A stretch of 64,000 nucleotides of DNA from an uncultured Pseudomonadales bacterium. GTDB lineage: Bacteria > Pseudomonadota > Gammaproteobacteria > Pseudomonadales > Pseudohongiellaceae. Below are positions 1 through 64,000 of this stretch, in pieces. Numbering within the stretch: position 1 is the stretch's first letter; every line of letters begins with the position of its first letter. Below the pieces are notes generated by a model that did no database searches, was not told where the DNA came from, and saw only the letters and a list, made by a program, of their open reading frames with translations. The stretch lies in assembly GCA_943842505.1 (NCBI GenBank), contig CALTDI010000011.1:62001-126000 (forward strand). The letters run 5' to 3'. A program made the position numbers and the translations under genes.

Positions 1-108
1 ATCGGTTGCTCTTCTATGTTTTTCCTGCGTCAGCGAATCGGTTTCGGCAGCTTTTGTGTGATCGTATAAATCAAGTAACGAGTCGGCGGTATTCTGAGTG
101 CGTAGTAT

Positions 109-639
109 ATGAGTTATTCCGGAAATGTATTTCTCGTTGGCCCTATGGGTGTCGGTAAGACCACTATAGGTCGTGTTCTGGCGGATGCTCTTGGTCTAGA
201 GTTCTACGATTCGGACCGTGAGATAGAGGCGTCGACGGGCGCAGATATTCCCTGGATTTTCGATGTTGAAGGGGAGGCTGGGTTTAGAATTCGTGAAACA
301 CGCATGATCGAACAGCTAAGCCAAAAGAAGAATATTGTACTGGCTACTGGTGGCGGGGCTGTCATGTCGACGGAAAATCGCGAGTGGCTTAAGGCTCGAG
401 GTGTAGTGGTTTATCTACGAGCGCCTATTAGTCAACAGGTTGAGAGAACCAACCGCGACAAGACTCGCCCGCTTCTACAAACACCAAACCCAGAACAGAA
501 AATTCGTGAACTAATGGAAATTCGCGAGCCTCTCTATCAAGAGGTCGCCGATATGGTGGTAGATACCTACCGACGAAATCCTAAGACCGTGAGCCAGGAA
601 ATTTGCAAACAATTACGATTTGACATGGGTTGCTCGTAA
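109..639 (+). CDS. aroK: Shikimate kinase
   Basis: Phosphorylates shikimate at the 3-hydroxyl with ATP in aromatic amino-acid synthesis; cytoplasmic. The 176-aa product has a Walker A loop GPMGVGKTT (residues 11-19), a shikimate-binding DSD segment (about 34-36), the GGG motif (81-83) and a lid arginine in RPLL (about 120). Length is normal for the family. It sits 48 bp before aroB, the usual gammaproteobacterial aroK-aroB pairing. No recognisable end of a preceding gene such as pilQ is seen in the first 108 bases. Confidence 0.96.
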   Translation: MSYSGNVFLVGPMGVGKTTIGRVLADALGLEFYDSDREIEASTGADIPWIFDVEGEAGFRIRETRMIEQLSQKKNIVLATGGGAVMSTENREWLKARGVVVYLRAPISQQVERTNRDKTRPLLQTPNPEQKIRELMEIREPLYQEVADMVVDTYRRNPKTVSQEICKQLRFDMGCS

Positions 640-687
640 GAATAATAACTCTGTTGAGTTTGTCGCTTAAATTTTGGAATCAAAAAA

Positions 688-1779
688 ATGTTTACTGTAG
701 ATGTCGAACTGGGCGAAAGATCCTATCCAATATTCATAGGTCAGGGCTTGCTCGGCAAGCCGGATCTGGTTGCGCCTTTCATCGGTAAGGGCAAAGTTGT
801 TATCGTTAGTAATGACGTGGTTGCGCCACTTTACTTGGAGCAAACCAGACAACTATTTCCCGAGCTTGATGTTGCAGAAATTATTCTGCCAGATGGTGAG
901 GCGAACAAAAATCTCGATGCCATCAGTCACATCTATGACACGCTTCTCGCCGGCAAATACGATCGCAACACCCTGCTGGTAGCGCTTGGTGGCGGTGTCG
1001 TTGGCGATATCACAGGTTTTGCTGCCGCGACTTATCTGCGCGGAATTAACTTCATACAGATCCCTACTACGGTGTTGGCCCAGGTCGACTCATCTGTCGG
1101 TGGCAAGACTGGCGTTAATCATCCCCTGGGCAAGAATATGATCGGTGCGTTCTATCAGCCTCGCTGTGTCCTTGCAGATACCGACGTTCTGACAACGCTG
1201 CCGCTGCGCGAGGTGAAGGCTGGGCTGGCTGAAGTCATCAAATATGGCCTTGTCTATGATGCGCCGTTTTTTGACTGGCTGGCGGAAAACAGTAAGGGAA
1301 TTGGTGAGTCAGATTCGGCACTGCTGTCGCAGACAATTAAGACCTGTTGTGAGATCAAGGCGGCTATTGTGGCCAAAGACGAAAAAGAGTCAGGTGTTCG
1401 CGCGCTTCTTAATCTGGGTCACACCTTCGGTCACGCCATCGAAACGGCTAGTGGCTATGGCAATTGGTTGCACGGCGAAACCGTAGCTATGGGAATGACC
1501 ATGGCGGCGGACCTATCCCGCAGACTGGGCTGGATAGAGCCGAATGTGGCACTGCGAATTCGCTCGGTTTTAGAAGAAAATTTTGGTATGCCAGTGCTGC
1601 CTCCGGCCGATATATCAGTAGAGCAATATTTGGATTTAATGTTGTCAGACAAGAAGGCTGAATCGGGCAAAATCAGGTTTGTTTTGCTTAGGGCGATAGG
1701 GCAAGGGGTGGTTGAAGGCGATATTGCGCCTGCATTGCTCGAAGAAACCCTGACTTCTGGAGACAACCTCTGTAGATAG
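688..1779 (+). CDS. aroB: 3-dehydroquinate synthase
   Basis: Converts DAHP to 3-dehydroquinate using NAD and a divalent metal; second step of the shikimate pathway. The 363-aa product has the NAD-binding GGGVVGD motif (101-107), the conserved segment starting IPTTVLAQVDSS (from about 125), and metal-ligand segments AEVIKYG, NLGHTFGHA and LHGE. Full family length. It lies between aroK and the SPOR protein gene, 14 bp before the latter, so the three genes are probably co-transcribed. Confidence 0.96.
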   Translation: MFTVDVELGERSYPIFIGQGLLGKPDLVAPFIGKGKVVIVSNDVVAPLYLEQTRQLFPELDVAEIILPDGEANKNLDAISHIYDTLLAGKYDRNTLLVALGGGVVGDITGFAAATYLRGINFIQIPTTVLAQVDSSVGGKTGVNHPLGKNMIGAFYQPRCVLADTDVLTTLPLREVKAGLAEVIKYGLVYDAPFFDWLAENSKGIGESDSALLSQTIKTCCEIKAAIVAKDEKESGVRALLNLGHTFGHAIETASGYGNWLHGETVAMGMTMAADLSRRLGWIEPNVALRIRSVLEENFGMPVLPPADISVEQYLDLMLSDKKAESGKIRFVLLRAIGQGVVEGDIAPALLEETLTSGDNLCR

Positions 1780-1793
1780 GCAGTGTAGAGGCT

Positions 1794-3473
1794 ATGAATA
1801 AATATACGCAGTGGCTGGGTCTCGATTTCGATCCCTTTGTGCCGAGTTCGTCCAGTCGCGATTTCTATTGCAGTGGTGATCGACAGCAACTGCTAGATCA
1901 GATCGTGGAGTTCTCGCTCTACAGCAATGCGATGATAGCCGTTACCGGTCCCTTAGGTGCGGGTAAGACGACTCTTGCTACAAACTTCTGTGAGCGATTT
2001 GCCGACGAGGCAGTCTGTGTCAGAGTGGCTGCCACCTTGTTCATGAATCAGGGGCAATTCCTCGACTCACTACAATCCTCCCTATCGTTTAAGCCGGCAG
2101 CTGGATTAGACACTGAGTTCGCAATAAATCAGATCTGTCAGTATGCGGCAGAGTTGGACCTGGAAGCTCGCTCGCTGATCATTATCATAGATGATGCCCA
2201 TGAGCTTAGCGCTGAAGTCTTGCAATTGCTCATCAAGCTTCTGGATAGCTGCGTCGATTCGAGTATTCATGCGCTGTTGTTCGGAGAAAACCAACTCGAC
2301 AATCTGCTGCAAAATACGCTTACGGCCGAAGCCCAGGATCGACTTGCAGTATTTCCTCTGGATGGTTTTGCCAGCGAAGAGACTTATGAATATGTTGGCT
2401 TCAAATTGGCGGCGGCAGGATTTACCAAAGAGATGCCGCTTGAAGGTGGCGTCGTGGGTGCGATCCATAATGCATCCCACGGTATGCCCGGTGCTATCAA
2501 TGGCTTGATAGCGAATGCGCTAAATGCGGCAGCGCCCGCAGTAGCAGCAGCTCCAGTGCCATTTTTTGAGGCGCCGACGGCAGTGGTGGATGAGTTTGAT
2601 GACATCGAAGAGTTTGGCCCGCTCACCAGTGGTGAGAGATTTGCCGGAATAGATGAGATTGAGCAGTTCGAAGGATTGCACGCAACGGAAAGACTCCAAG
2701 ACGACGACGAAGATGGAGCTGCTGATATGCAGCTAACGTGGCTTGCAGGTGTTCAGCCCAGGTATTTGGGCGCCGCCGCGATACTGCTTGTGTTGCTTAC
2801 CGGTACGCTTCTTTTCTGGGATGCTAGCCCACGTGTCACCGAGTCACTGCCCATACCTGTTGCTATAGCGCCCGTTGCCGTACCTCCAGTGCAAGATGAA
2901 CCGGAGGCGATCTCCGCGGGTATTGCGCAGACGCCGGCACCTGTCACAGTGGTTGCCGCCGCCGCTGACGCAGCAATTGCGGCAACGGCAAGCCCGGCTT
3001 CAGCACCGGTCGATGCGATTATTGCTGAAGCTGTTAGCGTTGAAGAGGATGAGCCCGTGCAGGTTGCTGCGCAAGAGGCAGTCGCAAACGTAGTCGAGCA
3101 AGTGGCTGAGGTGCCGGTATTGGAAGCACCGCCGGTGCTAGCTGAGGCCTCTGCATTCGAGGAGCTTCTGTTGCAGGAGGCGCCAGAGAGCTTTGCTGTC
3201 CAGTTATCGGCTTCGCGTTCGGAGCCTAATATCAGCGCGTTTGTCGGACAATTGTCAGGTAATCAGCCGGTCGGCTACTTCGAGACGCGTCATCAAGGCG
3301 GGCCTTGGTTTGTTGCAGTGCTTGCCCCTTTCTCCGATCGAGATCAGGCCACGCGAGCTATCTCTGCATTGCCAGAGAAGATGCGATCGAATCAGCCATG
3401 GATTAGATCGCTTGCCGGGATTCAAACGGACATCCGGGAACAATTGAGTTCCAAACTCGTATCAGCGAAGTAA
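1794..3473 (+). CDS. damX: DamX-like cell-division protein: AAA ATPase plus SPOR domain
   Basis: A 559-aa membrane protein. The N-terminus is an ExeA-like AAA ATPase with Walker A GPLGAGKTT (52-60) and a Walker B-like IIIIDDAHE. One transmembrane helix (about 325-342) separates it from an Ala/Pro/Val-rich linker and a C-terminal SPOR domain (about 460-545) that in this family binds denuded septal peptidoglycan. Topology suggests a cytoplasmic ATPase and a periplasmic SPOR domain. Position directly after aroB matches damX in other gammaproteobacteria. The role of the ATPase half is inferred from the family only. Confidence 0.88.
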   Translation: MNKYTQWLGLDFDPFVPSSSSRDFYCSGDRQQLLDQIVEFSLYSNAMIAVTGPLGAGKTTLATNFCERFADEAVCVRVAATLFMNQGQFLDSLQSSLSFKPAAGLDTEFAINQICQYAAELDLEARSLIIIIDDAHELSAEVLQLLIKLLDSCVDSSIHALLFGENQLDNLLQNTLTAEAQDRLAVFPLDGFASEETYEYVGFKLAAAGFTKEMPLEGGVVGAIHNASHGMPGAINGLIANALNAAAPAVAAAPVPFFEAPTAVVDEFDDIEEFGPLTSGERFAGIDEIEQFEGLHATERLQDDDEDGAADMQLTWLAGVQPRYLGAAAILLVLLTGTLLFWDASPRVTESLPIPVAIAPVAVPPVQDEPEAISAGIAQTPAPVTVVAAAADAAIAATASPASAPVDAIIAEAVSVEEDEPVQVAAQEAVANVVEQVAEVPVLEAPPVLAEASAFEELLLQEAPESFAVQLSASRSEPNISAFVGQLSGNQPVGYFETRHQGGPWFVAVLAPFSDRDQATRAISALPEKMRSNQPWIRSLAGIQTDIREQLSSKLVSAK

Positions 3474-3530
3474 GCCCTTCAATAATCACCCAGAAATGCC
3501 AGTCGGGGCCTAATTTGAATTGGGCCTCGA

Positions 3531-3558
3531 TTGTGAATAAATGCGGCTCGTGTAAAAT
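3531..3558 (+). promoter_or_regulatory. Candidate sigma70 promoter for hemE
   Basis: TTGTGA (3531-3536) and TAAAAT (3553-3558) are separated by 16 bases, with TG just before the -10 (extended -10). It lies about 95 bases upstream of the hemE start in the 183-bp gap after damX. Confidence 0.35.
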
Positions 3559-3656
3559 TGTCCCCCTTTTTCGGCCCAGTAGATGAACTCAGGCTCTCGT
3601 GAGTCTGACCGTGGTATGGGTTGAAGTGATAACACTAGATTAAAAGTGAGCGAGCT

Positions 3657-4718
3657 GTGACCTTAAAGAACGATCGACTATTGAAAGCGCTGCTCGGTGA
3701 GCCGGTGGATGTGACTCCCGTTTGGATGATGCGACAGGCTGGGCGATATCTGCCAGAGTACCGTGCTACCCGAAAGCAGGCGGGCGACTTCTTAACGCTT
3801 TGTAAAACGCCAGAGCTAGCCTGTGAAGTTACTATGCAGCCACTGCGTCGCTATGCATTTGATGCGGCAATTTTATTCTCAGATATTCTTACCATTCCCG
3901 ATGCGCTGGGGCAGGGCTTATATTTTGCCGAGGGTGAGGGACCAAAATTTCGCAAGGTTATTCGCTCGGCGAAAGATGTGGAGCAATTGCCCGAGGTGAA
4001 TATCGCCGATGAATTGTCTTATGTGACCGATGCTGTGTCTGTGATTCGCAAAGAACTGAACGGCTCGGTGCCCTTGATTGGCTTTTCTGGAAGCCCATGG
4101 ACATTGGCTACTTATATGATCGAAGGCGGAGGCAGCAAGGATCATCGCATCTCTAAACAATTCATGTATGACAATCCCGAGGCTATGCATCTACTGCTAG
4201 ATAAGCTGGCTGATGCTGTTTCCGATTACCTGAATGCGCAGATTCGTGCCGGTGCCCAAGCCGTGCAGATATTCGATACATGGGGTGGAGCTCTAAGCAA
4301 CAATGCCTACAGGACATTCTCCCTGGCCTATATGACGAAGATCGTCGGCAATTTGCTCAGAGAGAGTGAAGGTCGTCGCGTGCCGGTGATCCTGTTTACG
4401 AAGAATGGCGGGCAGTGGCTAGAGTCGATCGCCGACTCGGGCTGTGATGCTATTGGCCTGGACTGGACTACTGAAATTGGTGATGCGAGAGCGAGAGTCG
4501 GTAATCGGGTTGCCCTGCAGGGAAATATGGATCCCACCATACTCTATGCATCCGGCTCAGTGATACGCGAAGAAGTGGCGACCATATTGAAGAGCTTTGG
4601 CTCGGGTGAAGGCCATGTGTTCAATCTTGGTCATGGCATCACGCCTGAGGTGAACCCGGATAATGTCTCCCATTTCGTCGAGGCGGTCCATGAACTCTCC
4701 GAGCAATACCACCAGTAG
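3657..4718 (+). CDS. hemE: Uroporphyrinogen decarboxylase
   Basis: Removes the four acetate carboxyls of uroporphyrinogen III to give coproporphyrinogen III in haem synthesis. The 353-aa product has the signature [10 protein letters not shown] near the N-terminus (about 26-35) and the second signature around [19 protein letters not shown]. Length is typical. The start is GTG; the ribosome-binding site is weak. The 3' end overlaps the folK start by about 29 bases, suggesting translational coupling. Confidence 0.96.
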
Positions 4719-5226
4719 TGCCGTAAAAATTGCCCTGGTGAGCCTGGGGTCGAATCTAGCTCTTGGGGATCGTTCTCCCGAAGAGCTGGTGTTGTCCGCG
4801 ATGGACCGCCTGCGTCAGATCAGTATTGATTCCCGCGGCTCGTCCCTGTATGTAAGCGAGCCGCAAGACTGTCCGCCCGGGTCTGCCGACTTCATCAATG
4901 CCGCAATGGAATTGCAGGTCGAGGCTTCGACTACGGCGCTAGACCTATTAGCGCTTCTGCAGCAGATAGAAACCGAATTTGGTCGACAGCGTGGCGGCGA
5001 GCGCAATCAGGCTCGTACGCTAGATGTCGATCTTATTTCTTATGATAATCAAACACTTGAAAGCACTGTGCTCACTCTGCCACACCCTCGAGCAGCGCAG
5101 AGAAAGTTCGTGCTCATGCCGCTCGCGCAGATCAGCCCAACAACAATCTTGCCCGGGCAATCTGCCAGCATGATTCAACTACTTGGCAGCCTGCCAGATC
5201 AAGACAATGTTCAACTGCTGGCTTGA
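4690..5226 (+). CDS. folK: 2-amino-4-hydroxy-6-hydroxymethyldihydropteridine pyrophosphokinase
   Basis: Transfers pyrophosphate from ATP to 6-hydroxymethyl-7,8-dihydropterin, the step before dihydropteroate synthase. The N-terminal SLGSNL motif and the later [11 protein letters not shown] and LPHPR segments are diagnostic of HPPK. The ATG at 4690 is chosen because GAGG lies 6-7 bases upstream; an in-frame ATG at 4663 would add nine residues and lacks a good ribosome-binding site. It overlaps hemE out of frame. FolP is encoded separately at 18.8 kb. Linkage of folK to hemE instead of panB is less usual. Confidence 0.92.
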
Positions 5227-5456
5227 TTAAGATAAGTTATTGATAATAAACAATTAATTTTTCTATACGGGCGGCGAGCGAAGCGCCTTCTGTTGCGTCA
5301 GCCTTGGGCAGGGCCCAAATCATTAGGCAATAAATCAATTCTAATCGCCCTGCGATGGTGCTAAAATTTTAGAGTTAATTGAGGAGCCAGTTTTTGGTCC
5401 CGACAATTTGCCTGGTTGACCTTCGATGAGCTGGGCTGTTGGGATAAAGTAGAAAT

Positions 5457-6389
5457 ATGAAAATTAACCGTCCACATCATGCGCCTGCAGTGACAAGTTC
5501 ATTGCTTCTCGGAATAGCCTTTCTGGGCTCTTCCGCTATGGCTCAGGATAGTTACTCCTTCATCGACGGGCAGACTACTAATCAGCCGGCCAGCGCTATT
5601 TTTCGCATCGCGCCAAGCTCCATCCTGAATGAGCAGGCTCCTATGCTAAGTATCGCTAGAAGCGTCGAGCAGAAAGACTTCGAAGGGGCTGTGGTAGATG
5701 AAGCCTTGAGCTTTAACCTGGGCATGCAGATTGAGCCTATAGCGGGTCTGAATGTGACCGCCGATGCCTGGAGCCTGCAAATTGATGAGGCACCGGTAGT
5801 AAGCACCGCTAACAATTGGCAGGGTGGACTTTCAAGCCTCTATCTAGAAGATTCCACGATTAATGAATTCAATATCGACAATCCGCTGCTGAGTAGCAAT
5901 GTCGATACTAATGGATTTGACTTGGGCGCCTCCTACGTTTGGGATACGAACCGCTTCGGTCAGTTTACGCTTAGCTCAACAACTACCTATGTCCAGGAGT
6001 TTGAGAATAAGGGTGCGCTTTTAGACTTCGTTACACCTGATCTGTCGGATATGGATGAGATGCTGGTCAGTCCGGAATTGCAGAGCAGCCTAATGCTGAG
6101 CTGGCAGTTCGGTAATCACACGGCTAGCGCCATTACCAACTACTTTGATTCCTTTAAAGATATTAGTGAATTGAACATGGACGAAATCAACGAGCTTGTC
6201 GACGATATCACCACCTACGATTTGGAATACGGCTATAGCGTTAAAACTGGCTCGAAAGATAGGGCCATTATCTCCTTCGGTATTCGCAATATATTCGATG
6301 AGAAGACTGCGCAGATTCTAAATTCGACTACCCGCATACTCGATCAGAATGGCCGCGTGGCCTACGGCTCCATCAAGTATCAGTTCTAA
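5457..6389 (+). CDS. Short outer-membrane barrel resembling the C-terminal half of a TonB-dependent receptor
   Basis: The 310-aa product has a signal peptide ending near SSAMAQ (about residue 29). The rest reads like the last strands of a TonB-dependent receptor: a LGMQIEPIAGLNVTADAW strand pair, LGASYVWDTN, alternating aromatic strands, IRNIFDEKTA and a terminal SIKYQF ending in Phe. There is no plug domain, no TonB box and no N-terminal half of the barrel, although it has its own signal peptide. It could be a dedicated small porin-like protein or a remnant fused to a signal sequence. The 230-bp upstream gap is AT-rich without a clear regulatory motif. Confidence 0.65.
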   Translation: MKINRPHHAPAVTSSLLLGIAFLGSSAMAQDSYSFIDGQTTNQPASAIFRIAPSSILNEQAPMLSIARSVEQKDFEGAVVDEALSFNLGMQIEPIAGLNVTADAWSLQIDEAPVVSTANNWQGGLSSLYLEDSTINEFNIDNPLLSSNVDTNGFDLGASYVWDTNRFGQFTLSSTTTYVQEFENKGALLDFVTPDLSDMDEMLVSPELQSSLMLSWQFGNHTASAITNYFDSFKDISELNMDEINELVDDITTYDLEYGYSVKTGSKDRAIISFGIRNIFDEKTAQILNSTTRILDQNGRVAYGSIKYQF

Positions 6390-6463
6390 GTAAGACCCTT
6401 CTTCCTTCCGCGTTAAATCTCGCAACAGACGAGAAAATCTTGTCTTGAGTATTTTTTTGGCCC

Positions 6464-6490
6464 AAAAAAACCCCGACAAGAATCGGGGTT
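6464..6490 (-). terminator. Rho-independent terminator of comF
   Basis: Eight-base stem AACCCCGA (6469-6476) / TCGGGGTT (6483-6490) with a 6-nt loop. Read on the minus strand it is followed by seven T (complement of 6464-6470). It lies about 180 bp past the comF stop codon. Confidence 0.85.
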
Positions 6491-6667
6491 AAGTCTGCTC
6501 TAAATAATAATAAAACTCGGAATGTTCAGCCCGCAATAGGCGACTGAGGAGAGTCATGCCATAGTGTGCAAATTATAGGCTGTGGCCTTGTGTGAGATGT
6601 GTTCCTAATCACAATTAGGGCCGATAGGTAGTCTCGGCCCTATAAAACGTGGGCTTTTCCTGTCCTG

Positions 6668-7399
6668 TCAGCCCTGACGGCTGGCGCGGGCAAGACACCA
6701 CACGTCTATTTGGCAGTCCTGCTGTGCGCGTATCAGTCTTGAGATCGCCTCACTAGTCGCCATGGTGGTAACTACATCATCGACCAAGGCGATGTGAGAA
6801 ATATCCTTTAGTGCCTCCGCGTGGGAAAGAGCGAAGGCGCCACGCAGGTTCGATTTTCTGGCGTCGGCCGAGTTCATGGAGGTCTGCGCTTGAGTGCTGC
6901 GAATTTTCTTTAGAACCGAATAGGCGGTGGTGACCCCGCAGTGGCTGGAAAGCACCCTGCAGATTTCATCGCTCTGATTGAACCCCCGCCTTCGTAATCG
7001 CTTTTTATGCAGTGGCACTGGCAGGAGTAGTTGCGGTTTGCCGGTGCCACTATAGTGTGCGTTGAACGCTCTGGATAAGACCCGCGAAAGTGAGTAACCG
7101 ATATCGAAGCGCGCCGAAAATTTAAAATTACCGACTAGTTTGTTGATTGGCGAGGCATAAGGGAATGCGGCCCTGCAGCTATCGAATGTCGGTGCAGATA
7201 GCAGGCAGCAGCTGCACAGAGATGCGTAGCTCAGTCTGCCCTTCAGTTCTACACCACAGCATTGGCAGCATTCGCCAAGTTTAGGAAGAGCGAGTTCGCA
7301 TTCTTCGCAGAGACTGTAATCTCGTCCTGATGCTTGCTGGCAGACGATACAGGCGACGGGAAGTGCGCAGCGTAGTGTCTGCAATAGCTTACTAAACAT
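6668..7399 (-). CDS. comF: ComF-family phosphoribosyltransferase-like protein
   Basis: ComF-type protein, needed in naturally competent bacteria for handling incoming single-stranded DNA and of unclear biochemical role elsewhere. The 243-aa product has an N-terminal cysteine-rich putative zinc site (CIVC, CEEC, CQCC pairs within residues 15-50) and a C-terminal PRTase fold with the PRPP loop ALVDDVVTT. Length fits the ComF/GntX group. It is a single minus-strand gene with its own terminator, divergent from the acyl-CoA dehydrogenase gene. Confidence 0.88.
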   Translation of the reverse strand: MFSKLLQTLRCALPVACIVCQQASGRDYSLCEECELALPKLGECCQCCGVELKGRLSYASLCSCCLLSAPTFDSCRAAFPYASPINKLVGNFKFSARFDIGYSLSRVLSRAFNAHYSGTGKPQLLLPVPLHKKRLRRRGFNQSDEICRVLSSHCGVTTAYSVLKKIRSTQAQTSMNSADARKSNLRGAFALSHAEALKDISHIALVDDVVTTMATSEAISRLIRAQQDCQIDVWCLARASRQG

Positions 7400-7506
7400 G
7401 TTTGCTTTCCGATTTCGACTTCACTCTCTGTCTAAGTTTAGACGGCGTAACCAGAAACCCGGCATTTGTGCTCAATTGTGCAGTACCTGTTGTGCGCCGC
7501 TTCCCC

Positions 7507-7512
7507 TATAAT
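7507..7512 (+). promoter_or_regulatory. Candidate -10 element (TATAAT) for the acyl-CoA dehydrogenase gene
   Basis: A consensus TATAAT lies 39 bases upstream of the ATG at 7551. The -35 region at 16-18 bp spacing is poor, so promoter assignment rests on the -10 alone. Confidence 0.4.
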
Positions 7513-7550
7513 CACGCCTCGATGTTTAAAATTTGTTGGGGAACAAAGAA

Positions 7551-9347
7551 ATGGCCGCTTATAGAGCTCCGTTAAAAGATATTCAGTTTCTACTAAACGA
7601 TGTGTTCGATGTGGGGCAGCTGTTTGCGAGCATGCCCGACACGGCAGAGGTTACGGAAGATTTGATTTCTGCCATCGTGGAGGAGGCGGGAAAGATAGCG
7701 GAAGGTTTGCTCGCTCCTATAAATCAAAGCGGCGATCAGGAATCCTGTCACTTTGTCGATGGCACCGTTACTACTCCCAAGGGTTTTAAAGAGGCCTATA
7801 AGGCCTATGCCGAAGGCGGATGGTCTAGCCTCACTGGTGATGTCAATTACGGTGGGCAGGGCATGCCTAAAATGTTATCTGCGGTAATCGAGGAAATGTC
7901 GTTTGCCGCTAATTCATCTTTCGCCCTGTACACGATTCTCAATACGGGCGCGACCTTGACTCTGAGCAGCCACGGCAGCGATGAGTTAAAGAAGCGCTAC
8001 CTGCCTAAGATGTATGCGGGTACATGGACCGGCACCATGTGTCTCACAGAGCCCCACGCGGGTACTGACCTGGGCATGATAAAGAGCAAGGCAGTAGCGC
8101 AGGCGGATGGTAGTTATTTAATTACGGGCACAAAAATTTTTATTACCGCCGGAGAGCATGATCTCACCGAGAATATTATTCACCTGGTGTTGGCCAAACT
8201 CCCCGACGCTCGCCCTGGCGCTAGAGGCATCTCTTTGTTCCTGGTGCCGAAGTTTCAAGTCGATGACTCGGGAGAATTAAACGGCATACGCAACGGTGTA
8301 GCCTGTGGTTCGATCGAGCACAAGATGGGTATAAAGGCATCGGCAACCTGCGTTATGAATTTTGACTCGGCGGTGGGCTATTTGGTCGGCGAAGCGAATA
8401 ACGGCCTCGCGCATATGTTTACTATGATGAACTATGAGCGTTTATCGATGGGCCTGCAGGGTAACGGCCTGGCTGACAGCTCGTATCAGATTGCGGCAGA
8501 GTATGCGAAGGAGAGAGTGCAGGGTAGAGCTGCTACGGGGCCGCAGCTACCTGATCAGAATGCTGATCCGATTTTGGTACATCCCGATGTGCGAAGAATG
8601 CTGTTGACGATGCGGGCCAATATTCTGGGAGGGCGAGCCTTGTCACTGTATGCGGCGAGTCAATTAGACATCTCTCGCTTTCATCCCGATGTGGCCCAGC
8701 GAGCTAAGGCCGAAAAATTGGTGGCATTACTTATACCCGTGCAGAAAGCCTATTGCACCGACCGTGGCTTCGAAGCCTGTGTGTTGGGTCAGCAGGTGTT
8801 GGGTGGACACGGCTATGTGGCCGAGTGGGGCCTGGAGCAGAATGTTCGCGATGCACGAATCGCTCAGATTTACGAAGGTGCGAATGGAGTGCAGGCGCTT
8901 GACCTTATGGGTCGCAAGACCGTACGCGCAAAAGGGGAGTTACTCGACATCCTGTCCGGCGAGATCGATGAGTTCGTTGCCAGTCAGATCGATGCGCAGT
9001 CGATGAAGCCCTACCTGGATGCCCTACACAAGTGCCGCGAACGTCTGGCAGAAGCTACCTCTATAGTGCTGGCCAGAAGCAGTGAAGATCCTAACGAGAT
9101 TGGCGCGGCCTCCTATAGCTATATGGAGCTAATGGGTCTTACGCTCTATTGCTTCATGTGGGCGCGTATATTGGCGGCAGTCAATGGGGGTAGTGGCACT
9201 GCTGGCTTTGATGCGAGCTATGCTGACTCCCTAGTCAAAATAGGACAGTTCTTTATGCAAAGATTATTACCGCGAGGCGAATCCTTGTTGGCTGAAATTG
9301 CGAGTGGCGCGGAAACGCTAATGGCGATGGACGCGGAGCAGTTCTAA
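7551..9347 (+). CDS. Long-type acyl-CoA dehydrogenase (DmdC/FadE-like)
   Basis: FAD-dependent alpha,beta-dehydrogenation of an acyl-CoA. The 598-aa product is longer than the classical 380-aa enzymes and fits the DmdC-like group with an extra C-terminal domain. FAD and substrate motifs MCLTEPHAGTDLG and KIFITAGEHD are present, and the catalytic glutamate lies in QIYEGANGVQALDL. The start is the ATG at 7551 with GGGGA eight bases upstream; an upstream in-frame TTG at 7533 lacks such a site. Substrate (methylmercaptopropionyl-CoA or another acyl-CoA) cannot be decided; no dmdB or dmdD neighbour is seen. Confidence 0.88.
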   Translation: MAAYRAPLKDIQFLLNDVFDVGQLFASMPDTAEVTEDLISAIVEEAGKIAEGLLAPINQSGDQESCHFVDGTVTTPKGFKEAYKAYAEGGWSSLTGDVNYGGQGMPKMLSAVIEEMSFAANSSFALYTILNTGATLTLSSHGSDELKKRYLPKMYAGTWTGTMCLTEPHAGTDLGMIKSKAVAQADGSYLITGTKIFITAGEHDLTENIIHLVLAKLPDARPGARGISLFLVPKFQVDDSGELNGIRNGVACGSIEHKMGIKASATCVMNFDSAVGYLVGEANNGLAHMFTMMNYERLSMGLQGNGLADSSYQIAAEYAKERVQGRAATGPQLPDQNADPILVHPDVRRMLLTMRANILGGRALSLYAASQLDISRFHPDVAQRAKAEKLVALLIPVQKAYCTDRGFEACVLGQQVLGGHGYVAEWGLEQNVRDARIAQIYEGANGVQALDLMGRKTVRAKGELLDILSGEIDEFVASQIDAQSMKPYLDALHKCRERLAEATSIVLARSSEDPNEIGAASYSYMELMGLTLYCFMWARILAAVNGGSGTAGFDASYADSLVKIGQFFMQRLLPRGESLLAEIASGAETLMAMDAEQF

Positions 9348-9363
9348 GAAGCTGGGTTGTATT

Positions 9364-9393
9364 GAGTGGCTAGATTAGCCACTCTACATTTTT
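9364..9393 (+). terminator. Probable terminator after the acyl-CoA dehydrogenase gene
   Basis: Perfect nine-base stem GAGTGGCTA (9364-9372) / TAGCCACTC (9376-9384) with a 3-nt loop, followed by TACATTTTT. The T-tract is interrupted. Confidence 0.6.
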
Positions 9394-9474
9394 CGCGAAC
9401 TGTGAAGCGTATTGATTCAGGTCTTCGTCTCTCTCGCCTACAAGTATCATGTTGCCCTTTTCCTTGAGGTTTAG

Positions 9475-10332
<858 letters not shown>

Positions 10333-10401
10333 TGGGGAAACGGGAGGTGCCTTAATTTTTTTACATCTTTGCGCATTTTCACTCAGTTCGGCATAGACAA
10401 G

Positions 10402-10512
10402 ATGGGCCTAGTATCTATAAAATACTTGCTCAGTATGTTGGATACTGTAACCCTAGCGAATTATCAAAAATGCGGAGTGAAGAGATTCTTCATTCCGCTT
10501 TTTTTCGCCTGA
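10402..10512 (+). other. Possible 36-aa leader ORF spanning the pre-carA hairpin
   Basis: An ATG at 10402 opens a short frame ending at TGA (10510-10512) that runs through the terminator-like hairpin before carA. Its product would begin MGLVSIKYLL and end FIPLFFA. There is no strong ribosome-binding site, and its codons are not obviously enriched for arginine. It could be a leader peptide for attenuation or chance. Confidence 0.2.
10472..10505 (+). terminator. Terminator or attenuator between dapB and carA
   Basis: Twelve-base stem GCGGAGTGAAGA (10472-10483) / TCTTCATTCCGC (10487-10498) with one G-U pair and a 3-nt loop, followed by seven T. It ends 43 bases before the carA start. It either terminates dapB transcripts or attenuates carAB. 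A smaller hairpin CAGTAT/ATACTG lies just upstream (about 10431-10447). Confidence 0.85.
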
Positions 10513-10548
10513 AATTCATAGAATACTGAGAATAGTGTAGGAGTAAAA

Positions 10549-11685
10549 GTGGCTGGATCAGCTGTACTCGCGTTAGAAGACGGTAGCATATTTACAGGCG
10601 TCTCAATTGGAGCCCAAGGCAGTTCCAGTGGTGAGGTGGTTTTCAATACATCTATGTCAGGCTATCAGGAAATTCTTACCGATCCTTCCTATGCCAAACA
10701 GATTGTCACTCTCACCTATCCCCACATTGGTAATACCGGTACCAATGAAGAAGATAACGAATCGAAACAGGTGTGGGCCTCCGGGCTGGTTATTCGTGAT
10801 CTACCCTTGCTGGCAAGCAACTGGCGTAATGAGCAATCCCTGGATGATTTCCTGAAGGCCAGAAATGTTGTCGCCATTGCCGAGATAGACACCAGGCGCC
10901 TCACTCGCTTACTGCGTGACAAGGGCGCCCTCAATGGCTGTCTGCTATCCGGCGCGGCCCTAGCGACAGGCGGCGAGGCAGAGGCTCTGCGTCTGGCTAA
11001 GGAATTCCCTGGCTTGAAGGGGATGGACCTGGCTAGAGAGGTCAGCGTTAAAGATAGCTATACCTGGCAGGGAGGCATTTGGGATCTCGAGTCTGGATAT
11101 AAGGTTGAGTCGGATAACCGTTTTAAGGTCGTCGCCTACGACTTTGGAGTGAAGAATAATATTTTGCGCATGCTGGTAGATCGAGACTGTGAGGTTACCG
11201 TGGTACCTGCAGAAACTCCCGCCGCCGAAGTGCTCGCCATGAAGCCCCACGGTATTTTCCTTTCCAACGGCCCGGGTGACCCGGAACCCTGTGACTATGC
11301 TATAGAAGCGATAGCTGAATTTCTGAAACAGGGCATTCCTCTGTTTGGCATCTGCCTGGGTTGTCAGCTGATGGCTCTGGCCTGTGGTGCCAAGACGGTG
11401 AAGATGTCCTTGGGTCATCATGGCGCGAATCATCCGGTACAGAATCTAAAGGATGGGACTGTGCTTATTACCAGCCAGAATCATGGCTTCGCAGTCGACG
11501 AAAAAACCCTACCCGAAAATCTGGCAGCTACGCACAAATCTTTATTCGATGGCTCGCTACAGGGTATTGAGCGCACGGATATACCGGCATTCGGATTCCA
11601 GGGACATCCAGAGGCGAGTCCCGGCCCCCATGATGTGGCCCCACTGTTCGATCATTTTATCGAACTTATGGTCAATCGGAGCTAA
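10549..11685 (+). CDS. carA: Carbamoyl-phosphate synthase small subunit
   Basis: Glutaminase subunit that supplies ammonia to CarB for carbamoyl phosphate, the precursor of arginine and pyrimidines. The 378-aa product has the N-terminal CPSase domain ([21 protein letters not shown]) and a class I glutamine amidotransferase domain with nucleophile motif [10 protein letters not shown] and the His/Glu pair in [14 protein letters not shown]. The start is GTG with AGGAG five bases upstream. It is followed by carB after 92 bp. Confidence 0.96.
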
Positions 11686-11777
11686 GGAACAGGATGTTTT
11701 TTACAGGAAATGTTTAGCAAGAAAGCGTAGACATTGAACACAGCAGATTTAACCAGCAAGGTACAGACAACGAGACT

Positions 11778-14700
11778 ATGCCACGAAGAAACGATATAAA
11801 AAGTGTATTAATCATCGGAGCGGGCCCGATAGTGATTGGCCAGGCTTGTGAATTCGACTACTCGGGCGCGCAGGCTTGTCAGGCTCTAAAGGAAGAAGGC
11901 CTTCGGGTCATACTGGTGAATTCCAATCCTGCGACCATCATGACTGATCCGGTTATGGCTGATGCGACCTATATTGAGCCCATTACCTGGCGCATGGTTG
12001 AAAAGATCATAGCGAAGGAAAGGCCCGATGCGATCCTGCCAACCATGGGGGGGCAGACAGCCCTCAACTGCGCGTTGGACCTTAATCGCCATGGTGTCCT
12101 GGACAAATACAATGTTGAGTTGATAGGTGCAAACTGCGAGGCGATAGACAAGGCTGAAGACCGTGAGCTGTTCGATCAGGCTATGCAAAAGATCGGCTTG
12201 GAAACGCCGCAGCACGGTATAGCGCATAATATGGAACAGGCCTACGAGGCCTTAGAGAAAGTTGGTTTTCCCTGTATTATCAGGCCGTCATTTACCATGG
12301 GCGGAACCGGAGGCGGGATCGCCTACAACAAGGAAGAGTTTGATGAAGTCTGTCAGCGCGGCCTGGCGCTTTCGCCTACTAGTGAACTGCTAATCGATGA
12401 GTCACTCATTGGCTGGAAAGAATACGAGCTGGAAGTCGTTCGCGACAAGAACGATAACTGCATCATCGTCTGTGCTATCGAGAACTTCGATGCTATGGGT
12501 GTGCACACCGGTGATTCAATAACCGTCGCCCCCGCGCAGACCCTCACCGACAAGGAATACCAGATTCTTCGCAATGCCTCGCTCGCCGTCCTGCGCGAGA
12601 TTGGTGTCGAGACCGGCGGTTCAAATGTACAGTTTGGTATAAGCCCGGAAAATGGCAGGCTGGTAATCATCGAGATGAATCCGCGCGTCTCTCGCTCATC
12701 GGCTCTCGCCTCCAAGGCGACAGGTTTTCCGATTGCCAGAGTGGCAGCGAAGCTGGCCATTGGTTTTACGCTCGATGAATTGCGCAACGAGATTACCGGT
12801 GGCGTAACACCGGCGTCCTTTGAGCCGTCGATTGACTACGTCGTTACCAAGATTCCAAGATTTACCTTCGAAAAATTTCCAGAAGCGAACGACCGTCTTA
12901 CCACGCAGATGAAGTCGGTTGGTGAGGTCATGGCGATTGGGCGAACCTTCCAGGAATCCTTGAATAAGGCGCTGCGTGGGCTCGAAGTTGGCATGTGCGG
13001 CTTCGATCCAGTGCTTAATCTCAAGCTTAGTGACGCAAAGGCTATTCTAACCAGAGAGTTAACCGAGCCGGGCGCCGAGCGAATCTGGTATATCGCTGAT
13101 GCCTTCCGAGCGGGCTGGCCACTCGATACGGTGCACGATCTAACCGGTGTCGATAACTGGTTTCTGGTGCAGATCGAAGATCTGATCAAAGACGAGAAGA
13201 TGCTCGCCGAGAAGACGCTGCAAGATATAGACAAAGAGATGATGCGTAAGCTCAAACGCAAGGGTTTCTCTGACAAACGCATGAGCCAGATCCTGGAAGT
13301 GCCGGAATTATCAGTACAGCATAAGCGGCATGAGCTGGGAGTTCGGCCAGTCTATAAGCGGGTAGATACCTGTGCTGCCGAGTTCGTTTCCTCGACAGCC
13401 TACATGTATTCGACCTATGAGGAGGAGTGTGAAGCCGCGCCTTCCGATAGGGATAAGATAATGGTGCTGGGCGGAGGGCCTAATCGTATTGGGCAGGGCA
13501 TAGAGTTCGATTATTGTTGTGTGCATGCTGCACTCGCCATGCGCGAAGACGGCTACGAGACCATCATGGTCAATTGCAATCCAGAGACAGTATCTACTGA
13601 TTACAATATTTCTGATCGCCTGTACTTCGAGCCACTGACGTTCGAAGACGTAGTCGAAGTCGTACAGCTCGAGAAGCCTAGGGGCGTTATCGTTCAATTT
13701 GGCGGGCAGACCCCGCTGAATCTGGTAAAGCGTTTGGAGGAGGCAGGCGTGCCGGTGATTGGAACCAGTCCCGATGCCATCGATAGGGCAGAGGACCGCG
13801 AGCGCTTCCAGCAATTGATCGAGAAGCTGGGCTTGAAACAGCCACCCAATAGCACGGTGCGCAGCGTCGAAGAAAGTATCGAGGCGGCGAAGAAGATTAC
13901 TTATCCACTGGTCGTACGTCCCTCCTATGTTCTGGGTGGGCGGGCCATGGAGATTGTGTATAACGAGGAAGAGCTGGATCGTTACATGCATGATGCGGTT
14001 AAGGTGTCTAACGAGAGCCCGGTGTTGTTGGATTACTTCCTGAGTGCGGCGATCGAGATCGACGTTGACCTGGTCTGCGACGGCGAACAGGTTGTAGTCG
14101 GCGCAATCATGCAGCATATAGAGCAGGCCGGGATACATTCCGGCGACTCTGCGTGTTCGCTGCCTCCTTATAACCTGCCAATGGATGTGCAGGATGAGAT
14201 TCGCAAACAGGTGAGTGCGTTAGCTTTGGAGCTGGGCGTGATCGGCTTGATGAACACTCAGCTCGCCTATCAGGATGGGAAAATTTATATCATCGAGGTG
14301 AATCCTCGAGCGTCGCGTACCGTACCGTTCGTTTCAAAATGTATCGGGCGGTCGCTCGCAAAAGTGGCTGCGCGTTGCATGGTCGGCACTACTCTGAAAG
14401 AGCAGGGTTTTACCAAAGAAATAATACCTAAAACATTTGCGGTAAAAGAGGCTATCTTCCCTTTTAACAAGTTCCCAGGTGTTGATCCCATACTAGGGCC
14501 GGAAATGAAATCTACCGGCGAAGTTATGGGTGTTGGAGTTACTTTTGCCGAGGCCTACGCTAAGGCGCAGATGGGCGCTGGCGAAACCTTTGAGATAAAG
14601 GGGAATGCCTTCCTGAGCGTGCGCGATGCAGACAAGCCTCATATCGCTGAGGTGGCTGAGAAGCTTCTCGGTTTAGGCTATTCTATCGTTGCCACCCATG

Positions 14701-14996
14701 GCACTGCAGCAGTTATCGAAGAGGCAGGCCTGGAAGTCATGGGTGTGAATAAAGTTGCCGAGGGTAGACCTCATATAGTCGATATGTTAAAAAATGACGA
14801 GATACAGTTGATCGTCAACACGACTGAGGGCAAGCAGGCGATATCAGACTCCTCTATCATCAGGCGTACCGCCTTACGACATGATGTGTTTTGCACGACG
14901 ACCGTTGCTGGCGCATTGGCTGTTTGCGAAGCGCTAGCCTTCGGTGGCAATATGTCTGTATATACAATTCAAGATCTTCACGCTGCACTGAATTAG
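11778..14996 (+). CDS. carB: Carbamoyl-phosphate synthase large subunit
   Basis: Forms carbamoyl phosphate from bicarbonate, ammonia and two ATP. The 1072-aa product shows the duplicated ATP-grasp architecture, each half opening with a GxGPxxIGQxxEFDY motif (near residues 14 and 560), and a C-terminal MGS-like allosteric domain (from about 935, [12 protein letters not shown]). Length is standard. No ORF separates carA from carB, unlike in Pseudomonas. Confidence 0.97.
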
Positions 14997-15101
14997 ACTA
15001 AAGCAATGAGATTTGGCGTCGGCAGTTTTTAATACTGGCGAATTGGCCGCTTTTATTGAGTTAATTTATTTCTGGCGTGAAAAATCGAAAATGGAAAAAT
15101 T

Positions 15102-15578
15102 ATGCCTAGAGTACCAATGACAGTCGAAGGTTCTGAGCGACTACGCGAAGAACTGAATGAATTGAAATCAGTGCAGCGCCCGAAGATTACCAAGGCTATA
15201 GCCGAGGCCAGGGAGCATGGCGACCTTAAAGAGAATGCTGAATATCATGCGGCGCGTGAACAGCAGAGCTTCTGCGAAGGTCGAGTGGCAGAAATTGAAG
15301 GCAAGTTAGCCGACGCGCAGGTAATCGATGTAACCAAGATCGAGCCCACCGGCAGGGTTATTTTTGGTACGACGGTTACTCTGGTTAATCTGGAAACGGA
15401 TAAGACGGTAATCTATCAGATTGTCGGTGAAGACGAAGCGGATGTTCCCAAGGGTAAGATATCGGTCAGCTCTCCTATTGCGCGTGCAATCATGGGCAAG
15501 CAGGAAGGTGATGAGATTGTAGTGAATGCGCCTGCAGGGGATATCGAATACGAAATTACTCAGGTTGAGCATAAGTAG
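15102..15578 (+). CDS. greA: Transcription elongation factor GreA
   Basis: Rescues backtracked RNA polymerase by stimulating transcript cleavage. The 158-aa product has the N-terminal coiled coil with the acidic tip [15 protein letters not shown] (about 46-60) and the C-terminal FKBP-like domain. It follows carB by 105 bp, consistent with a carAB-greA unit. A hairpin (TAGCCGC / GCGGCTA, 15576-15596) lies at the stop codon, between greA and the convergent yhbY. Confidence 0.96.
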
Positions 15579-15603
15579 CCGCTTTTTTGGCGGCTAGGTT
15601 GGT

Positions 15604-15915
15604 TTAGCTAGGCTTGCGTTTGATATTGGATAGCCGGCCTTCGTGTTTCTTTGCCCTTCTATACAGTAGAACCGTGTGCCCAATGCTTTGCACACACTCG
15701 GCTTGAAAATCCTTGCAGATAGTCTCGGTAAGTTCCTTCTTGGCGGTTCGGTCCTCGGCCAGGAGTTTAATCTTGATGAGTTCGTGATCGCTGAGGGCGC
15801 GGGCGAGTTCCAGCTTGATGTTTTCGCTCAAGCCTTTTTGGGCGATTGAAACGATTGGGTGTAAATTGTGCCCAATGGCTCGGAATTGCTTCTTGACTGC
15901 GTTACTTAGTGCCAT
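15604..15915 (-). CDS. yhbY: RNA-binding CRM-domain protein YhbY
   Basis: A 103-aa single CRM-domain protein associated with pre-50S ribosomes in relatives. The N-terminal QFRAIGHNLHPIV segment followed by the glycine motif AQKGLSE and the LIKIKL strand are typical. It is convergent with greA and divergent from rlmE, the usual arrangement. The start ATG is at 15915. Confidence 0.92.
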   Translation of the reverse strand: MALSNAVKKQFRAIGHNLHPIVSIAQKGLSENIKLELARALSDHELIKIKLLAEDRTAKKELTETICKDFQAECVQSIGHTVLLYRRAKKHEGRLSNIKRKPS

Positions 15916-16065
15916 GTTAGTACCCTGAGTAGTGCTAAAAAATTTCAGTAGCCGCTACGATTAGCCGCTTTTCAAGAGGGAAGCGGATTCTAGCTGAACA
16001 CAGGTAATTAATAAACGTCAAAAGGGCACTGCCTGTCATAGGCGGGTCATATTAGGCTTTCGGTG

Positions 16066-16692
16066 ATGGCGCGATCAAAAACTAGCAAGCAATGGTTAAA
16101 AGAGCATTTCGACGATGTCTATGTGCGCCGTGCTCAGGAGGAGGGCTATCGCTCCCGGGCTAGCTTTAAGCTTCTGGAAATTCAGGAGCAGGACCGGCTG
16201 ATCAAAACAGGGATGACTGTAGTCGATCTAGGCGCCGCCCCCGGGGGCTGGTCGCAGGTGGCGGCGAATCTGGTGGGCAATAAGGGGCAGGTGATAGCGA
16301 GTGATATCTTGCCGATTGACTCTTTGCCGGATGTCGAATTCTTGCAGGGTGATTTCACCGAACAGGCGGTATTGGACAGCCTGATCAAACTCCTCAAAGA
16401 TGAGCGTGCAGACCTTGTAATCTCGGATATGGCACCCAATATGAGTGGTATGAGGGATATCGACATCCCCCAAGTTATGTATCTTGCAGAATTGGCTCTA
16501 GACCTCGCCAGAACTGTCCTGAAGCCTGAGGGAAGCTTCCTCGTTAAGGTTTTTCATGGTGAAGGTTATGAGGAGCTGCAAAAGCAGCTAAAGAGTAGCT
16601 TCACAAGCTTGAAGGTCAGAAAGCCCAAGGCCTCCAGGGCGAGATCGAGCGAAATCTATCTATTGGCCTCCGGTTTTCGGGGCTTAAACTGA
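16066..16692 (+). CDS. rlmE: 23S rRNA (uridine-2'-O-)-methyltransferase RlmE (FtsJ/RrmJ)
   Basis: Methylates U2552 of 23S rRNA. The 208-aa product has the N-terminal [20 protein letters not shown] region and SAM motif [16 protein letters not shown] (about 47-61), plus SDMAPNMSG and the catalytic-lysine segment [14 protein letters not shown]. An in-frame GTG precedes the ATG by one codon. It is followed by ftsH, the classical ftsJ-ftsH pair. Confidence 0.96.
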
Positions 16693-16809
16693 ATTAACGT
16701 GCATTATTCTGCGCGTTCATTAAAATTGGGCTTGAAGATGAGCCCTTCTTAATCGATCGCCAGCAGGTGCTTCATCACCATTTTTCTATAACCACTGGGG
16801 GATAAACCC

Positions 16810-18753
16810 TTGAATGATATGGCAAAAAACCTGATTTTGTGGATGATTATTGCCGGAGTGCTACTCACGGTATTCCAGAACATCAGTCAGGAACCGCGAG
16901 AAGACACAATAAACTACTCCGAATTCATCCGAGAAGTTCGATCGGGCAGGGTTCAACGCGTCGAACTCGCAGGAATCAATATCACTGGAGTTCGCAGTGA
17001 CAGCACCCAATTCCGTTCGGTCATGCCGCTTATCGGCGATGATCAACTGCTGAACGACCTGTTTGAGAATGACGTCGACGTCACGGCTAACGAGCCTGAA
17101 CAGCGCAGCATATGGATTGATTTACTCCTTTCTATCTTCCCGATATTGATAATTGTCGCGCTCTTTCTATTCTTTATGCGACAGATGCAGGGTGGCGGCG
17201 CCGGTGGCAAAGGTGGCCCGATGTCATTCGGCAAGAGCAAGGCCAAGCTATTGGGCGAAGACCAGATCAAAGTCACCTTCGCAGATGTGGCAGGTGTCGA
17301 CGAAGCGAAAGAGGATGTGCAGGAGTTAGTGGAGTTCTTGCGCGAGCCAGACAAGTTCCAACGCTTGGGCGGCCGAATCCCTCGCGGCGTGTTAATGGTA
17401 GGTCAGCCCGGTACGGGTAAGACCTTGCTAGCCAAGGCTATCGCCGGTGAGGCGAAGGTTCCTTTCTTCTCGATTTCAGGTTCAGACTTCGTGGAGATGT
17501 TTGTGGGTGTGGGTGCTTCCCGTGTCCGTGACATGTTTGAGCAGGCGAAGAAACAGGCACCCTGTATTATTTTCATCGATGAGATAGACGCGGTAGGTCG
17601 GCATCGTGGCGCCGGATTAGGTGGTGGACACGACGAGCGCGAGCAGACGCTTAACCAGCTGCTCGTTGAGATGGATGGTTTCGAAGGTAATGACGGCGTG
17701 ATAGTTGTTGCGGCGACAAACAGACCTGACGTGTTAGACCCGGCACTATTGCGCCCAGGTCGATTCGACCGTCAAGTTGTTGTTGGCTTGCCGGATATTC
17801 GCGGTCGTGAACAGATTCTAAAGGTGCATATGCGTAAGGTGCCTATAGATGACAACGTAAGAGCGAGTGTGATTGCGCGTGGCACACCAGGCTTTTCCGG
17901 TGCAGACCTTGCTAATCTGGTTAACGAGGCGGCGCTGTTTTCAGCTAGAGCAGGCAAGCGCCTGGTCACGATGGAAGAGTTTGAAAAAGCTAAAGACAAG
18001 ATCATGATGGGCGCAGAGCGCAAGTCGATGGTGATGTCTGAGAAGGAAAGAATGAATACGGCTTATCACGAGTCGGGGCATGCGATCGTCGGGCGTCTAG
18101 TTCCAGATCATGATCCCGTTTATAAAGTTAGCATCATTCCCCGTGGTCGTGCCTTAGGTGTGACTATGTTCCTGCCTGAGGAGGATCGCTACAGCCTGAG
18201 TAGGCAGACTATCTTGAGTCAGATATGCAGCCTCTACGGTGGACGCATCGCGGAAGAGATGACGCTTGGCAAAAATGGCGTGACGACAGGTGCCTCAAAC
18301 GATATTCAGCGTGCAACCGAGATGGCCCGCAACATGGTCACTAAGTGGGGCCTGTCCGAAGAATTAGGCCCGCTTCTGTATTCGGAAGACGAGGGTGAGG
18401 TATTTCTAGGTCGCTCGGCCGCCTCTCAGTCGAAGTCCTTTTCGGGTAATACGGCGATCTCTATCGATACTGAAGTGCGTAAGATTATCGATGAATGCTA
18501 CGGCAGGGCTGAGAAGATTCTCGAAGATAACCGTGAAAAATTGGAGATGATGAAAGACGCTCTGATGGAATACGAGACTATCGATGCCGATCAGATAGAC
18601 GATATCATGAATGGTGAGAAACCTAGACCGCCTGCCGATTGGTCGGATACCGATTCCAACAATTCAGATAGTGGTGGATCCAGCGCTACCGAAGTGAAGA
18701 ATGAAGACCTAGGCAAGTCTGGAAACATCGGTGGCCCTGCCAGCGAACACTAG
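16810..18753 (+). CDS. ftsH: ATP-dependent zinc metalloprotease FtsH
   Basis: Membrane-anchored AAA+ protease that degrades membrane proteins and regulators. The 647-aa product has an N-terminal TM helix (about 7-25), periplasmic segment, second TM (about 100-120), Walker A GQPGTGKT, Walker B FIDEID, SRH and the zinc motif HESGH. The TTG at 16810 is chosen because GGGGGA lies 7 bases upstream; the later ATG at 16819 is 16 bases away. A comparable TTG start with three extra residues is described for E. coli ftsH. The C-terminal tail is Ser/Asp/Asn-rich. Confidence 0.95.
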
Positions 18754-18774
18754 CCTTAAAGATAGTTCTTAACC

Positions 18775-19638
18775 GTGATTGATTGCCTTACAGCAGGAGA
18801 TAGACAGATTGATCTGTCTTCTCCTGTTTGCATGGGTATCATAAATGCTACACCTGACTCCTTCTCCGATGGTGCCGAGCTGCAAAGATCGGGCGCTGCC
18901 TCCTTCCAACTAGATATCGACAAGGCTCTATTTCGCGCCGAGACCATGGTTGCCGAAGGCGCTATCTTCATCGATGTGGGCGGAGAGTCTACTCGTCCCG
19001 GAGCGGCGACGGTTAGCGAGCAGGAAGAGCTCGATCGAGTCATTCCCCTGATAGCGGCAATCAGTGCAAGCCTGGATGTTTGTGTCTCGGTCGACACGAG
19101 CTCACCGGTGGTAATGAAAGAAGCTCTAGGCAGTGGCGCTCAGTTGATTAACGATATTCGCGCACTGGCGGTACCCGGAGCGGCAGAACTGCTAGGCTCG
19201 ACTAAGGCGGCTGTCTGCTTGATGCATATGCAGGGTGCGCCTAGCACTATGCAGAAAACTCCCTCCTATGACAGTGTAGTGCTCGAGGTATTCGATTTTC
19301 TGAAATCCCGGGTAGCGTATTCTCTGGAATGCGGAATAGAGCGAGACCGTTTGTTGATCGACCCCGGTTTCGGCTTCGGCAAGACTGTGCAACACAATTA
19401 TCAGCTATTAAAAAACCTTGGGTATTTTTCTCAGCTTGAGATACCTCTGTTAGTGGGCCTGTCGCGTAAGTCCATGATTGGTGAGGTTGTAGCGCGGCCG
19501 GTTGATCAGAGGTTGGCGGGCTCCATCGCTGCGACCACGCTAGCGCTCGCCTCGGGGGCGAGAATAATTCGTACTCACGATGTTGCTGCCACCATGGATG
19601 CAATTAGAGTAAACTCGGCATATTCAAGCGCCGAGTAA
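18775..19638 (+). CDS. folP: Dihydropteroate synthase
   Basis: Condenses hydroxymethyl-dihydropterin pyrophosphate with p-aminobenzoate; target of sulfonamides. The 287-aa product has the pterin-binding motifs [14 protein letters not shown] (about 22-35) and [11 protein letters not shown], plus DPGFGFGK and a [11 protein letters not shown] segment. The start is GTG, 21 bp after ftsH; glmM begins 8 bp after its stop, so ftsH-folP-glmM form one unit. Confidence 0.96.
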
Positions 19639-19646
19639 ATTTCGAT

Positions 19647-21008
19647 ATGACTAAAAAAACAAAACAATATTTTGGTACGGATGGCATACGCGGTGCCGTA
19701 GGTACTGCGCCAATAACTCCAGATTTCATGTTGAAACTTGGGTGGGCGGCAGGCACCGTGTTCGCGAAGAAAGGTGGGGCGCGTAACAAGATTCTCATCG
19801 GCAAGGACACACGTATATCCGGCTATATGTTTGAGGCGGCTCTCGAGGCCGGTGTAACGGCGGCAGGGGTCGATATCAATCTATTGGGGCCAATGCCCAC
19901 GCCTGCCATCGCCTACCTGACTCGAACGCTGCGAGCTCAGGCTGGCATTGTTATCAGCGCCTCCCACAATTCCTTTCAGGATAACGGCATCAAGTTCTTC
20001 TCGGGCGATGGCAGCAAGCTAGCCGATGAGATCGAATTTGCTATCGAAGAACAGCTAGAAAAAACCATCTCAACCGTGCATCCGAGATCACTGGGCAAGG
20101 CCTCTCGAGTTACCGATGCAGCTGGCAGGTATATCGAATTCTGTAAAAGCCGGGTTGACTCTGACCTAAAATTCAATGGGCTTAAGATTGTTCTCGACTG
20201 TGCCCATGGCTCCACCTATCACATCGCGCCTAGTGTATTTGAGGAGCTCGGTGCCTCGGTGACTTCGATTGGAGTTAGTCCGGACGGCTTAAACATCAAT
20301 GAAAATAGCGGCTCAACATCGCCAGAGAAACTGGTTGAAGCCGTGCTGCAAGAACAGGCTGATTTAGGCATTGCGTTCGATGGCGACGGTGACCGTGTGG
20401 TCATGGTTGATCATCTCGGCAATATTGTGGATGGCGATGAAATACTCTATATCATCGCGCGTGACAGGCGGCGCCAGAATATTGATTTTGGCGGCGTGGT
20501 GGGCACGTCGATGAGCAATTTGGGCGTGGAACAGGCGCTAGACGCGCTGGATATTCCCTTTGCCAGAAGCGCTGTTGGAGATCGTTACGTCATGCAGGAG
20601 TTGCTCAAGCGCGGCTGGAGCGTTGGTGGAGAATCCTCCGGGCACATAATCTGCCTAGACAAGACAACAACCGGTGACGGCATCGTCTCTGCGCTTCAGG
20701 CCTTGTCCGCAATTTCGAGCAGTCAGAGTTCTCTGGCAGAACTTGTCAGTAAGATAAACAAGTACCCACAGTCCATGGTTAACGTTCGCATCGCTGAATC
20801 TGCCGATGTTTCGGCCAGCAAAAAAGTGCAGCAGGCAGTGTCAAGCGTAGAGGCAAAGCTGGGCTCCAAGGGGCGCGTGCTATTGCGAGCATCGGGAACC
20901 GAGCCCGTGATACGGGTGATGGTAGAGGGTGAGGATGCCGCTGAGGTGCTCATGCTCGCCGAAGAACTGGCGGAAGTCGTTGGAAATGAAGTGGGTGCGG
21001 CGGCCTAA
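19647..21008 (+). CDS. glmM: Phosphoglucosamine mutase
   Basis: Interconverts glucosamine-6-P and glucosamine-1-P for peptidoglycan and LPS precursors. The 453-aa product has FGTDGIRG near the N-terminus, the phosphoserine loop ISASHNS (about 103-109), the Mg loop FDGDGDR and the C-terminal phosphate loop [11 protein letters not shown]. The residue after ASHN is Ser instead of the usual Pro. Confidence 0.96.
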
Positions 21009-21056
21009 GAGATGCTTGCCGTGTTGCAAGACCCTTGTATCTTAGTTAGTATTGGC

Positions 21057-21078
21057 GCCCGTTTTGGCGGGCTGTTTT
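21057..21078 (+). terminator. Weak hairpin between glmM and tpiA
   Basis: Five-base GC stem GCCCG (21057-21061) / CGGGC (21068-21072) followed by TGTTTT. It may partly terminate transcripts before tpiA. Confidence 0.35.
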
Positions 21079-21116
21079 AAATTAGCTCAAAGGTTCGCCC
21101 TTCTGGATTTGTAAGC

Positions 21117-21878
21117 ATGCGTCAAAAATTGGTTGTCGGAAACTGGAAGATGCATGGCTCGCGCACTCAGGTGCGACAGTTGATAGAGGATGTAGCCGCC
21201 GGTACAGCTGGCTTGAATGACGTCGAGATAGCTGTAGCGCCGACGTTTCTGCATCTGGGCCTGGCGGCACAATTAGGGCAGCAGGCGGGGGTTAAACACC
21301 TCAAGTTAGCGGCGCAGAATCTGTATCCCCAGCGGCAAGGTGCTTTTACCGGTGAGGTTTCAGCACCTATGTTGGCGGAGTATGGTGTCACCTACGTTAT
21401 TGTAGGGCATTCCGAAAGACGCGAGATATTCGCTGAAACAGATCAGGCAGTGGCTGCGAAATTTCAGGCAGCGCAGGATGAAGGATTGCTTCCCATCCTC
21501 TGTGTAGGGGAGTCGTTGCAGCAAAGAGAGCAGGGCTCAAGCGAAGAAGTCGTGCTAAGTCAGCTAGATGCGGTAATAGCCGCGGCAGGTGTCGAGGCGT
21601 TACAATCGGCTGTTATTGCCTACGAGCCTATTTGGGCAATCGGCACGGGAAAGACTGCAAGCCCGGAGCAGGCGCAGGGCATTCATAGGGTGCTTCGAGA
21701 ATATATTGCGAAGTCGAACTCGACTATCGCGGCAGGCGTAAGAATTTTATACGGTGGCAGTGTCAAGGCCTCCAGCGCGACAGAGTTGTTTGACCAGACC
21801 GATATTGACGGTGGTTTGGTTGGTGGGGCCTCTTTAAAGGCTGAAGAATTTATATCCATTTGTAAAAGTGCGGATTAA
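21117..21878 (+). CDS. tpiA: Triosephosphate isomerase
   Basis: Interconverts dihydroxyacetone phosphate and glyceraldehyde-3-phosphate. The 253-aa product has the catalytic lysine in GNWKMHG (about 8-14), histidine in VGHSERR and glutamate in AYEPIWAIGTG, plus the phosphate loop YGGSVK. It is followed by secG after 5 bp, the common tpiA-secG pair. Confidence 0.97.
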   Translation: MRQKLVVGNWKMHGSRTQVRQLIEDVAAGTAGLNDVEIAVAPTFLHLGLAAQLGQQAGVKHLKLAAQNLYPQRQGAFTGEVSAPMLAEYGVTYVIVGHSERREIFAETDQAVAAKFQAAQDEGLLPILCVGESLQQREQGSSEEVVLSQLDAVIAAAGVEALQSAVIAYEPIWAIGTGKTASPEQAQGIHRVLREYIAKSNSTIAAGVRILYGGSVKASSATELFDQTDIDGGLVGGASLKAEEFISICKSAD

Positions 21879-21883
21879 CGATC

Positions 21884-22270
21884 ATGCAGACGATAGTAGT
21901 TGTAGTTCACGTAATTGTAGCCATCGCGATAATTGGTTTGGTTCTCTTGCAGCAGGGCAAAGGCGCAGACGCTGGAGCTTCTTTTGGTGCAGGTGCCTCG
22001 CAAACTGTTTTTGGCGCCTCAGGCAGCGGTAATTTCTTGGTGCGGGCTACGACTATCGGCGCCACGATATTTTTTATTACCAGCCTCTCTCTGGCTGTGT
22101 TTGCCAAGAATCAGTCTTCTCTGGGCGGTGCTGCAAACTCGCCACTGGTAAATGAAGAGCTGTTGCAGGAGATCTCAACACCTGCGTCTGATGTGCCTCA
22201 ACTAGATGTGGCGCCTGTGCCAACATCCAGTGCTGACGACGTGCCCAGCCTGCCTGGCAGCGATAACTAG
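21884..22270 (+). CDS. secG: Preprotein translocase subunit SecG
   Basis: Accessory subunit of the SecYEG channel in the inner membrane. The 128-aa product has two transmembrane helices (about 3-22 and 52-72) flanking the conserved QQGKGADAG(A)SFGAG loop, and a low-complexity acidic C-terminal tail. A tRNA-Leu gene follows 15 bp later, as in many gammaproteobacteria. Confidence 0.95.
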   Translation: MQTIVVVVHVIVAIAIIGLVLLQQGKGADAGASFGAGASQTVFGASGSGNFLVRATTIGATIFFITSLSLAVFAKNQSSLGGAANSPLVNEELLQEISTPASDVPQLDVAPVPTSSADDVPSLPGSDN

Positions 22271-22285
22271 GATAGATAAGAATTA

Positions 22286-22371
22286 GCCGAAGTGGTGAAA
22301 TTGGTAGACACGCTATCTTGAGGGGGTAGTGACCTATGGTCGTGCCGGTTCAAGTCCGGCCTTCGGCACCA
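22286..22371 (+). tRNA. tRNA-Leu (GAG)
   Basis: Acceptor stem GCCGAAG / CTTCGGC, discriminator A and encoded CCA. The anticodon loop TTGAGGG on a CTATC/GGTAG stem gives anticodon GAG. The long variable arm and total of 86 bases fit a class II leucine tRNA. It is in the secG-tRNA-Leu position seen in E. coli. Confidence 0.96.
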
Positions 22372-22600
22372 AATCTTTGAAATCGGACCCTCATGCCGAT
22401 TTCGGGCCAACGTGGCGGGAGAACCTAAATTCCCGCGAAAGCCGCGTAAAACCTTGACCTTAGCCCCAACTAGTCCTTATAATTCGCTCCCCTTGTGAAA
22501 TAGGGCTGCATTTTTATTATTGCGGATTATTTCCTTATAAAACAAGGGTTTATTGGGCAGGCGGATCGTCGCTTTTCTAAAGCCAGAGATTTAGATTTGT

Positions 22601-22677
<77 letters not shown>

Positions 22678-22945
22678 ATTTTTGGTAAAAAAGTTAGATG
22701 TTGGCAGCCCGAAGCTAGGGCTCGGTTCTCAGTTAGGTGCGGCCACTGAAAATCGTAGGTTCAAATAGAACCCCAGCACTCATTCAGTTGCTTTGGATGA
22801 GACAGGGTTAGAGCTCCTAGTGAGATCGAATCCCCCCGCTACCAATTTCTTACCAATTTTTGGTAAAAGTAGCAGTTGGCAGCCCCTAGTGGCTCCCAAA
22901 CACCAAGCTTCTCGCTTGCTCAAATAGAGCCTGCGAAGAAGATTT
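22678..22945 (+). repeat. Decayed partial copies of the initiator tRNA 3' half and its flank
   Basis: The T-arm sequence of the intact tRNA, TCGTAGGTTCAAAT, recurs exactly at about 22754-22767. The acceptor end with flank, CCCCGCTACCAATTT, recurs at about 22834-22848, and ACCAATTTTTGGTAAAA recurs near 22851-22867, followed by GTTGGCAGCCC in both copies. This indicates tandem duplication of the tRNA 3' part and downstream DNA followed by decay. No intact second tRNA can be folded. Otherwise this 350-bp stretch before rimP holds only the terminator. Confidence 0.7.
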
Positions 22946-22950
22946 TAGAG

Positions 22951-22971
22951 TGGGCCTTTGGCCCATTTTTT
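22951..22971 (+). terminator. Rho-independent terminator after the tRNA cluster
   Basis: Six-base stem TGGGCC / GGCCCA with a TTT loop, followed by six T. It lies 60-85 bases before rimP. Confidence 0.85.
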
Positions 22972-23036
22972 GTATCTAGGGGATTAGTCCCGGATGCGGC
23001 TGGGCTAATAGGCCCTTATGCCGCACTTTGAGAAAA

Positions 23037-23486
23037 GTGAATAGTAGCGAAGTTCTAATAACAGAATTGATCGGCACTACGGTCCAGGCTTTAGGCTTGG
23101 AACTCTGGGGTGTCGAACTGCTTCAGCAGGGAAGATATTCTCTACTGAGGGTTTATATCGAACGTGAAGAAGGTGTCACGATCGAGGATTGCGAAAAGGT
23201 TAGTCGGCAGGTAAGCGCTCTATTGGATGTCGAAGATCCAATAGCTGGAGAGTATACCTTGGAGGTGTCATCCCCTGGCGTCGATAGGCCACTGTTCAGT
23301 ATTGAGCAGTATGCGCAATATGTTGGTAGTGAAGTGAATTTAAAATTACGACAAGCACTCGATGGCAGGCGTAAATTCAAAGGACAAATAATAAAAGTTT
23401 CAGGAGACATCGTTGGTTTATTGGTCGAGGGCACCGAGTATGACTTGGAACACTCCGATATCGAGAAAGCCAGCATAGTTTACTAG
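23037..23486 (+). CDS. rimP: Ribosome maturation factor RimP
   Basis: Needed for 30S subunit maturation. The about 149-aa product has the RimP N-terminal domain (LGLELWGVELLQQGRYSLLR) and the motif YTLEVSSPGVDRPL. The start is uncertain: GTG at 23037 has a weak GAGA upstream, while an in-frame TTG at 23028 adds three residues. It opens the conserved rimP-nusA-infB-rbfA-truB-rpsO-pnp run. Confidence 0.93.
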   Translation: MNSSEVLITELIGTTVQALGLELWGVELLQQGRYSLLRVYIEREEGVTIEDCEKVSRQVSALLDVEDPIAGEYTLEVSSPGVDRPLFSIEQYAQYVGSEVNLKLRQALDGRRKFKGQIIKVSGDIVGLLVEGTEYDLEHSDIEKASIVY

Positions 23487-23550
23487 ATGATTTTTACTCC
23501 ATGCTCTGGACTAGGTTCCAGATCTGAGCTTTGAGTAAGGTGATATTGTT

Positions 23551-25038
23551 ATGATGAGTAAAGAAATACTAATGGTTGCGGACGCCGTCTCGAATGAGAA
23601 GGGTGTTTCTCGTGAAGTGATTTTTGAAGCGATTGAGTCTGCATTAGCGACGGCTACGAGGAAGCTCAATGACGAAGATGAGATCGATTGCCGCGTTGCT
23701 GTCGATCGCGAGACTGGCGAATACGAATCCTTCCGGGTTTGGACGGTAGTCGAAGACGACGAGTACATGATAGAGGGTACTCAGTTTACCGTCGATCTGG
23801 CGCAAGAGAAGAAGAAGGGTCTTGCGGTTGGAGATACTTACGAAGAGAAGATCGACAACGTAGAGTTCGGTAGAATCGCAGCACAAACTGCTAAGCAAGT
23901 TATCGTGCAAAAAGTACGTGAAGCAGAAAGAGAAATCATAATTGGCGATTACAAAGATCGCATCGGCGAGTTGGTTGCCGGCACCGTAAAGAAAGTGACG
24001 CGCGACAATATCATCGTAGATCTGGGTAGTAACGCTGAGGCGCTTCTTTCGCGAGATCAAATGATTCCAAGAGAAACGTTCCGTATGGGAGATAGAATGC
24101 GAGCGCTTCTTATAGATGTGCGATCTGAGCAGCGAGGCCCGCAATTGTTCCTAAGCCGAACGTCGCCTAATATGCTGATCGAGTTGTTTAAGATTGAAGT
24201 GCCAGAAATCGCTGAAGAAGTGATCGAGATAAAGGCCGCCGCCAGAGACCCGGGGTCGAGAGCGAAGATCGTTGTAAGTACAAATGATGGCCGCATAGAT
24301 CCGGTCGGTGCCTGCGTAGGTATGCGCGGTTCGCGCGTACAGGTTGTGTCTAACGAGTTGGCAAACGAGCGCATCGACATCATTCTCTGGGATGACAATC
24401 CAGCTCAGCTAGTCATTAACTCAATGTCACCTGCTGAAGTTGCTTCGATCATCGTGGATGAAGACAGCAATACGATGGATATTGCCGTCGAAGAAGATAA
24501 TCTTGCTCAGGCCATCGGTAGAAATGGTCAGAACGTAAGGCTCTCCAGTGAGTTAACTGGTTGGACTATTAACGTAATGAGCGAAGAAGAAGCCGCTGAG
24601 AAGCAACATCAAGAGGCGAGCAGCTTCATCGATATGTTTGTTGAGAAACTCGATGTAGACGAAGAGTCGGCAGAAGTTCTAGTGCAAGAGGGATTCACTT
24701 CGCTTGAAGAGATCGCCTATGTGCCTCTCGATGAGATTCTGGCTATCGATGGCTTCGATGAAGAAATAGCGAACGAGTTGAGGAATCGAGCCAAGGACGC
24801 ATTGCTGACTTTGGCTATAGCCTCAGAAGAAGATTTATCTGCTGCCAATATCGCAGACGATCTTTTGAATATGGAAGGCATGGATGGAAAACTGGCATTG
24901 GAACTCGCCAAGAAAGGAATTCTCAATATGGAAGAATTGGCAGAGCAGTCTATTGATGAGTTGATAGACATCGAAGGCATGGATGAAGAACGCGCCGGCA
25001 CGTTAATCATGACTGCGCGCGCTCCATGGTTTGAGTAG
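23551..25038 (+). CDS. nusA: Transcription termination/antitermination protein NusA
   Basis: Binds RNA polymerase to control pausing, termination and antitermination. The 495-aa product has the N-terminal RNAP-binding domain, S1 domain (about 135-200), two KH domains ([12 protein letters not shown] and [19 protein letters not shown]) and two acidic helix-hairpin-helix repeats in the last 150 residues. Two adjacent ATG codons (23551, 23554) could start it. Length matches gammaproteobacterial NusA. Confidence 0.96.
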
Positions 25039-25074
25039 CAGCAAATCTGTACGTTGGTGAATGGGAGTAGTTGA

Positions 25075-27636
25075 ATGGCAGATGTAACAATAAGTGAACT
25101 CGCCGAAGTTGTCGGAGTCGGGGTAGATAAGCTGTTGTCTCAGGTTAAAGAGGCTGGCTTGTCACATACTAAAGCTGACGAACCGATTTCGAATGACGAC
25201 AAGAACACTTTATTACAGTTTCTGCGCCGCAGTCATGGTGATTCTGAGGCGAGCGTTGCTGCGCCTAAGAAAATCACTCTCAAGAGAAAAACTGTCGGTA
25301 CTCTCAAGTCTGCCTCTACCCATGGTAGGGGTAAGACGGTCAATGTAGAAGTTCGCAAGAAGCGTACCTATGTTAAGCGAAGCGCCGTTGAAGAGGATGC
25401 GCCAGAAGAATTAGAGAACGAAGCAGCGCTAACAGAAGCTGCTGAAGAGTCTCCCGTAGATACTGCTGCCGAGACGACTGAGGCAGCAAGCGCTGAGGCT
25501 ACCGAGACAGCAGCGACCGAAGCGTCTGAGAAAGCGGAGGAAGCTCCTGCGTCAGATTACAAGGATGCGAAAGATGTAGCGCCTGAGGTGCCATCCGAAG
25601 AGGCTGCCGCAGCCCGAGCCGACAAGCCTGGCGCGAAACGCAAGATACAGGGCAAGAAAGAATCAGAAGACCCGGATGACAAGAAAAAATCTCATCTCAA
25701 GAATAAGGGCAAGCCAGCAAAACGGCAGGCAAAAACTATCCATGTTAATGACGACTTCGTTTTGGAAGGCGGCGATGTGGACGAAATGGGTGGGCGCGGT
25801 CGACGCGGCGGCGGCAGGAAGGGAAAGGCACGTCTTTCAGCTACGCAACATGCCTTCGAGAAGCCAACCGAATTCATTAAGCGCGAGATTAAGATAGGCG
25901 AAACCAATACGCTGCCAGATTTAGCACAGCAGATGTCGGTGAAGTCTGCTGCGATAGTTAAGACCCTTTTCAACATGGGCGTCATGGCAACGATCAATCA
26001 GATTCTTGATCAAGATACGGCCTCGTTATTAGTTGAAGAGATGGGTCACCTGCCGAAATTCGTGTCAGAAGATGCTATCGAAGAGCAGTTGGCAGAATCG
26101 ATAACAGCGGATACCGGTAAAGTGGAAATCATCCGCGCCCCTGTCGTCACGGTGATGGGCCATGTTGACCACGGTAAGACTTCCCTTTTGGATTATATTC
26201 GGAAGGCGACAGTTGCCTCGCACGAAGCCGGTGGCATTACGCAGCATATCGGCGCCTACCATGTGAACACCGATCACGGCATGATTAGTTTTCTCGACAC
26301 ACCTGGCCACGCGGCATTTACCGCGATGCGCTCACGCGGGGCGAAGGCAACAGATGTCGTTGTTCTGGTTGTAGCAGCTGACGATGGTGTTAAGCCGCAG
26401 ACAGAAGAGGCTGTGCAACATGCTAAAGCCTCTGGTGTGCCAATGGTTGTAGCGGTTAACAAGATCGATAAGGAAGGCGTCGACGTAGACCGTGTTAAGA
26501 ATGAACTGGCCGCAATGGAAGTGATCCCTGAGGATTGGGGTGGTGAGACGCAATTTATCGAGGTGTCTGCTATCACTGGTGCGGGCATTGATCAGTTACT
26601 GGAAGCCATCTTGTTACAAGCCGAATTGCTTGAGCTAAAAGCCTATACAGATGTTCCAGGGCAAGGCGTGGTAATCGAATCAAGGCTAGACAAAGGCCGT
26701 GGCCCGGTTGCCTCTGTCCTCGTACAGAACGGAACACTGAAATCCGGTGATACGGTATTGGTAGGGCATGAATATGGTCGTATCCGGGCTCTGGTCGATG
26801 AGCTTGGCAAGACAGTCAAGACGGCAGGTCCATCTATACCCGTAGAGATTCTGGGTCTCAATGGTGTGCCTGAGGCAGGAGACGAGTTTGTCGTCCTCGC
26901 CGATGAGAAGAAAGCCCGCGAGATCGCAGAATTCAGGCGTACTCGACACAAAGATACATTGCAGGCATCGCAACAGTCGAATCTCGTAGAGACTATGTTT
27001 GCCGGTATCGGCAAGGAAGACCTCAAGGTCTTCAATATCATTCTGAAGACAGATGTGCGCGGCTCGCTCGAGGCTATAGTGGGTTCTCTGCAGAAGCTCA
27101 ACACAGAAGAAGTTGAAGTAAATATCGTTGCCTCCGGTGTCGGTGGAATCTCTGAAACTGATGTGCATCTTGCCGCAACATCGAAGGCGATGATCATTGG
27201 ATTCAATGTGCGCGCAGATAAGTCATCGCGCGACATCGTTGAGAACGAAGGCCTGCAACTGCGTTACTACAATGTAATCTATGATGTGATCGATGATATT
27301 AAGGCAATCATGGGTGGCATGCTTTCGCCAGAGATTCGCGAAGAGATCGTTGGCGTAGCGGAAGTGCGAGACGTGTTCAATTCGCCGAAATTTGGTCAGA
27401 TTGCAGGAAGCATGGTTGTCGAGGGCACTGTCTACCGCAGCAAGCCAATTCGAGTTCTGCGCGACAATGTTGTGATCTATGAGGGTGAGCTGGAATCCTT
27501 GAGACGCTTTAAGGACGATGCCAATGAGGTCCGCAATGGCATGGAGTGCGGTATCGGCGTTAAGAACTATACCGACGTGAAAGTTGGGGACAAGATTGAA
27601 GTCTACGAAACTACCGAAGTGGCCAGGAGCCTTTGA
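25075..27636 (+). CDS. infB: Translation initiation factor IF-2
   Basis: GTPase that brings fMet-tRNA to the 30S subunit. The 853-aa product has an N-terminal IF2N domain, a long Ala/Glu/Lys-rich linker (about 100-260), a second IF2N segment, then the G domain with [17 protein letters not shown] and NKIDKEG, and domains II-IV. It lies 36 bp after nusA. Confidence 0.97.
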
Positions 27637-27664
27637 GAATAATTTCTCGGGCAGGTAATTAAAC

Positions 27665-28090
27665 GTGGCAGAAATGTCTGCAAGAGTGCAACGAGTAGCT
27701 GATCAGATTCAGCGCGAACTTGCATCGCTAATCCAGATGGAGGTTAACGATCCTCGGGTTGGCATGGTATCGGTCACAGACGTTGAGGTGAGCAGAGATC
27801 TGGCTCACGCAAAGATCTATGTGACCGTATTGAATACGATGACTGATGACTCGCAGGTAAACGAGTCGACTCTATCTGAACCAGGCGATCTGGATAAGTT
27901 GGAGATCGAAGAGAATATCAATGCGTTAAATAAGGCGGCCGGGTATCTGCGTTCCTTATTGGCGAAGCGGTTAAGCACTCGCTCAGTGCCGAAACTCCGT
28001 TTCTACTACGACGGAAGCATAGAGCGCGGGCAGCAGCTTTCGAGTCTGATAGACAGTGCGCTGGCGGCCGATCAAGATTCGCATTCTTGA
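27665..28090 (+). CDS. rbfA: Ribosome-binding factor A
   Basis: KH-fold protein binding immature 30S subunits. The 141-aa product has the N-terminal RVQRVADQIQRELASLIQ helix and DPRVGMVSVTDVEVSRDL, and ends with PKLRFYYDGSIERG. An insert of about 25 mostly acidic residues follows the YVTVLN strand. The start is GTG; an ATG three codons later is possible. Confidence 0.95.
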   Translation: MAEMSARVQRVADQIQRELASLIQMEVNDPRVGMVSVTDVEVSRDLAHAKIYVTVLNTMTDDSQVNESTLSEPGDLDKLEIEENINALNKAAGYLRSLLAKRLSTRSVPKLRFYYDGSIERGQQLSSLIDSALAADQDSHS

Positions 28091-28120
28091 GTTCGTTGAG
28101 AAATATACCGAGGATGCAGA

Positions 28121-29035
28121 TTGGGTAAGCGCACAAAGGGTAGAGCCATCGATGGTATTGTCGTATTGGATAAAACCATTGGTCTAAGCTCGAACAGGGC
28201 TCTGCAAGAAGTAAAAAGGCTATACGATGCGAGAAAAGCGGGGCACACCGGCAGTCTCGACCCATTAGCGACAGGGGTGCTGCCACTTTGTCTGGGCGAG
28301 GCGACGAAAGTGTCGCAGTTCTTGCTGGATTCGGACAAGAAGTATCGAGCTAGAGTTAAGCTTGGCGTTAGAACAGATAGTGCAGACAGCGAAGGATGCG
28401 AAATCGCCAGGTGCGAGGATTTCGACATCTCACGAAAGCAGATAGAGAAGTCGCTGCAGAATTTTCGGGGCGAGATAGATCAAGTTCCCCCCATGCACTC
28501 GGCTCTAAAGGTGAATGGAGTGCCGTTGTACAAAATGGCACGGAAAGGGGAGACCATCGAGCGTAAAGCACGCCGGGTCACCATCTACAGCATCGAATTG
28601 ACAGAATTTGAAGGCGATGAGCTAGAGTTGAAAATCGCCTGTAGCAAGGGTACTTATATAAGAACCATCGCTGACGATCTCGGTCAGCTACTGGGCTGCG
28701 GTGCGCATATCATAGCCTTGCGGCGGACTCAGGCCGGTGCCTTTACCGAGGCAGACTGTGTAACAACGCAGCAGCTAAGGGAAGAGTGTGAGCGCGATGG
28801 TGTGAGTGCCATCGATGCGCACTTGATACCGATGGATCAGGCGATAGCCTACTTGCCAGAGGTAGAGCTGCCTAGTATAACGGCCAGTTTTATCAAGAAT
28901 GGCCAACCAGTTTTGGTGCGACACTTGCCAGAGGAAGGATTGGTAAGATTGTATGAAGAGGGACAGTTTATCGGCATCGGTTGCATAGATGACGATGGGA
29001 AGGTCGCTCCAAGAAGGTTAATCGTTGCGCAATGA
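28121..29035 (+). CDS. truB: tRNA pseudouridine(55) synthase TruB
   Basis: Makes pseudouridine 55 in the tRNA T-loop. The 304-aa product has the catalytic aspartate motif KAGHTGSLDPLATGVLP (about 40-56) and the YIRTIADDLG segment, plus a C-terminal PUA-like part. The start is TTG with CGAGGA seven bases upstream; the nearby ATG at 28114 is out of frame. Confidence 0.95.
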   Translation: MGKRTKGRAIDGIVVLDKTIGLSSNRALQEVKRLYDARKAGHTGSLDPLATGVLPLCLGEATKVSQFLLDSDKKYRARVKLGVRTDSADSEGCEIARCEDFDISRKQIEKSLQNFRGEIDQVPPMHSALKVNGVPLYKMARKGETIERKARRVTIYSIELTEFEGDELELKIACSKGTYIRTIADDLGQLLGCGAHIIALRRTQAGAFTEADCVTTQQLREECERDGVSAIDAHLIPMDQAIAYLPEVELPSITASFIKNGQPVLVRHLPEEGLVRLYEEGQFIGIGCIDDDGKVAPRRLIVAQ

Positions 29036-29103
29036 TCTCAAGTAGATCGCGATGATAGCCAGAGCAGGACTTAGAATTTTACAGGGAAAGGGTCAGGTAA
29101 CTA

Positions 29104-29183
29104 CTAATATGCGTGGTTATTCTGGTTTTAAAAGGATGTTGTAGCCGTACTTCCTACGGCTTTCATTAATCGCATATTAGGAG
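29104..29183 (+). promoter_or_regulatory. Structured rpsO leader: long-range helix covering the ribosome-binding site
   Basis: CTAATATGCG (29104-29113) is exactly complementary to CGCATATTAG (29171-29180), whose last bases belong to the AGGAG ribosome-binding site of rpsO. Between them sits a hairpin AGCCGTA (29143-29149) / TACGGCT (29155-29161). The fold would hide the ribosome-binding site, as expected for S15 autoregulation. Only the pairing is seen; S15 binding is inference. Confidence 0.6.
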
Positions 29184-29190
29184 AAAGAAA

Positions 29191-29460
29191 ATGGCTTTAT
29201 CAGCTGAACAGAAAGACACGATCATCAAAGATTACGCGCAAAGCGAAGGCGATACAGGATCGCCCGAAGTGCAAGTAGCTTTGTTGACAGCAAATATCAA
29301 CGAACTGCAGTCTCACTTCAAAGAACACATTCACGATCATCACTCTCGTCGCGGTCTAATCCGTATGGTGAACAGCCGCAGAAAATTGCTGGATTACTTG
29401 AAGCGCAAGAACCTTGAGCGATACGCGACTTTGATTAAGCGACTTGGCTTACGTCGATAA
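29191..29460 (+). CDS. rpsO: 30S ribosomal protein S15
   Basis: Binds 16S rRNA at the central-domain three-way junction. The 89-aa product is full length with the conserved [35 protein letters not shown] and terminal IKRLGLRR segments. AGGAGAAAG lies just upstream of the ATG, within the structured leader. Confidence 0.98.
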
Positions 29461-29480
29461 CAAGCAATCGAAAATCCTTT

Positions 29481-29509
29481 GCGCAGTGCCTGATGAGTTG
29501 GCGCTGCGC
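29481..29509 (+). promoter_or_regulatory. Hairpin in the rpsO-pnp interval (candidate RNase III site)
   Basis: Ten-base stem GCGCAGTGCC (29481-29490) / GGCGCTGCGC (29500-29509) with one G-U pair and a 9-nt loop; no T-tract follows. In E. coli an RNase III hairpin in this position controls pnp autoregulation; here the same role is inferred from position. Confidence 0.5.
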
Positions 29510-29534
29510 CTATATAAACAATTAGGAAAATATT

Positions 29535-31646
29535 ATGTTTAATCCAGTAAGTAAGACGTTTCAATACGGTAATCAGACGGTTACCTTGGAAACGGGTAAA
29601 GTGGCCAGGCAGGCAACAGGTTCTGTAGTCGTAACTATGGGAAATACTCAGGTGCTAGCTACCGTTGTGGGTCGCAAGCAAGCGAATCCTGGTGCAGCCT
29701 TCTTCCCGTTAACAGTTAACTATCAAGAAAAGACCTACGCGGTAGGCAAAATTCCTGGTGGCTTCTTTAAGCGAGAAGGTCGTCCTACGGAAAATGAAAC
29801 ACTGACATCACGTTTGATCGATAGACCGATACGTCCATTGTTCCCCAAGGGCTTCATGAATGAAGTGCAGGTAATTTGTACGGTAATTTCTGCCGATAAA
29901 GATGAGCAGGCAGATATCGCGGGTTTGATTGGCGCGTCAGCAGCCTTGTCTATTTCTGGCATTCCTTTCGCTGAGCCAATAGGCGCGGCGCGTGTTGGTT
30001 ACGATGCCGAAACTGGCTATATGTTGAACCCAACGAATACGCAGCTCGGTACTTCATTATTAGACATGGTAGTTGCTGGCACAAAGTCAGCTGTACTTAT
30101 GGTTGAATCTGAGGCGAAAGAGTTGAGCGAAGATCAAATGCTTGGTGGTGTTCTATATGCTCACCAAGAGATGCAGGTCGTAATCGATACGATTGCACAG
30201 TTGAAGGCTGAAGTTGGCAAGCCATCATGGGACTGGCAGCCTGAGCCGGTTAATGAAGAGTTAACGGCGGCCGTTGCTGCTCTGGTTGGAGCGGGCGTTA
30301 CCGAGGCTTATCAAGTTTCTGACAAGATGGCTAGACAGGACGCTCTTGGAGTCTTGAAGGCGCAGGCTGTTGAGCAATTAGCCAGCGAAGAATCAGGTGT
30401 TGGTAGCGATGACGTAAAAGATGTTTTTGCGAAGCTGGAGAAAAGCACTGTACGTAACCGGGTATTAGACGGTAATCCTCGTATCGATGGTCGAGACACA
30501 ACTACTGTTCGCGCTATCGAAGTAGAAACCGGCGTTCTGCCTAAGGCTCACGGTTCGGCTCTGTTTACGCGTGGCGAAACCCAGGCCCTGGTTGTAACTA
30601 CACTAGGTGCATTACGTGATTCGCAGCTAATCGAAGACCTTCAGGGTTCTAGAAAAGATCCTTTCATGCTGCACTACAACTTCCCTCCCTATTCGGTTGG
30701 TGAAACTGGTTTCATGAGTGGCCCCAAGCGTCGTGAAATCGGCCACGGTCGTCTCGCGCGCCGCGGTGTTGCAGCTGTCATGCCGGCGGAAGAAGAATTT
30801 CCCTATGCTATCCGTGTGGTTTCAGAGATTACTGAATCGAACGGTTCAAGCTCTATGGCGAGTGTCTGTGGAAGCAGCCTGGCGATGATGGACGCAGGTG
30901 TTCCTATTTCAGCTCCAGTTGCTGGTATTGCAATGGGTCTTATCAAGGAAGGCGATCGCTTCGCTGTACTAACAGATATCCTTGGTGATGAAGATCACCT
31001 CGGCGATATGGACTTCAAGGTTGCCGGAACGGCAGCTGGTGTAACTGCTCTGCAGATGGATATCAAGATCCAGGGCATTACCGAAGAAATTATGGAGCAG
31101 GCTCTAGAGCAGGCTCATGCGGCTAGAAATCATATTCTGGGCGAGATGAACAAGGTTATCTCAACTGCGAGAGAGTCTGTCTCCGAGAACGCTCCAGCGA
31201 TGGCGATGATCAAGATCGATCCAGACAAGATTCGCGACGTAATCGGTAAGGGCGGTGCAGTTATCCGCGGTATTACTGAGGCTACAGGCGCATCGGTTGA
31301 CATCGATGACGACGGCAATGTTCGCATCTATGGCGAAGACGCAGTCTCGCGCGACGCCGCGCTCGACATGGTTAACGAGATTACGGCTGAAGCTGAGGTA
31401 GGCAGAATCTACAACGGTAAGGTCGCAAGAATCGTAGATTTCGGTGCGTTTGTTACAATCTTGCCAGGTAAAGATGGCTTGGTTCACATCTCACAAATCT
31501 CGCAAGAGCGCGTCGAGAATGTAAACGAATTTCTGGAAGAGGGTCAGGACGTGCTAGTTAAGGTTCTGGACACCGATGCCCGAGGCCGTATCAAGTTGAG
31601 CATCAAGGAAATCAGCGAAGAGGAAAGAGCTGCTCACGTAGCTTAA
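29535..31646 (+). CDS. pnp: Polyribonucleotide nucleotidyltransferase
   Basis: 3'-5' phosphorolytic exoribonuclease of the degradosome. The 703-aa product has two RNase PH domains, a KH domain ([16 protein letters not shown], about 565-580) and a C-terminal S1 domain ([20 protein letters not shown]). Length is standard. It ends the rimP-pnp run and is followed by a strong terminator. Confidence 0.97.
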
Positions 31647-31663
31647 TTCTCTCGATGACTTGA

Positions 31664-31694
31664 GAAAAAGCCCGGGCATTGCTCGGGCTTTTTC
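31664..31694. terminator. Bidirectional-type terminator after pnp
   Basis: Eleven-base stem GAAAAAGCCCG (31664-31674) / CGGGCTTTTTC (31684-31694), with A on the left arm and T on the right, so it can act on both strands. It lies 18 bases past the pnp stop. Confidence 0.85.
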
Positions 31695-32515
31695 GTTTGG
31701 GGTTGCAGCACATTCTGTTCGCAGTGGGCATGGCTTCCATGTCACTTCTGTCGGGGTTTTGGTTGTGCAGCCATTCAGCAAATTCTACTGTGGTACAAAA
31801 TTTCCGCTGGAGGCTATACGGAATCGCTGGCAAGTTATGCCCAGTCGAAGTTCAACGTAAATTTCTCATGTGCCGAGTCCTAGGGGATCGCAATCGAATT
31901 CGCCACCAATGCACAACAGTCCATAAGTGTTAGAGCCTCCGAGCGTTCAGAGAGCTTAAGACGGGCCTGGATCGAGATGGTTAGACGCTGCAGGCTCTAG
32001 TCTTCAAGAATGCGCCAGGGGCTAGAGTCTGCCTCTCGATGCTGTGCTATTGTGCAACCCTGAGAGTGTGGCCGGGTAGCGTTCTTTGAATCCCTTGCTG
32101 AATCTATTCGTATTTTTTTCCCATGGAATTCGCGGTCCCATGGCTAGAATATGAGGGGCTTTCTGCCAGTAAATAAAGGCTTCTATGCTATTGGCTTCGC
32201 GTTAACATGAGGATGTGCTGAGACGAATGTCTAGAACTCCAATTTGAGTATAAATGTCGCTAATATGTCGCCAAAATCCGTTAAAAATACCTAAAATTCG
32301 ATCATTTGGCATTAGCGGTGACATTCTCTATCTACAAAGCACAATATGTAACAGAATTGGTCAAGATTAGCGCAGAATTCACAAGACAGCCTTGGCATTT
32401 TTTGTTTCAATCCTATAGCTGAATGGACAGTTATCTAGGGCTGTTCCAGAATAATCGAGACTGCCCGCCGCTTCAGGTAGGGTGAGCAGAAATTTACTAA
32501 TCGGAGGGTCCGCTG
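31695..32515. other. 821-bp intergenic region between pnp and the first haem/copper cassette
   Basis: No supported gene. Short frames on both strands (for example 31660-31860 plus, 31554-31781 minus) start inside pnp or its terminator and show no recognisable domain. A degenerate FNR-like site at 32357-32370 and an AT-rich stretch near 32230-32300 are the only signals seen. It marks the switch from conserved housekeeping order to accessory genes and may hold decayed sequence. Confidence 0.5.
32357..32370 (+). promoter_or_regulatory. Degenerate FNR-like site upstream of cassette 1
   Basis: TTGGT-CAAG-ATTAG matches 7 of the 10 conserved positions of TTGAT-N4-ATCAA and shares the central CAAG with the perfect site before cassette 2. 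It lies about 146 bases before the cassette 1 start, a similar distance. Weak on its own. Confidence 0.25.
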
Positions 32516-33982
32516 GTGTTAACTACAACCAATCGCTCGTTAACTAGTATATTCGCGAAACTATCTCAGGCTTGCGCTGCCATTTGCATCATGGCATTGC
32601 CAGCATTGGCCAATGCGCAAGCAGATCAGGTCACATTTCACAAAGACATCGAGCCTATCTTGCAGCGTAGCTGTCAGAACTGTCACCGTCCCGGCGGCGT
32701 GGGCCCAATGTCTTTAGTGTCTTTTGACGAAGTGGCGCCATTTGCTGGGTTGATCGAATACAAGACTGGCCTGCGCGATAGAGCCGGTGCAATGCCTCCC
32801 TGGTATATGGAAAAAGACATCGGAATCCAGGACTATAAATTCGATCCTTCATTGAGCGACGAAGAGCTGGCCGCCATCTCAACGTGGGCACGTAGCGGTA
32901 CTCCTCAAGGTGATCCAGCGGATGCGCCGGAGCCTCTGGTATTTAGTGACGACCAGAAGTGGACTGCCGGTCAGCCGGATCTTATCGTCAGCACAAACGA
33001 TGTTACCAAGCTGGCAGGTACGCCGGATTGGTGGGGTGAGATTGATAGAATAGCGATTCCTATCGAAGAAGATCGTTATGTGAAGTCTGTAGAAATCCTC
33101 GAAGTAAATGATGTGGACAATTCCTCAGGAACCGGTCGTGACACAGTAGGCGGCAGATTCATCTTTCACCACATGATTTGGTCAACCGCCGAGATAGACG
33201 AGAATGGTCAGCGCATCGCAGACACCGCGACCGGCTGGCCTGTACATGAAGTTGGCCGTAACGCGGACATCTTCGATGAGGATGGAGGGCGTTTACTTAA
33301 GGCTGGTACTTATCTAGTTTCCGACTCTGTTCATATGCACTCGAACGGTAAGGACACTACAGGGCATTTGGAAGTTGGTTTTCGTTTTCATCCCGTTGGC
33401 TACGAGCCAAAGTATGAGCGAGCTACTCTAGGGCTGGGTAATGGCGTAGACATAAGTATTGCTGGAAATGAGGATGCTCAGGAGTTACATGCCTATACCG
33501 TTCTCCAAGATCACCTTAAGATAATTACATTCGAGCCGCACCTGCATGCTCCTGGTGAGCGTATGTGCCTGGAGGCTATTTGGGGCTACACGGTAGAGAC
33601 TCTCTCCTGTGTTGGCTACGACCACAACTGGGTTCGCGGCTATGCCTATGACAACGATGCACAGCCCTTGCTACCGAAGGGAACAATCCTGCACATCGTC
33701 GGATACATGAACAACACGGAAACAAATCCGAACGTACCTGACCCAAGGAATTGGCAGGGGTCCGGCAATCGATCCGTGACTAATATGTTCATCGACCTCG
33801 GAATGCGGGTAAAAATGAACGATGAGCAATTCTTCGAGGAAATGGAGAATCGCCGTCAGACGCTCAATCTTGGGCCTAACGATCATGTTATTGGTTGCCC
33901 ACTATGTTTGGCGCCGCTCGTTGCGCCGGTTACGAACTCAGATGAGTTGAATAATGAAGTTGCATTGCAGGAGACAAATTAG
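32516..33982 (+). CDS. Exported c-type haem protein with Cu-monooxygenase-like region (cassette 1, first gene)
   Basis: The 488-aa product has a signal peptide ending near ANAQA (about 36). A cytochrome c-like segment follows with haem motif CQNCH (53-57) and methionines at VGPM (65) and GAMPP (93). A His-rich region follows: HH (218-219), HMH (273/275), H284, HLH (342/344) and M350. HH, HxH and Met sets resemble the two copper sites of PHM/DBH-type ascorbate-dependent monooxygenases, so a copper oxidase or monooxygenase fed by the haem is inferred. A CPLC motif (461-464) is near the C-terminus. GTG start with CGGAGGG upstream. The next gene begins 2 bp later. A paralogue lies at 47.2 kb. Confidence 0.75.
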   Translation: MLTTTNRSLTSIFAKLSQACAAICIMALPALANAQADQVTFHKDIEPILQRSCQNCHRPGGVGPMSLVSFDEVAPFAGLIEYKTGLRDRAGAMPPWYMEKDIGIQDYKFDPSLSDEELAAISTWARSGTPQGDPADAPEPLVFSDDQKWTAGQPDLIVSTNDVTKLAGTPDWWGEIDRIAIPIEEDRYVKSVEILEVNDVDNSSGTGRDTVGGRFIFHHMIWSTAEIDENGQRIADTATGWPVHEVGRNADIFDEDGGRLLKAGTYLVSDSVHMHSNGKDTTGHLEVGFRFHPVGYEPKYERATLGLGNGVDISIAGNEDAQELHAYTVLQDHLKIITFEPHLHAPGERMCLEAIWGYTVETLSCVGYDHNWVRGYAYDNDAQPLLPKGTILHIVGYMNNTETNPNVPDPRNWQGSGNRSVTNMFIDLGMRVKMNDEQFFEEMENRRQTLNLGPNDHVIGCPLCLAPLVAPVTNSDELNNEVALQETN

Positions 33983-33984
33983 AT

Positions 33985-34974
33985 ATGCAAAGTTTACAAA
34001 TAAAAGGTGCGAGCAAAGCTATTAGGTTGTTCGTGTTCGCGCTTGGTGCTGTTGTTTTATCACCGCTGGTTTTGGCAGATACATACCGCAGCGGTCAGCA
34101 CGTAGAGCCGGCCTTCGAGGGTTGGCGACCAAACGAAGATGGTACTTTTAACCTGATGTTTGGTTACATGAACGAGAACTGGGAAGAAGAACCCAATGTG
34201 CCGGTAGGTGAGGATAATATGTTTTCTCCAGGCGATGCCGATCGCGGTCAGCCTACGCACTTTCTTCCGCGGCGAAATCGCTTTACCTTCGAGGTACAGG
34301 TTCCCTCCGATTGGGGAGATAGAGAGCTTGTATGGACGCTGAATGTAAATGGTGTCGAGCGCAAGGCTTATGGAACTCTGAAGGCCGATTATCTGGTGGA
34401 TAATATGGTGATTGCCTCTGAGACCGGTTCTCTCGGCGCTGGCACCAGTAGTCCGGAATCCCGAGCCAATGTTCCGCCAGTTGTTACTGTTCAGGGTGAT
34501 GATATTCGCACTGTGAGAGCGGGTGAGCCTCTGACCTTGCGTACACATGTCGCTGACGACGGACTGCCAACACCGTCTAATCCAGTTGAGGAGGCTAGGC
34601 GATTTGCTGAGTTTGCTGGTGGCCCTCTTGCTGCCGCTTTGGTGACTGAAGACAACGTGCGACAGCGCTTATTGATGTCTCCCCCAGTCAAGGTAACGGT
34701 CGATAAGACCAATGGCCTATTTCTTTCCTGGAATGTTTACCGCGGTGCGGGGAAGGTGACCTACAACCCTCAGATGCCTAAGCCATGGGAAGACACACGT
34801 GCGGGATCGAACTCTCCGTGGGGATCTCTCTGGGAGCCAACTCCACCCCCTGCAGATGGTATGTATGAGGTAGACATCACGTTTGACGAGCCGGGCACCT
34901 ATGTTCTATGGGGCCGGGCAGACGACGGTGGTTTGTATCACGATGCCTATATTACGGTGAATGTGACTGAATAG
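33985..34974 (+). CDS. Exported protein of unknown family, partner in cassette 1
   Basis: The 329-aa product has a signal peptide ending near LVLA (about 31). The mature part looks beta-rich, with conserved blocks GYMNENWEEE, PVGEDNMF, RGQPTHFLPRRNRFTF and a C-terminal strand pair DITFDEPGTYVLWGRADDGG that resembles an Ig-like or cupredoxin-like edge. No cysteines or haem motif are seen. I do not recognise a named family. It starts 2 bp after the haem protein gene, and the same pairing recurs at 48.7 kb, so the two probably form a periplasmic complex or pathway. Confidence 0.7.
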   Translation: MQSLQIKGASKAIRLFVFALGAVVLSPLVLADTYRSGQHVEPAFEGWRPNEDGTFNLMFGYMNENWEEEPNVPVGEDNMFSPGDADRGQPTHFLPRRNRFTFEVQVPSDWGDRELVWTLNVNGVERKAYGTLKADYLVDNMVIASETGSLGAGTSSPESRANVPPVVTVQGDDIRTVRAGEPLTLRTHVADDGLPTPSNPVEEARRFAEFAGGPLAAALVTEDNVRQRLLMSPPVKVTVDKTNGLFLSWNVYRGAGKVTYNPQMPKPWEDTRAGSNSPWGSLWEPTPPPADGMYEVDITFDEPGTYVLWGRADDGGLYHDAYITVNVTE

Positions 34975-35005
34975 GATTGGCCCGGTAGTTCAAGCAAAGC
35001 TAATT

Positions 35006-35033
35006 AAAAGGGCGGTTTACCGCCCTTTTTTTT
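35006..35033 (+). terminator. Rho-independent terminator of cassette 1
   Basis: Ten-base stem AAAAGGGCGG (35006-35015) / CCGCCCTTTT (35020-35029) with a TTTA loop and eight T. It lies about 30 bp past the second gene of the cassette. Confidence 0.9.
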
Positions 35034-35230
35034 GTGTGAGATTTGTACCGCGGAAGTAATTTTCTATAGTGCTACGTTTGTTGCCTTGTGCTCATTCTTC
35101 TGCCTGACCCTTTGCAGTATGTATTTCGTGTTCACATCGCCCAGTCAGTTTACGGCGTCTGCTAGCGATATTGATGCTGCACGGCGAATTGAATAAATCG
35201 GCAACTTATCATCAGATCAGAGACATCATA

Positions 35231-35311
35231 ATGAGTATCATGATCCTCATAATCTGTTTGGTAGGCAGCTACTTAGCATTGTTCTACCTAGCCTTCGGCA
35301 TACTTGATTAG
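35231..35311 (+). CDS. Possible 26-aa single-helix membrane peptide
   Basis: ATG at 35231 to TAG at 35309-35311 encodes a strongly hydrophobic peptide beginning MSIMILIICLVGSY and ending AFGILD. The ribosome-binding site is weak and there are no neighbours within 200 bp on the same strand. The rest of the 34975-35341 gap holds only the cassette 1 terminator. Confidence 0.3.
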   Translation: MSIMILIICLVGSYLALFYLAFGILD

Positions 35312-35341
35312 GTTGTACTATTGAATCATTAAGCGCCGCGG

Positions 35342-38300
35342 CTACATATTTCGGCGGTACTGTCCTCCGACCTCGAAGAATGTGTCAGTGATTTGACCCA
35401 GACTGCAGTAGCGAACTGCGTTCATCAATTCTTCAAACACGTTCTCGTTGCTGATGGCGGCAGCGCGCAACCGCTCCAGTGCTTCAGCTGATTCGTTGGC
35501 GTTTCGGGCCTTGAACTGCGCCAGACGATTTATCTGACTCTGTTTCTCAGCATCGGTAGAGCGCGCTAACTCGATCTCCGGCTGCGATTCCGATTCTGGA
35601 TTGAGGAAGGTGTTAACACCGATCAGTGGCAGGCTGCCGTCATGTTTTCGATGCTCATAGAGCATCGACTCGTCTTGAATCTTACCGCGTTGATATCCAG
35701 TTTCCATCGCGCCCAGTACGCCGCCGCGTTCGGAAATACGTTCGAATTCCTGTAGTACCGCTTCCTCAACCAGATCGGTCAGTTCCTCGATGATAAAGGA
35801 ACCCTGGTTGGAGTTCTCATTGACCGCCAGGCCCCACTCCTTATTGATGATCAGCTGTATCGCCATGGCTCGCCGCACCGATTCCTCGGTAGGTGTGGTT
35901 ACGGCCTCATCGTAGGCGTTGGTGTGTAGGCTATTGCAATTGTCATAGACCGCGATCAATGCCTGCAGTGTAGTGCGTATGTCGTTGAAGGACATCTCCT
36001 GAGCATGCAGTGACCTGCCTGAGGTTTGAATGTGGTATTTCAACTTCTGACTTTGTTCGCTCGCGTTATATTTAAAGCGCATTGCGGTAGACCAGATTCG
36101 GCGTGCGACCCTGCCCAGTACCGTGTATTCGGGATCCATTCCGTTGGAGAAAAAGAACGAAAGATTGTGGGCGAAATCGTCAACCTTCATGCCGCGGGCA
36201 ATATACGCTTCGACGAAAGTAAAACCGTTAGATAGGGTGAACGCCAGCTGCGAGATCGGATTCGCGCCTGCCTCGGCGATGTGGTATCCCGAGATAGATA
36301 CCGAATAGAAGTTTCGAATCTTATTCGCGCTAAAGTATTCCTGAATGTCGCCCATTAGCTTGAGGCTGAATTCGGTGGAGAAGATGCAGGTATTCTGCCC
36401 CTGGTCTTCCTTAAGAATATCTGCCTGAACTGTGCCGCGAACATTCTCTAAGGCACGCGCCTTTATTATTTGGTACTGACCGTCATTGGGTGCAGCGCCG
36501 TTCTCGCTTCGAAATTGATCGAGCTGTTGATCTATGGCGGCATTCATATACATGGCCAGTATCGTCGGCGCCGGGCCATTGATAGTCATAGATACCGATG
36601 TGTTAGGGCTGCTTAGGTCGAAGCCCTTGTAGAGTTCTTTCATGTCGTCGAGGGTGGCAATCGACACGCCAGAATTCCCAACCTTGCCATAGATGTCCGG
36701 CTGCGTGGCCGGGTCGAAGCCATATAGAGTCACGGAATCGAAGGCGGTAGAAAGCCTCTTCGCCGCCGAATGTTCAGAGAGTTGTTTGAAGCGACGATTG
36801 GTGCGAAACGCATCGCCTTCTCCGGCAAACATGCGTGTCGGATCTTCAGACTCACGCTTGAATCGGAATACGCCAGCGGTAAAGGGGAAGCGCCCCGGTA
36901 CGTTCTCAAGTAATAGCCACTGCAATAGTTGGCCATGGTCTTGATAGTTAGGCAGTGCCACGCGGCTTATCTTCGTGCCCGAGAGTGAGGTACGAAATAG
37001 TGCGGTATGAAGTTCGCTATCGCGCACCTTAACGACATACTCGTCTTTGGCGTAGTCTACTTTCAGTTGTGGCCAAGCGTCTAGCAGGCGCTTCGCCTTT
37101 TCATCCATCGCACTGTCTTTGGCTGCGATCAGTTCGTCCAATACAGAGCTATCCTTAGAGTCCAAATCCAGCATGGCCTTGCTGGCGATGAGTTGCTGCC
37201 GCTCACGCGCTAGCTGTGACTGAGTTCGCACCTGCTCATGATAGTCGCGCACTATCTCCGCGATCTCTGCCAGATAGCGCTGTTGCTGCGCAGGAATTAT
37301 TAGGCTCGTCTGCGTCGATTTCTTCACGTTAATTGCTGCGATGGCTTGTTCGTAATCTGGCAGCCCATGTGTACGCAGTAGCGGTACCAGGGCCTGATAC
37401 AGGGCAGTTATTCCGTCATCATTAAACTTCGATGCGATCGTTCCGAAGACGGGCATTTCATCTGGCATCTGAGAGAAGGCTTCGCGGTTGCGTTGCACCT
37501 GCTTGCAAACATCTCTTAGCGCATCCTCGCTCCCCTTGCGATCGAATTTGTTGATCGCAAATATGTCGGCATAGTCGAGCATGTCGATCTTTTCTAGTTG
37601 GCTGGCGGCCCCAAACTCGGGAGTCATTACATACAGGGAAGTGTCTACGAAGGGCACGATGCCCGCATCACCCTGGCCGATTCCGGGGGTCTCGATAATG
37701 ATCAGGTCGAAGCCGGAGACTTTTATTGTGGCGACAATTTCGCTTAGCCTCTCGGGTATCTCGACGGAAGAATCTCTAGTGGCGACGGAGCGCATGAATA
37801 TATTTGGATGACCGATGGCATTCATTCGAATCCGGTCACCCAGCAAGGCGCCACCTGTCTTTTTTCTTGTGGGGTCGATAGCCAACACTGCAATTTTCAG
37901 GGAGTCGCTGCTGTCCTGACGAAAACGCCGTATTATCTCGTCCGTCGATGAGGACTTGCCGGCACCGCCGGTTCCCGTGATTCCGAGAATGGGTGTTTTC
38001 ACCTGAGTCGATGCTTGCTGTTTTAGGGATAGGAGTTCTAGATCGGCATATTCTTCATTCTCGATGCCGGTGATAACGCGGGTCAGGATGAGCCTGTCAC
38101 CCTCTCCCAGCTGTGTTAGATCGGGAGCGGCAGGGCGGCTCTTGCCGCTGCGGCAGCGATTTAGCATGTCATCGATCATGCCCTGCAGGCCGATAGTCTG
38201 TCCATCGTTAGGGGAGTAGATGCGGGTTACGCCATAGTCGTGTAATTCTTCAATCTCGGCGGGAATGATAACGCCGCCGCCGCCGCCAAATATTTTTATA

Positions 38301-38650
38301 TGATCGGCGCCCAGTTCGCGGAGTCGGTCTACGAGGTATTTAAAATACTCGATATGCCCGCCCTGGTAGGAGCTGATAGCAATTGCATCGACGTCTTCCT
38401 GAATTGCAGCCTCGACGATGTCCTGAACCGAGCGATTGTGTGCCAGGTGAATAACTTCGGCGCCACTGGATTGCAGAATGCGGCGCATGATATTGATTGC
38501 CGCATCGTGGCCATCGAACAGGCTGGCGGCGGTAACGAAACGAAGCCACTGTCGCTTCGATCGCGGCGCAGATGAAGTCTTCGCTGTTTCATTAAGAGAT
38601 GCTGCTGACAATGCTAGGCCCCTGATCTTACGCTCCGTCTTGAGGAGCAA
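35342..38650 (-). CDS. icmF: Fused isobutyryl-CoA mutase with GTPase chaperone (IcmF)
   Basis: B12-dependent isomerisation of isobutyryl-CoA and n-butyryl-CoA; some IcmF also act on isovaleryl- or pivalyl-CoA. The 1102-aa product has an N-terminal B12-binding domain with the cobalt-ligand motif FDGHDAA (45-51), a MeaB-like G domain with Walker [13 protein letters not shown] (about 223-234), and a mutase barrel with [16 protein letters not shown] and [16 protein letters not shown]. This order is the IcmF fusion, not methylmalonyl-CoA mutase. The start is TTG at 38650; no ATG precedes the B12 domain. It stands alone on the minus strand. Substrate choice cannot be fixed by eye. Confidence 0.9.
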
Positions 38651-38676
38651 TAGTCTAGCGCACTATGGGAGCTAGT

Positions 38677-39576
38677 TCACGGGGATATGGGGTGTTTGCC
38701 CAGAAAGTCGAGTATCGCCTCTGCGGTTTCCTGAGGCTTTTCCAGCCCTATTGCATGGCCGGCCGCCCGCAGGTTAACCAGGGTAATTCGATCGCCGAAT
38801 TCTTCCTTCATTAGCCTGCCATTCTCTGGCGGGGCAGTCTTGTCGTCTACGCCCTGGACTATTAACATGGGTCCGTTGCCACCTGCCCACCATTGCTCTA
38901 GTGGCGTAGCTCGGTTCGCCTGACTCTGGGAGCGCCGCGCGTCGGGCCAGTAATTTAAGCCTCTGACATAGTCCAGAACCAGCTCATCCTGAGTATGTGG
39001 TGAAAAGAGTGTTCGTTTTGCCAATTGAAATTTTTCGGTCTCGGACAGAGTTGAGTCACCCAACAGGCTGCCAAGCTCGCCTGGGGTGGTCAATGGCTTG
39101 GCGAGACCTCCCGCCGCAATGAGGGAGATGCTGGAGACTCGCTCGGGATAGTCGGTGGCAGCGGCGCGAGAGGTTCTATTGCCCAGTGCCCACCCAAGCA
39201 GATGTGCTTTTTCTAATTCAAGGGCATCGATAATGGCGATTAGATCTGCAGCATAGTCATAAAGTGTCAGTCCCTCCAGCTCGCCGGTGCTACCCATTAT
39301 CCCGCGCTGATTTACCGCGACGACACGGTAGCCGGCGTCGGCAAGAAGTGGAGCGAGATATTTATAGCGGCTAATATCGCCGCCGGAGCCGGGCAGGGCG
39401 ATTATGGTTTCATCATTGCTTAAGGTAGATTCCCACACATCGACCTGCAGCTGGGCATGTCCAATATCGATCGTTCTCTCGGCGCGTTCGGCGGCAAAGG
39501 CCGTGCTGCACAGGAGTAAGAAAAGCGGAATTACAAGTTTTTGTCGGACAGCAAAAAGCTGAATTTTCAGGTACAT
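38677..39576 (-). CDS. Exported alpha/beta-hydrolase-fold protein with Ala at the nucleophile position
   Basis: The about 299-aa product has a signal peptide ending near STAFA. The fold is clear: LPGSGGD oxyanion-hole loop, VAVNQRG, the elbow HLLGWALGNR, a VDDKTAPPENG acid loop and AAGHAIGLEKP carrying the terminal histidine. The elbow reads G-W-A-L-G, so the usual Ser is Ala. It may be a non-hydrolytic member, for example a lyase, a binding protein or an inactive paralogue. The ATG at 39576 is chosen for the GGGGAAAG just upstream; an in-frame ATG at 39588 lacks one. It lies 26 bp upstream of icmF on the same strand. Confidence 0.8.
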   Translation of the reverse strand: MYLKIQLFAVRQKLVIPLFLLLCSTAFAAERAERTIDIGHAQLQVDVWESTLSNDETIIALPGSGGDISRYKYLAPLLADAGYRVVAVNQRGIMGSTGELEGLTLYDYAADLIAIIDALELEKAHLLGWALGNRTSRAAATDYPERVSSISLIAAGGLAKPLTTPGELGSLLGDSTLSETEKFQLAKRTLFSPHTQDELVLDYVRGLNYWPDARRSQSQANRATPLEQWWAGGNGPMLIVQGVDDKTAPPENGRLMKEEFGDRITLVNLRAAGHAIGLEKPQETAEAILDFLGKHPISP

Positions 39577-39741
39577 TGCTTTCCCCATTTTGTGAACGAA
39601 GATTCAATCGATTGAGCTATGATTCTAGCACGCATAAGCGATTCGCCAAGTGCTTCGACTTCGCTGACAGGCTAACTCGCTAGCTCTCCTTCCTCCTTTC
39701 CTGCTTTAGGCTTTCCCAGATCTCTTCGGTATAGTGCGTCT

Positions 39742-40629
39742 ATGGAAGCCTGGATAGTATTTACATTACTAGCTGTCGTTATGCAGTCGGTTCGTACCGC
39801 CGCGCAGAAACAGGTCGCGCAGAGCATTAGCGTGCTAGCGGCAACGCTCGCGCGGTATCTATTTGGTTTGCCCTTTGCAGTTCTGTATTTTCTGGCTCTA
39901 AAGAATTTCTATCAAGGCGAAGCCATCACCGGCAACGCAGTCTTCTATCGTGCCGCAATTTTGGCCGCCGTAGCGCAGATCTTCGCCACCGTGTTTTTGA
40001 TTAAGGCGCTGACGCTGCGCAACTTCGCTGTTGGAACTGCCCTGGCGAAGACGGAGGCATTGCTAACGGCCATCCTCGGTGCCGTATTCTTTTCGGCAGT
40101 GCTAAGTGTCATGGCCTATCTATCGGTTCTTGTCGGCGTAGCGGGCGTTCTCGTCGCTAGTAACTGGCAGCTTAACCTGCGTGACCTGACAGAGAATGAG
40201 AGCATCAAGTATGGAGTCGGGGCGGGCCTTGGTTTTGCCCTGGCATCTCTATGGATTCGAGAGGCATCTCTGTCATTGCATGTGCCGAGGCTGTTGAGCG
40301 CATCTGCGGTGCTGCTATTTATGGTGAGCATTCAGACCGTAATGTGCCTGTTGTATGTATTGCTTAGGGAGCGCGATCAACTATTCTTGCTGATGATTCG
40401 ATGGAAGTCCTGCCTGTTCATAGGCTTCACTTCTCTGGCAGGTTCGGTGGGATGGTTTACGGCGATGAGCCTGCAGGATGCGGCGCTTGTCAAAACTCTC
40501 GGGCAGACGGAATTTGTAGTAACACTTCTAATAACCTACTTCTACTTCGGGGAAAGAATCACGTTGAAGGAATGCCTGGGTATCGTGCTTGTCGCGATAA
40601 GCCTTATTCTAGTAATCGCCGCGACCTAG
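39742..40629 (+). CDS. EamA/DMT-family membrane transporter
   Basis: The 295-aa product has about ten hydrophobic helices in two related halves, typical of the drug/metabolite transporter (EamA) family. The C-terminal segment FVVTLLITYFYFGERITL followed by a last helix is characteristic of the second EamA repeat. Substrate unknown. It is divergent from the alpha/beta-hydrolase gene and convergent with the TonB receptor gene. Confidence 0.8.
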   Translation: MEAWIVFTLLAVVMQSVRTAAQKQVAQSISVLAATLARYLFGLPFAVLYFLALKNFYQGEAITGNAVFYRAAILAAVAQIFATVFLIKALTLRNFAVGTALAKTEALLTAILGAVFFSAVLSVMAYLSVLVGVAGVLVASNWQLNLRDLTENESIKYGVGAGLGFALASLWIREASLSLHVPRLLSASAVLLFMVSIQTVMCLLYVLLRERDQLFLLMIRWKSCLFIGFTSLAGSVGWFTAMSLQDAALVKTLGQTEFVVTLLITYFYFGERITLKECLGIVLVAISLILVIAAT

Positions 40630-40701
40630 TCTAGCAATCCAATTTACTCTGAGCTGGCAGGTTCAAGTTACTAACGCGCTCAGTCAACTATTCCTAGACG
40701 C

Positions 40702-40730
40702 AAAAAAAGCCCAGCAATATTGCTGGGCTT
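40702..40730 (-). terminator. Terminator of the TonB receptor gene, possibly shared with the EamA gene
   Basis: Perfect inverted repeat AAGCCCAGCAAT / ATTGCTGGGCTT (40707-40730). On the minus strand it is followed by a T run (complement of 40702-40708), giving a good terminator for the gene ending at 40797. On the plus strand only TCTCTTC follows. Confidence 0.8.
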
Positions 40731-40796
40731 CTCTTCAAAGGATGTGTGCTTATAACTACAAGCACTTCTCCCTGTCTGCGCTAGAGTTTAGCGTCC

Positions 40797-43700
40797 TTAG
40801 AACTCATAGTTAACGCGTGCATAAAAAATGCGTCCAAATGGGTTCTGGATCTGCGAGATAGCACCGGCGATCATGCCAGTCTTCTGCGCTTCGCGATCAA
40901 ACACGTTGCGGGCACCAAGACTGATTGCTGCCGAACCTCCGAGCAATTCTAAATCACTATAGGTATAGAACATATCGGTCTGGGTCCATGCACGGACTAT
41001 GTCAGTACTAGTCCAGAGGTTTTCAGGGCGCAGGAAGCGTTGAAAGCTGAACTCGTTCGCGTCGAAGATCACCTCGTCGACGTAACGCACCGTTGCGTTA
41101 AAGCCGTGGTGTCCAAGCGACCAGCCGATGTTCGCATTCGCTCGCCACTCAGGAATAACCGGCACCGCGCCGTAGGAGTTATTCTGATTGCCCTTCGCCT
41201 CACGTACAGGCGTAAGAATAGACTCCTGCCAGGTGTAGGTGTCCACGTAGGTAGCATTTAAGCCTGTGCGGAAATTACCCCAGCTACCCAAGCCGAAAGC
41301 GTCCAGGTCGAAGCTGTAGTTAGCTTGGATATCCCAGGCTTTAACTAGCATGGTCGACGCGTTCGTCTCGCTGCGGTTGATGCGAGTGGTGGTTTCGATA
41401 TCCAGAGGGTCTCGCTGAATGCGCTTGTCAGATAGTGGGTTGTTTACCCAATCCGTCAGCTGGGCAACCGAAGGAAATGGATTCGCATCGGTAGCAACAA
41501 AGCCGGTTGCGCCCTGGAATTTTGCAAAATCCGCTCTCACGATGTCCTGAGTCGTGGTATCCACAATCCGGTCAACGAAGTCAGTTTCACTGTAGGTTAG
41601 ATGTATATCCAGACCATCCAGAGGCATTAAATCGATGCCGACTGAAATACTGTCCGAAGTCTCCGAAAACAGGTTCGGGTTACCCGTTCTACAGGAAGTG
41701 ATGAAGCCCGAGAACGTGGTGAACAGGTCATCCACGTTACTGAGGGCGCAGGAGTCTGGCGCATTAAGCTGATTCAGGGTTGGCACAATGAAGGCCTCGC
41801 CCTGAGTGGCGCGCAGTGTCACCCAGTCAGCAGGCGCGTAAGTGATGCCGAACTTGCTAACGACATCGCCCTGGCCAGTACTGAATTGCTCATCACGCAC
41901 CGAGGCGCTGAACTCGAGGTTATCAAGAATTGGGAACGAGAATTCGGCAAAGTACGAGTCACTGGTGCGGCTGAATTTTGTCGGATAGGCTCCGATACTA
42001 TTCAGGCGATCATCGCGCTGTTGATGAAAAGTAGGTACGTTCTCATCGGTTTCATCACGACGCTGATAGCCGAATGCTGCACCGATTGTGCCGCCCGGTA
42101 ACTCGAAGCCACCCGGGGCGATGGTGCCGTTGATGACCAGATCGAAGGTCTGCAGCGTGTCTTTGTCATCTACACGATCTCGTGTGTAGATAGCGTCTGC
42201 CACGGCCTGCGGAGTGCGCATCGGTGAGGCATCGGCAGCGCCGAACGGGTTGAAACAGGCGCCGGCGTCACGAACCTGGTCGCAATTGAGGCCCTGTTCT
42301 ACCGCGCTGAAGCTAAAGTGCTGAGTCTGCGCGCTAACTACATTACGCTGTCCGAACATATAGGTTGCAGAGCCTTCCCATCCGTCCAAATAAGGTACGG
42401 TAAAGTCGGCGCCGAAGGCGAGACGCATGTCGCGCTCGTCATTCTCTTTGCGGCTGATCTGGTCGCTACCGGGCCCGCCGAATATTGCTGGGTTAGTGTT
42501 GGCAAGGCCGAAGGGTAGCCAAGCACTACTAAAAGGCACGTCTTCGTTAAATGGCACGCCGCCGTTCGGGTCGGTAGCTATATTAGCGAATTGGTTATTG
42601 GCCAACACAACAGCGCCGTTTGCATCACGAAGAGGTTGCTGATTGCCATAGGGGTCGCTGAGTATCATGCCGTTGCCATCGAGCAATGGTTGAGCAAACA
42701 GCTCGCGGCCGTCACCCGCCATCGCCCTAAAAGGGTTGCCTGGCAATTCGCCGCGCACGGTGGGCAGATCGCCAAATCTCGTACCAGGATTTCCCTGATT
42801 CTGGCGTCCGTGGCCTTGCCATCTACCCCATAGAACCTGCCCTGACAGGGATAGGTCTTCATTCACTTCCCAATTGATATTGGAATACAGTGAGGCTTGG
42901 GTTTTCTGCTCTAGGAAATCTCTAGTGTCCGCGAAAGGAAACCAGCAACGTCCCAGTGCGAGAGTTCCAAATTTATTGCCTCCCTGTACCAGAGGGTCTG
43001 TGACCGGGTCTGTGCCACAGATAGGGTCTGGGGTGCTTCGGGTAGTCCCGAGCAGTGCGCCATTATCATCACGCTGTGGCACATTCCAGTTGGCAGGATT
43101 GGCACCACTGTTGTCGGTCAGGCCGGCTAGGGCGAGTTTGGGTCTATCGGTCCACTCTAGGGTACCGTTATGTCTGAAGGAGCCTGCTACTACGACATCT
43201 ACGCCGGCTCCAAGATCTTTGCCCCACAGAAACGATGTGGTCTGGTCTCTGAAGTCTCCGCGTGAATCTTCTTCGTTGAAATGTTCAATCTTGAGGCCTT
43301 CATAGGACTTGTAAGGCAGTATGTTGACAACGCCCGCCACGGCATCCGTGCCGTACAGTGCGGCGGCACCGTCTGTCACGATATCCATCTGCTGAATAGC
43401 GATGGCTGGCAATAACCATTGCACGTTAGGGTTGGTGACTCGCTTGCCATCTATTAATTGAAGCGTTGCCCTTGTGCCCAGTCCGCGCAGGTTGAAGGCG
43501 GCGCTGTTACTTGAGGCGCCACTGGCCTGAATCGAGTTGGTTACACCGGAGCCGTTGTTGAACGTCATGTTCTGAACAACCTGGGCCATATTCAGCGTGC
43601 CCTGTTGAACCAGATCATCGGCAGAAAGTGTGGTTATCGGCGAGGCGGCGATGATGCCCTCGCTGCGTCGGATATAAGATCCTGTAACAACGACCTCTTC

Positions 43701-43811
43701 GACATTTGTATCCTGTGCAGATGCGTAATAAGGCGTGCCCAGCATGCCCAAGGCTACGCTGGTATAGAGAATCGAGCGCTTAAATTTACTAGAACGATTG
43801 TGGGGGGTCAT
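40797..43811 (-). CDS. TonB-dependent receptor
   Basis: Outer-membrane energised uptake receptor. The 1004-aa product has a signal peptide ending near ASAQ, a TonB-box-like VEEVVVTGSYIRR (about 36-48), a plug domain (ISP-type TLSADDLVQQG through AVAGVVNILPY) and a long barrel ending in YARVNYEF with terminal Phe. The large size and extracellular loops fit receptors for peptides or complex organic substrates. AGGGAG precedes the ATG. It is divergent from an exported amidohydrolase gene 586 bp away, which hints at a linked nutrient. Confidence 0.93.
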   Translation of the reverse strand: MTPHNRSSKFKRSILYTSVALGMLGTPYYASAQDTNVEEVVVTGSYIRRSEGIIAASPITTLSADDLVQQGTLNMAQVVQNMTFNNGSGVTNSIQASGASSNSAAFNLRGLGTRATLQLIDGKRVTNPNVQWLLPAIAIQQMDIVTDGAAALYGTDAVAGVVNILPYKSYEGLKIEHFNEEDSRGDFRDQTTSFLWGKDLGAGVDVVVAGSFRHNGTLEWTDRPKLALAGLTDNSGANPANWNVPQRDDNGALLGTTRSTPDPICGTDPVTDPLVQGGNKFGTLALGRCWFPFADTRDFLEQKTQASLYSNINWEVNEDLSLSGQVLWGRWQGHGRQNQGNPGTRFGDLPTVRGELPGNPFRAMAGDGRELFAQPLLDGNGMILSDPYGNQQPLRDANGAVVLANNQFANIATDPNGGVPFNEDVPFSSAWLPFGLANTNPAIFGGPGSDQISRKENDERDMRLAFGADFTVPYLDGWEGSATYMFGQRNVVSAQTQHFSFSAVEQGLNCDQVRDAGACFNPFGAADASPMRTPQAVADAIYTRDRVDDKDTLQTFDLVINGTIAPGGFELPGGTIGAAFGYQRRDETDENVPTFHQQRDDRLNSIGAYPTKFSRTSDSYFAEFSFPILDNLEFSASVRDEQFSTGQGDVVSKFGITYAPADWVTLRATQGEAFIVPTLNQLNAPDSCALSNVDDLFTTFSGFITSCRTGNPNLFSETSDSISVGIDLMPLDGLDIHLTYSETDFVDRIVDTTTQDIVRADFAKFQGATGFVATDANPFPSVAQLTDWVNNPLSDKRIQRDPLDIETTTRINRSETNASTMLVKAWDIQANYSFDLDAFGLGSWGNFRTGLNATYVDTYTWQESILTPVREAKGNQNNSYGAVPVIPEWRANANIGWSLGHHGFNATVRYVDEVIFDANEFSFQRFLRPENLWTSTDIVRAWTQTDMFYTYSDLELLGGSAAISLGARNVFDREAQKTGMIAGAISQIQNPFGRIFYARVNYEF

Positions 43812-44397
43812 TCTGTTACTCCCTGAAGTATTTATATTTTATTATTTAAGACTATATCTTTAATTACTCGCCGTATTACCTTGCGCAGATCACACCGAAT
43901 AAAGCGATTACGTAGGTATATCATACTAACAATGACCCTTCCAACTATTCCTAAAGGGGTATTCCAGACGCTCAAAAGCGCATGAGATGCGTCACCAAAA
44001 GATACAAAAATGCTACTAAAATACTCATTTTTAGCAATATAGAACAGATGTTCGATAACTTGGTGGGGATGTGGCTGATCCGTAATAATTTCTAGTTCCT
44101 GCACCATAAAGGCTGGTAAATCCACTGCTACCGAGGGCCGATTGTGAGCCGCAATTCACAGTTTCCTCCATTTGGGGTTCTACACTTAGCCTAGTTGCAA
44201 AAACCTTGGCTAGGCTTGAGCCAGCTATGGACCTCAGAGTGTCGCGATTCGAGAAGAAGCTCAGGTGCTTAGGCGTGCCGCAACTATCAGCGAACGAAAT
44301 ATAGAGCAGCTTCTGTCTGTGCCAAATTAGAGCCTATTGTCTCAGCGTTGTTTGCTATCATGATTTCCGAACTAGCGTAATAATCTAAGGGGTTGTC
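43812..44397. other. 586-bp divergent intergenic region between the TonB receptor and amidohydrolase genes
   Basis: AT-rich near the receptor start. A 97-codon minus-strand frame (43832-44125, GTG start) could encode a protein beginning MDLPAFMVQELEI, but it has no clear ribosome-binding site or known motif and is not called. Both flanking promoters must lie here; no operator was recognised. Confidence 0.4.
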
Positions 44398-45738
44398 ATG
44401 GTAAGGAATATCCTGTTTGTGGTTTCGATGATTCTCAGTACTGCTCTGTCTGCGCAGGTGGCTGACCAATGGAAGATCATTCATGCCGGCACGCTGCTCA
44501 GCGATGCGCGTGAAGATGTCAGGTCTGAACAAAGTATCATTGTTAGGAATAATGAGATTATTGAAGTGCGCGATGGCTATGTCTTGCCATCACAGGTGAG
44601 CGGTGCGGCGAACGCCAGAGTGATTGATCTAACAGATCAGTTTGTCATGTCTGGCCTCATTGACGCACATACACATATTCTCAGTCAGCAGGAACCAAAC
44701 GGTCGTGAAATTCGCGTTACGCGTTCATCACAACTCAGTACGCTGATGGGGCTTGAGTTTGGTATGCGTACATTGCGAGCCGGGTTTACAACGATTAGGA
44801 ATGTAGGCGGTGATAGAAATGCAATCTTTGCGCTACGCGATGCCATCAATCAAGGGATAGTAATGGGCCCGCGCATTAGAGCCGCAGGTCAGGGGATAAC
44901 GCCAACGGGTGGGCATGGCGATGGCGGTGGTTTTCGTGACGACGTATTTCCTCATCCACATTCCGGAGTTTGCGATGGCGTGGCTGAGTGCCGAAAGGCA
45001 GTACGGACTCAAGTGAAGTATGGCGCCGACCACATAAAATATGTAGCAACAGGAGGCGTGCTTAGTCTGACCGCAACAGGAACTGGCCAGCAATTTACCG
45101 ATGAGGAACAAGTTGCGTTGGTTCAGGCTGCGCATGCGATGGGCAGGAAAGTCGCCGCCCACGCACATGGGAAAATTGGTTTGGAGGCGGCGCTGCGAGC
45201 AGGCGTTGATTCCATAGAGCACGGCTCCTATCTGGACGAGGAGACGGCCGAGCTGTTCGTTCAGACAGGCGCCTATCTGGTGCCGACTCTGATTGCAGGT
45301 TACACAGTGGAGCGAATCGCCACTGAGAGGCCTGATTTTTTCGTTCCCGAGGTTCGACAGAAGGCGCTTGAAGTCGGCCCGGTAATGAGGAATGCGCTTA
45401 GGATCGCCTACGAGCGAGGCGTAAAGATTGCCTTTGGTACCGATGCGGGCGTGAACGATCACGGCACTAACGCCTATGAGATGGTGCTCATGAACGAGGC
45501 GGGTATGGCAGAGCGAGACATACTAATCTCCGCCACTGTCAATGCGGCAGACCTGATGGATCTGACTGACATTACCGGTACCATAGAGGCTGGCAAAGAT
45601 GCAGATATTATTGCCACCGCCGGTAATCCGCTTGAAGATATTTCGGCGCTGATGAGGCCGACCTTTGTCATGGCACGGGGCAATGACGTTAACCTGGATG
45701 TGCCTCCTGTTGATCTGTTTCCCTGGCCAGAAATCTAA
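44398..45738 (+). CDS. Exported amidohydrolase (imidazolonepropionase/prolidase-like)
   Basis: The 446-aa product has a signal peptide ending near LSAQ (about 20) and a metal-dependent amidohydrolase barrel: HTH metal motif in GLIDAHTHIL (about 89-91), bridging lysine in HIKYVATGG, histidines in AHAHG and IEHGS, and aspartate in FGTDAGVN. This set resembles the prolidase-like group of the family. It probably hydrolyses a C-N bond of a peptide or cyclic amide in the periplasm. AAGGGG precedes the ATG. Substrate is not determined. Confidence 0.85.
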   Translation: MVRNILFVVSMILSTALSAQVADQWKIIHAGTLLSDAREDVRSEQSIIVRNNEIIEVRDGYVLPSQVSGAANARVIDLTDQFVMSGLIDAHTHILSQQEPNGREIRVTRSSQLSTLMGLEFGMRTLRAGFTTIRNVGGDRNAIFALRDAINQGIVMGPRIRAAGQGITPTGGHGDGGGFRDDVFPHPHSGVCDGVAECRKAVRTQVKYGADHIKYVATGGVLSLTATGTGQQFTDEEQVALVQAAHAMGRKVAAHAHGKIGLEAALRAGVDSIEHGSYLDEETAELFVQTGAYLVPTLIAGYTVERIATERPDFFVPEVRQKALEVGPVMRNALRIAYERGVKIAFGTDAGVNDHGTNAYEMVLMNEAGMAERDILISATVNAADLMDLTDITGTIEAGKDADIIATAGNPLEDISALMRPTFVMARGNDVNLDVPPVDLFPWPEI

Positions 45739-45793
45739 ATAATTAGTACTGAACAGAGATAGTGGCGCACAGGGTAGGAGTTAATTAGTAGCT

Positions 45794-46543
45794 ATGAAAA
45801 GTGATGAATTTAGGCGTATGTGGGAAGAAATGCAGCGAGATGGCTACTTTACAAACCATCCTCACTATACCGACTTCCACGGCCACAGCCCTTCGAAGGA
45901 AGACCTTGAACTCGACAATGCGGTAATCGCTCTAAACTTCGAGACACAGAACGTGTCGATGCCTGTGCCGTATTCGGACACTCTTGAGAGAAGCATAAAA
46001 AGAACTGAATCGCTGTGGTTGTATAAGATGTTCGATCTGCCCAGAACTGGCACCGCACTGGATATAGGCTGCGGTTTTGGAAGGTCTGTTAACTGGATGG
46101 CTAACAACTACGAAAAAGTAATTGGTACTGATATTTCGGAGCACGTAATTGCCGCGGCGACAAAAAACTGTGAGCATCTGGATAACATAGTTTTCTATGT
46201 AAACGGGCCCGACTCTCTTCCGGCCGACGTTCTACCGGCCAGTGTTGACGTAGCTTATATTTTTACCGTTTTTCAGCATATCCCTCGCGAATATACACAA
46301 AACATTCTCCGCAGCGTCGAGCGAGTGTTAAAGCCCGGTGGCAAGGTCGTCTTCAATCTCCTCTCAAATATAAACGAAGAACTCAATGAGGGAGAGCAGC
46401 ATACGGAATGGGCGATCGGCTATAGCGACGACCAGGCTAGAAATTTGCTCAGGGACTCAGCTCTTAGAGAGGAAAGGCTGGTGCACTGGAGTCGACCAGA
46501 GACGGCTATCAGCTGGCTATGGGTGTCGGGGATTAAGCAATGA
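45794..46543 (+). CDS. SAM-dependent class I methyltransferase
   Basis: The 249-aa product has SAM motif I LDIGCGFGRSVNWMA (about 91-105), motif II VIGTDIS and the post-motif LKPGGKVVFNLLS. The N-terminal 70 residues lack a known domain. Substrate unknown. It follows the amidohydrolase gene by 55 bp on the same strand and may share its transcript. Confidence 0.82.
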   Translation: MKSDEFRRMWEEMQRDGYFTNHPHYTDFHGHSPSKEDLELDNAVIALNFETQNVSMPVPYSDTLERSIKRTESLWLYKMFDLPRTGTALDIGCGFGRSVNWMANNYEKVIGTDISEHVIAAATKNCEHLDNIVFYVNGPDSLPADVLPASVDVAYIFTVFQHIPREYTQNILRSVERVLKPGGKVVFNLLSNINEELNEGEQHTEWAIGYSDDQARNLLRDSALREERLVHWSRPETAISWLWVSGIKQ

Positions 46544-46647
46544 ATGCGGTGGGCTGACTCGTTTGATCAGCTTGCCAGGTTAGTAGCATTGTTTCTAAGC
46601 TTTCCATTGCTAGTCGGCATTGTTCCTCTTCACTCTTCGAGGTTAAA

Positions 46648-46956
46648 ATGAGCGTCATGAAATTTCTACTTCTAGCGGTTCTAACCGCCCTCGTTTCTGC
46701 CTGCAATAGCAATCGTACCTCCTTCTCAGCTATGAGTGAAGGAGAGCTGGCCGCCTTCAATCGGACAGTGCCCCTTGCTGAACAGGTTTATTGCATGGAA
46801 CAGGCTGGAACCTCCACCTATATTCGAAGGCGCGTCTGTCAAACCTATGAGAAGTGGCTGTCCCAGAATGAGAGGGCTACGATGAGGCTGGACGTGTTGA
46901 ATTCGAGTCCCAGTTTCGGTCTGCCTAGCACCATCGGGGATGGTCCCCAGCGTTAA
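46648..46956 (+). CDS. Small lipoprotein of unknown function
   Basis: The 102-aa product has a short lipoprotein signal peptide with lipobox LVSAC (Cys about 19), then a mostly alpha-helical mature part with two more cysteines (VYCMEQ and RVCQTY) that could pair. GAGG lies about 6 bases before the ATG. No family recognised. Confidence 0.6.
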   Translation: MSVMKFLLLAVLTALVSACNSNRTSFSAMSEGELAAFNRTVPLAEQVYCMEQAGTSTYIRRRVCQTYEKWLSQNERATMRLDVLNSSPSFGLPSTIGDGPQR

Positions 46957-47020
46957 TCCAGACAGACACAATCAGGGTGCTTCACTCCCGTAAATCACCT
47001 CGCTGTCTCCCCATGTCTCT

Positions 47021-47041
47021 AGCCCCTTCTTTGACGGGGCT
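47021..47041 (+). terminator. Possible terminator after the small lipoprotein gene
   Basis: Stem AGCCCC (47021-47026) / GGGGCT (47036-47041) with a 9-nt loop, followed by CCCTTCTT, which is not a clean T-tract. Confidence 0.4.
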
Positions 47042-47047
47042 CCCTTC

Positions 47048-47061
47048 TTGATCAAGATCAA
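47048..47061 (+). promoter_or_regulatory. Perfect FNR/Anr-type box upstream of cassette 2
   Basis: TTGAT-CAAG-ATCAA is an exact match to the FNR/Anr consensus palindrome TTGAT-N4-ATCAA. Possible -10 elements TAGAAT (47078-47083) or TACAGT (47084-47089) would put the box centre about 36-42 bases before the transcription start, as in activator-type sites. The cassette 2 ATG is about 165 bases downstream. The match is seen; oxygen control is inferred. Confidence 0.6.
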
Positions 47062-47226
47062 GGTTTCTTCTGATAACTAGAATACAGTCAGCTTTCATCA
47101 GTATTTAGGAAGAATCTGATTTGAAAACTGTTTCTAATAGAATCCAAAATTAAATGTAATCCGCTTAAGTTGATTGTTTCGTGATCGAAGCCGGATTAGA
47201 CCTTGTGATTGAGAAAGGAGAGATAC

Positions 47227-48639
47227 ATGCCAGTTTCAACATTTCTAAATAGGGGCTTGTTGTTTGCCTTTTATTGTCTGGTACTTACGCCAGCCATACA
47301 GGCTCAGGAAGTCACTTTCCACAAAGATATCGAGCCAATTTTGCAGCGCAGTTGTCAAACCTGTCATCGTCCCGCAGGCGTGGCTCCCATGCCACTGATT
47401 GACTATGACCAGGTTGCCCCTTATGCAGGGCTAATAGAATACAAGACCGGCCTCAGGGATCGTGCGGGTGCTATGCCGCCGTGGTACGCAGAGAAAAATG
47501 TGGGCATACAACACTATAAGGATGACCCTTCTCTCAGTGATGAAGAGATAGCGGCTATTTCCACCTGGGCTCGAAGCGGAACTCCCAAGGGAGACGTTGC
47601 AGACGCTCCCGAGGCACTGGTGTTTGATGATGCCACCAAGTGGAAGCTGGGTGAGCCAGACCTGATTGTTAATACTGAAGATTTCTTTATGGAAGCGGGC
47701 CGTCCAGATTGGTGGGGTGAAATTCCAAGCATTCCAACTGGGCTGACGAAAGATCGTTATGTCAAATCGATAGAAATTGTGGAAGTAAACGATGTGGGCG
47801 AAGGGGCCGAAGCGTCTGATACCGTAGGTGGTTTGTTTATTTTTCACCATATGATCTGGCGGACTGAAGTATTGGATGAGAACGGCGACGTGATTCCAGG
47901 TGAGGCCGTCAATTGGCCTGTGCATGAAGTGGGCCGTAATGGTGATGTATTCGATCCAGATGCGGGGCCTCTACTTAAAGCAAATTCTGCCTTCTATACA
48001 GATTCGGTTCACATGCATTCCAATGGGCGTGATACCACCGGACATCTGCAGCTCGGTTTCACTTTTCATCCAGAAGGCTATGAGCCGAAGTATCGCTCTA
48101 GGGTGAGCACTCTAGGTAATGGTGTAGATATCAGCGTAGAGGGTAATGCGAGGGATCAAGAACTCCATGCCTATCAGGTGCTGAGCGAGAACACCAAGGT
48201 CATTACCTTTGAGCCTCATCTTCATGCGCCCGGCGAGCGCATGTGTTTGGAGGCGATCTGGGGTTACACCGTAGAGACTCTTTCCTGTGTGGGCTATGAC
48301 CACAACTGGGTAAGGGGCTATGGGTTTCAGGATGACTACACTCCGCTGCTGCCCGCAGGCACCGTGCTTCACATCACCGGTTATTTCGACAACACCAGTG
48401 CCAATATGAATGTGCCAGATCCGCGTAATTGGCAGGGCTCAGGGAACCGATCGGTAACCAATATGTTCATCGATTTGGGGTCCAGAGTAACTATGACTGA
48501 TGAGCAATTCGACGAAGAAATGGAGAAGCGGCGTCAGAATTTAAACTTGGGGCCTAATGATCACGTGATTGGTTGCCCACTGTGTTTAGCACCACTGGTA
48601 TGGCCGATCGAGGAATCATCGGGTGGTGGAAGCGAGTAG
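47227..48639 (+). CDS. Exported c-type haem protein with Cu-monooxygenase-like region (cassette 2, first gene)
   Basis: Paralogue of the gene at 32.5 kb, closely similar throughout. The 470-aa product has a signal peptide ending near AIQAQ, haem motif CQTCH, then HH in FIFHHMIW, HMH in SVHMHSNG, HLH and Met in PHLHAPGERM and a C-terminal CPLC. The ATG at 47227 is chosen for AAAGGAGAG just upstream; an in-frame TTG at 47209 is unlikely. All candidate metal ligands noted in cassette 1 are conserved, which argues both copies are functional. The partner gene follows after 105 bp. Confidence 0.75.
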   Translation: MPVSTFLNRGLLFAFYCLVLTPAIQAQEVTFHKDIEPILQRSCQTCHRPAGVAPMPLIDYDQVAPYAGLIEYKTGLRDRAGAMPPWYAEKNVGIQHYKDDPSLSDEEIAAISTWARSGTPKGDVADAPEALVFDDATKWKLGEPDLIVNTEDFFMEAGRPDWWGEIPSIPTGLTKDRYVKSIEIVEVNDVGEGAEASDTVGGLFIFHHMIWRTEVLDENGDVIPGEAVNWPVHEVGRNGDVFDPDAGPLLKANSAFYTDSVHMHSNGRDTTGHLQLGFTFHPEGYEPKYRSRVSTLGNGVDISVEGNARDQELHAYQVLSENTKVITFEPHLHAPGERMCLEAIWGYTVETLSCVGYDHNWVRGYGFQDDYTPLLPAGTVLHITGYFDNTSANMNVPDPRNWQGSGNRSVTNMFIDLGSRVTMTDEQFDEEMEKRRQNLNLGPNDHVIGCPLCLAPLVWPIEESSGGGSE

Positions 48640-48744
48640 TAACGATATAGAGCGACTAGGCTTCACTTCACCATGGAGGGAGTCTGGTCTGGAAACATCA
48701 ATCTAGATTTAGGAGCATCGACGCTCTTAACAGACAGGTGAGAT

Positions 48745-49761
48745 ATGAAAACCGAGAAACTATTTGGATTTATGGCCGCAGTGCTTGCTGCTACATTAAC
48801 TGTACTGCCTTCTATCGCGAGCGCAGATCAGGCGTATGGCTATACTAGAAATACCTATACCCATGGTCAGCACGTTGATGTGGCCTATGAAGGCTGGCTC
48901 GAGAATGATGATGGAACTTACACTCTCACGTTTGGCTATTTTAATCATAACTGGGAAGAAGAGCTCGATGTTCCGGTTGGGATAAACAATCGCTTCACAA
49001 CTGGCGAGGCGGACCGTGGACAGCCTACCCACTTCCTGCCCCGGCGCAACAGGTTCACCTTCGATATCATCGTTCCAAGTGATTTTGGCGACGAGGGAGA
49101 ATTGGCCTGGGAGTTAACTTCACCTAACGGTCTGACTCGAACCGCCTACGGAACACTCCGTGAAGATTACAAGATTGATAATATTATCATCATGTCTGAG
49201 ACAGGAGCTCTGGGGGCAGGGTCGTCAGATGCCGAAACCAGAGCAAATATCCCTCCGGTTAGTGAATTAATCGGAGACGAGACTCGAACTGCGCGTGTAG
49301 GCGAGCCGCTGACTTTTCAGACTCGAGTAAGCGATGATGGTGTGCCGACTCCCTTTGATCCGATGAAACGCGCCAGGTTAATTGGCGGTGCTGCCGCCGC
49401 TCTTGCAACACCCGCTATGATTCGTAAGAGAATGATGGACATGGCGCCGATTAGACCTACTGTTGCCAAGAACAACGGCCTGTACCTGTCATGGAATGTC
49501 TATCGTGCTCCTGAGTCAGTGTCGGGTAATGTGAAAGAGTCTGTTACTTTCGACCCGCCGCAGATCAAGCCCTGGGAAGATACTCGCACTTCTGCTAATT
49601 CGCCTTGGAGCTGGTTGTGGATTCCACCTAAGCTTCCGGAGGATGGAGTTCACGAAGTGTCAGTCACGTTTGATGAGCCGGGTACTTACCTGCTCTGGGG
49701 GCGGGCAGACGATGGCGGGCTTTACACTGATCAGTATCTGACGGTTAATGTTACTCGTTAA
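48745..49761 (+). CDS. Exported protein of unknown family, partner in cassette 2
   Basis: Paralogue of the partner at 34.0 kb. The 338-aa product has a signal peptide ending near IASA (about 27) and shares the blocks GQHVDVAYEGW, HNWEEE, RGQPTHFLPRRNRFTF, ETGALGAGSS, SWNVYRAP and FDEPGTYLLWGRADDGG. It is predicted periplasmic and beta-rich. The spacing to its haem partner is 105 bp here versus 2 bp in cassette 1. No named family recognised. Confidence 0.7.
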   Translation: MKTEKLFGFMAAVLAATLTVLPSIASADQAYGYTRNTYTHGQHVDVAYEGWLENDDGTYTLTFGYFNHNWEEELDVPVGINNRFTTGEADRGQPTHFLPRRNRFTFDIIVPSDFGDEGELAWELTSPNGLTRTAYGTLREDYKIDNIIIMSETGALGAGSSDAETRANIPPVSELIGDETRTARVGEPLTFQTRVSDDGVPTPFDPMKRARLIGGAAAALATPAMIRKRMMDMAPIRPTVAKNNGLYLSWNVYRAPESVSGNVKESVTFDPPQIKPWEDTRTSANSPWSWLWIPPKLPEDGVHEVSVTFDEPGTYLLWGRADDGGLYTDQYLTVNVTR

Positions 49762-49810
49762 TATTCTCGAAGCTACCCCGAGAAGTTTAGTTGAGAGATA
49801 AATAAAACTT

Positions 49811-49844
49811 AACCAGAGGAGGAGAGTCTTCCTCTGGTTTTTTT
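49811..49844 (+). terminator. Rho-independent terminator of cassette 2
   Basis: Ten-base stem AACCAGAGGA (49811-49820) / TCCTCTGGTT (49830-49839) with a 9-nt loop, followed by T to 49844. It separates the cassette from the CopC-like gene. Confidence 0.9.
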
Positions 49845-49869
49845 ATGATTGAGCAGTAGGGAGATCGAT

Positions 49870-50400
49870 GTGAGTAATGTAGCAAGGGCAGGGGAAAAAG
49901 AGACTTCCGAAGCAACGAGAAAATATCGGATAATTAATTCGAGATTCTTATTGTCTATCAGCTTTCTGCTTTCACTGTTGTTCAGTCCACTACTTGCAGC
50001 TCAGCATAATATGCACGGCATGTCCAACAGCGGTGGTTTGCTAGATTCAAGTATGCCGGCCGACAATGAGGTGCTTGCCAGGGCCCCTCAATCGATCATG
50101 CTGAATTTTGCGTCTGAAGTGCGGCTTGTGAAGCTAGCCCTAAAAGAAACCAAGCAGGGTGAGATTCTTATCGATTTCCGTTACGACCCTCAAGCAGCTA
50201 TGCGCTATATGCAGAAATTGCCGATGCTAGCGGCAGCCGATTATTATAAGGTCGAGTGGGCCGCACTCAGGGCATCGGGTGAACTCGTTAGAGGTAGTTT
50301 CTATTTTTCATTTGGTGATAATGCCAAGCCCCCATCTGAATACATGAATGAGATGGATCATGAAATGATGATCATGGCGCCGGATTATCGATTGCTCTAA
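49870..50400 (+). CDS. CopC-like periplasmic copper-binding protein
   Basis: The about 176-aa product has an N-terminal membrane/signal segment (about 29-42) ending near LLAAQ and a mature N-terminus HNMHGMSN, rich in His and Met as in copper-binding CopC/YobA proteins. The rest fits the CopC beta-barrel: PADNEVLARAPQSIMLNF, VRLVKLAL, YYKVEWAALRASGELVRGSFYFSFG. It ends with a Met-rich tail. GTG at 49870 with TAGGGAG upstream is preferred to the TTG at 49849. Placement right after cassette 2 suggests copper supply to its product. Confidence 0.75.
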   Translation: MSNVARAGEKETSEATRKYRIINSRFLLSISFLLSLLFSPLLAAQHNMHGMSNSGGLLDSSMPADNEVLARAPQSIMLNFASEVRLVKLALKETKQGEILIDFRYDPQAAMRYMQKLPMLAAADYYKVEWAALRASGELVRGSFYFSFGDNAKPPSEYMNEMDHEMMIMAPDYRLL

Positions 50401-50467
50401 TCATTGTTCGAAAATAAATCTGGAACTTCGCCAGCTTCATCTGCTGCTATTTGAGCGCCCATTACAA

Positions 50468-50770
50468 TCAGCGCTTAGCTGACATCTGTGCGCTTCTTTC
50501 ATTGCTGCATTCATAGGAGCCCATCTTAAATTCTCGACAGATCAGGGGGCGATTTTCATAGATCGAACACTTCAGGGTTTCACGGTCTAGGGCTGAGCAC
50601 CAGCCGTCCTCTAAACGTAACATCGTTTCTGCGCCCCATTCATCGACTGCAATATGAACATCCGGAACACCTGTGTCACTTATAATCATGACCTCTAAGC
50701 GGCAGCAGCAAGCCTGACAGTTCGAGCAGCTGATTTCGGTTTTGGATAGATTTTTACTTTTAATAGTCAT
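50468..50770 (-). CDS. YkgJ-family cysteine-cluster protein
   Basis: The 100-aa product has the cysteine cluster CSNCQACCC (about 15-23), WCSALD, LKCSIYENRPLICREF and a final YEC, the pattern of the YkgJ/UPF0153 family proposed to bind zinc or iron-sulfur. Function unknown. It is cytoplasmic, without signal peptide. Confidence 0.8.
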   Translation of the reverse strand: MTIKSKNLSKTEISCSNCQACCCRLEVMIISDTGVPDVHIAVDEWGAETMLRLEDGWCSALDRETLKCSIYENRPLICREFKMGSYECSNERSAQMSAKR

Positions 50771-50876
50771 GTAGTTAATCGATAAAAATAATCGGCTGTC
50801 TTCTTAAGTTCTTAAGTTAAAAATAGTAGATATTGGCTTGTGTTGGCAGCACAGATCCAGCGTTTCAAAGAATAAG

Positions 50877-51047
50877 TCAGTGATCGGTTGAGTCATCTGA
50901 CTTTGCCTTCGACGCGATGCCGACAACTATAAAGACTATACCTATGGGGATAAGCTCAGATCTGTCGTTGCCGAATATACTGGGCAACATGAGCAAGACC
51001 CCTCCCAAGATCCAAAGTAGGGACGTGTGCTTTTCAAATCCAATCAT
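50877..51047 (-). CDS. 56-aa two-helix membrane protein
   Basis: ATG at 51047 to TGA at 50877-50879 encodes a peptide with two hydrophobic helices (LLWILGGVLLMLPSIFG and LIPIGIVFIVVGIA) joined by a polar turn NDRSE, and a charged C-terminus. AGAGGG lies immediately upstream, rather close to the ATG. It is a convincing small membrane protein; it lies between the cytochrome c gene and the YkgJ-type gene on the same strand. Function unknown. Confidence 0.55.
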   Translation of the reverse strand: MIGFEKHTSLLWILGGVLLMLPSIFGNDRSELIPIGIVFIVVGIASKAKSDDSTDH

Positions 51048-51081
51048 TCCCTCTTTAGCTTTAGCTACTAATTTTCATAAA

Positions 51082-51533
51082 TTATCGATTTACCCTGTGG
51101 CAGTTAACACAGCCGCCTGCAACTCGACCGGCAAAATAATAGCTGGGCGGGTCTAAGGCTGCAGTATTGCGGGCCTGTTCGACATCGCTCACAAATTCTT
51201 TCATAAAATCTTGTAGAAAGGGGTGGCTGGAACCTGCTTCGCCAGCTTGTAGATTAGACGCGATCCTCCGGATATTACCCAATGACCCCAATACTTGCTG
51301 CTGTTGAGCCGGTCGCACTACATTGTTTTCCGCTAGCGCCTGATCAAGTAGTTGTAGCTGAAACGCCATTTGTTCCATGCGTGAGCGTAACTCCTGGCCC
51401 GTGACGTATTTGAAATCGGGCGGATAGGTGATCGTACGAACAGCGCCCGCAAAATCGCTGCACCCACTAATAAGCATAATGGTCGAAAAAGTAGAAGTGA
51501 GCGCAGGATGCTGGGAAATCGTTGAATATTCAT
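51082..51533 (-). CDS. Cytochrome c lipoprotein with C-terminal haem site, apparently frameshifted near the N-terminus
   Basis: The main frame (51082-51477) encodes a helical protein ending in haem motif CVNCH, as in class II cytochromes c. Its first ATG gives only five residues before the lipobox LISGC, too short for a signal peptide. An overlapping frame from ATG 51533 gives MNIQRFPSILRSLLLF. Adding one base to the five-base A run (plus strand 51486-51490) joins them into a normal lipoprotein signal peptide ending FSTIMLISGC. So either a real frameshift or a homopolymer sequencing error is present. Confidence 0.65.
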
Positions 51534-51752
51534 AGAGGCAAGTTCCTTAAAACCTATAGTGGAAACTCAAGGCTGTTAGTTGCTGCTTCGAGATTCATAA
51601 AGTTTGGACATATAGCCGACGCGCTATTTTTCTCTGTGTTGGATCAAGTTTACCCGCCGCTTCGCACTTTTCAAACAAATAGTTCGGAAAGCGATCATCG
51701 AGAGATTTTAGATGCTGAAGGTTGCATGTATATCTCACTAAAACGCTGTGCT

Positions 51753-53291
51753 CTATATTTCTACCGCCACCTTATAAGTCGGATCTTCGATGATATTCAC
51801 GTCAATAATTTTCTCGGCATTCTTGAGCAGTTTTAGACAGTCCGGACTAAGGTGGCGCAGGTGTAACTCTTTGCCAGCCTTGAGATATCTTTCGGTGATC
51901 TTGTTAAGCGCCTCTATGCCTGACATGTCGTTCACGCGACTCTCCCTAAAATCGATAATCACGGTGTCTGGGTCGTTGATGACGTCGAACTTCTCCGCAA
52001 AGGCTTGGGTCGAACCAAAGAATAGTGGGCCATAAATTTCGTAGTGTTTGGTGCCGACGTCATCTACGTATTTTCTGGCACGAATGCGTTTGGCGTTTTC
52101 CCAGGCGAATACCAGCGCGGAAATAATCACTCCGATCAATACGGCCAGGGCAAGATTGTGCAGCAACACAGTGATAGCTGCGACCAGAAAGCCCACCAGG
52201 TTGTCACGCGCTGGCATCTTGCCGATAGCCCTTATGCTGGCCCATTCGAAGGTGCCAATAGCTACCATGATCATCAGGCCAGTCAGGGCTGCTATGGGCA
52301 TTCTCTCGATATACTCGGCGCCAAACATAATGAATATTAGCAGCATGACAGAGGCTACGATCCCCGATAGTCGAGCTCTAGCGCCAGATGAAATATTGAT
52401 AAGACTCTGGCCTATCATGGCGCAGCCACCCATACCTGAAAACAGTCCGGTAACAAAATTTGCCATTCCCTGAGCCACCGCTTCCCGATTACTCTTGCCT
52501 CGTGTCTGGGTTATTTCATCGATTAGATTAAGCGTGAGCAGGCTCTCTATCAAACCGACACCGGCTACGATGAAGGCGTAGGGAAAGATGATGTTCAGAG
52601 TTTCGAGGGTAAAGGGCACATCCGGGATATGAAAAGGTGGGAAGCCGCCCTGTATGGAGCTGATGTCACCAACGTTACGTGTGTCCAAGTCGAAGCCGAG
52701 AACAATTGCGGTTACTGTCAATATGGCTGCTAAGGATGCTGGGATTGCCTTGGTGATTTTAGGCAGACCCCAGATAATAGTCATAGTAAGCAGGACTAAG
52801 CCGAGCATGGTATTGAGCTGTGGCCCTAGCATCCATTCGAGCTCACCGTCGCTGCCCGGGGTTTTGAAGGACGCCAGTTGGGCAAGGAAGATAACGATAG
52901 CGAGTCCATTTACGAAGCCAAACATGACGGGGTGCGGAACCAGGCGGATAAATTTGCCTAGCTTGAGAAAGCCGGCCGTCATCTGAATAATTCCGGCTAG
53001 TATCACTGTGGCGAAGATATATTCGACCCCGTGGCTCTGTGCGAGGCTAACAATCACCACGGCGATTGCGCCGGTGGCGCCGGAGATCATGCCCGGTCGG
53101 CCTCCAAATACAGAAGTAATTAGGCCGACGCTGAAGGCCGCATAGAGCCCGGTCAGCGGGGAAAGTCCTGCGATTAGCGCAAAGGCGATGGCTTCCGGAA
53201 TCAACGCAAGAGAGACTGTTATTCCGGAGAGTACTTCATTGAGGACATTAATTTTATTCGAACGGTCGAACAGGTTAAAAACGTAATTCAT
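51753..53291 (-). CDS. SulP-family inorganic anion transporter with STAS domain
   Basis: The about 512-aa product has the SulP membrane domain starting NEVLSGITVSLALIPEAIAFA and including GRPGMISGATGAIAVVI, with 12-14 helices, and a C-terminal STAS domain (VIIDFRESRVNDMSGIEAL). Substrate could be bicarbonate, sulfate or another anion; it cannot be told by eye. The ATG at 53291 (MNYVFNLF) is preferred; in-frame TTG/ATG codons at 53327/53321 would add about 12 residues without helices. Confidence 0.9.
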   Translation of the reverse strand: MNYVFNLFDRSNKINVLNEVLSGITVSLALIPEAIAFALIAGLSPLTGLYAAFSVGLITSVFGGRPGMISGATGAIAVVIVSLAQSHGVEYIFATVILAGIIQMTAGFLKLGKFIRLVPHPVMFGFVNGLAIVIFLAQLASFKTPGSDGELEWMLGPQLNTMLGLVLLTMTIIWGLPKITKAIPASLAAILTVTAIVLGFDLDTRNVGDISSIQGGFPPFHIPDVPFTLETLNIIFPYAFIVAGVGLIESLLTLNLIDEITQTRGKSNREAVAQGMANFVTGLFSGMGGCAMIGQSLINISSGARARLSGIVASVMLLIFIMFGAEYIERMPIAALTGLMIMVAIGTFEWASIRAIGKMPARDNLVGFLVAAITVLLHNLALAVLIGVIISALVFAWENAKRIRARKYVDDVGTKHYEIYGPLFFGSTQAFAEKFDVINDPDTVIIDFRESRVNDMSGIEALNKITERYLKAGKELHLRHLSPDCLKLLKNAEKIIDVNIIEDPTYKVAVEI

Positions 53292-53653
53292 GTAGGTGTT
53301 TCTTAATCCAATAGCATGCATAACCAAAAAACACGGTGCTTTTGGTTGTTCTAGTACTTGAGATCTTTGGGAGAGGCCGGTTTAGAAGGCCACCTTTGGG
53401 ATGGGGAAGTACAACAAGGGCGCGTACTCTACTACATAAGAGGGTCGGAGGGTACCTGCAAGTAAGTCTGTGTGATGGGGCGCTGTTTATAGCTTAGAGT
53501 TTTCTTTGTGCTAAGAGGCCATCTATTGCGAAATACATGGCTCCTAATCGTCAGCGCATTCTCATTGCGTGTAGTCTAAATGAACATTAGCGTAAAGGTT
53601 GCAGATCGGGCACACTTCACCTGCAAAGGAATAGGGATAGGCTAGCTTCGGAC
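53292..53653. other. Divergent intergenic region between the SulP and phosphoesterase genes
   Basis: No gene seen. An 8-base inverted repeat AACCAAAA / TTTTGGTT (about 53322-53347) lies at the upstream edge of the SulP gene and could be an operator or leader hairpin. Nothing else recognised. Confidence 0.4.
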
Positions 53654-54505
53654 ATGAACATACTACACATCTCGGACATGCATTTTGGTCCGCGCCATTG
53701 GCAAGGCAATAACAAGTTGCTGCTGGAGAAATTGAACAGCTATTCGGCAGATCTTCTGATAAACACTGGCGATAACACTACAGATGCCCTCGAGAACGAG
53801 TTCGAAGCCGTAGGCAGCTTTCTGGAGTCGGTTGATTGCCAGCACATCATTTCGATCCCGGGAAATCACGATAAACGCAATATGCGCAGTGCCGATTATT
53901 TCCGTCAGTATATCGAGGACATAGACGTCCTGCGGCCACTAGATCGCGAAAATTGCAGAAAGAAAGGTATTTTCCTTGACGCTAATGTCAATGGCATAAA
54001 AGACCATTTTACCGATATCAACTTTCTTAAAAATATCACAATCGACGGTGAGTCTGTGCTGGTAGTCTGTCTAGACTCCAGTGAGCTCTATGAAGACAAC
54101 GGTTTTATAGATCCGGAAATGCTGAGAACAGTATCTGATGCAATTAGTAAGGCGACTTACGACCGGATAATACTTCTGAATCACCATCCCATCCTAGATA
54201 CGGATTCAGACCCGCTCTTCAATTCCAGAACCGTTATAGCATTCGTAATAAAGCACAATATAGAACACTTCTTCTGTGGGCATTCCCATCAGCTGTCGAT
54301 CATGAGATCTACTGATCTGTATCACAATCATTCCTTCACTCAATACAAGAATGGTTCGCTATCGAGCGCCAATACTCCAAGCGATACCAATATGTTTATG
54401 TACTACAAAAATTTTGGCTCAGAAGAAATGAACATTCATGTCGTTCGGGCGATTGTTGATGGTGACTCCCTGAATTTCAAAGAAGAAGTAATTGCCGTTA
54501 ACTAG
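53654..54505 (+). CDS. Metallophosphoesterase (CpdA/Icc-like)
   Basis: The 283-aa product has all five metal motifs of calcineurin-like phosphoesterases: DMHFG (8-12), GDN, GNHDK, NHHP and GHSHQ. No signal peptide, so cytoplasmic. Size and motif spacing fit class III cyclic nucleotide phosphodiesterases, but other phosphodiesters are possible. The MFS gene begins 15 bp after it, so the two are probably co-transcribed. Confidence 0.85.
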   Translation: MNILHISDMHFGPRHWQGNNKLLLEKLNSYSADLLINTGDNTTDALENEFEAVGSFLESVDCQHIISIPGNHDKRNMRSADYFRQYIEDIDVLRPLDRENCRKKGIFLDANVNGIKDHFTDINFLKNITIDGESVLVVCLDSSELYEDNGFIDPEMLRTVSDAISKATYDRIILLNHHPILDTDSDPLFNSRTVIAFVIKHNIEHFFCGHSHQLSIMRSTDLYHNHSFTQYKNGSLSSANTPSDTNMFMYYKNFGSEEMNIHVVRAIVDGDSLNFKEEVIAVN

Positions 54506-54520
54506 AGCAACACTACAATC

Positions 54521-55846
54521 ATGAGCAGCCTGGGCGCGCCGAACTTAGCTTGGGAAATGCGTATCGTCGTTAGTATGTGCCTGGGCTACGGGATGTTAAT
54601 GCTTTGTAGAACGGTGGTAGGTGTCGCCGGGCCTGCGATGTTAGCTGACCCGACACTCACACTCGACACCGCGACGTTTGGAGCCATTCTTGGCTGGGGT
54701 ACGGCTGGTAACTTAACCGGCAAGCTCACAACAGGGGTTCTTGCCGACAGGCTTGGTGGTAGTAAGGTATTTGTCTGGGCTGTCGGTCTGGCGGCGGCCG
54801 CGACATTTGTATTTGGTAGTCTATCGAGCAATATCGCTTTCTTTGCACTCTATTTTCTCACGGTATTTGCCAAGTCTGCCGGTTGGCCGGCGATGGCGAA
54901 CATCATTCGAGTCTGTTTTGACCAGGCCAAGCATGGTCGTGTATGGGGCTTTATCGCCACAAGCTCTAGAGTAAGTTCGGTTGCAACTACTCTACTCGTT
55001 AGCAGTCTGCTTCTCATCATGTCATGGAGAGGCCTGTTTTACATGGCAGGGGCGCTGGCATTTTTGGGTGCCTTCATCTTGCCCCGATATCTAAGAGACT
55101 CTTGGAAGAGTACAGACGAAGTTGCGGACGAGCCGGAAGAGTCAACAGAAGTACTTTCGGCCCGGTCAGAAGATCATCCGCTCAGTAGAACCGAGACACG
55201 CGCCGCCATCACCGTTTTTCTAAGCAATCCAAGGTTCTGGCTAATAAGTCTTGGTGTTTCTTCGCTGGCGGTTCTGTTTGAGTTCCAGGTGTTCATTCCC
55301 ATTTATCTCAGTGAGACCTTTAGCCTGATACCGGCACAGGCGGGGATGGCGTCCTCGGCATTTCCATTGGGATGCCTGGTCGCAGTTTTCAGTGGCGGCT
55401 TCATCTACGACAAGCTTTCCAAGAAGAATATTGTCTATACGATGAGTGCCAGTCTACTTGTGGCTGTGTGTTGCCTGCTGGGTTTGCGGCTTCTTGGTGT
55501 CTATGATCTCGGCGCTACGCTGGAATTGGCAATGACTATCGGATTGATATTTGTTTTCGGCTTTGCGATCTCGCCGGCATATTACATCCCGATGAGCGTC
55601 TTTTCTATCGGCTTTGGTGGCAGGCACTGCGGCTTGCTGGTTGGGCTTATCGATGCCTTCGCTTATTTTGGCGCAATGATGTTCGACTTCATTGGTGGCG
55701 CGGTGGCAAACAAGGAAGGTGGCTGGCAGGATTTTATTCTTATATTAATTGTGACCTCGATCTTGGCGACAATTATCATGACCACATTCCTCTACCTGGA
55801 TTACCGTGATTCGGAACGTGATCTTGCCTCAGCGGTACTTGGCTAG
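54521..55846 (+). CDS. MFS transporter
   Basis: The 441-aa product has about 12 transmembrane helices with the loop 2-3 motif GVLADRLGGSKVF and a central polar loop (about 195-225). General layout recalls organophosphate:phosphate antiporters (GlpT/UhpT group), which would suit the co-transcribed phosphoesterase, but diagnostic residues were not verified. Substrate unknown. Confidence 0.82.
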   Translation: MSSLGAPNLAWEMRIVVSMCLGYGMLMLCRTVVGVAGPAMLADPTLTLDTATFGAILGWGTAGNLTGKLTTGVLADRLGGSKVFVWAVGLAAAATFVFGSLSSNIAFFALYFLTVFAKSAGWPAMANIIRVCFDQAKHGRVWGFIATSSRVSSVATTLLVSSLLLIMSWRGLFYMAGALAFLGAFILPRYLRDSWKSTDEVADEPEESTEVLSARSEDHPLSRTETRAAITVFLSNPRFWLISLGVSSLAVLFEFQVFIPIYLSETFSLIPAQAGMASSAFPLGCLVAVFSGGFIYDKLSKKNIVYTMSASLLVAVCCLLGLRLLGVYDLGATLELAMTIGLIFVFGFAISPAYYIPMSVFSIGFGGRHCGLLVGLIDAFAYFGAMMFDFIGGAVANKEGGWQDFILILIVTSILATIIMTTFLYLDYRDSERDLASAVLG

Positions 55847-56027
55847 AACAGATCGGCGGTTGCAAAGAAGCAATTTTATGCTGTTTTTTTGCCGGATTTA
55901 GGCGTTAACTTATCAATACCGAGCGCGAAGCTTTCAGCTGCGCTCAGGTATCTATTACCCTGAAAATTTCCGCTGCCTTTACAATAGCAGCCTCGTTACC
56001 ACCCATAATAAAAAGCAGGTAGACCGC

Positions 56028-56936
56028 ATGAAAACCAGAAGAACTCTGTTTGTCCTGACGCTCACGCTCCTTACTCTATGTTTGCCTCGGTTAACCTTAG
56101 CGCAGACCAAGATCTCCTACGGGCAGGATCCTATGCAGTATGGAGAGCTATCACTCCCTGAAGGTGATGGGCCATTCCCTGTTGTTACTTTTCTACATGC
56201 TGGCTGCTGGCGCTCAAGCGAGGCCATGATTAATAGTTACCGTGCAATGGCCGCGGCTATGCTTGAGCAGGGCGTTGCCGCCTGGAATATGCAGTATCGT
56301 GGAGCCACAAGCCCTGGTGGCGGCTGGCCAGGAACCTGGTTGGATATTGCCAACGGCTTTGATGCACTGGAAGAAATTGCGCAGAGTTACCCCATCGATC
56401 TACAGAAAGCGATCGTGGTGGGTCATTCCTCGGGCGGGCACTACGGTGCGTGGCTGGCAATGAGGTCGCAACTTCCTCCCAACAGTGAGATCTATGTGAA
56501 GCCCAAGGTGAACCCCATGGCGCTGGTAATGGCCGATGCCTATATCAATCCGCTATTGATTGACTCCATCGGTGATACTGGAGAGATTTACTGCGGTGAA
56601 CCCCTGCTGGAAAAGTTAGTGGGTGGCCCGGTGGAGGACAATATCAATAACTTCTTACAGATCTCGCCCCTGGAGTGGCTGCCGTGGGGAATCCCGCAGG
56701 ACTTCATAGTGAGTACCTATCGCTATCCGCTGTCATTGCCTCGTGTGCTGGCACAGGGTAAGACGTCGATGCGTAAAGTGCCGGATTATCCAGCGCTGGC
56801 TGTGCTCGCTGGCGATGAGATCAACGTGCGCCTGATTAGTAACGAAGGCCACGGTAATTTTGTGCGCGAGGGAGAACGTGGCTATTACGCGACAATCTCT
56901 GCCGTATTACGTTTGCTAGGTAAGATAACGGAATAA
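56028..56936 (+). CDS. Exported alpha/beta hydrolase (esterase/BD-FAE-like)
   Basis: The 302-aa product has a signal peptide ending near LTLAQ (about 26), the oxyanion loop LHAGCW and the nucleophile elbow GHSSGGHYG. GHGNF near the C-terminus supplies the likely histidine and GDEINV a likely acid. It resembles carboxylesterases of the BD-FAE/kynurenine-formamidase type. AGGTAG precedes the ATG. Substrate unknown. Confidence 0.82.
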   Translation: MKTRRTLFVLTLTLLTLCLPRLTLAQTKISYGQDPMQYGELSLPEGDGPFPVVTFLHAGCWRSSEAMINSYRAMAAAMLEQGVAAWNMQYRGATSPGGGWPGTWLDIANGFDALEEIAQSYPIDLQKAIVVGHSSGGHYGAWLAMRSQLPPNSEIYVKPKVNPMALVMADAYINPLLIDSIGDTGEIYCGEPLLEKLVGGPVEDNINNFLQISPLEWLPWGIPQDFIVSTYRYPLSLPRVLAQGKTSMRKVPDYPALAVLAGDEINVRLISNEGHGNFVREGERGYYATISAVLRLLGKITE

Positions 56937-56950
56937 TCAGAAAAATGAGA

Positions 56951-56986
56951 GTAGAGCAATAATACAGAATTGTATTATTGCTCTAC
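56951..56986. terminator. Sixteen-base perfect inverted repeat between convergent genes
   Basis: GTAGAGCAATAATACA (56951-56966) and its exact complement (56971-56986) flank a GAAT loop. It lies 14 bp past the hydrolase stop and 35 bp past the end of the convergent redoxin gene. It lacks a pure T-tract but its strength and position suit a bidirectional terminator. Confidence 0.6.
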
Positions 56987-57020
56987 TATGCTTGTTAGGC
57001 CCACTTCTTCTACGCGAGCA

Positions 57021-57554
57021 TCAGCATGATTCGAGGATTGAGAACAGCTGATCCATCGACGGGCGATCAATAGGTTCGTAACTAGGGTAGTTGAGACGCA
57101 ATACCCCCTTAGCATCTACGATAAAGTCCCCACCCAACTGGTTGAGATCGTCGGGCAACTTGCTTTTAGGTCTGGCCTTCCAATTGAGGAGATAGTACCA
57201 AATAGTTCTGGGGCTCCATGAGCGCAGGACAGAACGTTCAAGCCCGTAACGCTGATAAGCCTCCCTGTCCTCGTCCAGTAGGAGGGAGAATGGTGCGTTG
57301 GTCTCTTCCAGCCACACACGCGCAAAGGCTGGGGCGCTGAAAGAGACAATTAGCACTCTTACCTTGAGTCGATCCAAGTCTTGCTGGCGCTGACACAACT
57401 GTGCCACATGCTCTCGGCAGGGCAGTCAGCCTAGGTGTCTGAGGAAAATCATCAGAACACTTCGGTGCTCACCGATTTCGTCTGCTAGCGAAATGGAAGT
57501 GCCGTCTATCTTGGGTAGTTCGAAACGCGGGGCCTGGTTTCCAATTTTTAGCAT
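57021..57554 (-). CDS. Probable selenoprotein: AhpC/TSA_2 (SelU/PRXL2-like) thioredoxin-fold protein with UxxC
   Basis: From ATG 57554 (AAAGGA upstream) the frame reads MLKIGNQAPRFELPKIDG, then VLMIFLRHLG, then TGA at codon 43 (57426-57428), then LPCREHVAQL and 130 more residues to a normal stop. The family motif here is R-H-x-G-C-x-x-C-R-E, so TGA sits exactly at the first redox Cys, giving U43-L-P-C46. Downstream of TGA a hairpin TGGCAC (57406-57401) / GTGTCA (57396-57391) with loop AGTT starts its apical loop 25 nt from TGA, fitting bacterial SECIS spacing and the G-in-loop rule. The alternative is a Cys-to-stop pseudogene. It lies 38 bp after the PETase-like gene on the same strand. Confidence 0.75.
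57391..57428 (-). promoter_or_regulatory. Candidate bacterial SECIS element with UGA
   Basis: UGA codon (57428-57426), a 19-nt spacer, then a six-base stem with one G-U pair and a 4-nt apical loop AGUU having G at its second position. Apical loop begins 25 nt after UGA. The stem is short, so experimental or covariation support would matter. Confidence 0.55.
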
Positions 57555-57592
57555 GGGCTGTCCTTTCTATTCCTAGACACTGTTCTTACTTA

Positions 57593-58480
57593 CTACTCTT
57601 GCTCGGAAAATTCCCATCTCGATAGCCTCTCTCGGTCGCTCGCTGGCATTTCTCCAAACACCAGTTCCCGATAATTCTCATCGCTATCGACAAACAATTT
57701 TAACCAGGCCACGCCCATACCGCCCACCAGGTCGTGTACATCTATGTTGGGTGTAAGCCTTTCGCCGCCGGTATCTGTATTGGCAATGAAGTGATTGCCC
57801 CCCTTTATCTCGAGATACATTTTCGGGATGCCGTCGGAGAGGCTCGCGAAATGAGGCGAAGCATGGTCGAGCACGGGCGCGATGCGATCGATCTCGCCGG
57901 CGATGATTAAGGTGGGAATTGATACGGCACTAAAGTCAGCGTCAGGTTGCCAAGGTGTGAAGGGTATTGCAGCTTTCAATTCGGCGCTATGTGCGTTTGC
58001 CGCAAGCAGGGTGCCGCCACCTCCCATGGAGTGCCCCATGATTGCCATGCGATCCTTGTGAATCTTTCCTCGCAACGTGCTGCCCATGCGGTCACCCTCA
58101 TTACGGAGCACTTCTATTGCCGCCATCAAGGCATCCGCGCGCAGAGACGGATTGTCGCGTAACTCATTGGTATCGAGGGTCAACACGGCGAAGCCGTGAG
58201 AGGCAAGATGCCGTCCCCACCAGCTCATATTTTCCTGTGATTCGACGAAACCGGGAGATATGGCTACGCCTGCGAAGTCTTCTCCCTTATTGGCGGGAAA
58301 ATAAATAGTCGCCGCACTAAATTCGGGTACTGGCGGGTAGCTTGAATAGTAGGCAACCTGATAAGGCCCAGGTCTGCCCAGAGATTCTCTGGAGATCTCT
58401 TGCGCCGAGACGTTAACCCAGAATGAGAAAGTCAGGGCAATGCATAGCAGGTATTGGATTCTATTCGTCATTTTATTCAT
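57593..58480 (-). CDS. Exported cutinase/PET-hydrolase-like polyesterase
   Basis: The 295-aa product has a signal peptide ending near NVSAQ (about 27). The mature enzyme follows the cutinase/PETase pattern: SPGF oxyanion loop (F78), WWGRHLASHGF, DTN, nucleophile elbow GHSMGGGG (S151), TPW (W177), acid in GEIDRIAP (D198) and histidine in GGNHF (H230). The elbow has His before Ser, as in actinobacterial cutinases. No cysteine occurs in the mature part, so neither disulfide of known PETases can form. The start lies 2 bp after the GDSL esterase gene stop, so the two are coupled. Polyester activity is inferred. Confidence 0.85.
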   Translation of the reverse strand: MNKMTNRIQYLLCIALTFSFWVNVSAQEISRESLGRPGPYQVAYYSSYPPVPEFSAATIYFPANKGEDFAGVAISPGFVESQENMSWWGRHLASHGFAVLTLDTNELRDNPSLRADALMAAIEVLRNEGDRMGSTLRGKIHKDRMAIMGHSMGGGGTLLAANAHSAELKAAIPFTPWQPDADFSAVSIPTLIIAGEIDRIAPVLDHASPHFASLSDGIPKMYLEIKGGNHFIANTDTGGERLTPNIDVHDLVGGMGVAWLKLFVDSDENYRELVFGEMPASDRERLSRWEFSEQE

Positions 58481-58482
58481 TA

Positions 58483-59316
58483 CTAGTTATGCCCCATAGC
58501 GGTTAGTACAAGTCGCGCCATCTCAATATGCCCCTCGGCTGTAGGATGGTAGCGAATGCCGGTGTCGGCAACAGCATTGCCATTGACCCAGCGCTCCGCC
58601 GCCGCGCAGGGACCGTGACCTGCTGCGCGTACATAGGCATCGGCGATAAGAATCTGATGGTTAGCTGCGGTGCTCACGAAGGTGTCTTCGAGTTGCTGTC
58701 CCAGTGTGGCCAGGTAGTTGGTGTCCTCGGCGCTCAGTTCAAGCTCGCTGCAGTTTGCTGCATCTTCGGGGAAGACGCGGGGGTAGGCTACTAGCACGAT
58801 GGTTGCTTGTGGTGCCCTAGCCTTGATCGCATCGAAGGTCGCGCCAAGCTTGGCGGGTAGCTGATTTACAGCCGCGCTGATCGCTGCCTGATCGAGGTTG
58901 GCAGTGCAGCGCTCGCTAGGGGCAGTTCCTGCGCAGGCGAAAGTCGATGATGTGTAGTTAATGTCGTTGCCGCCGATAGTGACCGTCACTAGCGCCGTGT
59001 CAGGGCCTATGGCGTCAATCTGGGGGGCGGCTCCATTTTGAGGAGTGTCGAGAATATTGTCAGTAGTCGCACCGTTGCAGCTCACATCAATCAGATTGAG
59101 ATCAAGAGCGGTGGCTATTAGGTTCGGATAGTTGTGATCCGAACGCCCGCATACCCCTAATGGCTCGGGAATGCCAGGGCCGGCAGCGAATGAGCTACCT
59201 AGCGCGACATAGTTGGCACCCCGCGCCAATGCTGCAGCGGGCGCGCTCTGGGAGAGGGCTGTAGATGCTGTGAGTAGAGCACAGCCCAGTGTAATTAAGT
59301 TAACTAGCTTACCCAT
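58483..59316 (-). CDS. Exported SGNH/GDSL-family esterase
   Basis: The about 277-aa product has a signal peptide ending near STALSQ (about 23). Block I reads ALGSSFAAGPG (nucleophile S42; the Asp of GDS is Ser), block III IGGNDI (N118) and block V YHPTAEGH near the C-terminus. Cysteine pairs (CGRS/SCNG, FACAG/RCTAN) suggest disulfides as in Streptomyces-type lipases. ATG at 59316 is chosen because GAGGAG lies 6 bases upstream, formed from the codons of a possible earlier ATG at 59334. First gene of the esterase-PETase-like-selenoprotein run. Confidence 0.85.
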   Translation of the reverse strand: MGKLVNLITLGCALLTASTALSQSAPAAALARGANYVALGSSFAAGPGIPEPLGVCGRSDHNYPNLIATALDLNLIDVSCNGATTDNILDTPQNGAAPQIDAIGPDTALVTVTIGGNDINYTSSTFACAGTAPSERCTANLDQAAISAAVNQLPAKLGATFDAIKARAPQATIVLVAYPRVFPEDAANCSELELSAEDTNYLATLGQQLEDTFVSTAANHQILIADAYVRAAGHGPCAAAERWVNGNAVADTGIRYHPTAEGHIEMARLVLTAMGHN

Positions 59317-59449
59317 AGAGATCTCCTCGATCATTAATCTAGACTATCAACAGAGGTATAGCTCGGCCACTTCACCACCCGCTGGGAGAGAGTCACTTTT
59401 GTCGTGCGCGTTTTACAGTGTTGAAATATACCACCAAAGAAGAATCAAG

Positions 59450-59539
59450 ATGGGCGTAAGTATGATGCTCATGATGGCCGTTATGGCGATCATTTTACTG
59501 GCCCACAACCTTTTCATCCGTGATCCTCGCAGCCCGTAG
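59450..59539 (+). CDS. Possible 29-aa single-helix membrane peptide
   Basis: ATG at 59450 to TAG at 59537-59539 encodes MGVSMMLMMAVMAIILLA then a basic tail ending FIRDPRSP. Met-rich hydrophobic helix; a purine-rich AAGAAGAA stretch lies about 8 bases upstream. It sits between the divergent GDSL gene and the IS element. No homology claim. Confidence 0.3.
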   Translation: MGVSMMLMMAVMAIILLAHNLFIRDPRSP

Positions 59540-59648
59540 CTGACGATTGGAACTACACCGCACCGTTGTTCAAGCTGTGTATGTCGTCAGATGATTTGGG
59601 ACTACTCGCCTCAAAAACTAAAGGAGACATTTGCAGTATAGCTTTCAG

Positions 59649-60636
59649 TTAGTGAGCTGAACAAGCCATAAGGTTTTCCTCCTTCCTGCGCTGCAGGGTC
59701 TGCTGTTTAATAAACTCTCTTCGGCTCATGATCTCTTCGTAACGTCCATAGAACATGTCTGCAGGTGTCACGTTATCCAGCGACTCGTGATACCGCCGGT
59801 GATTTTAGTAATCCACGAACTGCTGTATCGCCTTCTCCAGTTCCCACGGGTAATAATAGTTCTCCAGCTTCACCACATTCTTCATTGAGCGATGATAGCG
59901 TTCGATCTTTCCCTGAGTCTGCGGGTGATAGGGTGCACCCCGAGTGTGCTCCATCTTCTGCTCGGCCAGATATTCCTTCAGTTCTTTCGACAGATAGCAC
60001 GGCCCATTATCACTGAGCAGCCGAGGCCGGTGTTTCATCACTACCTGACCTACTCCTGTTTTCTCAATGGCGTCATCCAATGTGAGTTTTACATCGTCAG
60101 CACTCATGGTAGTCGTCAGCTTCCAGCTGATGATGTATCGGGAGTAGTCATCCAGTACTATCGATAGAAAGTACCAGCCCCATCCAGCGATCTTGAAGTA
60201 GGTAAAGTCCGTCTGCCACAGCTCGTTTATACGCTTGGTGGGCGTGTGAAACTTGTCACCAGCCTGCAGCAGAATATAGGCAGGACTCGTGATCAGGTCA
60301 TATTGCTTCAACAGCCTATAAACACTGGACTCGGAGATGAAGTACTCGTGCTGATCGGTGATATGCCAAGCTAGCTCTCGAGGGGGATAATTCGGGGTGT
60401 TCCAGAGCAACTTCAAGACACTGCGCTTTCACGCTCTCCGGCAACTTATTCCAGAACTGCTCTGGAGACTTGCTGCTGGAGAGCAGCCCCTCGTAGCCGT
60501 GATCCCGGTAAGCTTTATACCAGCGGTAGAATGTACTCCGGTTTACATCTAACTCTTCCAGAGTGCGCCTTACTGATAGCTCAGACTCCTCAACCAGCCG
60601 TATCACCTCATACTTCTCTGAGGTCGACAGCGTCAT
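59649..60636 (-). pseudogene. IS3-family transposase orfB, disrupted
   Basis: DDE integrase with QTDFTYFK, LSDNGPCY and GKIERYHRS carrying the three acidic residues. Reading is broken twice: an extra base in a C run (plus-strand G5 at 60382-60386) shifts frame after EHPELSP, and TAA at 59805-59807 interrupts DYxNHRRYHESL. The frame then continues to TAA at 59649-59651. A start-overlapping ATGA joins it to orfA. Confidence 0.85.
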
Positions 60637-60992
60637 TCGTCGTCCCAGATCGACCCCGAGCCAAGCACACTTTTTTTGAGCACGTTGTTCTTCAGCATCG
60701 TCTCAGCCAGCATCTGCTTGAGGTGACCATTCTCTTTCTTGAGATCGGTTACTTCTCGGCTATTGGCCTGGCGTTTAGTATCGCCTGCAAGGCGCTGCTT
60801 CCCAGCCTCGAGAAATTCCTTCGACCAGCTGTAATACTGGCTGGCAGCAATGCCTTCTCTGCGGCACAACTCAGCGATAGATTCTTCTCCACGCAGACCT
60901 TCCAGGACAATACGGATTTTCTCTTCGGGTTCGTGCTTCTTGCGGGTTTTGCGCCGAATGGCTTTAACGAGTGCTTCAGGTGTATCGGTCAT
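60633..60992 (-). CDS. IS3-family transposase orfA
   Basis: A 119-aa helix-turn-helix protein (EEKIRIVLEGLRGEESIAELCRREGIAASQYYSWSKEF region) with a C-terminal leucine-zipper-like coiled coil. An A7G run (complement of 60670-60677) near its end is a typical -1 slippery site, and shifting there leads into orfB. Intact, but the element as a whole is probably inactive. Confidence 0.85.
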   Translation of the reverse strand: MTDTPEALVKAIRRKTRKKHEPEEKIRIVLEGLRGEESIAELCRREGIAASQYYSWSKEFLEAGKQRLAGDTKRQANSREVTDLKKENGHLKQMLAETMLKNNVLKKSVLGSGSIWDDE

Positions 60993-61115
60993 AAGTGACT
61001 CCTGTATTCATTATTGAATGTATCAGAAGTCTCCCTTAGGATTTAAGGCTGATTGGTCCCATATGTTCTGACGGGATACAATACTCAAAATCTTTCTGAT
61101 CACAGGGTAGTAGTT

Positions 61116-61601
61116 ATGTCGCGTTTCTCTCTATACGCAAGCAGTGCCGCCAAGTTGTTGACCGAGCATAATCACTCGATTTCGGTGGCGGAATCTTCTA
61201 CAGGAGGTTTGATCGCAGCAAGCTTGCTTTCTGTCCCCGGCGCCTCGCGTTATTTTATGGGCGGCACGGTTATCTATACCATCAAGTCACGCCGGGCGTT
61301 CCTTAACCTGGATAGAGAGCGCATAAAAACGCTGAAACCCCTAACAGAAGAAATGGCCCTTGAGTTCGCGAGAGCTGCCCGAGCTAAACTGGATACTACC
61401 TGGGGTATTGCCGAGCTCGGGGTAGCAGGGCCGGGAGGCACACCCTATAGCGATGCCATAGGAATTAGCGTGATAGCCATATCGGGCCCGGTCGATGGTT
61501 CGGTGATCGTTAAGACACAGTCAGGGGATCGTGAGGAGAACATGGAGGTCTTTACTGACAGGGCATTGCAATTACTCGTGCAGACTCTTGCTTCCATTTG
61601 A
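61116..61601 (+). CDS. CinA C-terminal domain protein (nicotinamide-nucleotide amidohydrolase-like)
   Basis: PncC/CinA-C family proteins deamidate nicotinamide mononucleotide in NAD recycling. The 161-aa product has SVAESSTGGLIAASLLSVPGASRYFMGG (the family usually has AESCTGG, so Cys is Ser here), TEEMALEFARAAR and AELGVAGPGG. An in-frame start at 61053 would lie in the IS end, so the ATG at 61116 is used. Ribosome-binding site is weak. Insertion of the IS just upstream may have altered its promoter. Confidence 0.82.
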   Translation: MSRFSLYASSAAKLLTEHNHSISVAESSTGGLIAASLLSVPGASRYFMGGTVIYTIKSRRAFLNLDRERIKTLKPLTEEMALEFARAARAKLDTTWGIAELGVAGPGGTPYSDAIGISVIAISGPVDGSVIVKTQSGDREENMEVFTDRALQLLVQTLASI

Positions 61602-62031
61602 GCCTGGAATGAGATCTACGTAATTGGGAAGATGGGGAGCTGCAGAAGGAAACGTTAATTGCAGTATTCGACAGCATTGATTGTTTGGTCTATCGATCCA
61701 CCTTTGCGCTCCAGCGCCACAGATGCCCATCTGACATAAATCATTAGGCAGTTTTGCTCTTTCCGGGAGGCCGGGAAAACGGTAGAGAACTTTCAGCTGT
61801 ACAGTGGAGTCAGTGGACGGCAGATAATCATAGTCTGTTGCTCCGGGTTCAGGCAGGCATCAACGGCTTATTTGTCACTGCCTCCAACTATTTCAATCTG
61901 TATTCGCACAATGCCGGCAATTATTGTATTTTTGGCACTGGGCTTCAGTCTGAAATGGACCGACAGATCAAGACGTACGGTTTTCGTAGGAGTGGAATTG
62001 ATTACTAACATCTACCAAGCAGGCATTATTT
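61602..62031. other. 430-bp intergenic region between the CinA-C and quinoprotein genes
   Basis: Short overlapping frames exist (61754-62008 and 61872-62066) with hydrophobic stretches but no ribosome-binding site or family match; the second overlaps the quinoprotein start. No terminator or operator recognised. Confidence 0.4.
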
Positions 62032-63708
62032 ATGTTTTTTTACTCTCGTCTTCAAGCAAGCTTTAGATTCTATCTGTCCCTGGCTGCCTTACTTAGTCTG
62101 GGCCTAACCGCTGCCCAGTCAGGCCTGGCTCAAGAACCGGTCGCAGAAGACGGAATCGAGGACTGGATCCTGGCGTCCATGTGCGCGGCGGATAATCGTT
62201 CGGTAGACCTGAGTCAGGCGCCATCCTTTACTTTTACGGGAGCCGATGGCAACAACCCGCGCCATCTCGATGCCGCACAGGCGGGTCTCACCACAGCGGA
62301 CATGTCAAATCTGGAACTGGCCTGGGCGATCGCCTTCCCGGATACATCCAGCATGCGTGCCGCGCCGGTGATCGTAGGCTCGACAATTTTCTATTCTGCC
62401 ACCGACTCGGGTCGCGTCTTTGCGCTGGATACCAATAGCGGCTGCGCAAAGTGGGTCTATGCTGCCGATACGCGTTTGCGTTCTTCAATGGCCTACGCCG
62501 AAATAGAGGGCGCAGGTACGCTGGTGTTTGGTGACCAACGGGGCATGATTCATACCCTCAACGCGGAGACTGGTGAGGTGAACTGGGTCGCTAGCGGTCA
62601 AGCCACTAACAACCAGGCAATGATTACCGGCACACCTGTTATTTCTGGTGACAAGATAATCGTTCCGCTTTCCGGTTCCGGCGTTGTAACCGGCGGAAAC
62701 CCGAACTTTGAATGCTGTGACAACCACGGCGCAGTCACCGCGTTGAATGTGCTTACCGGCGAAAAACTGTGGGAATACCACACCATGCCAGCGGCTGACT
62801 ATACTGGCATGGTTAGCTCCACCGGTGTCAAACAGCGTGGCCCCTCAGGCGCACCAATCTGGACTACGCCGACGATTGATACGCAGCGAGGCCAGGTCTA
62901 CGTCACCACTGGCGAAAACACCTCACACCCCACTACCGGTACTAGCGACTCGGTTATCGCCCTGAACCTGGAGACAGGCGAGGAAAACTGGGTCTTTCAG
63001 GCGCTAGAGAATGATATGTGGAATTTCTCTTGCAGCGCCGCGGGCCCGAATTGCATCATTTTGGCTGATACCAATTCCGTCGATTTCGATTTTGGTGGCC
63101 CAGCTATTTTGGTAGAAACAGACGACAGAGAACTTTTGATCGCCGGCCAGAAATCCGGCGATCTCTGGGCTCTGGATCCGGTCACCGGGGCGGTGGTCTG
63201 GAATCAGCGCGTCGGTGAAGGAACAGCACTAGGAGGCAACCACTGGGGCATAGCCACCGATTCCGAGCGCGCCTTCATGACTATCAACGATCCTGGCAAT
63301 ATGGCCGAGAATAACCAGCCGGGTCTTTACACTTACTTTGTCGGTACCGGCGAGCCAAGCTGGTCTTATGAGGTGCAGCCGGAATGCAACGACGAGCGCA
63401 GCGACAGGCTTAGACGCTGTGAATCACTCTATGGTTTTTCTGCCACGCCGTTGTCTGTGGACGGAGCTGTCATCACTGCAGGGCTGGACGGGCGTCTGTT
63501 TATATTTAATTCAGATACAGGCGAGCAGCTGTTTCAATACGATACCGTAGTGGATTTCGAAACGGTGAACGCAGTGGAGGGCTATGGTGGTTCGATCGAT
63601 AGTCATTCCATCGCCGCAGGATCGGGAATGGTGTTTGTGGGTTCCGGTTACGGTTCGTTCAGTCAGGTACCGGGTAACGTATTATTGGCTTTCAAACCCT
63701 CGGAGTAA
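62032..63708 (+). CDS. Exported PQQ-type beta-propeller, polyvinyl-alcohol-dehydrogenase-like
   Basis: The 558-aa product has a signal peptide ending near SGLAQ (about 34) and a quinoprotein beta-propeller with repeated GxVxALDxxTGxxxW blades. Specific similarity to PVA dehydrogenase is seen in FECCDNHGAVTALN (vicinal cysteines), GPSGAPIWTTPTID, TTGENTSHPTTGTSDSVIALN, DFDFGGPAIL and AGQKSGDLWALDP. The fused cytochrome c domain of classical PVA dehydrogenase is absent; only a lone Cys in SMCAADN remains where it would sit. It probably oxidises an alcohol in the periplasm and hands electrons to a separate cytochrome. Confidence 0.8.
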   Translation: MFFYSRLQASFRFYLSLAALLSLGLTAAQSGLAQEPVAEDGIEDWILASMCAADNRSVDLSQAPSFTFTGADGNNPRHLDAAQAGLTTADMSNLELAWAIAFPDTSSMRAAPVIVGSTIFYSATDSGRVFALDTNSGCAKWVYAADTRLRSSMAYAEIEGAGTLVFGDQRGMIHTLNAETGEVNWVASGQATNNQAMITGTPVISGDKIIVPLSGSGVVTGGNPNFECCDNHGAVTALNVLTGEKLWEYHTMPAADYTGMVSSTGVKQRGPSGAPIWTTPTIDTQRGQVYVTTGENTSHPTTGTSDSVIALNLETGEENWVFQALENDMWNFSCSAAGPNCIILADTNSVDFDFGGPAILVETDDRELLIAGQKSGDLWALDPVTGAVVWNQRVGEGTALGGNHWGIATDSERAFMTINDPGNMAENNQPGLYTYFVGTGEPSWSYEVQPECNDERSDRLRRCESLYGFSATPLSVDGAVITAGLDGRLFIFNSDTGEQLFQYDTVVDFETVNAVEGYGGSIDSHSIAAGSGMVFVGSGYGSFSQVPGNVLLAFKPSE

Positions 63709-64000
63709 CGATATCTCGCTCAGTACCTAAGATAGAAAATTTGGCGTATAAATTTTGGACCGTAGGTGCTGACTAGTTTGCTATCCATTGCTATGAAAAC
63801 CGCAATACGTCAAATCTATATTGCTACTGCCTTTGAGTTTTAAGCAAAGGGGATAGCCATAGGGAAAGTAAGCGATACAGCACTCTTTCTTTTGTAACTA
63901 CTAACTCGGCAATTCCGGGAGTTTAGTCCAATCTTTTATGCTACTCCAGACTCGACTAGCTGTGCCTACAGTGAGATGGGAAGCTGGAAGTAGATGCTCA
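63709..64000. other. Trailing intergenic sequence
   Basis: No supported gene, RNA or terminator in the last 292 bases; only very short frames are present. Confidence 0.5.

Follow-up and report, generated by a model that had tools for sequence, protein, structure and literature searches.

SelL, which has been termed a Prx-like protein (PMC2398784), is described as a protein of aquatic animals and marine bacteria with two selenocysteine (Sec) residues, two residues apart, that form a diselenide (PMC3316567, PMC2397514). Many bacterial Prx-like selenoproteins with a UxxC, UxxU or UxxS motif are tabulated in excerpts of survey papers (PMC9312934, PMC13188914, PMC2398784, PMC1088965), the UxxC and UxxU types under PF00578, a UxxC type under redoxin and the UxxS type under cd02970 (PMC13188914, PMC9312934, PMC2398784), and a "ULPU-containing selenoprotein" is mentioned, again in excerpt, for 26 organisms (PMC5029168). 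The gene analyzed here lies in the window, by which we mean the whole stretch of DNA that was analyzed (64,000 nucleotides), and its predicted product has the same domain and motif types as the tabulated Prx-like proteins and the ULPU protein, to which we liken it by their descriptions in these excerpts.

The window protein matches PF00578 (AhpC-TSA) with an E-value of 3.1e-17 and PF13911 (AhpC-TSA_2) with 2.5e-14, and over residues 7-172 it scores 145.8 bits against NCBIfam NF040769, the SelL-related redox protein, for which the curated cut-off is 120. From this family, whose model name makes no mention of Sec, it differs in nothing that was tested, and among the other members over the cut-off some have Sec and some Cys at the column of U43. 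SelL proper has the motif UxxU and two Sec, whereas the window protein reads ULPC, a UxxC motif with one Sec, and so is not SelL itself; four relatives of the window gene read ULHU, and these were set beside SelL by its published descriptions. The initial annotation had called the product SelU-like, which seems reasonable to the extent that the protein also belongs to AhpC-TSA_2 and that U43 and C46 fall on the CxxC of prostamide/prostaglandin F synthase (9us9), an enzyme we take to be linked with the names PRXL2 and SelU. The relation is a distant one (single-sequence E 0.0024, profile E 3.3e-17), and the closest curated family, in which the protein is better placed, is NF040769.

In classical peroxiredoxins the motif is T/SxxC or TxxU: the peroxidatic residue comes last, and three positions before it there is neither Sec nor Cys. 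The TxxU form in peroxiredoxin appears in an excerpt of PMC1088965. The window protein departs from this pattern with its UxxC, and in the profile alignment to the Bcp-type peroxiredoxin 2cx3 (E 6.7e-21) its C46 lies on the Cys of SPVC and its U43 on the Ser. No selenoprotein paper was among the literature matches listed for the motif strings or for the name and accession of NF040769. Judged by comparison with its relatives, the window gene is very probably a true selenoprotein gene that is itself new, of a kind that is already known, since the surveys, as far as excerpted, list Prx-like UxxC, UxxU and UxxS selenoproteins as well as SelL in marine bacteria. The earlier claim of a new selenoprotein thus stands for the gene and fails for the kind, which NF040769 and the Prx-like selenoproteins already represent.

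The reading frame and the TGA column in relatives

On the minus strand, from 57554 down to 57021, translation from ATG meets TGA at codon 43 and continues in the same frame to a terminal TGA; reading the one internal TGA as Sec gives 177 residues, with FLRHLG-U-LPC-REHVAQLC as the active-site stretch (Table 1); the plus strand over the same positions contains many stops when read in frame. The initial annotation had the coordinates right and had left the strand unstated, and its placing of TGA at the first Cys of RHLG-[C]-xx-C-RE agrees with the translation, RHLG-U-LP-C-RE. It had also foreseen that an ORF caller would miss the true start, and the mechanical ORF list indeed opens the gene at codon 50, an internal GTG, for an ORF of 128 residues. 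Such a call begins 3' of the catalytic residue, so that the active site is lost from annotation made in this way.

Table 1. Features of the selenoprotein locus, in window coordinates.
Feature	Position	Strand	Basis
Probable selenoprotein gene, SelL-related, AhpC-TSA / AhpC-TSA_2 domain, 177 residues, U43	57021..57554	-	Translation, Pfam, NF040769
In-frame TGA, codon 43, read as selenocysteine	57426..57428	-	TGA/Cys column in homologues
Cys46, partner of Sec43 in UxxC	57417..57419	-	Invariant C46 column; TGA in four relatives
Predicted bSECIS core hairpin UGGCAC-AGUU-GUGUCA, loop 25 nt after UGA	57391..57406	-	Pair counts, Sec/Cys contrast, frozen codons; without single-sequence energy support
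Probable ribosome binding site AAAGGA, purine-rich, just 5' of ATG	57561..57566	-	By eye
Inverted repeat between convergent genes, probable bidirectional terminator	56950..56987		By eye

Two other readings of TGA in this frame were considered. A second Sec at the terminal TGA was rejected, and this codon is taken as an ordinary stop because the closest homologue (86% identity, below) has TAA there. That TGA is reassigned throughout the genome seems unlikely, since ORFs called with the standard code look ordinary in window positions 50000-64000. In the neighborhood, a gene for a PET hydrolase-like protein (57593-58480, minus strand; PF12740, E 1.6e-68) lies 38 bp upstream on the same strand and perhaps shares one transcript with the selenoprotein gene; it is adjoined by a GDSL lipase gene (58483-59334), and about 2 kb from the selenoprotein gene, at 59805-60992 (minus strand), the ORF list contains frames that by eye resemble pieces of an IS3-type transposase.

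A scan of genome contigs yielded 18 homologous loci from 17 MAG records, titled as Gammaproteobacteria, Poribacteria, Dehalococcoidia, Dehalococcoidales, Anaerolineae, other Chloroflexota and one "bacterium", and all 18 carry TGA at the position of codon 43, an agreement beyond what chance would give. Two gammaproteobacterial loci encode proteins 86% and 72% identical to the window protein, and all others fall between 45 and 59% (best segment). EHVAQLCQ was among the peptide patterns used to fetch these loci, so the amino-acid sameness across them is partly selected; the DNA patterns are described as degenerate, which leaves the codon and pairing tests below less exposed to that selection. Two loci of one MAG read ULHU and are thus double-Sec forms (L055:2501-3022 and L062:2501-3025), and in two further loci, L064 and L065, the frame is broken further downstream of TGA, by decay or by assembly error.

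The comparison of homologues at this column, proposed in the initial annotation, also covered members of the NF040769 family. From the phylum of the Anaerolineales-titled carrier (L054), 400 genomes were sampled; 68 gave a match to NF040769 at E 1e-20 and 32 a match over its cut-off, with 33 matches over the cut-off to choose from; among the 30 of these that were read, the codon-43 column holds TGA in 19 (one being L054 again) and a Cys codon in 11. An in-frame UGA at the redox-Cys column, as expected of a bacterial selenoprotein, is shared by homologues. Alignment A5 (48 rows, Sec entered as Cys) shows no variation in the Cys46 column, and TGA occupies this column, making the motif UxxU, in L055, L062, L142 and L155. 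Outside these genomes, 22 stretches of viral contigs matched a pattern and none was confirmed as a relative, and the plasmids searched gave one distant relative (28%).

Past codon 43, the window gene differs from its 86% homologue at 15 first, 6 second and 49 third codon positions (49 of 70 differences in the third), and from the 72% homologue at 25, 12 and 69, respectively. This is the substitution pattern of coding sequence, and it indicates that the gene is under selection beyond the UGA. A sequencing error and an internal start were likewise rejected, on the same pattern and on the TGA common to the homologues.

The hairpin downstream of UGA

After UGA come 25 nt and then an AGUU loop (57397-57400) closed by the stem UGGCAC/GUGUCA, just as the initial annotation had described it. 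A hairpin with G in its apical loop shortly after UGA, a further mark of a bacterial selenoprotein, is present, with no support from single-sequence energy: when the window's own 51-nt stretch is shuffled, 174 of 200 versions fold at least as well as the original (z +0.98), so that the hairpin is shown by comparison and not by energy.

In alignment A2 (20 sequences), stem columns 23-28 are fully paired with columns 33-38, and two pairs are changed on both sides, both of them in L078. Alignment A3 contains 34 Sec genes without gaps, from which four Sec genes with the hairpin in another register (L139, L143, L147 and L148) were left out, a choice that favors the structure, along with L133, a duplicate of L054 (same place); six of its seven pairs show changes on both sides, in 29 cells. 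None of 500 shuffles attained the fraction paired (88.2%), the number of changed cells or the covariation score (0.388); 15 attained the count of pairs with both sides changed and 16 the count of pair types. Registers slid along the alignment are 15-63% paired with scores of at most 0.162, and at the slide of +2 there are likewise 6 changed pairs, spread over 12 cells. Of the 34 genes, 10 keep the outermost pair and 24 do not. Kinship of the sequences can inflate the result of such a shuffle test, for which reason genes with Cys are the better control, and in 11 Cys genes the same stem stays at the level of shuffles.

In a separate count the stem goes with Sec: at least 5 bp in the fixed register are found in 32 of 38 Sec genes (L139, L143, L147 and L148 included, L054 dropped as a duplicate) and in none of 20 genes with Cys, of which 11 score above and 9 below the NF040769 cut-off. 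Six Sec genes are exceptions: in four of them a hairpin of 7 bp stands in a neighboring register, and L155 and L157 keep 3 and 4 bp; four of the 20 Cys genes have some hairpin of 6-7 bp in the searched stretch, out of register. The hairpin of L139, L143, L147 and L148, all of which come from the 400-genome phylum sample, has a shifted register and a different loop.

Four codons that overlie the hairpin are almost frozen in the 18 A2 sequences used for this test (L064 and L065 omitted). Counting rows with the respective residue, V50 is GTG in 17/17, A51 is GCA in 17/18, Q52 is CAG in 18/18 and L53 is TTG in 18/18, against a mean normalized codon entropy of 0.87 (lowest value 0.36) in 40 other conserved columns. 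Codons 50-55 as a whole, of which 54 and 55 are not frozen, differ from these 40 columns outside codons 44-56 with p = 0.005 (one-sided Mann-Whitney). The NF040769 family can thus be regarded as a natural experiment, with Sec or Cys at one column and a hairpin in register in most Sec genes and in no Cys gene.

Selenocysteine machinery and alternative readings

The genome that contains the window has selB (394 bits), selA (571 bits) and selD (282 bits) over their curated cut-offs, and so possesses the three genes expected together where a bacterial selenoprotein is made. The search for sel genes called for by the initial annotation is thereby answered for these three; selC was not found in the assembly (94% complete, 26 contigs), where the best Rfam tRNA-Sec hit among the 150 of 243 first-look candidates scored reached 45.7 bits vs. 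47 and lay on a tRNA-Leu, and where a tRNA-Sec DNA query from the same genus gave 14-base matches only. In other sampled genomes of the genus, tRNA-Sec exceeds the gathering score in 19 of 24, the five without it being 65-89% complete. It is also found in 15 of 18 carrier genomes, both same-genus carriers among them, with none at E 1e-8 in the remaining 3 (this search omitted L062, of the same named MAG as L055). We take the absence from the window's own assembly as a probable assembly gap.

A second frame with in-frame TGA, of the redoxin/AhpC-TSA type with motif FDW-U-PYC and an N-terminal extension, lies on contig 4 of the same genome at about 233963-234610 (L163:1964-2611, plus strand). 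Its UGA is followed by the 6-bp hairpin TCAGCT-CGTGC-AGCTGA, with the loop from 20 nt after UGA, and the protein falls below every NCBIfam cut-off that it matched. Judged by its own sequence, this is a probable second selenoprotein of the genome.

Taken together, the homologues, the covarying hairpin, the coding substitutions and the selA, selB and selD genes support the proposal of the initial annotation that Sec is inserted, and we consider it highly likely that the product is a SelL-related selenoprotein of the peroxiredoxin-like group with a thioredoxin fold and that SelB and the hairpin direct insertion at UGA codon 43. SelB carrying Sec-tRNA-Sec would bind the hairpin just 3' of UGA and, so bound, would bring about Sec incorporation at this codon, making Sec43 the first and Cys46 the second position of a CxxC-like motif. 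In established thioredoxin chemistry the first-position Sec of a UxxC motif is the nucleophile. From this and from the profile alignments to 9us9 and 2cx3, the Sec43 selenolate would be expected to attack a peroxide or disulfide, after which Cys46 would close a Sec43-Cys46 selenenylsulfide that thioredoxin or a similar donor would reduce. The protein would act in the cytosol, as no signal sequence is obvious by eye.

A pseudogene, in which a Cys codon mutated to TGA and the remainder is decaying or starts at the internal GTG, would agree with the split frame of the ORF list and with the frames broken downstream in L064 and L065. The TGA common to all 18 loci speaks strongly against it, as do the preponderance of third-position differences, the lack of any other stop in the window frame and the covariation of the SECIS. 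Of the outcomes that the initial annotation had named as pointing to a pseudogene, a genome without sel genes or a decayed gene, neither was found, save that selC is missing from this assembly, and we regard this reading as extremely improbable. It is somewhat easier to imagine, and still very unlikely, that the gene is a selenoprotein gene by descent in a strain that has lost selC and now makes a truncated peptide only. The failure of both the Rfam model and the DNA query to find tRNA-Sec fits such a loss, and so do the five same-genus genomes without a hit; set against this are selA, selB and selD genes that are open and over cut-off, a second selenoprotein frame that has been kept, and the incompleteness of the assembly and, more markedly, of those five genomes.

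Both of these alternatives concern Sec itself. Whether the protein is a peroxidase in the manner of PRXL2/SelU or peroxiredoxin, and not a protein disulfide reductase, is a matter of substrate, so its probability is not to be added to theirs, and we consider the chances about even. The profile matches to 2cx3, in which we take the Cys of SPVC to be the peroxidatic residue, and to 9us9 favor a peroxidase, but the order UxxC is like that of thioredoxin-like reductases and ResA (3c71, E 7.2e-17) matches too; sequence alone does not tell the two apart. For selenocysteine insertion at codon 43, the preferred reading, this choice makes no difference.

Distribution and descent

Genes of the NF040769 family were found in 3 of 84 genomes of the genus, all with TGA (the other two carriers are L048 and L049, the same places as hits in G701 and G704), so that the Sec gene was found in few genomes of a genus where most of those sampled carry tRNA-Sec. 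Matches over the cut-off are rare in Pseudomonadota, at 2 of 369 genomes in a class sample and 1 of 398 in a phylum sample, the window's own genome counted in both. The tree, of 48 proteins and rooted at the midpoint, omits L064, L065, L082, L083, L087, L143, L150-L153 and the duplicate L133; it has 12 forks open and two long branches (L136, L160). In it the two gammaproteobacterial genes join the window gene first (support 99/92) and L050 next (100/99). This group sits in a set of 20 Sec genes (95/96), and outside the group the named rows of that set are Chloroflexota and a single Poribacteria MAG. Since the gene was found in 3 of 84 genomes of the genus and the closest relatives beyond it belong to Chloroflexota, a Poribacteria MAG and one "bacterium" record, the gene was probably acquired horizontally, by a lineage in which Sec was already in use.

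Sec and Cys labels require four changes on the tree, at least three of them forced by well-supported branches; L156 (Cys, 1 bp in register), for example, is sister to L158 (Sec, 8 bp). Single- and double-Sec forms occur side by side in the same family, and as the double-Sec ULHU forms occupy two clades that are separate and well supported, more than one interchange between UxxC and UxxU seems to have taken place. We tentatively suggest, as a reading that we hold to be less likely than not, that the RHLGULPCRE proteins form a clade of SelL-related selenoproteins whose SECIS core is near-invariant in sequence across Chloroflexota, the Poribacteria MAG and Gammaproteobacteria and which may move between phyla as a ready-made Sec gene, within a wider family where Sec and Cys, and UxxC and ULHU, would have been interchanged more than once; no description of such a clade was met in the literature excerpts and search listings consulted. 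Beside the 86% homologue, L048:789-2207 (minus strand) holds a DUF3179 gene without an in-frame TGA; DUF3179 is listed, in an excerpt of PMC9312934, as a UxxC/T selenoprotein family.
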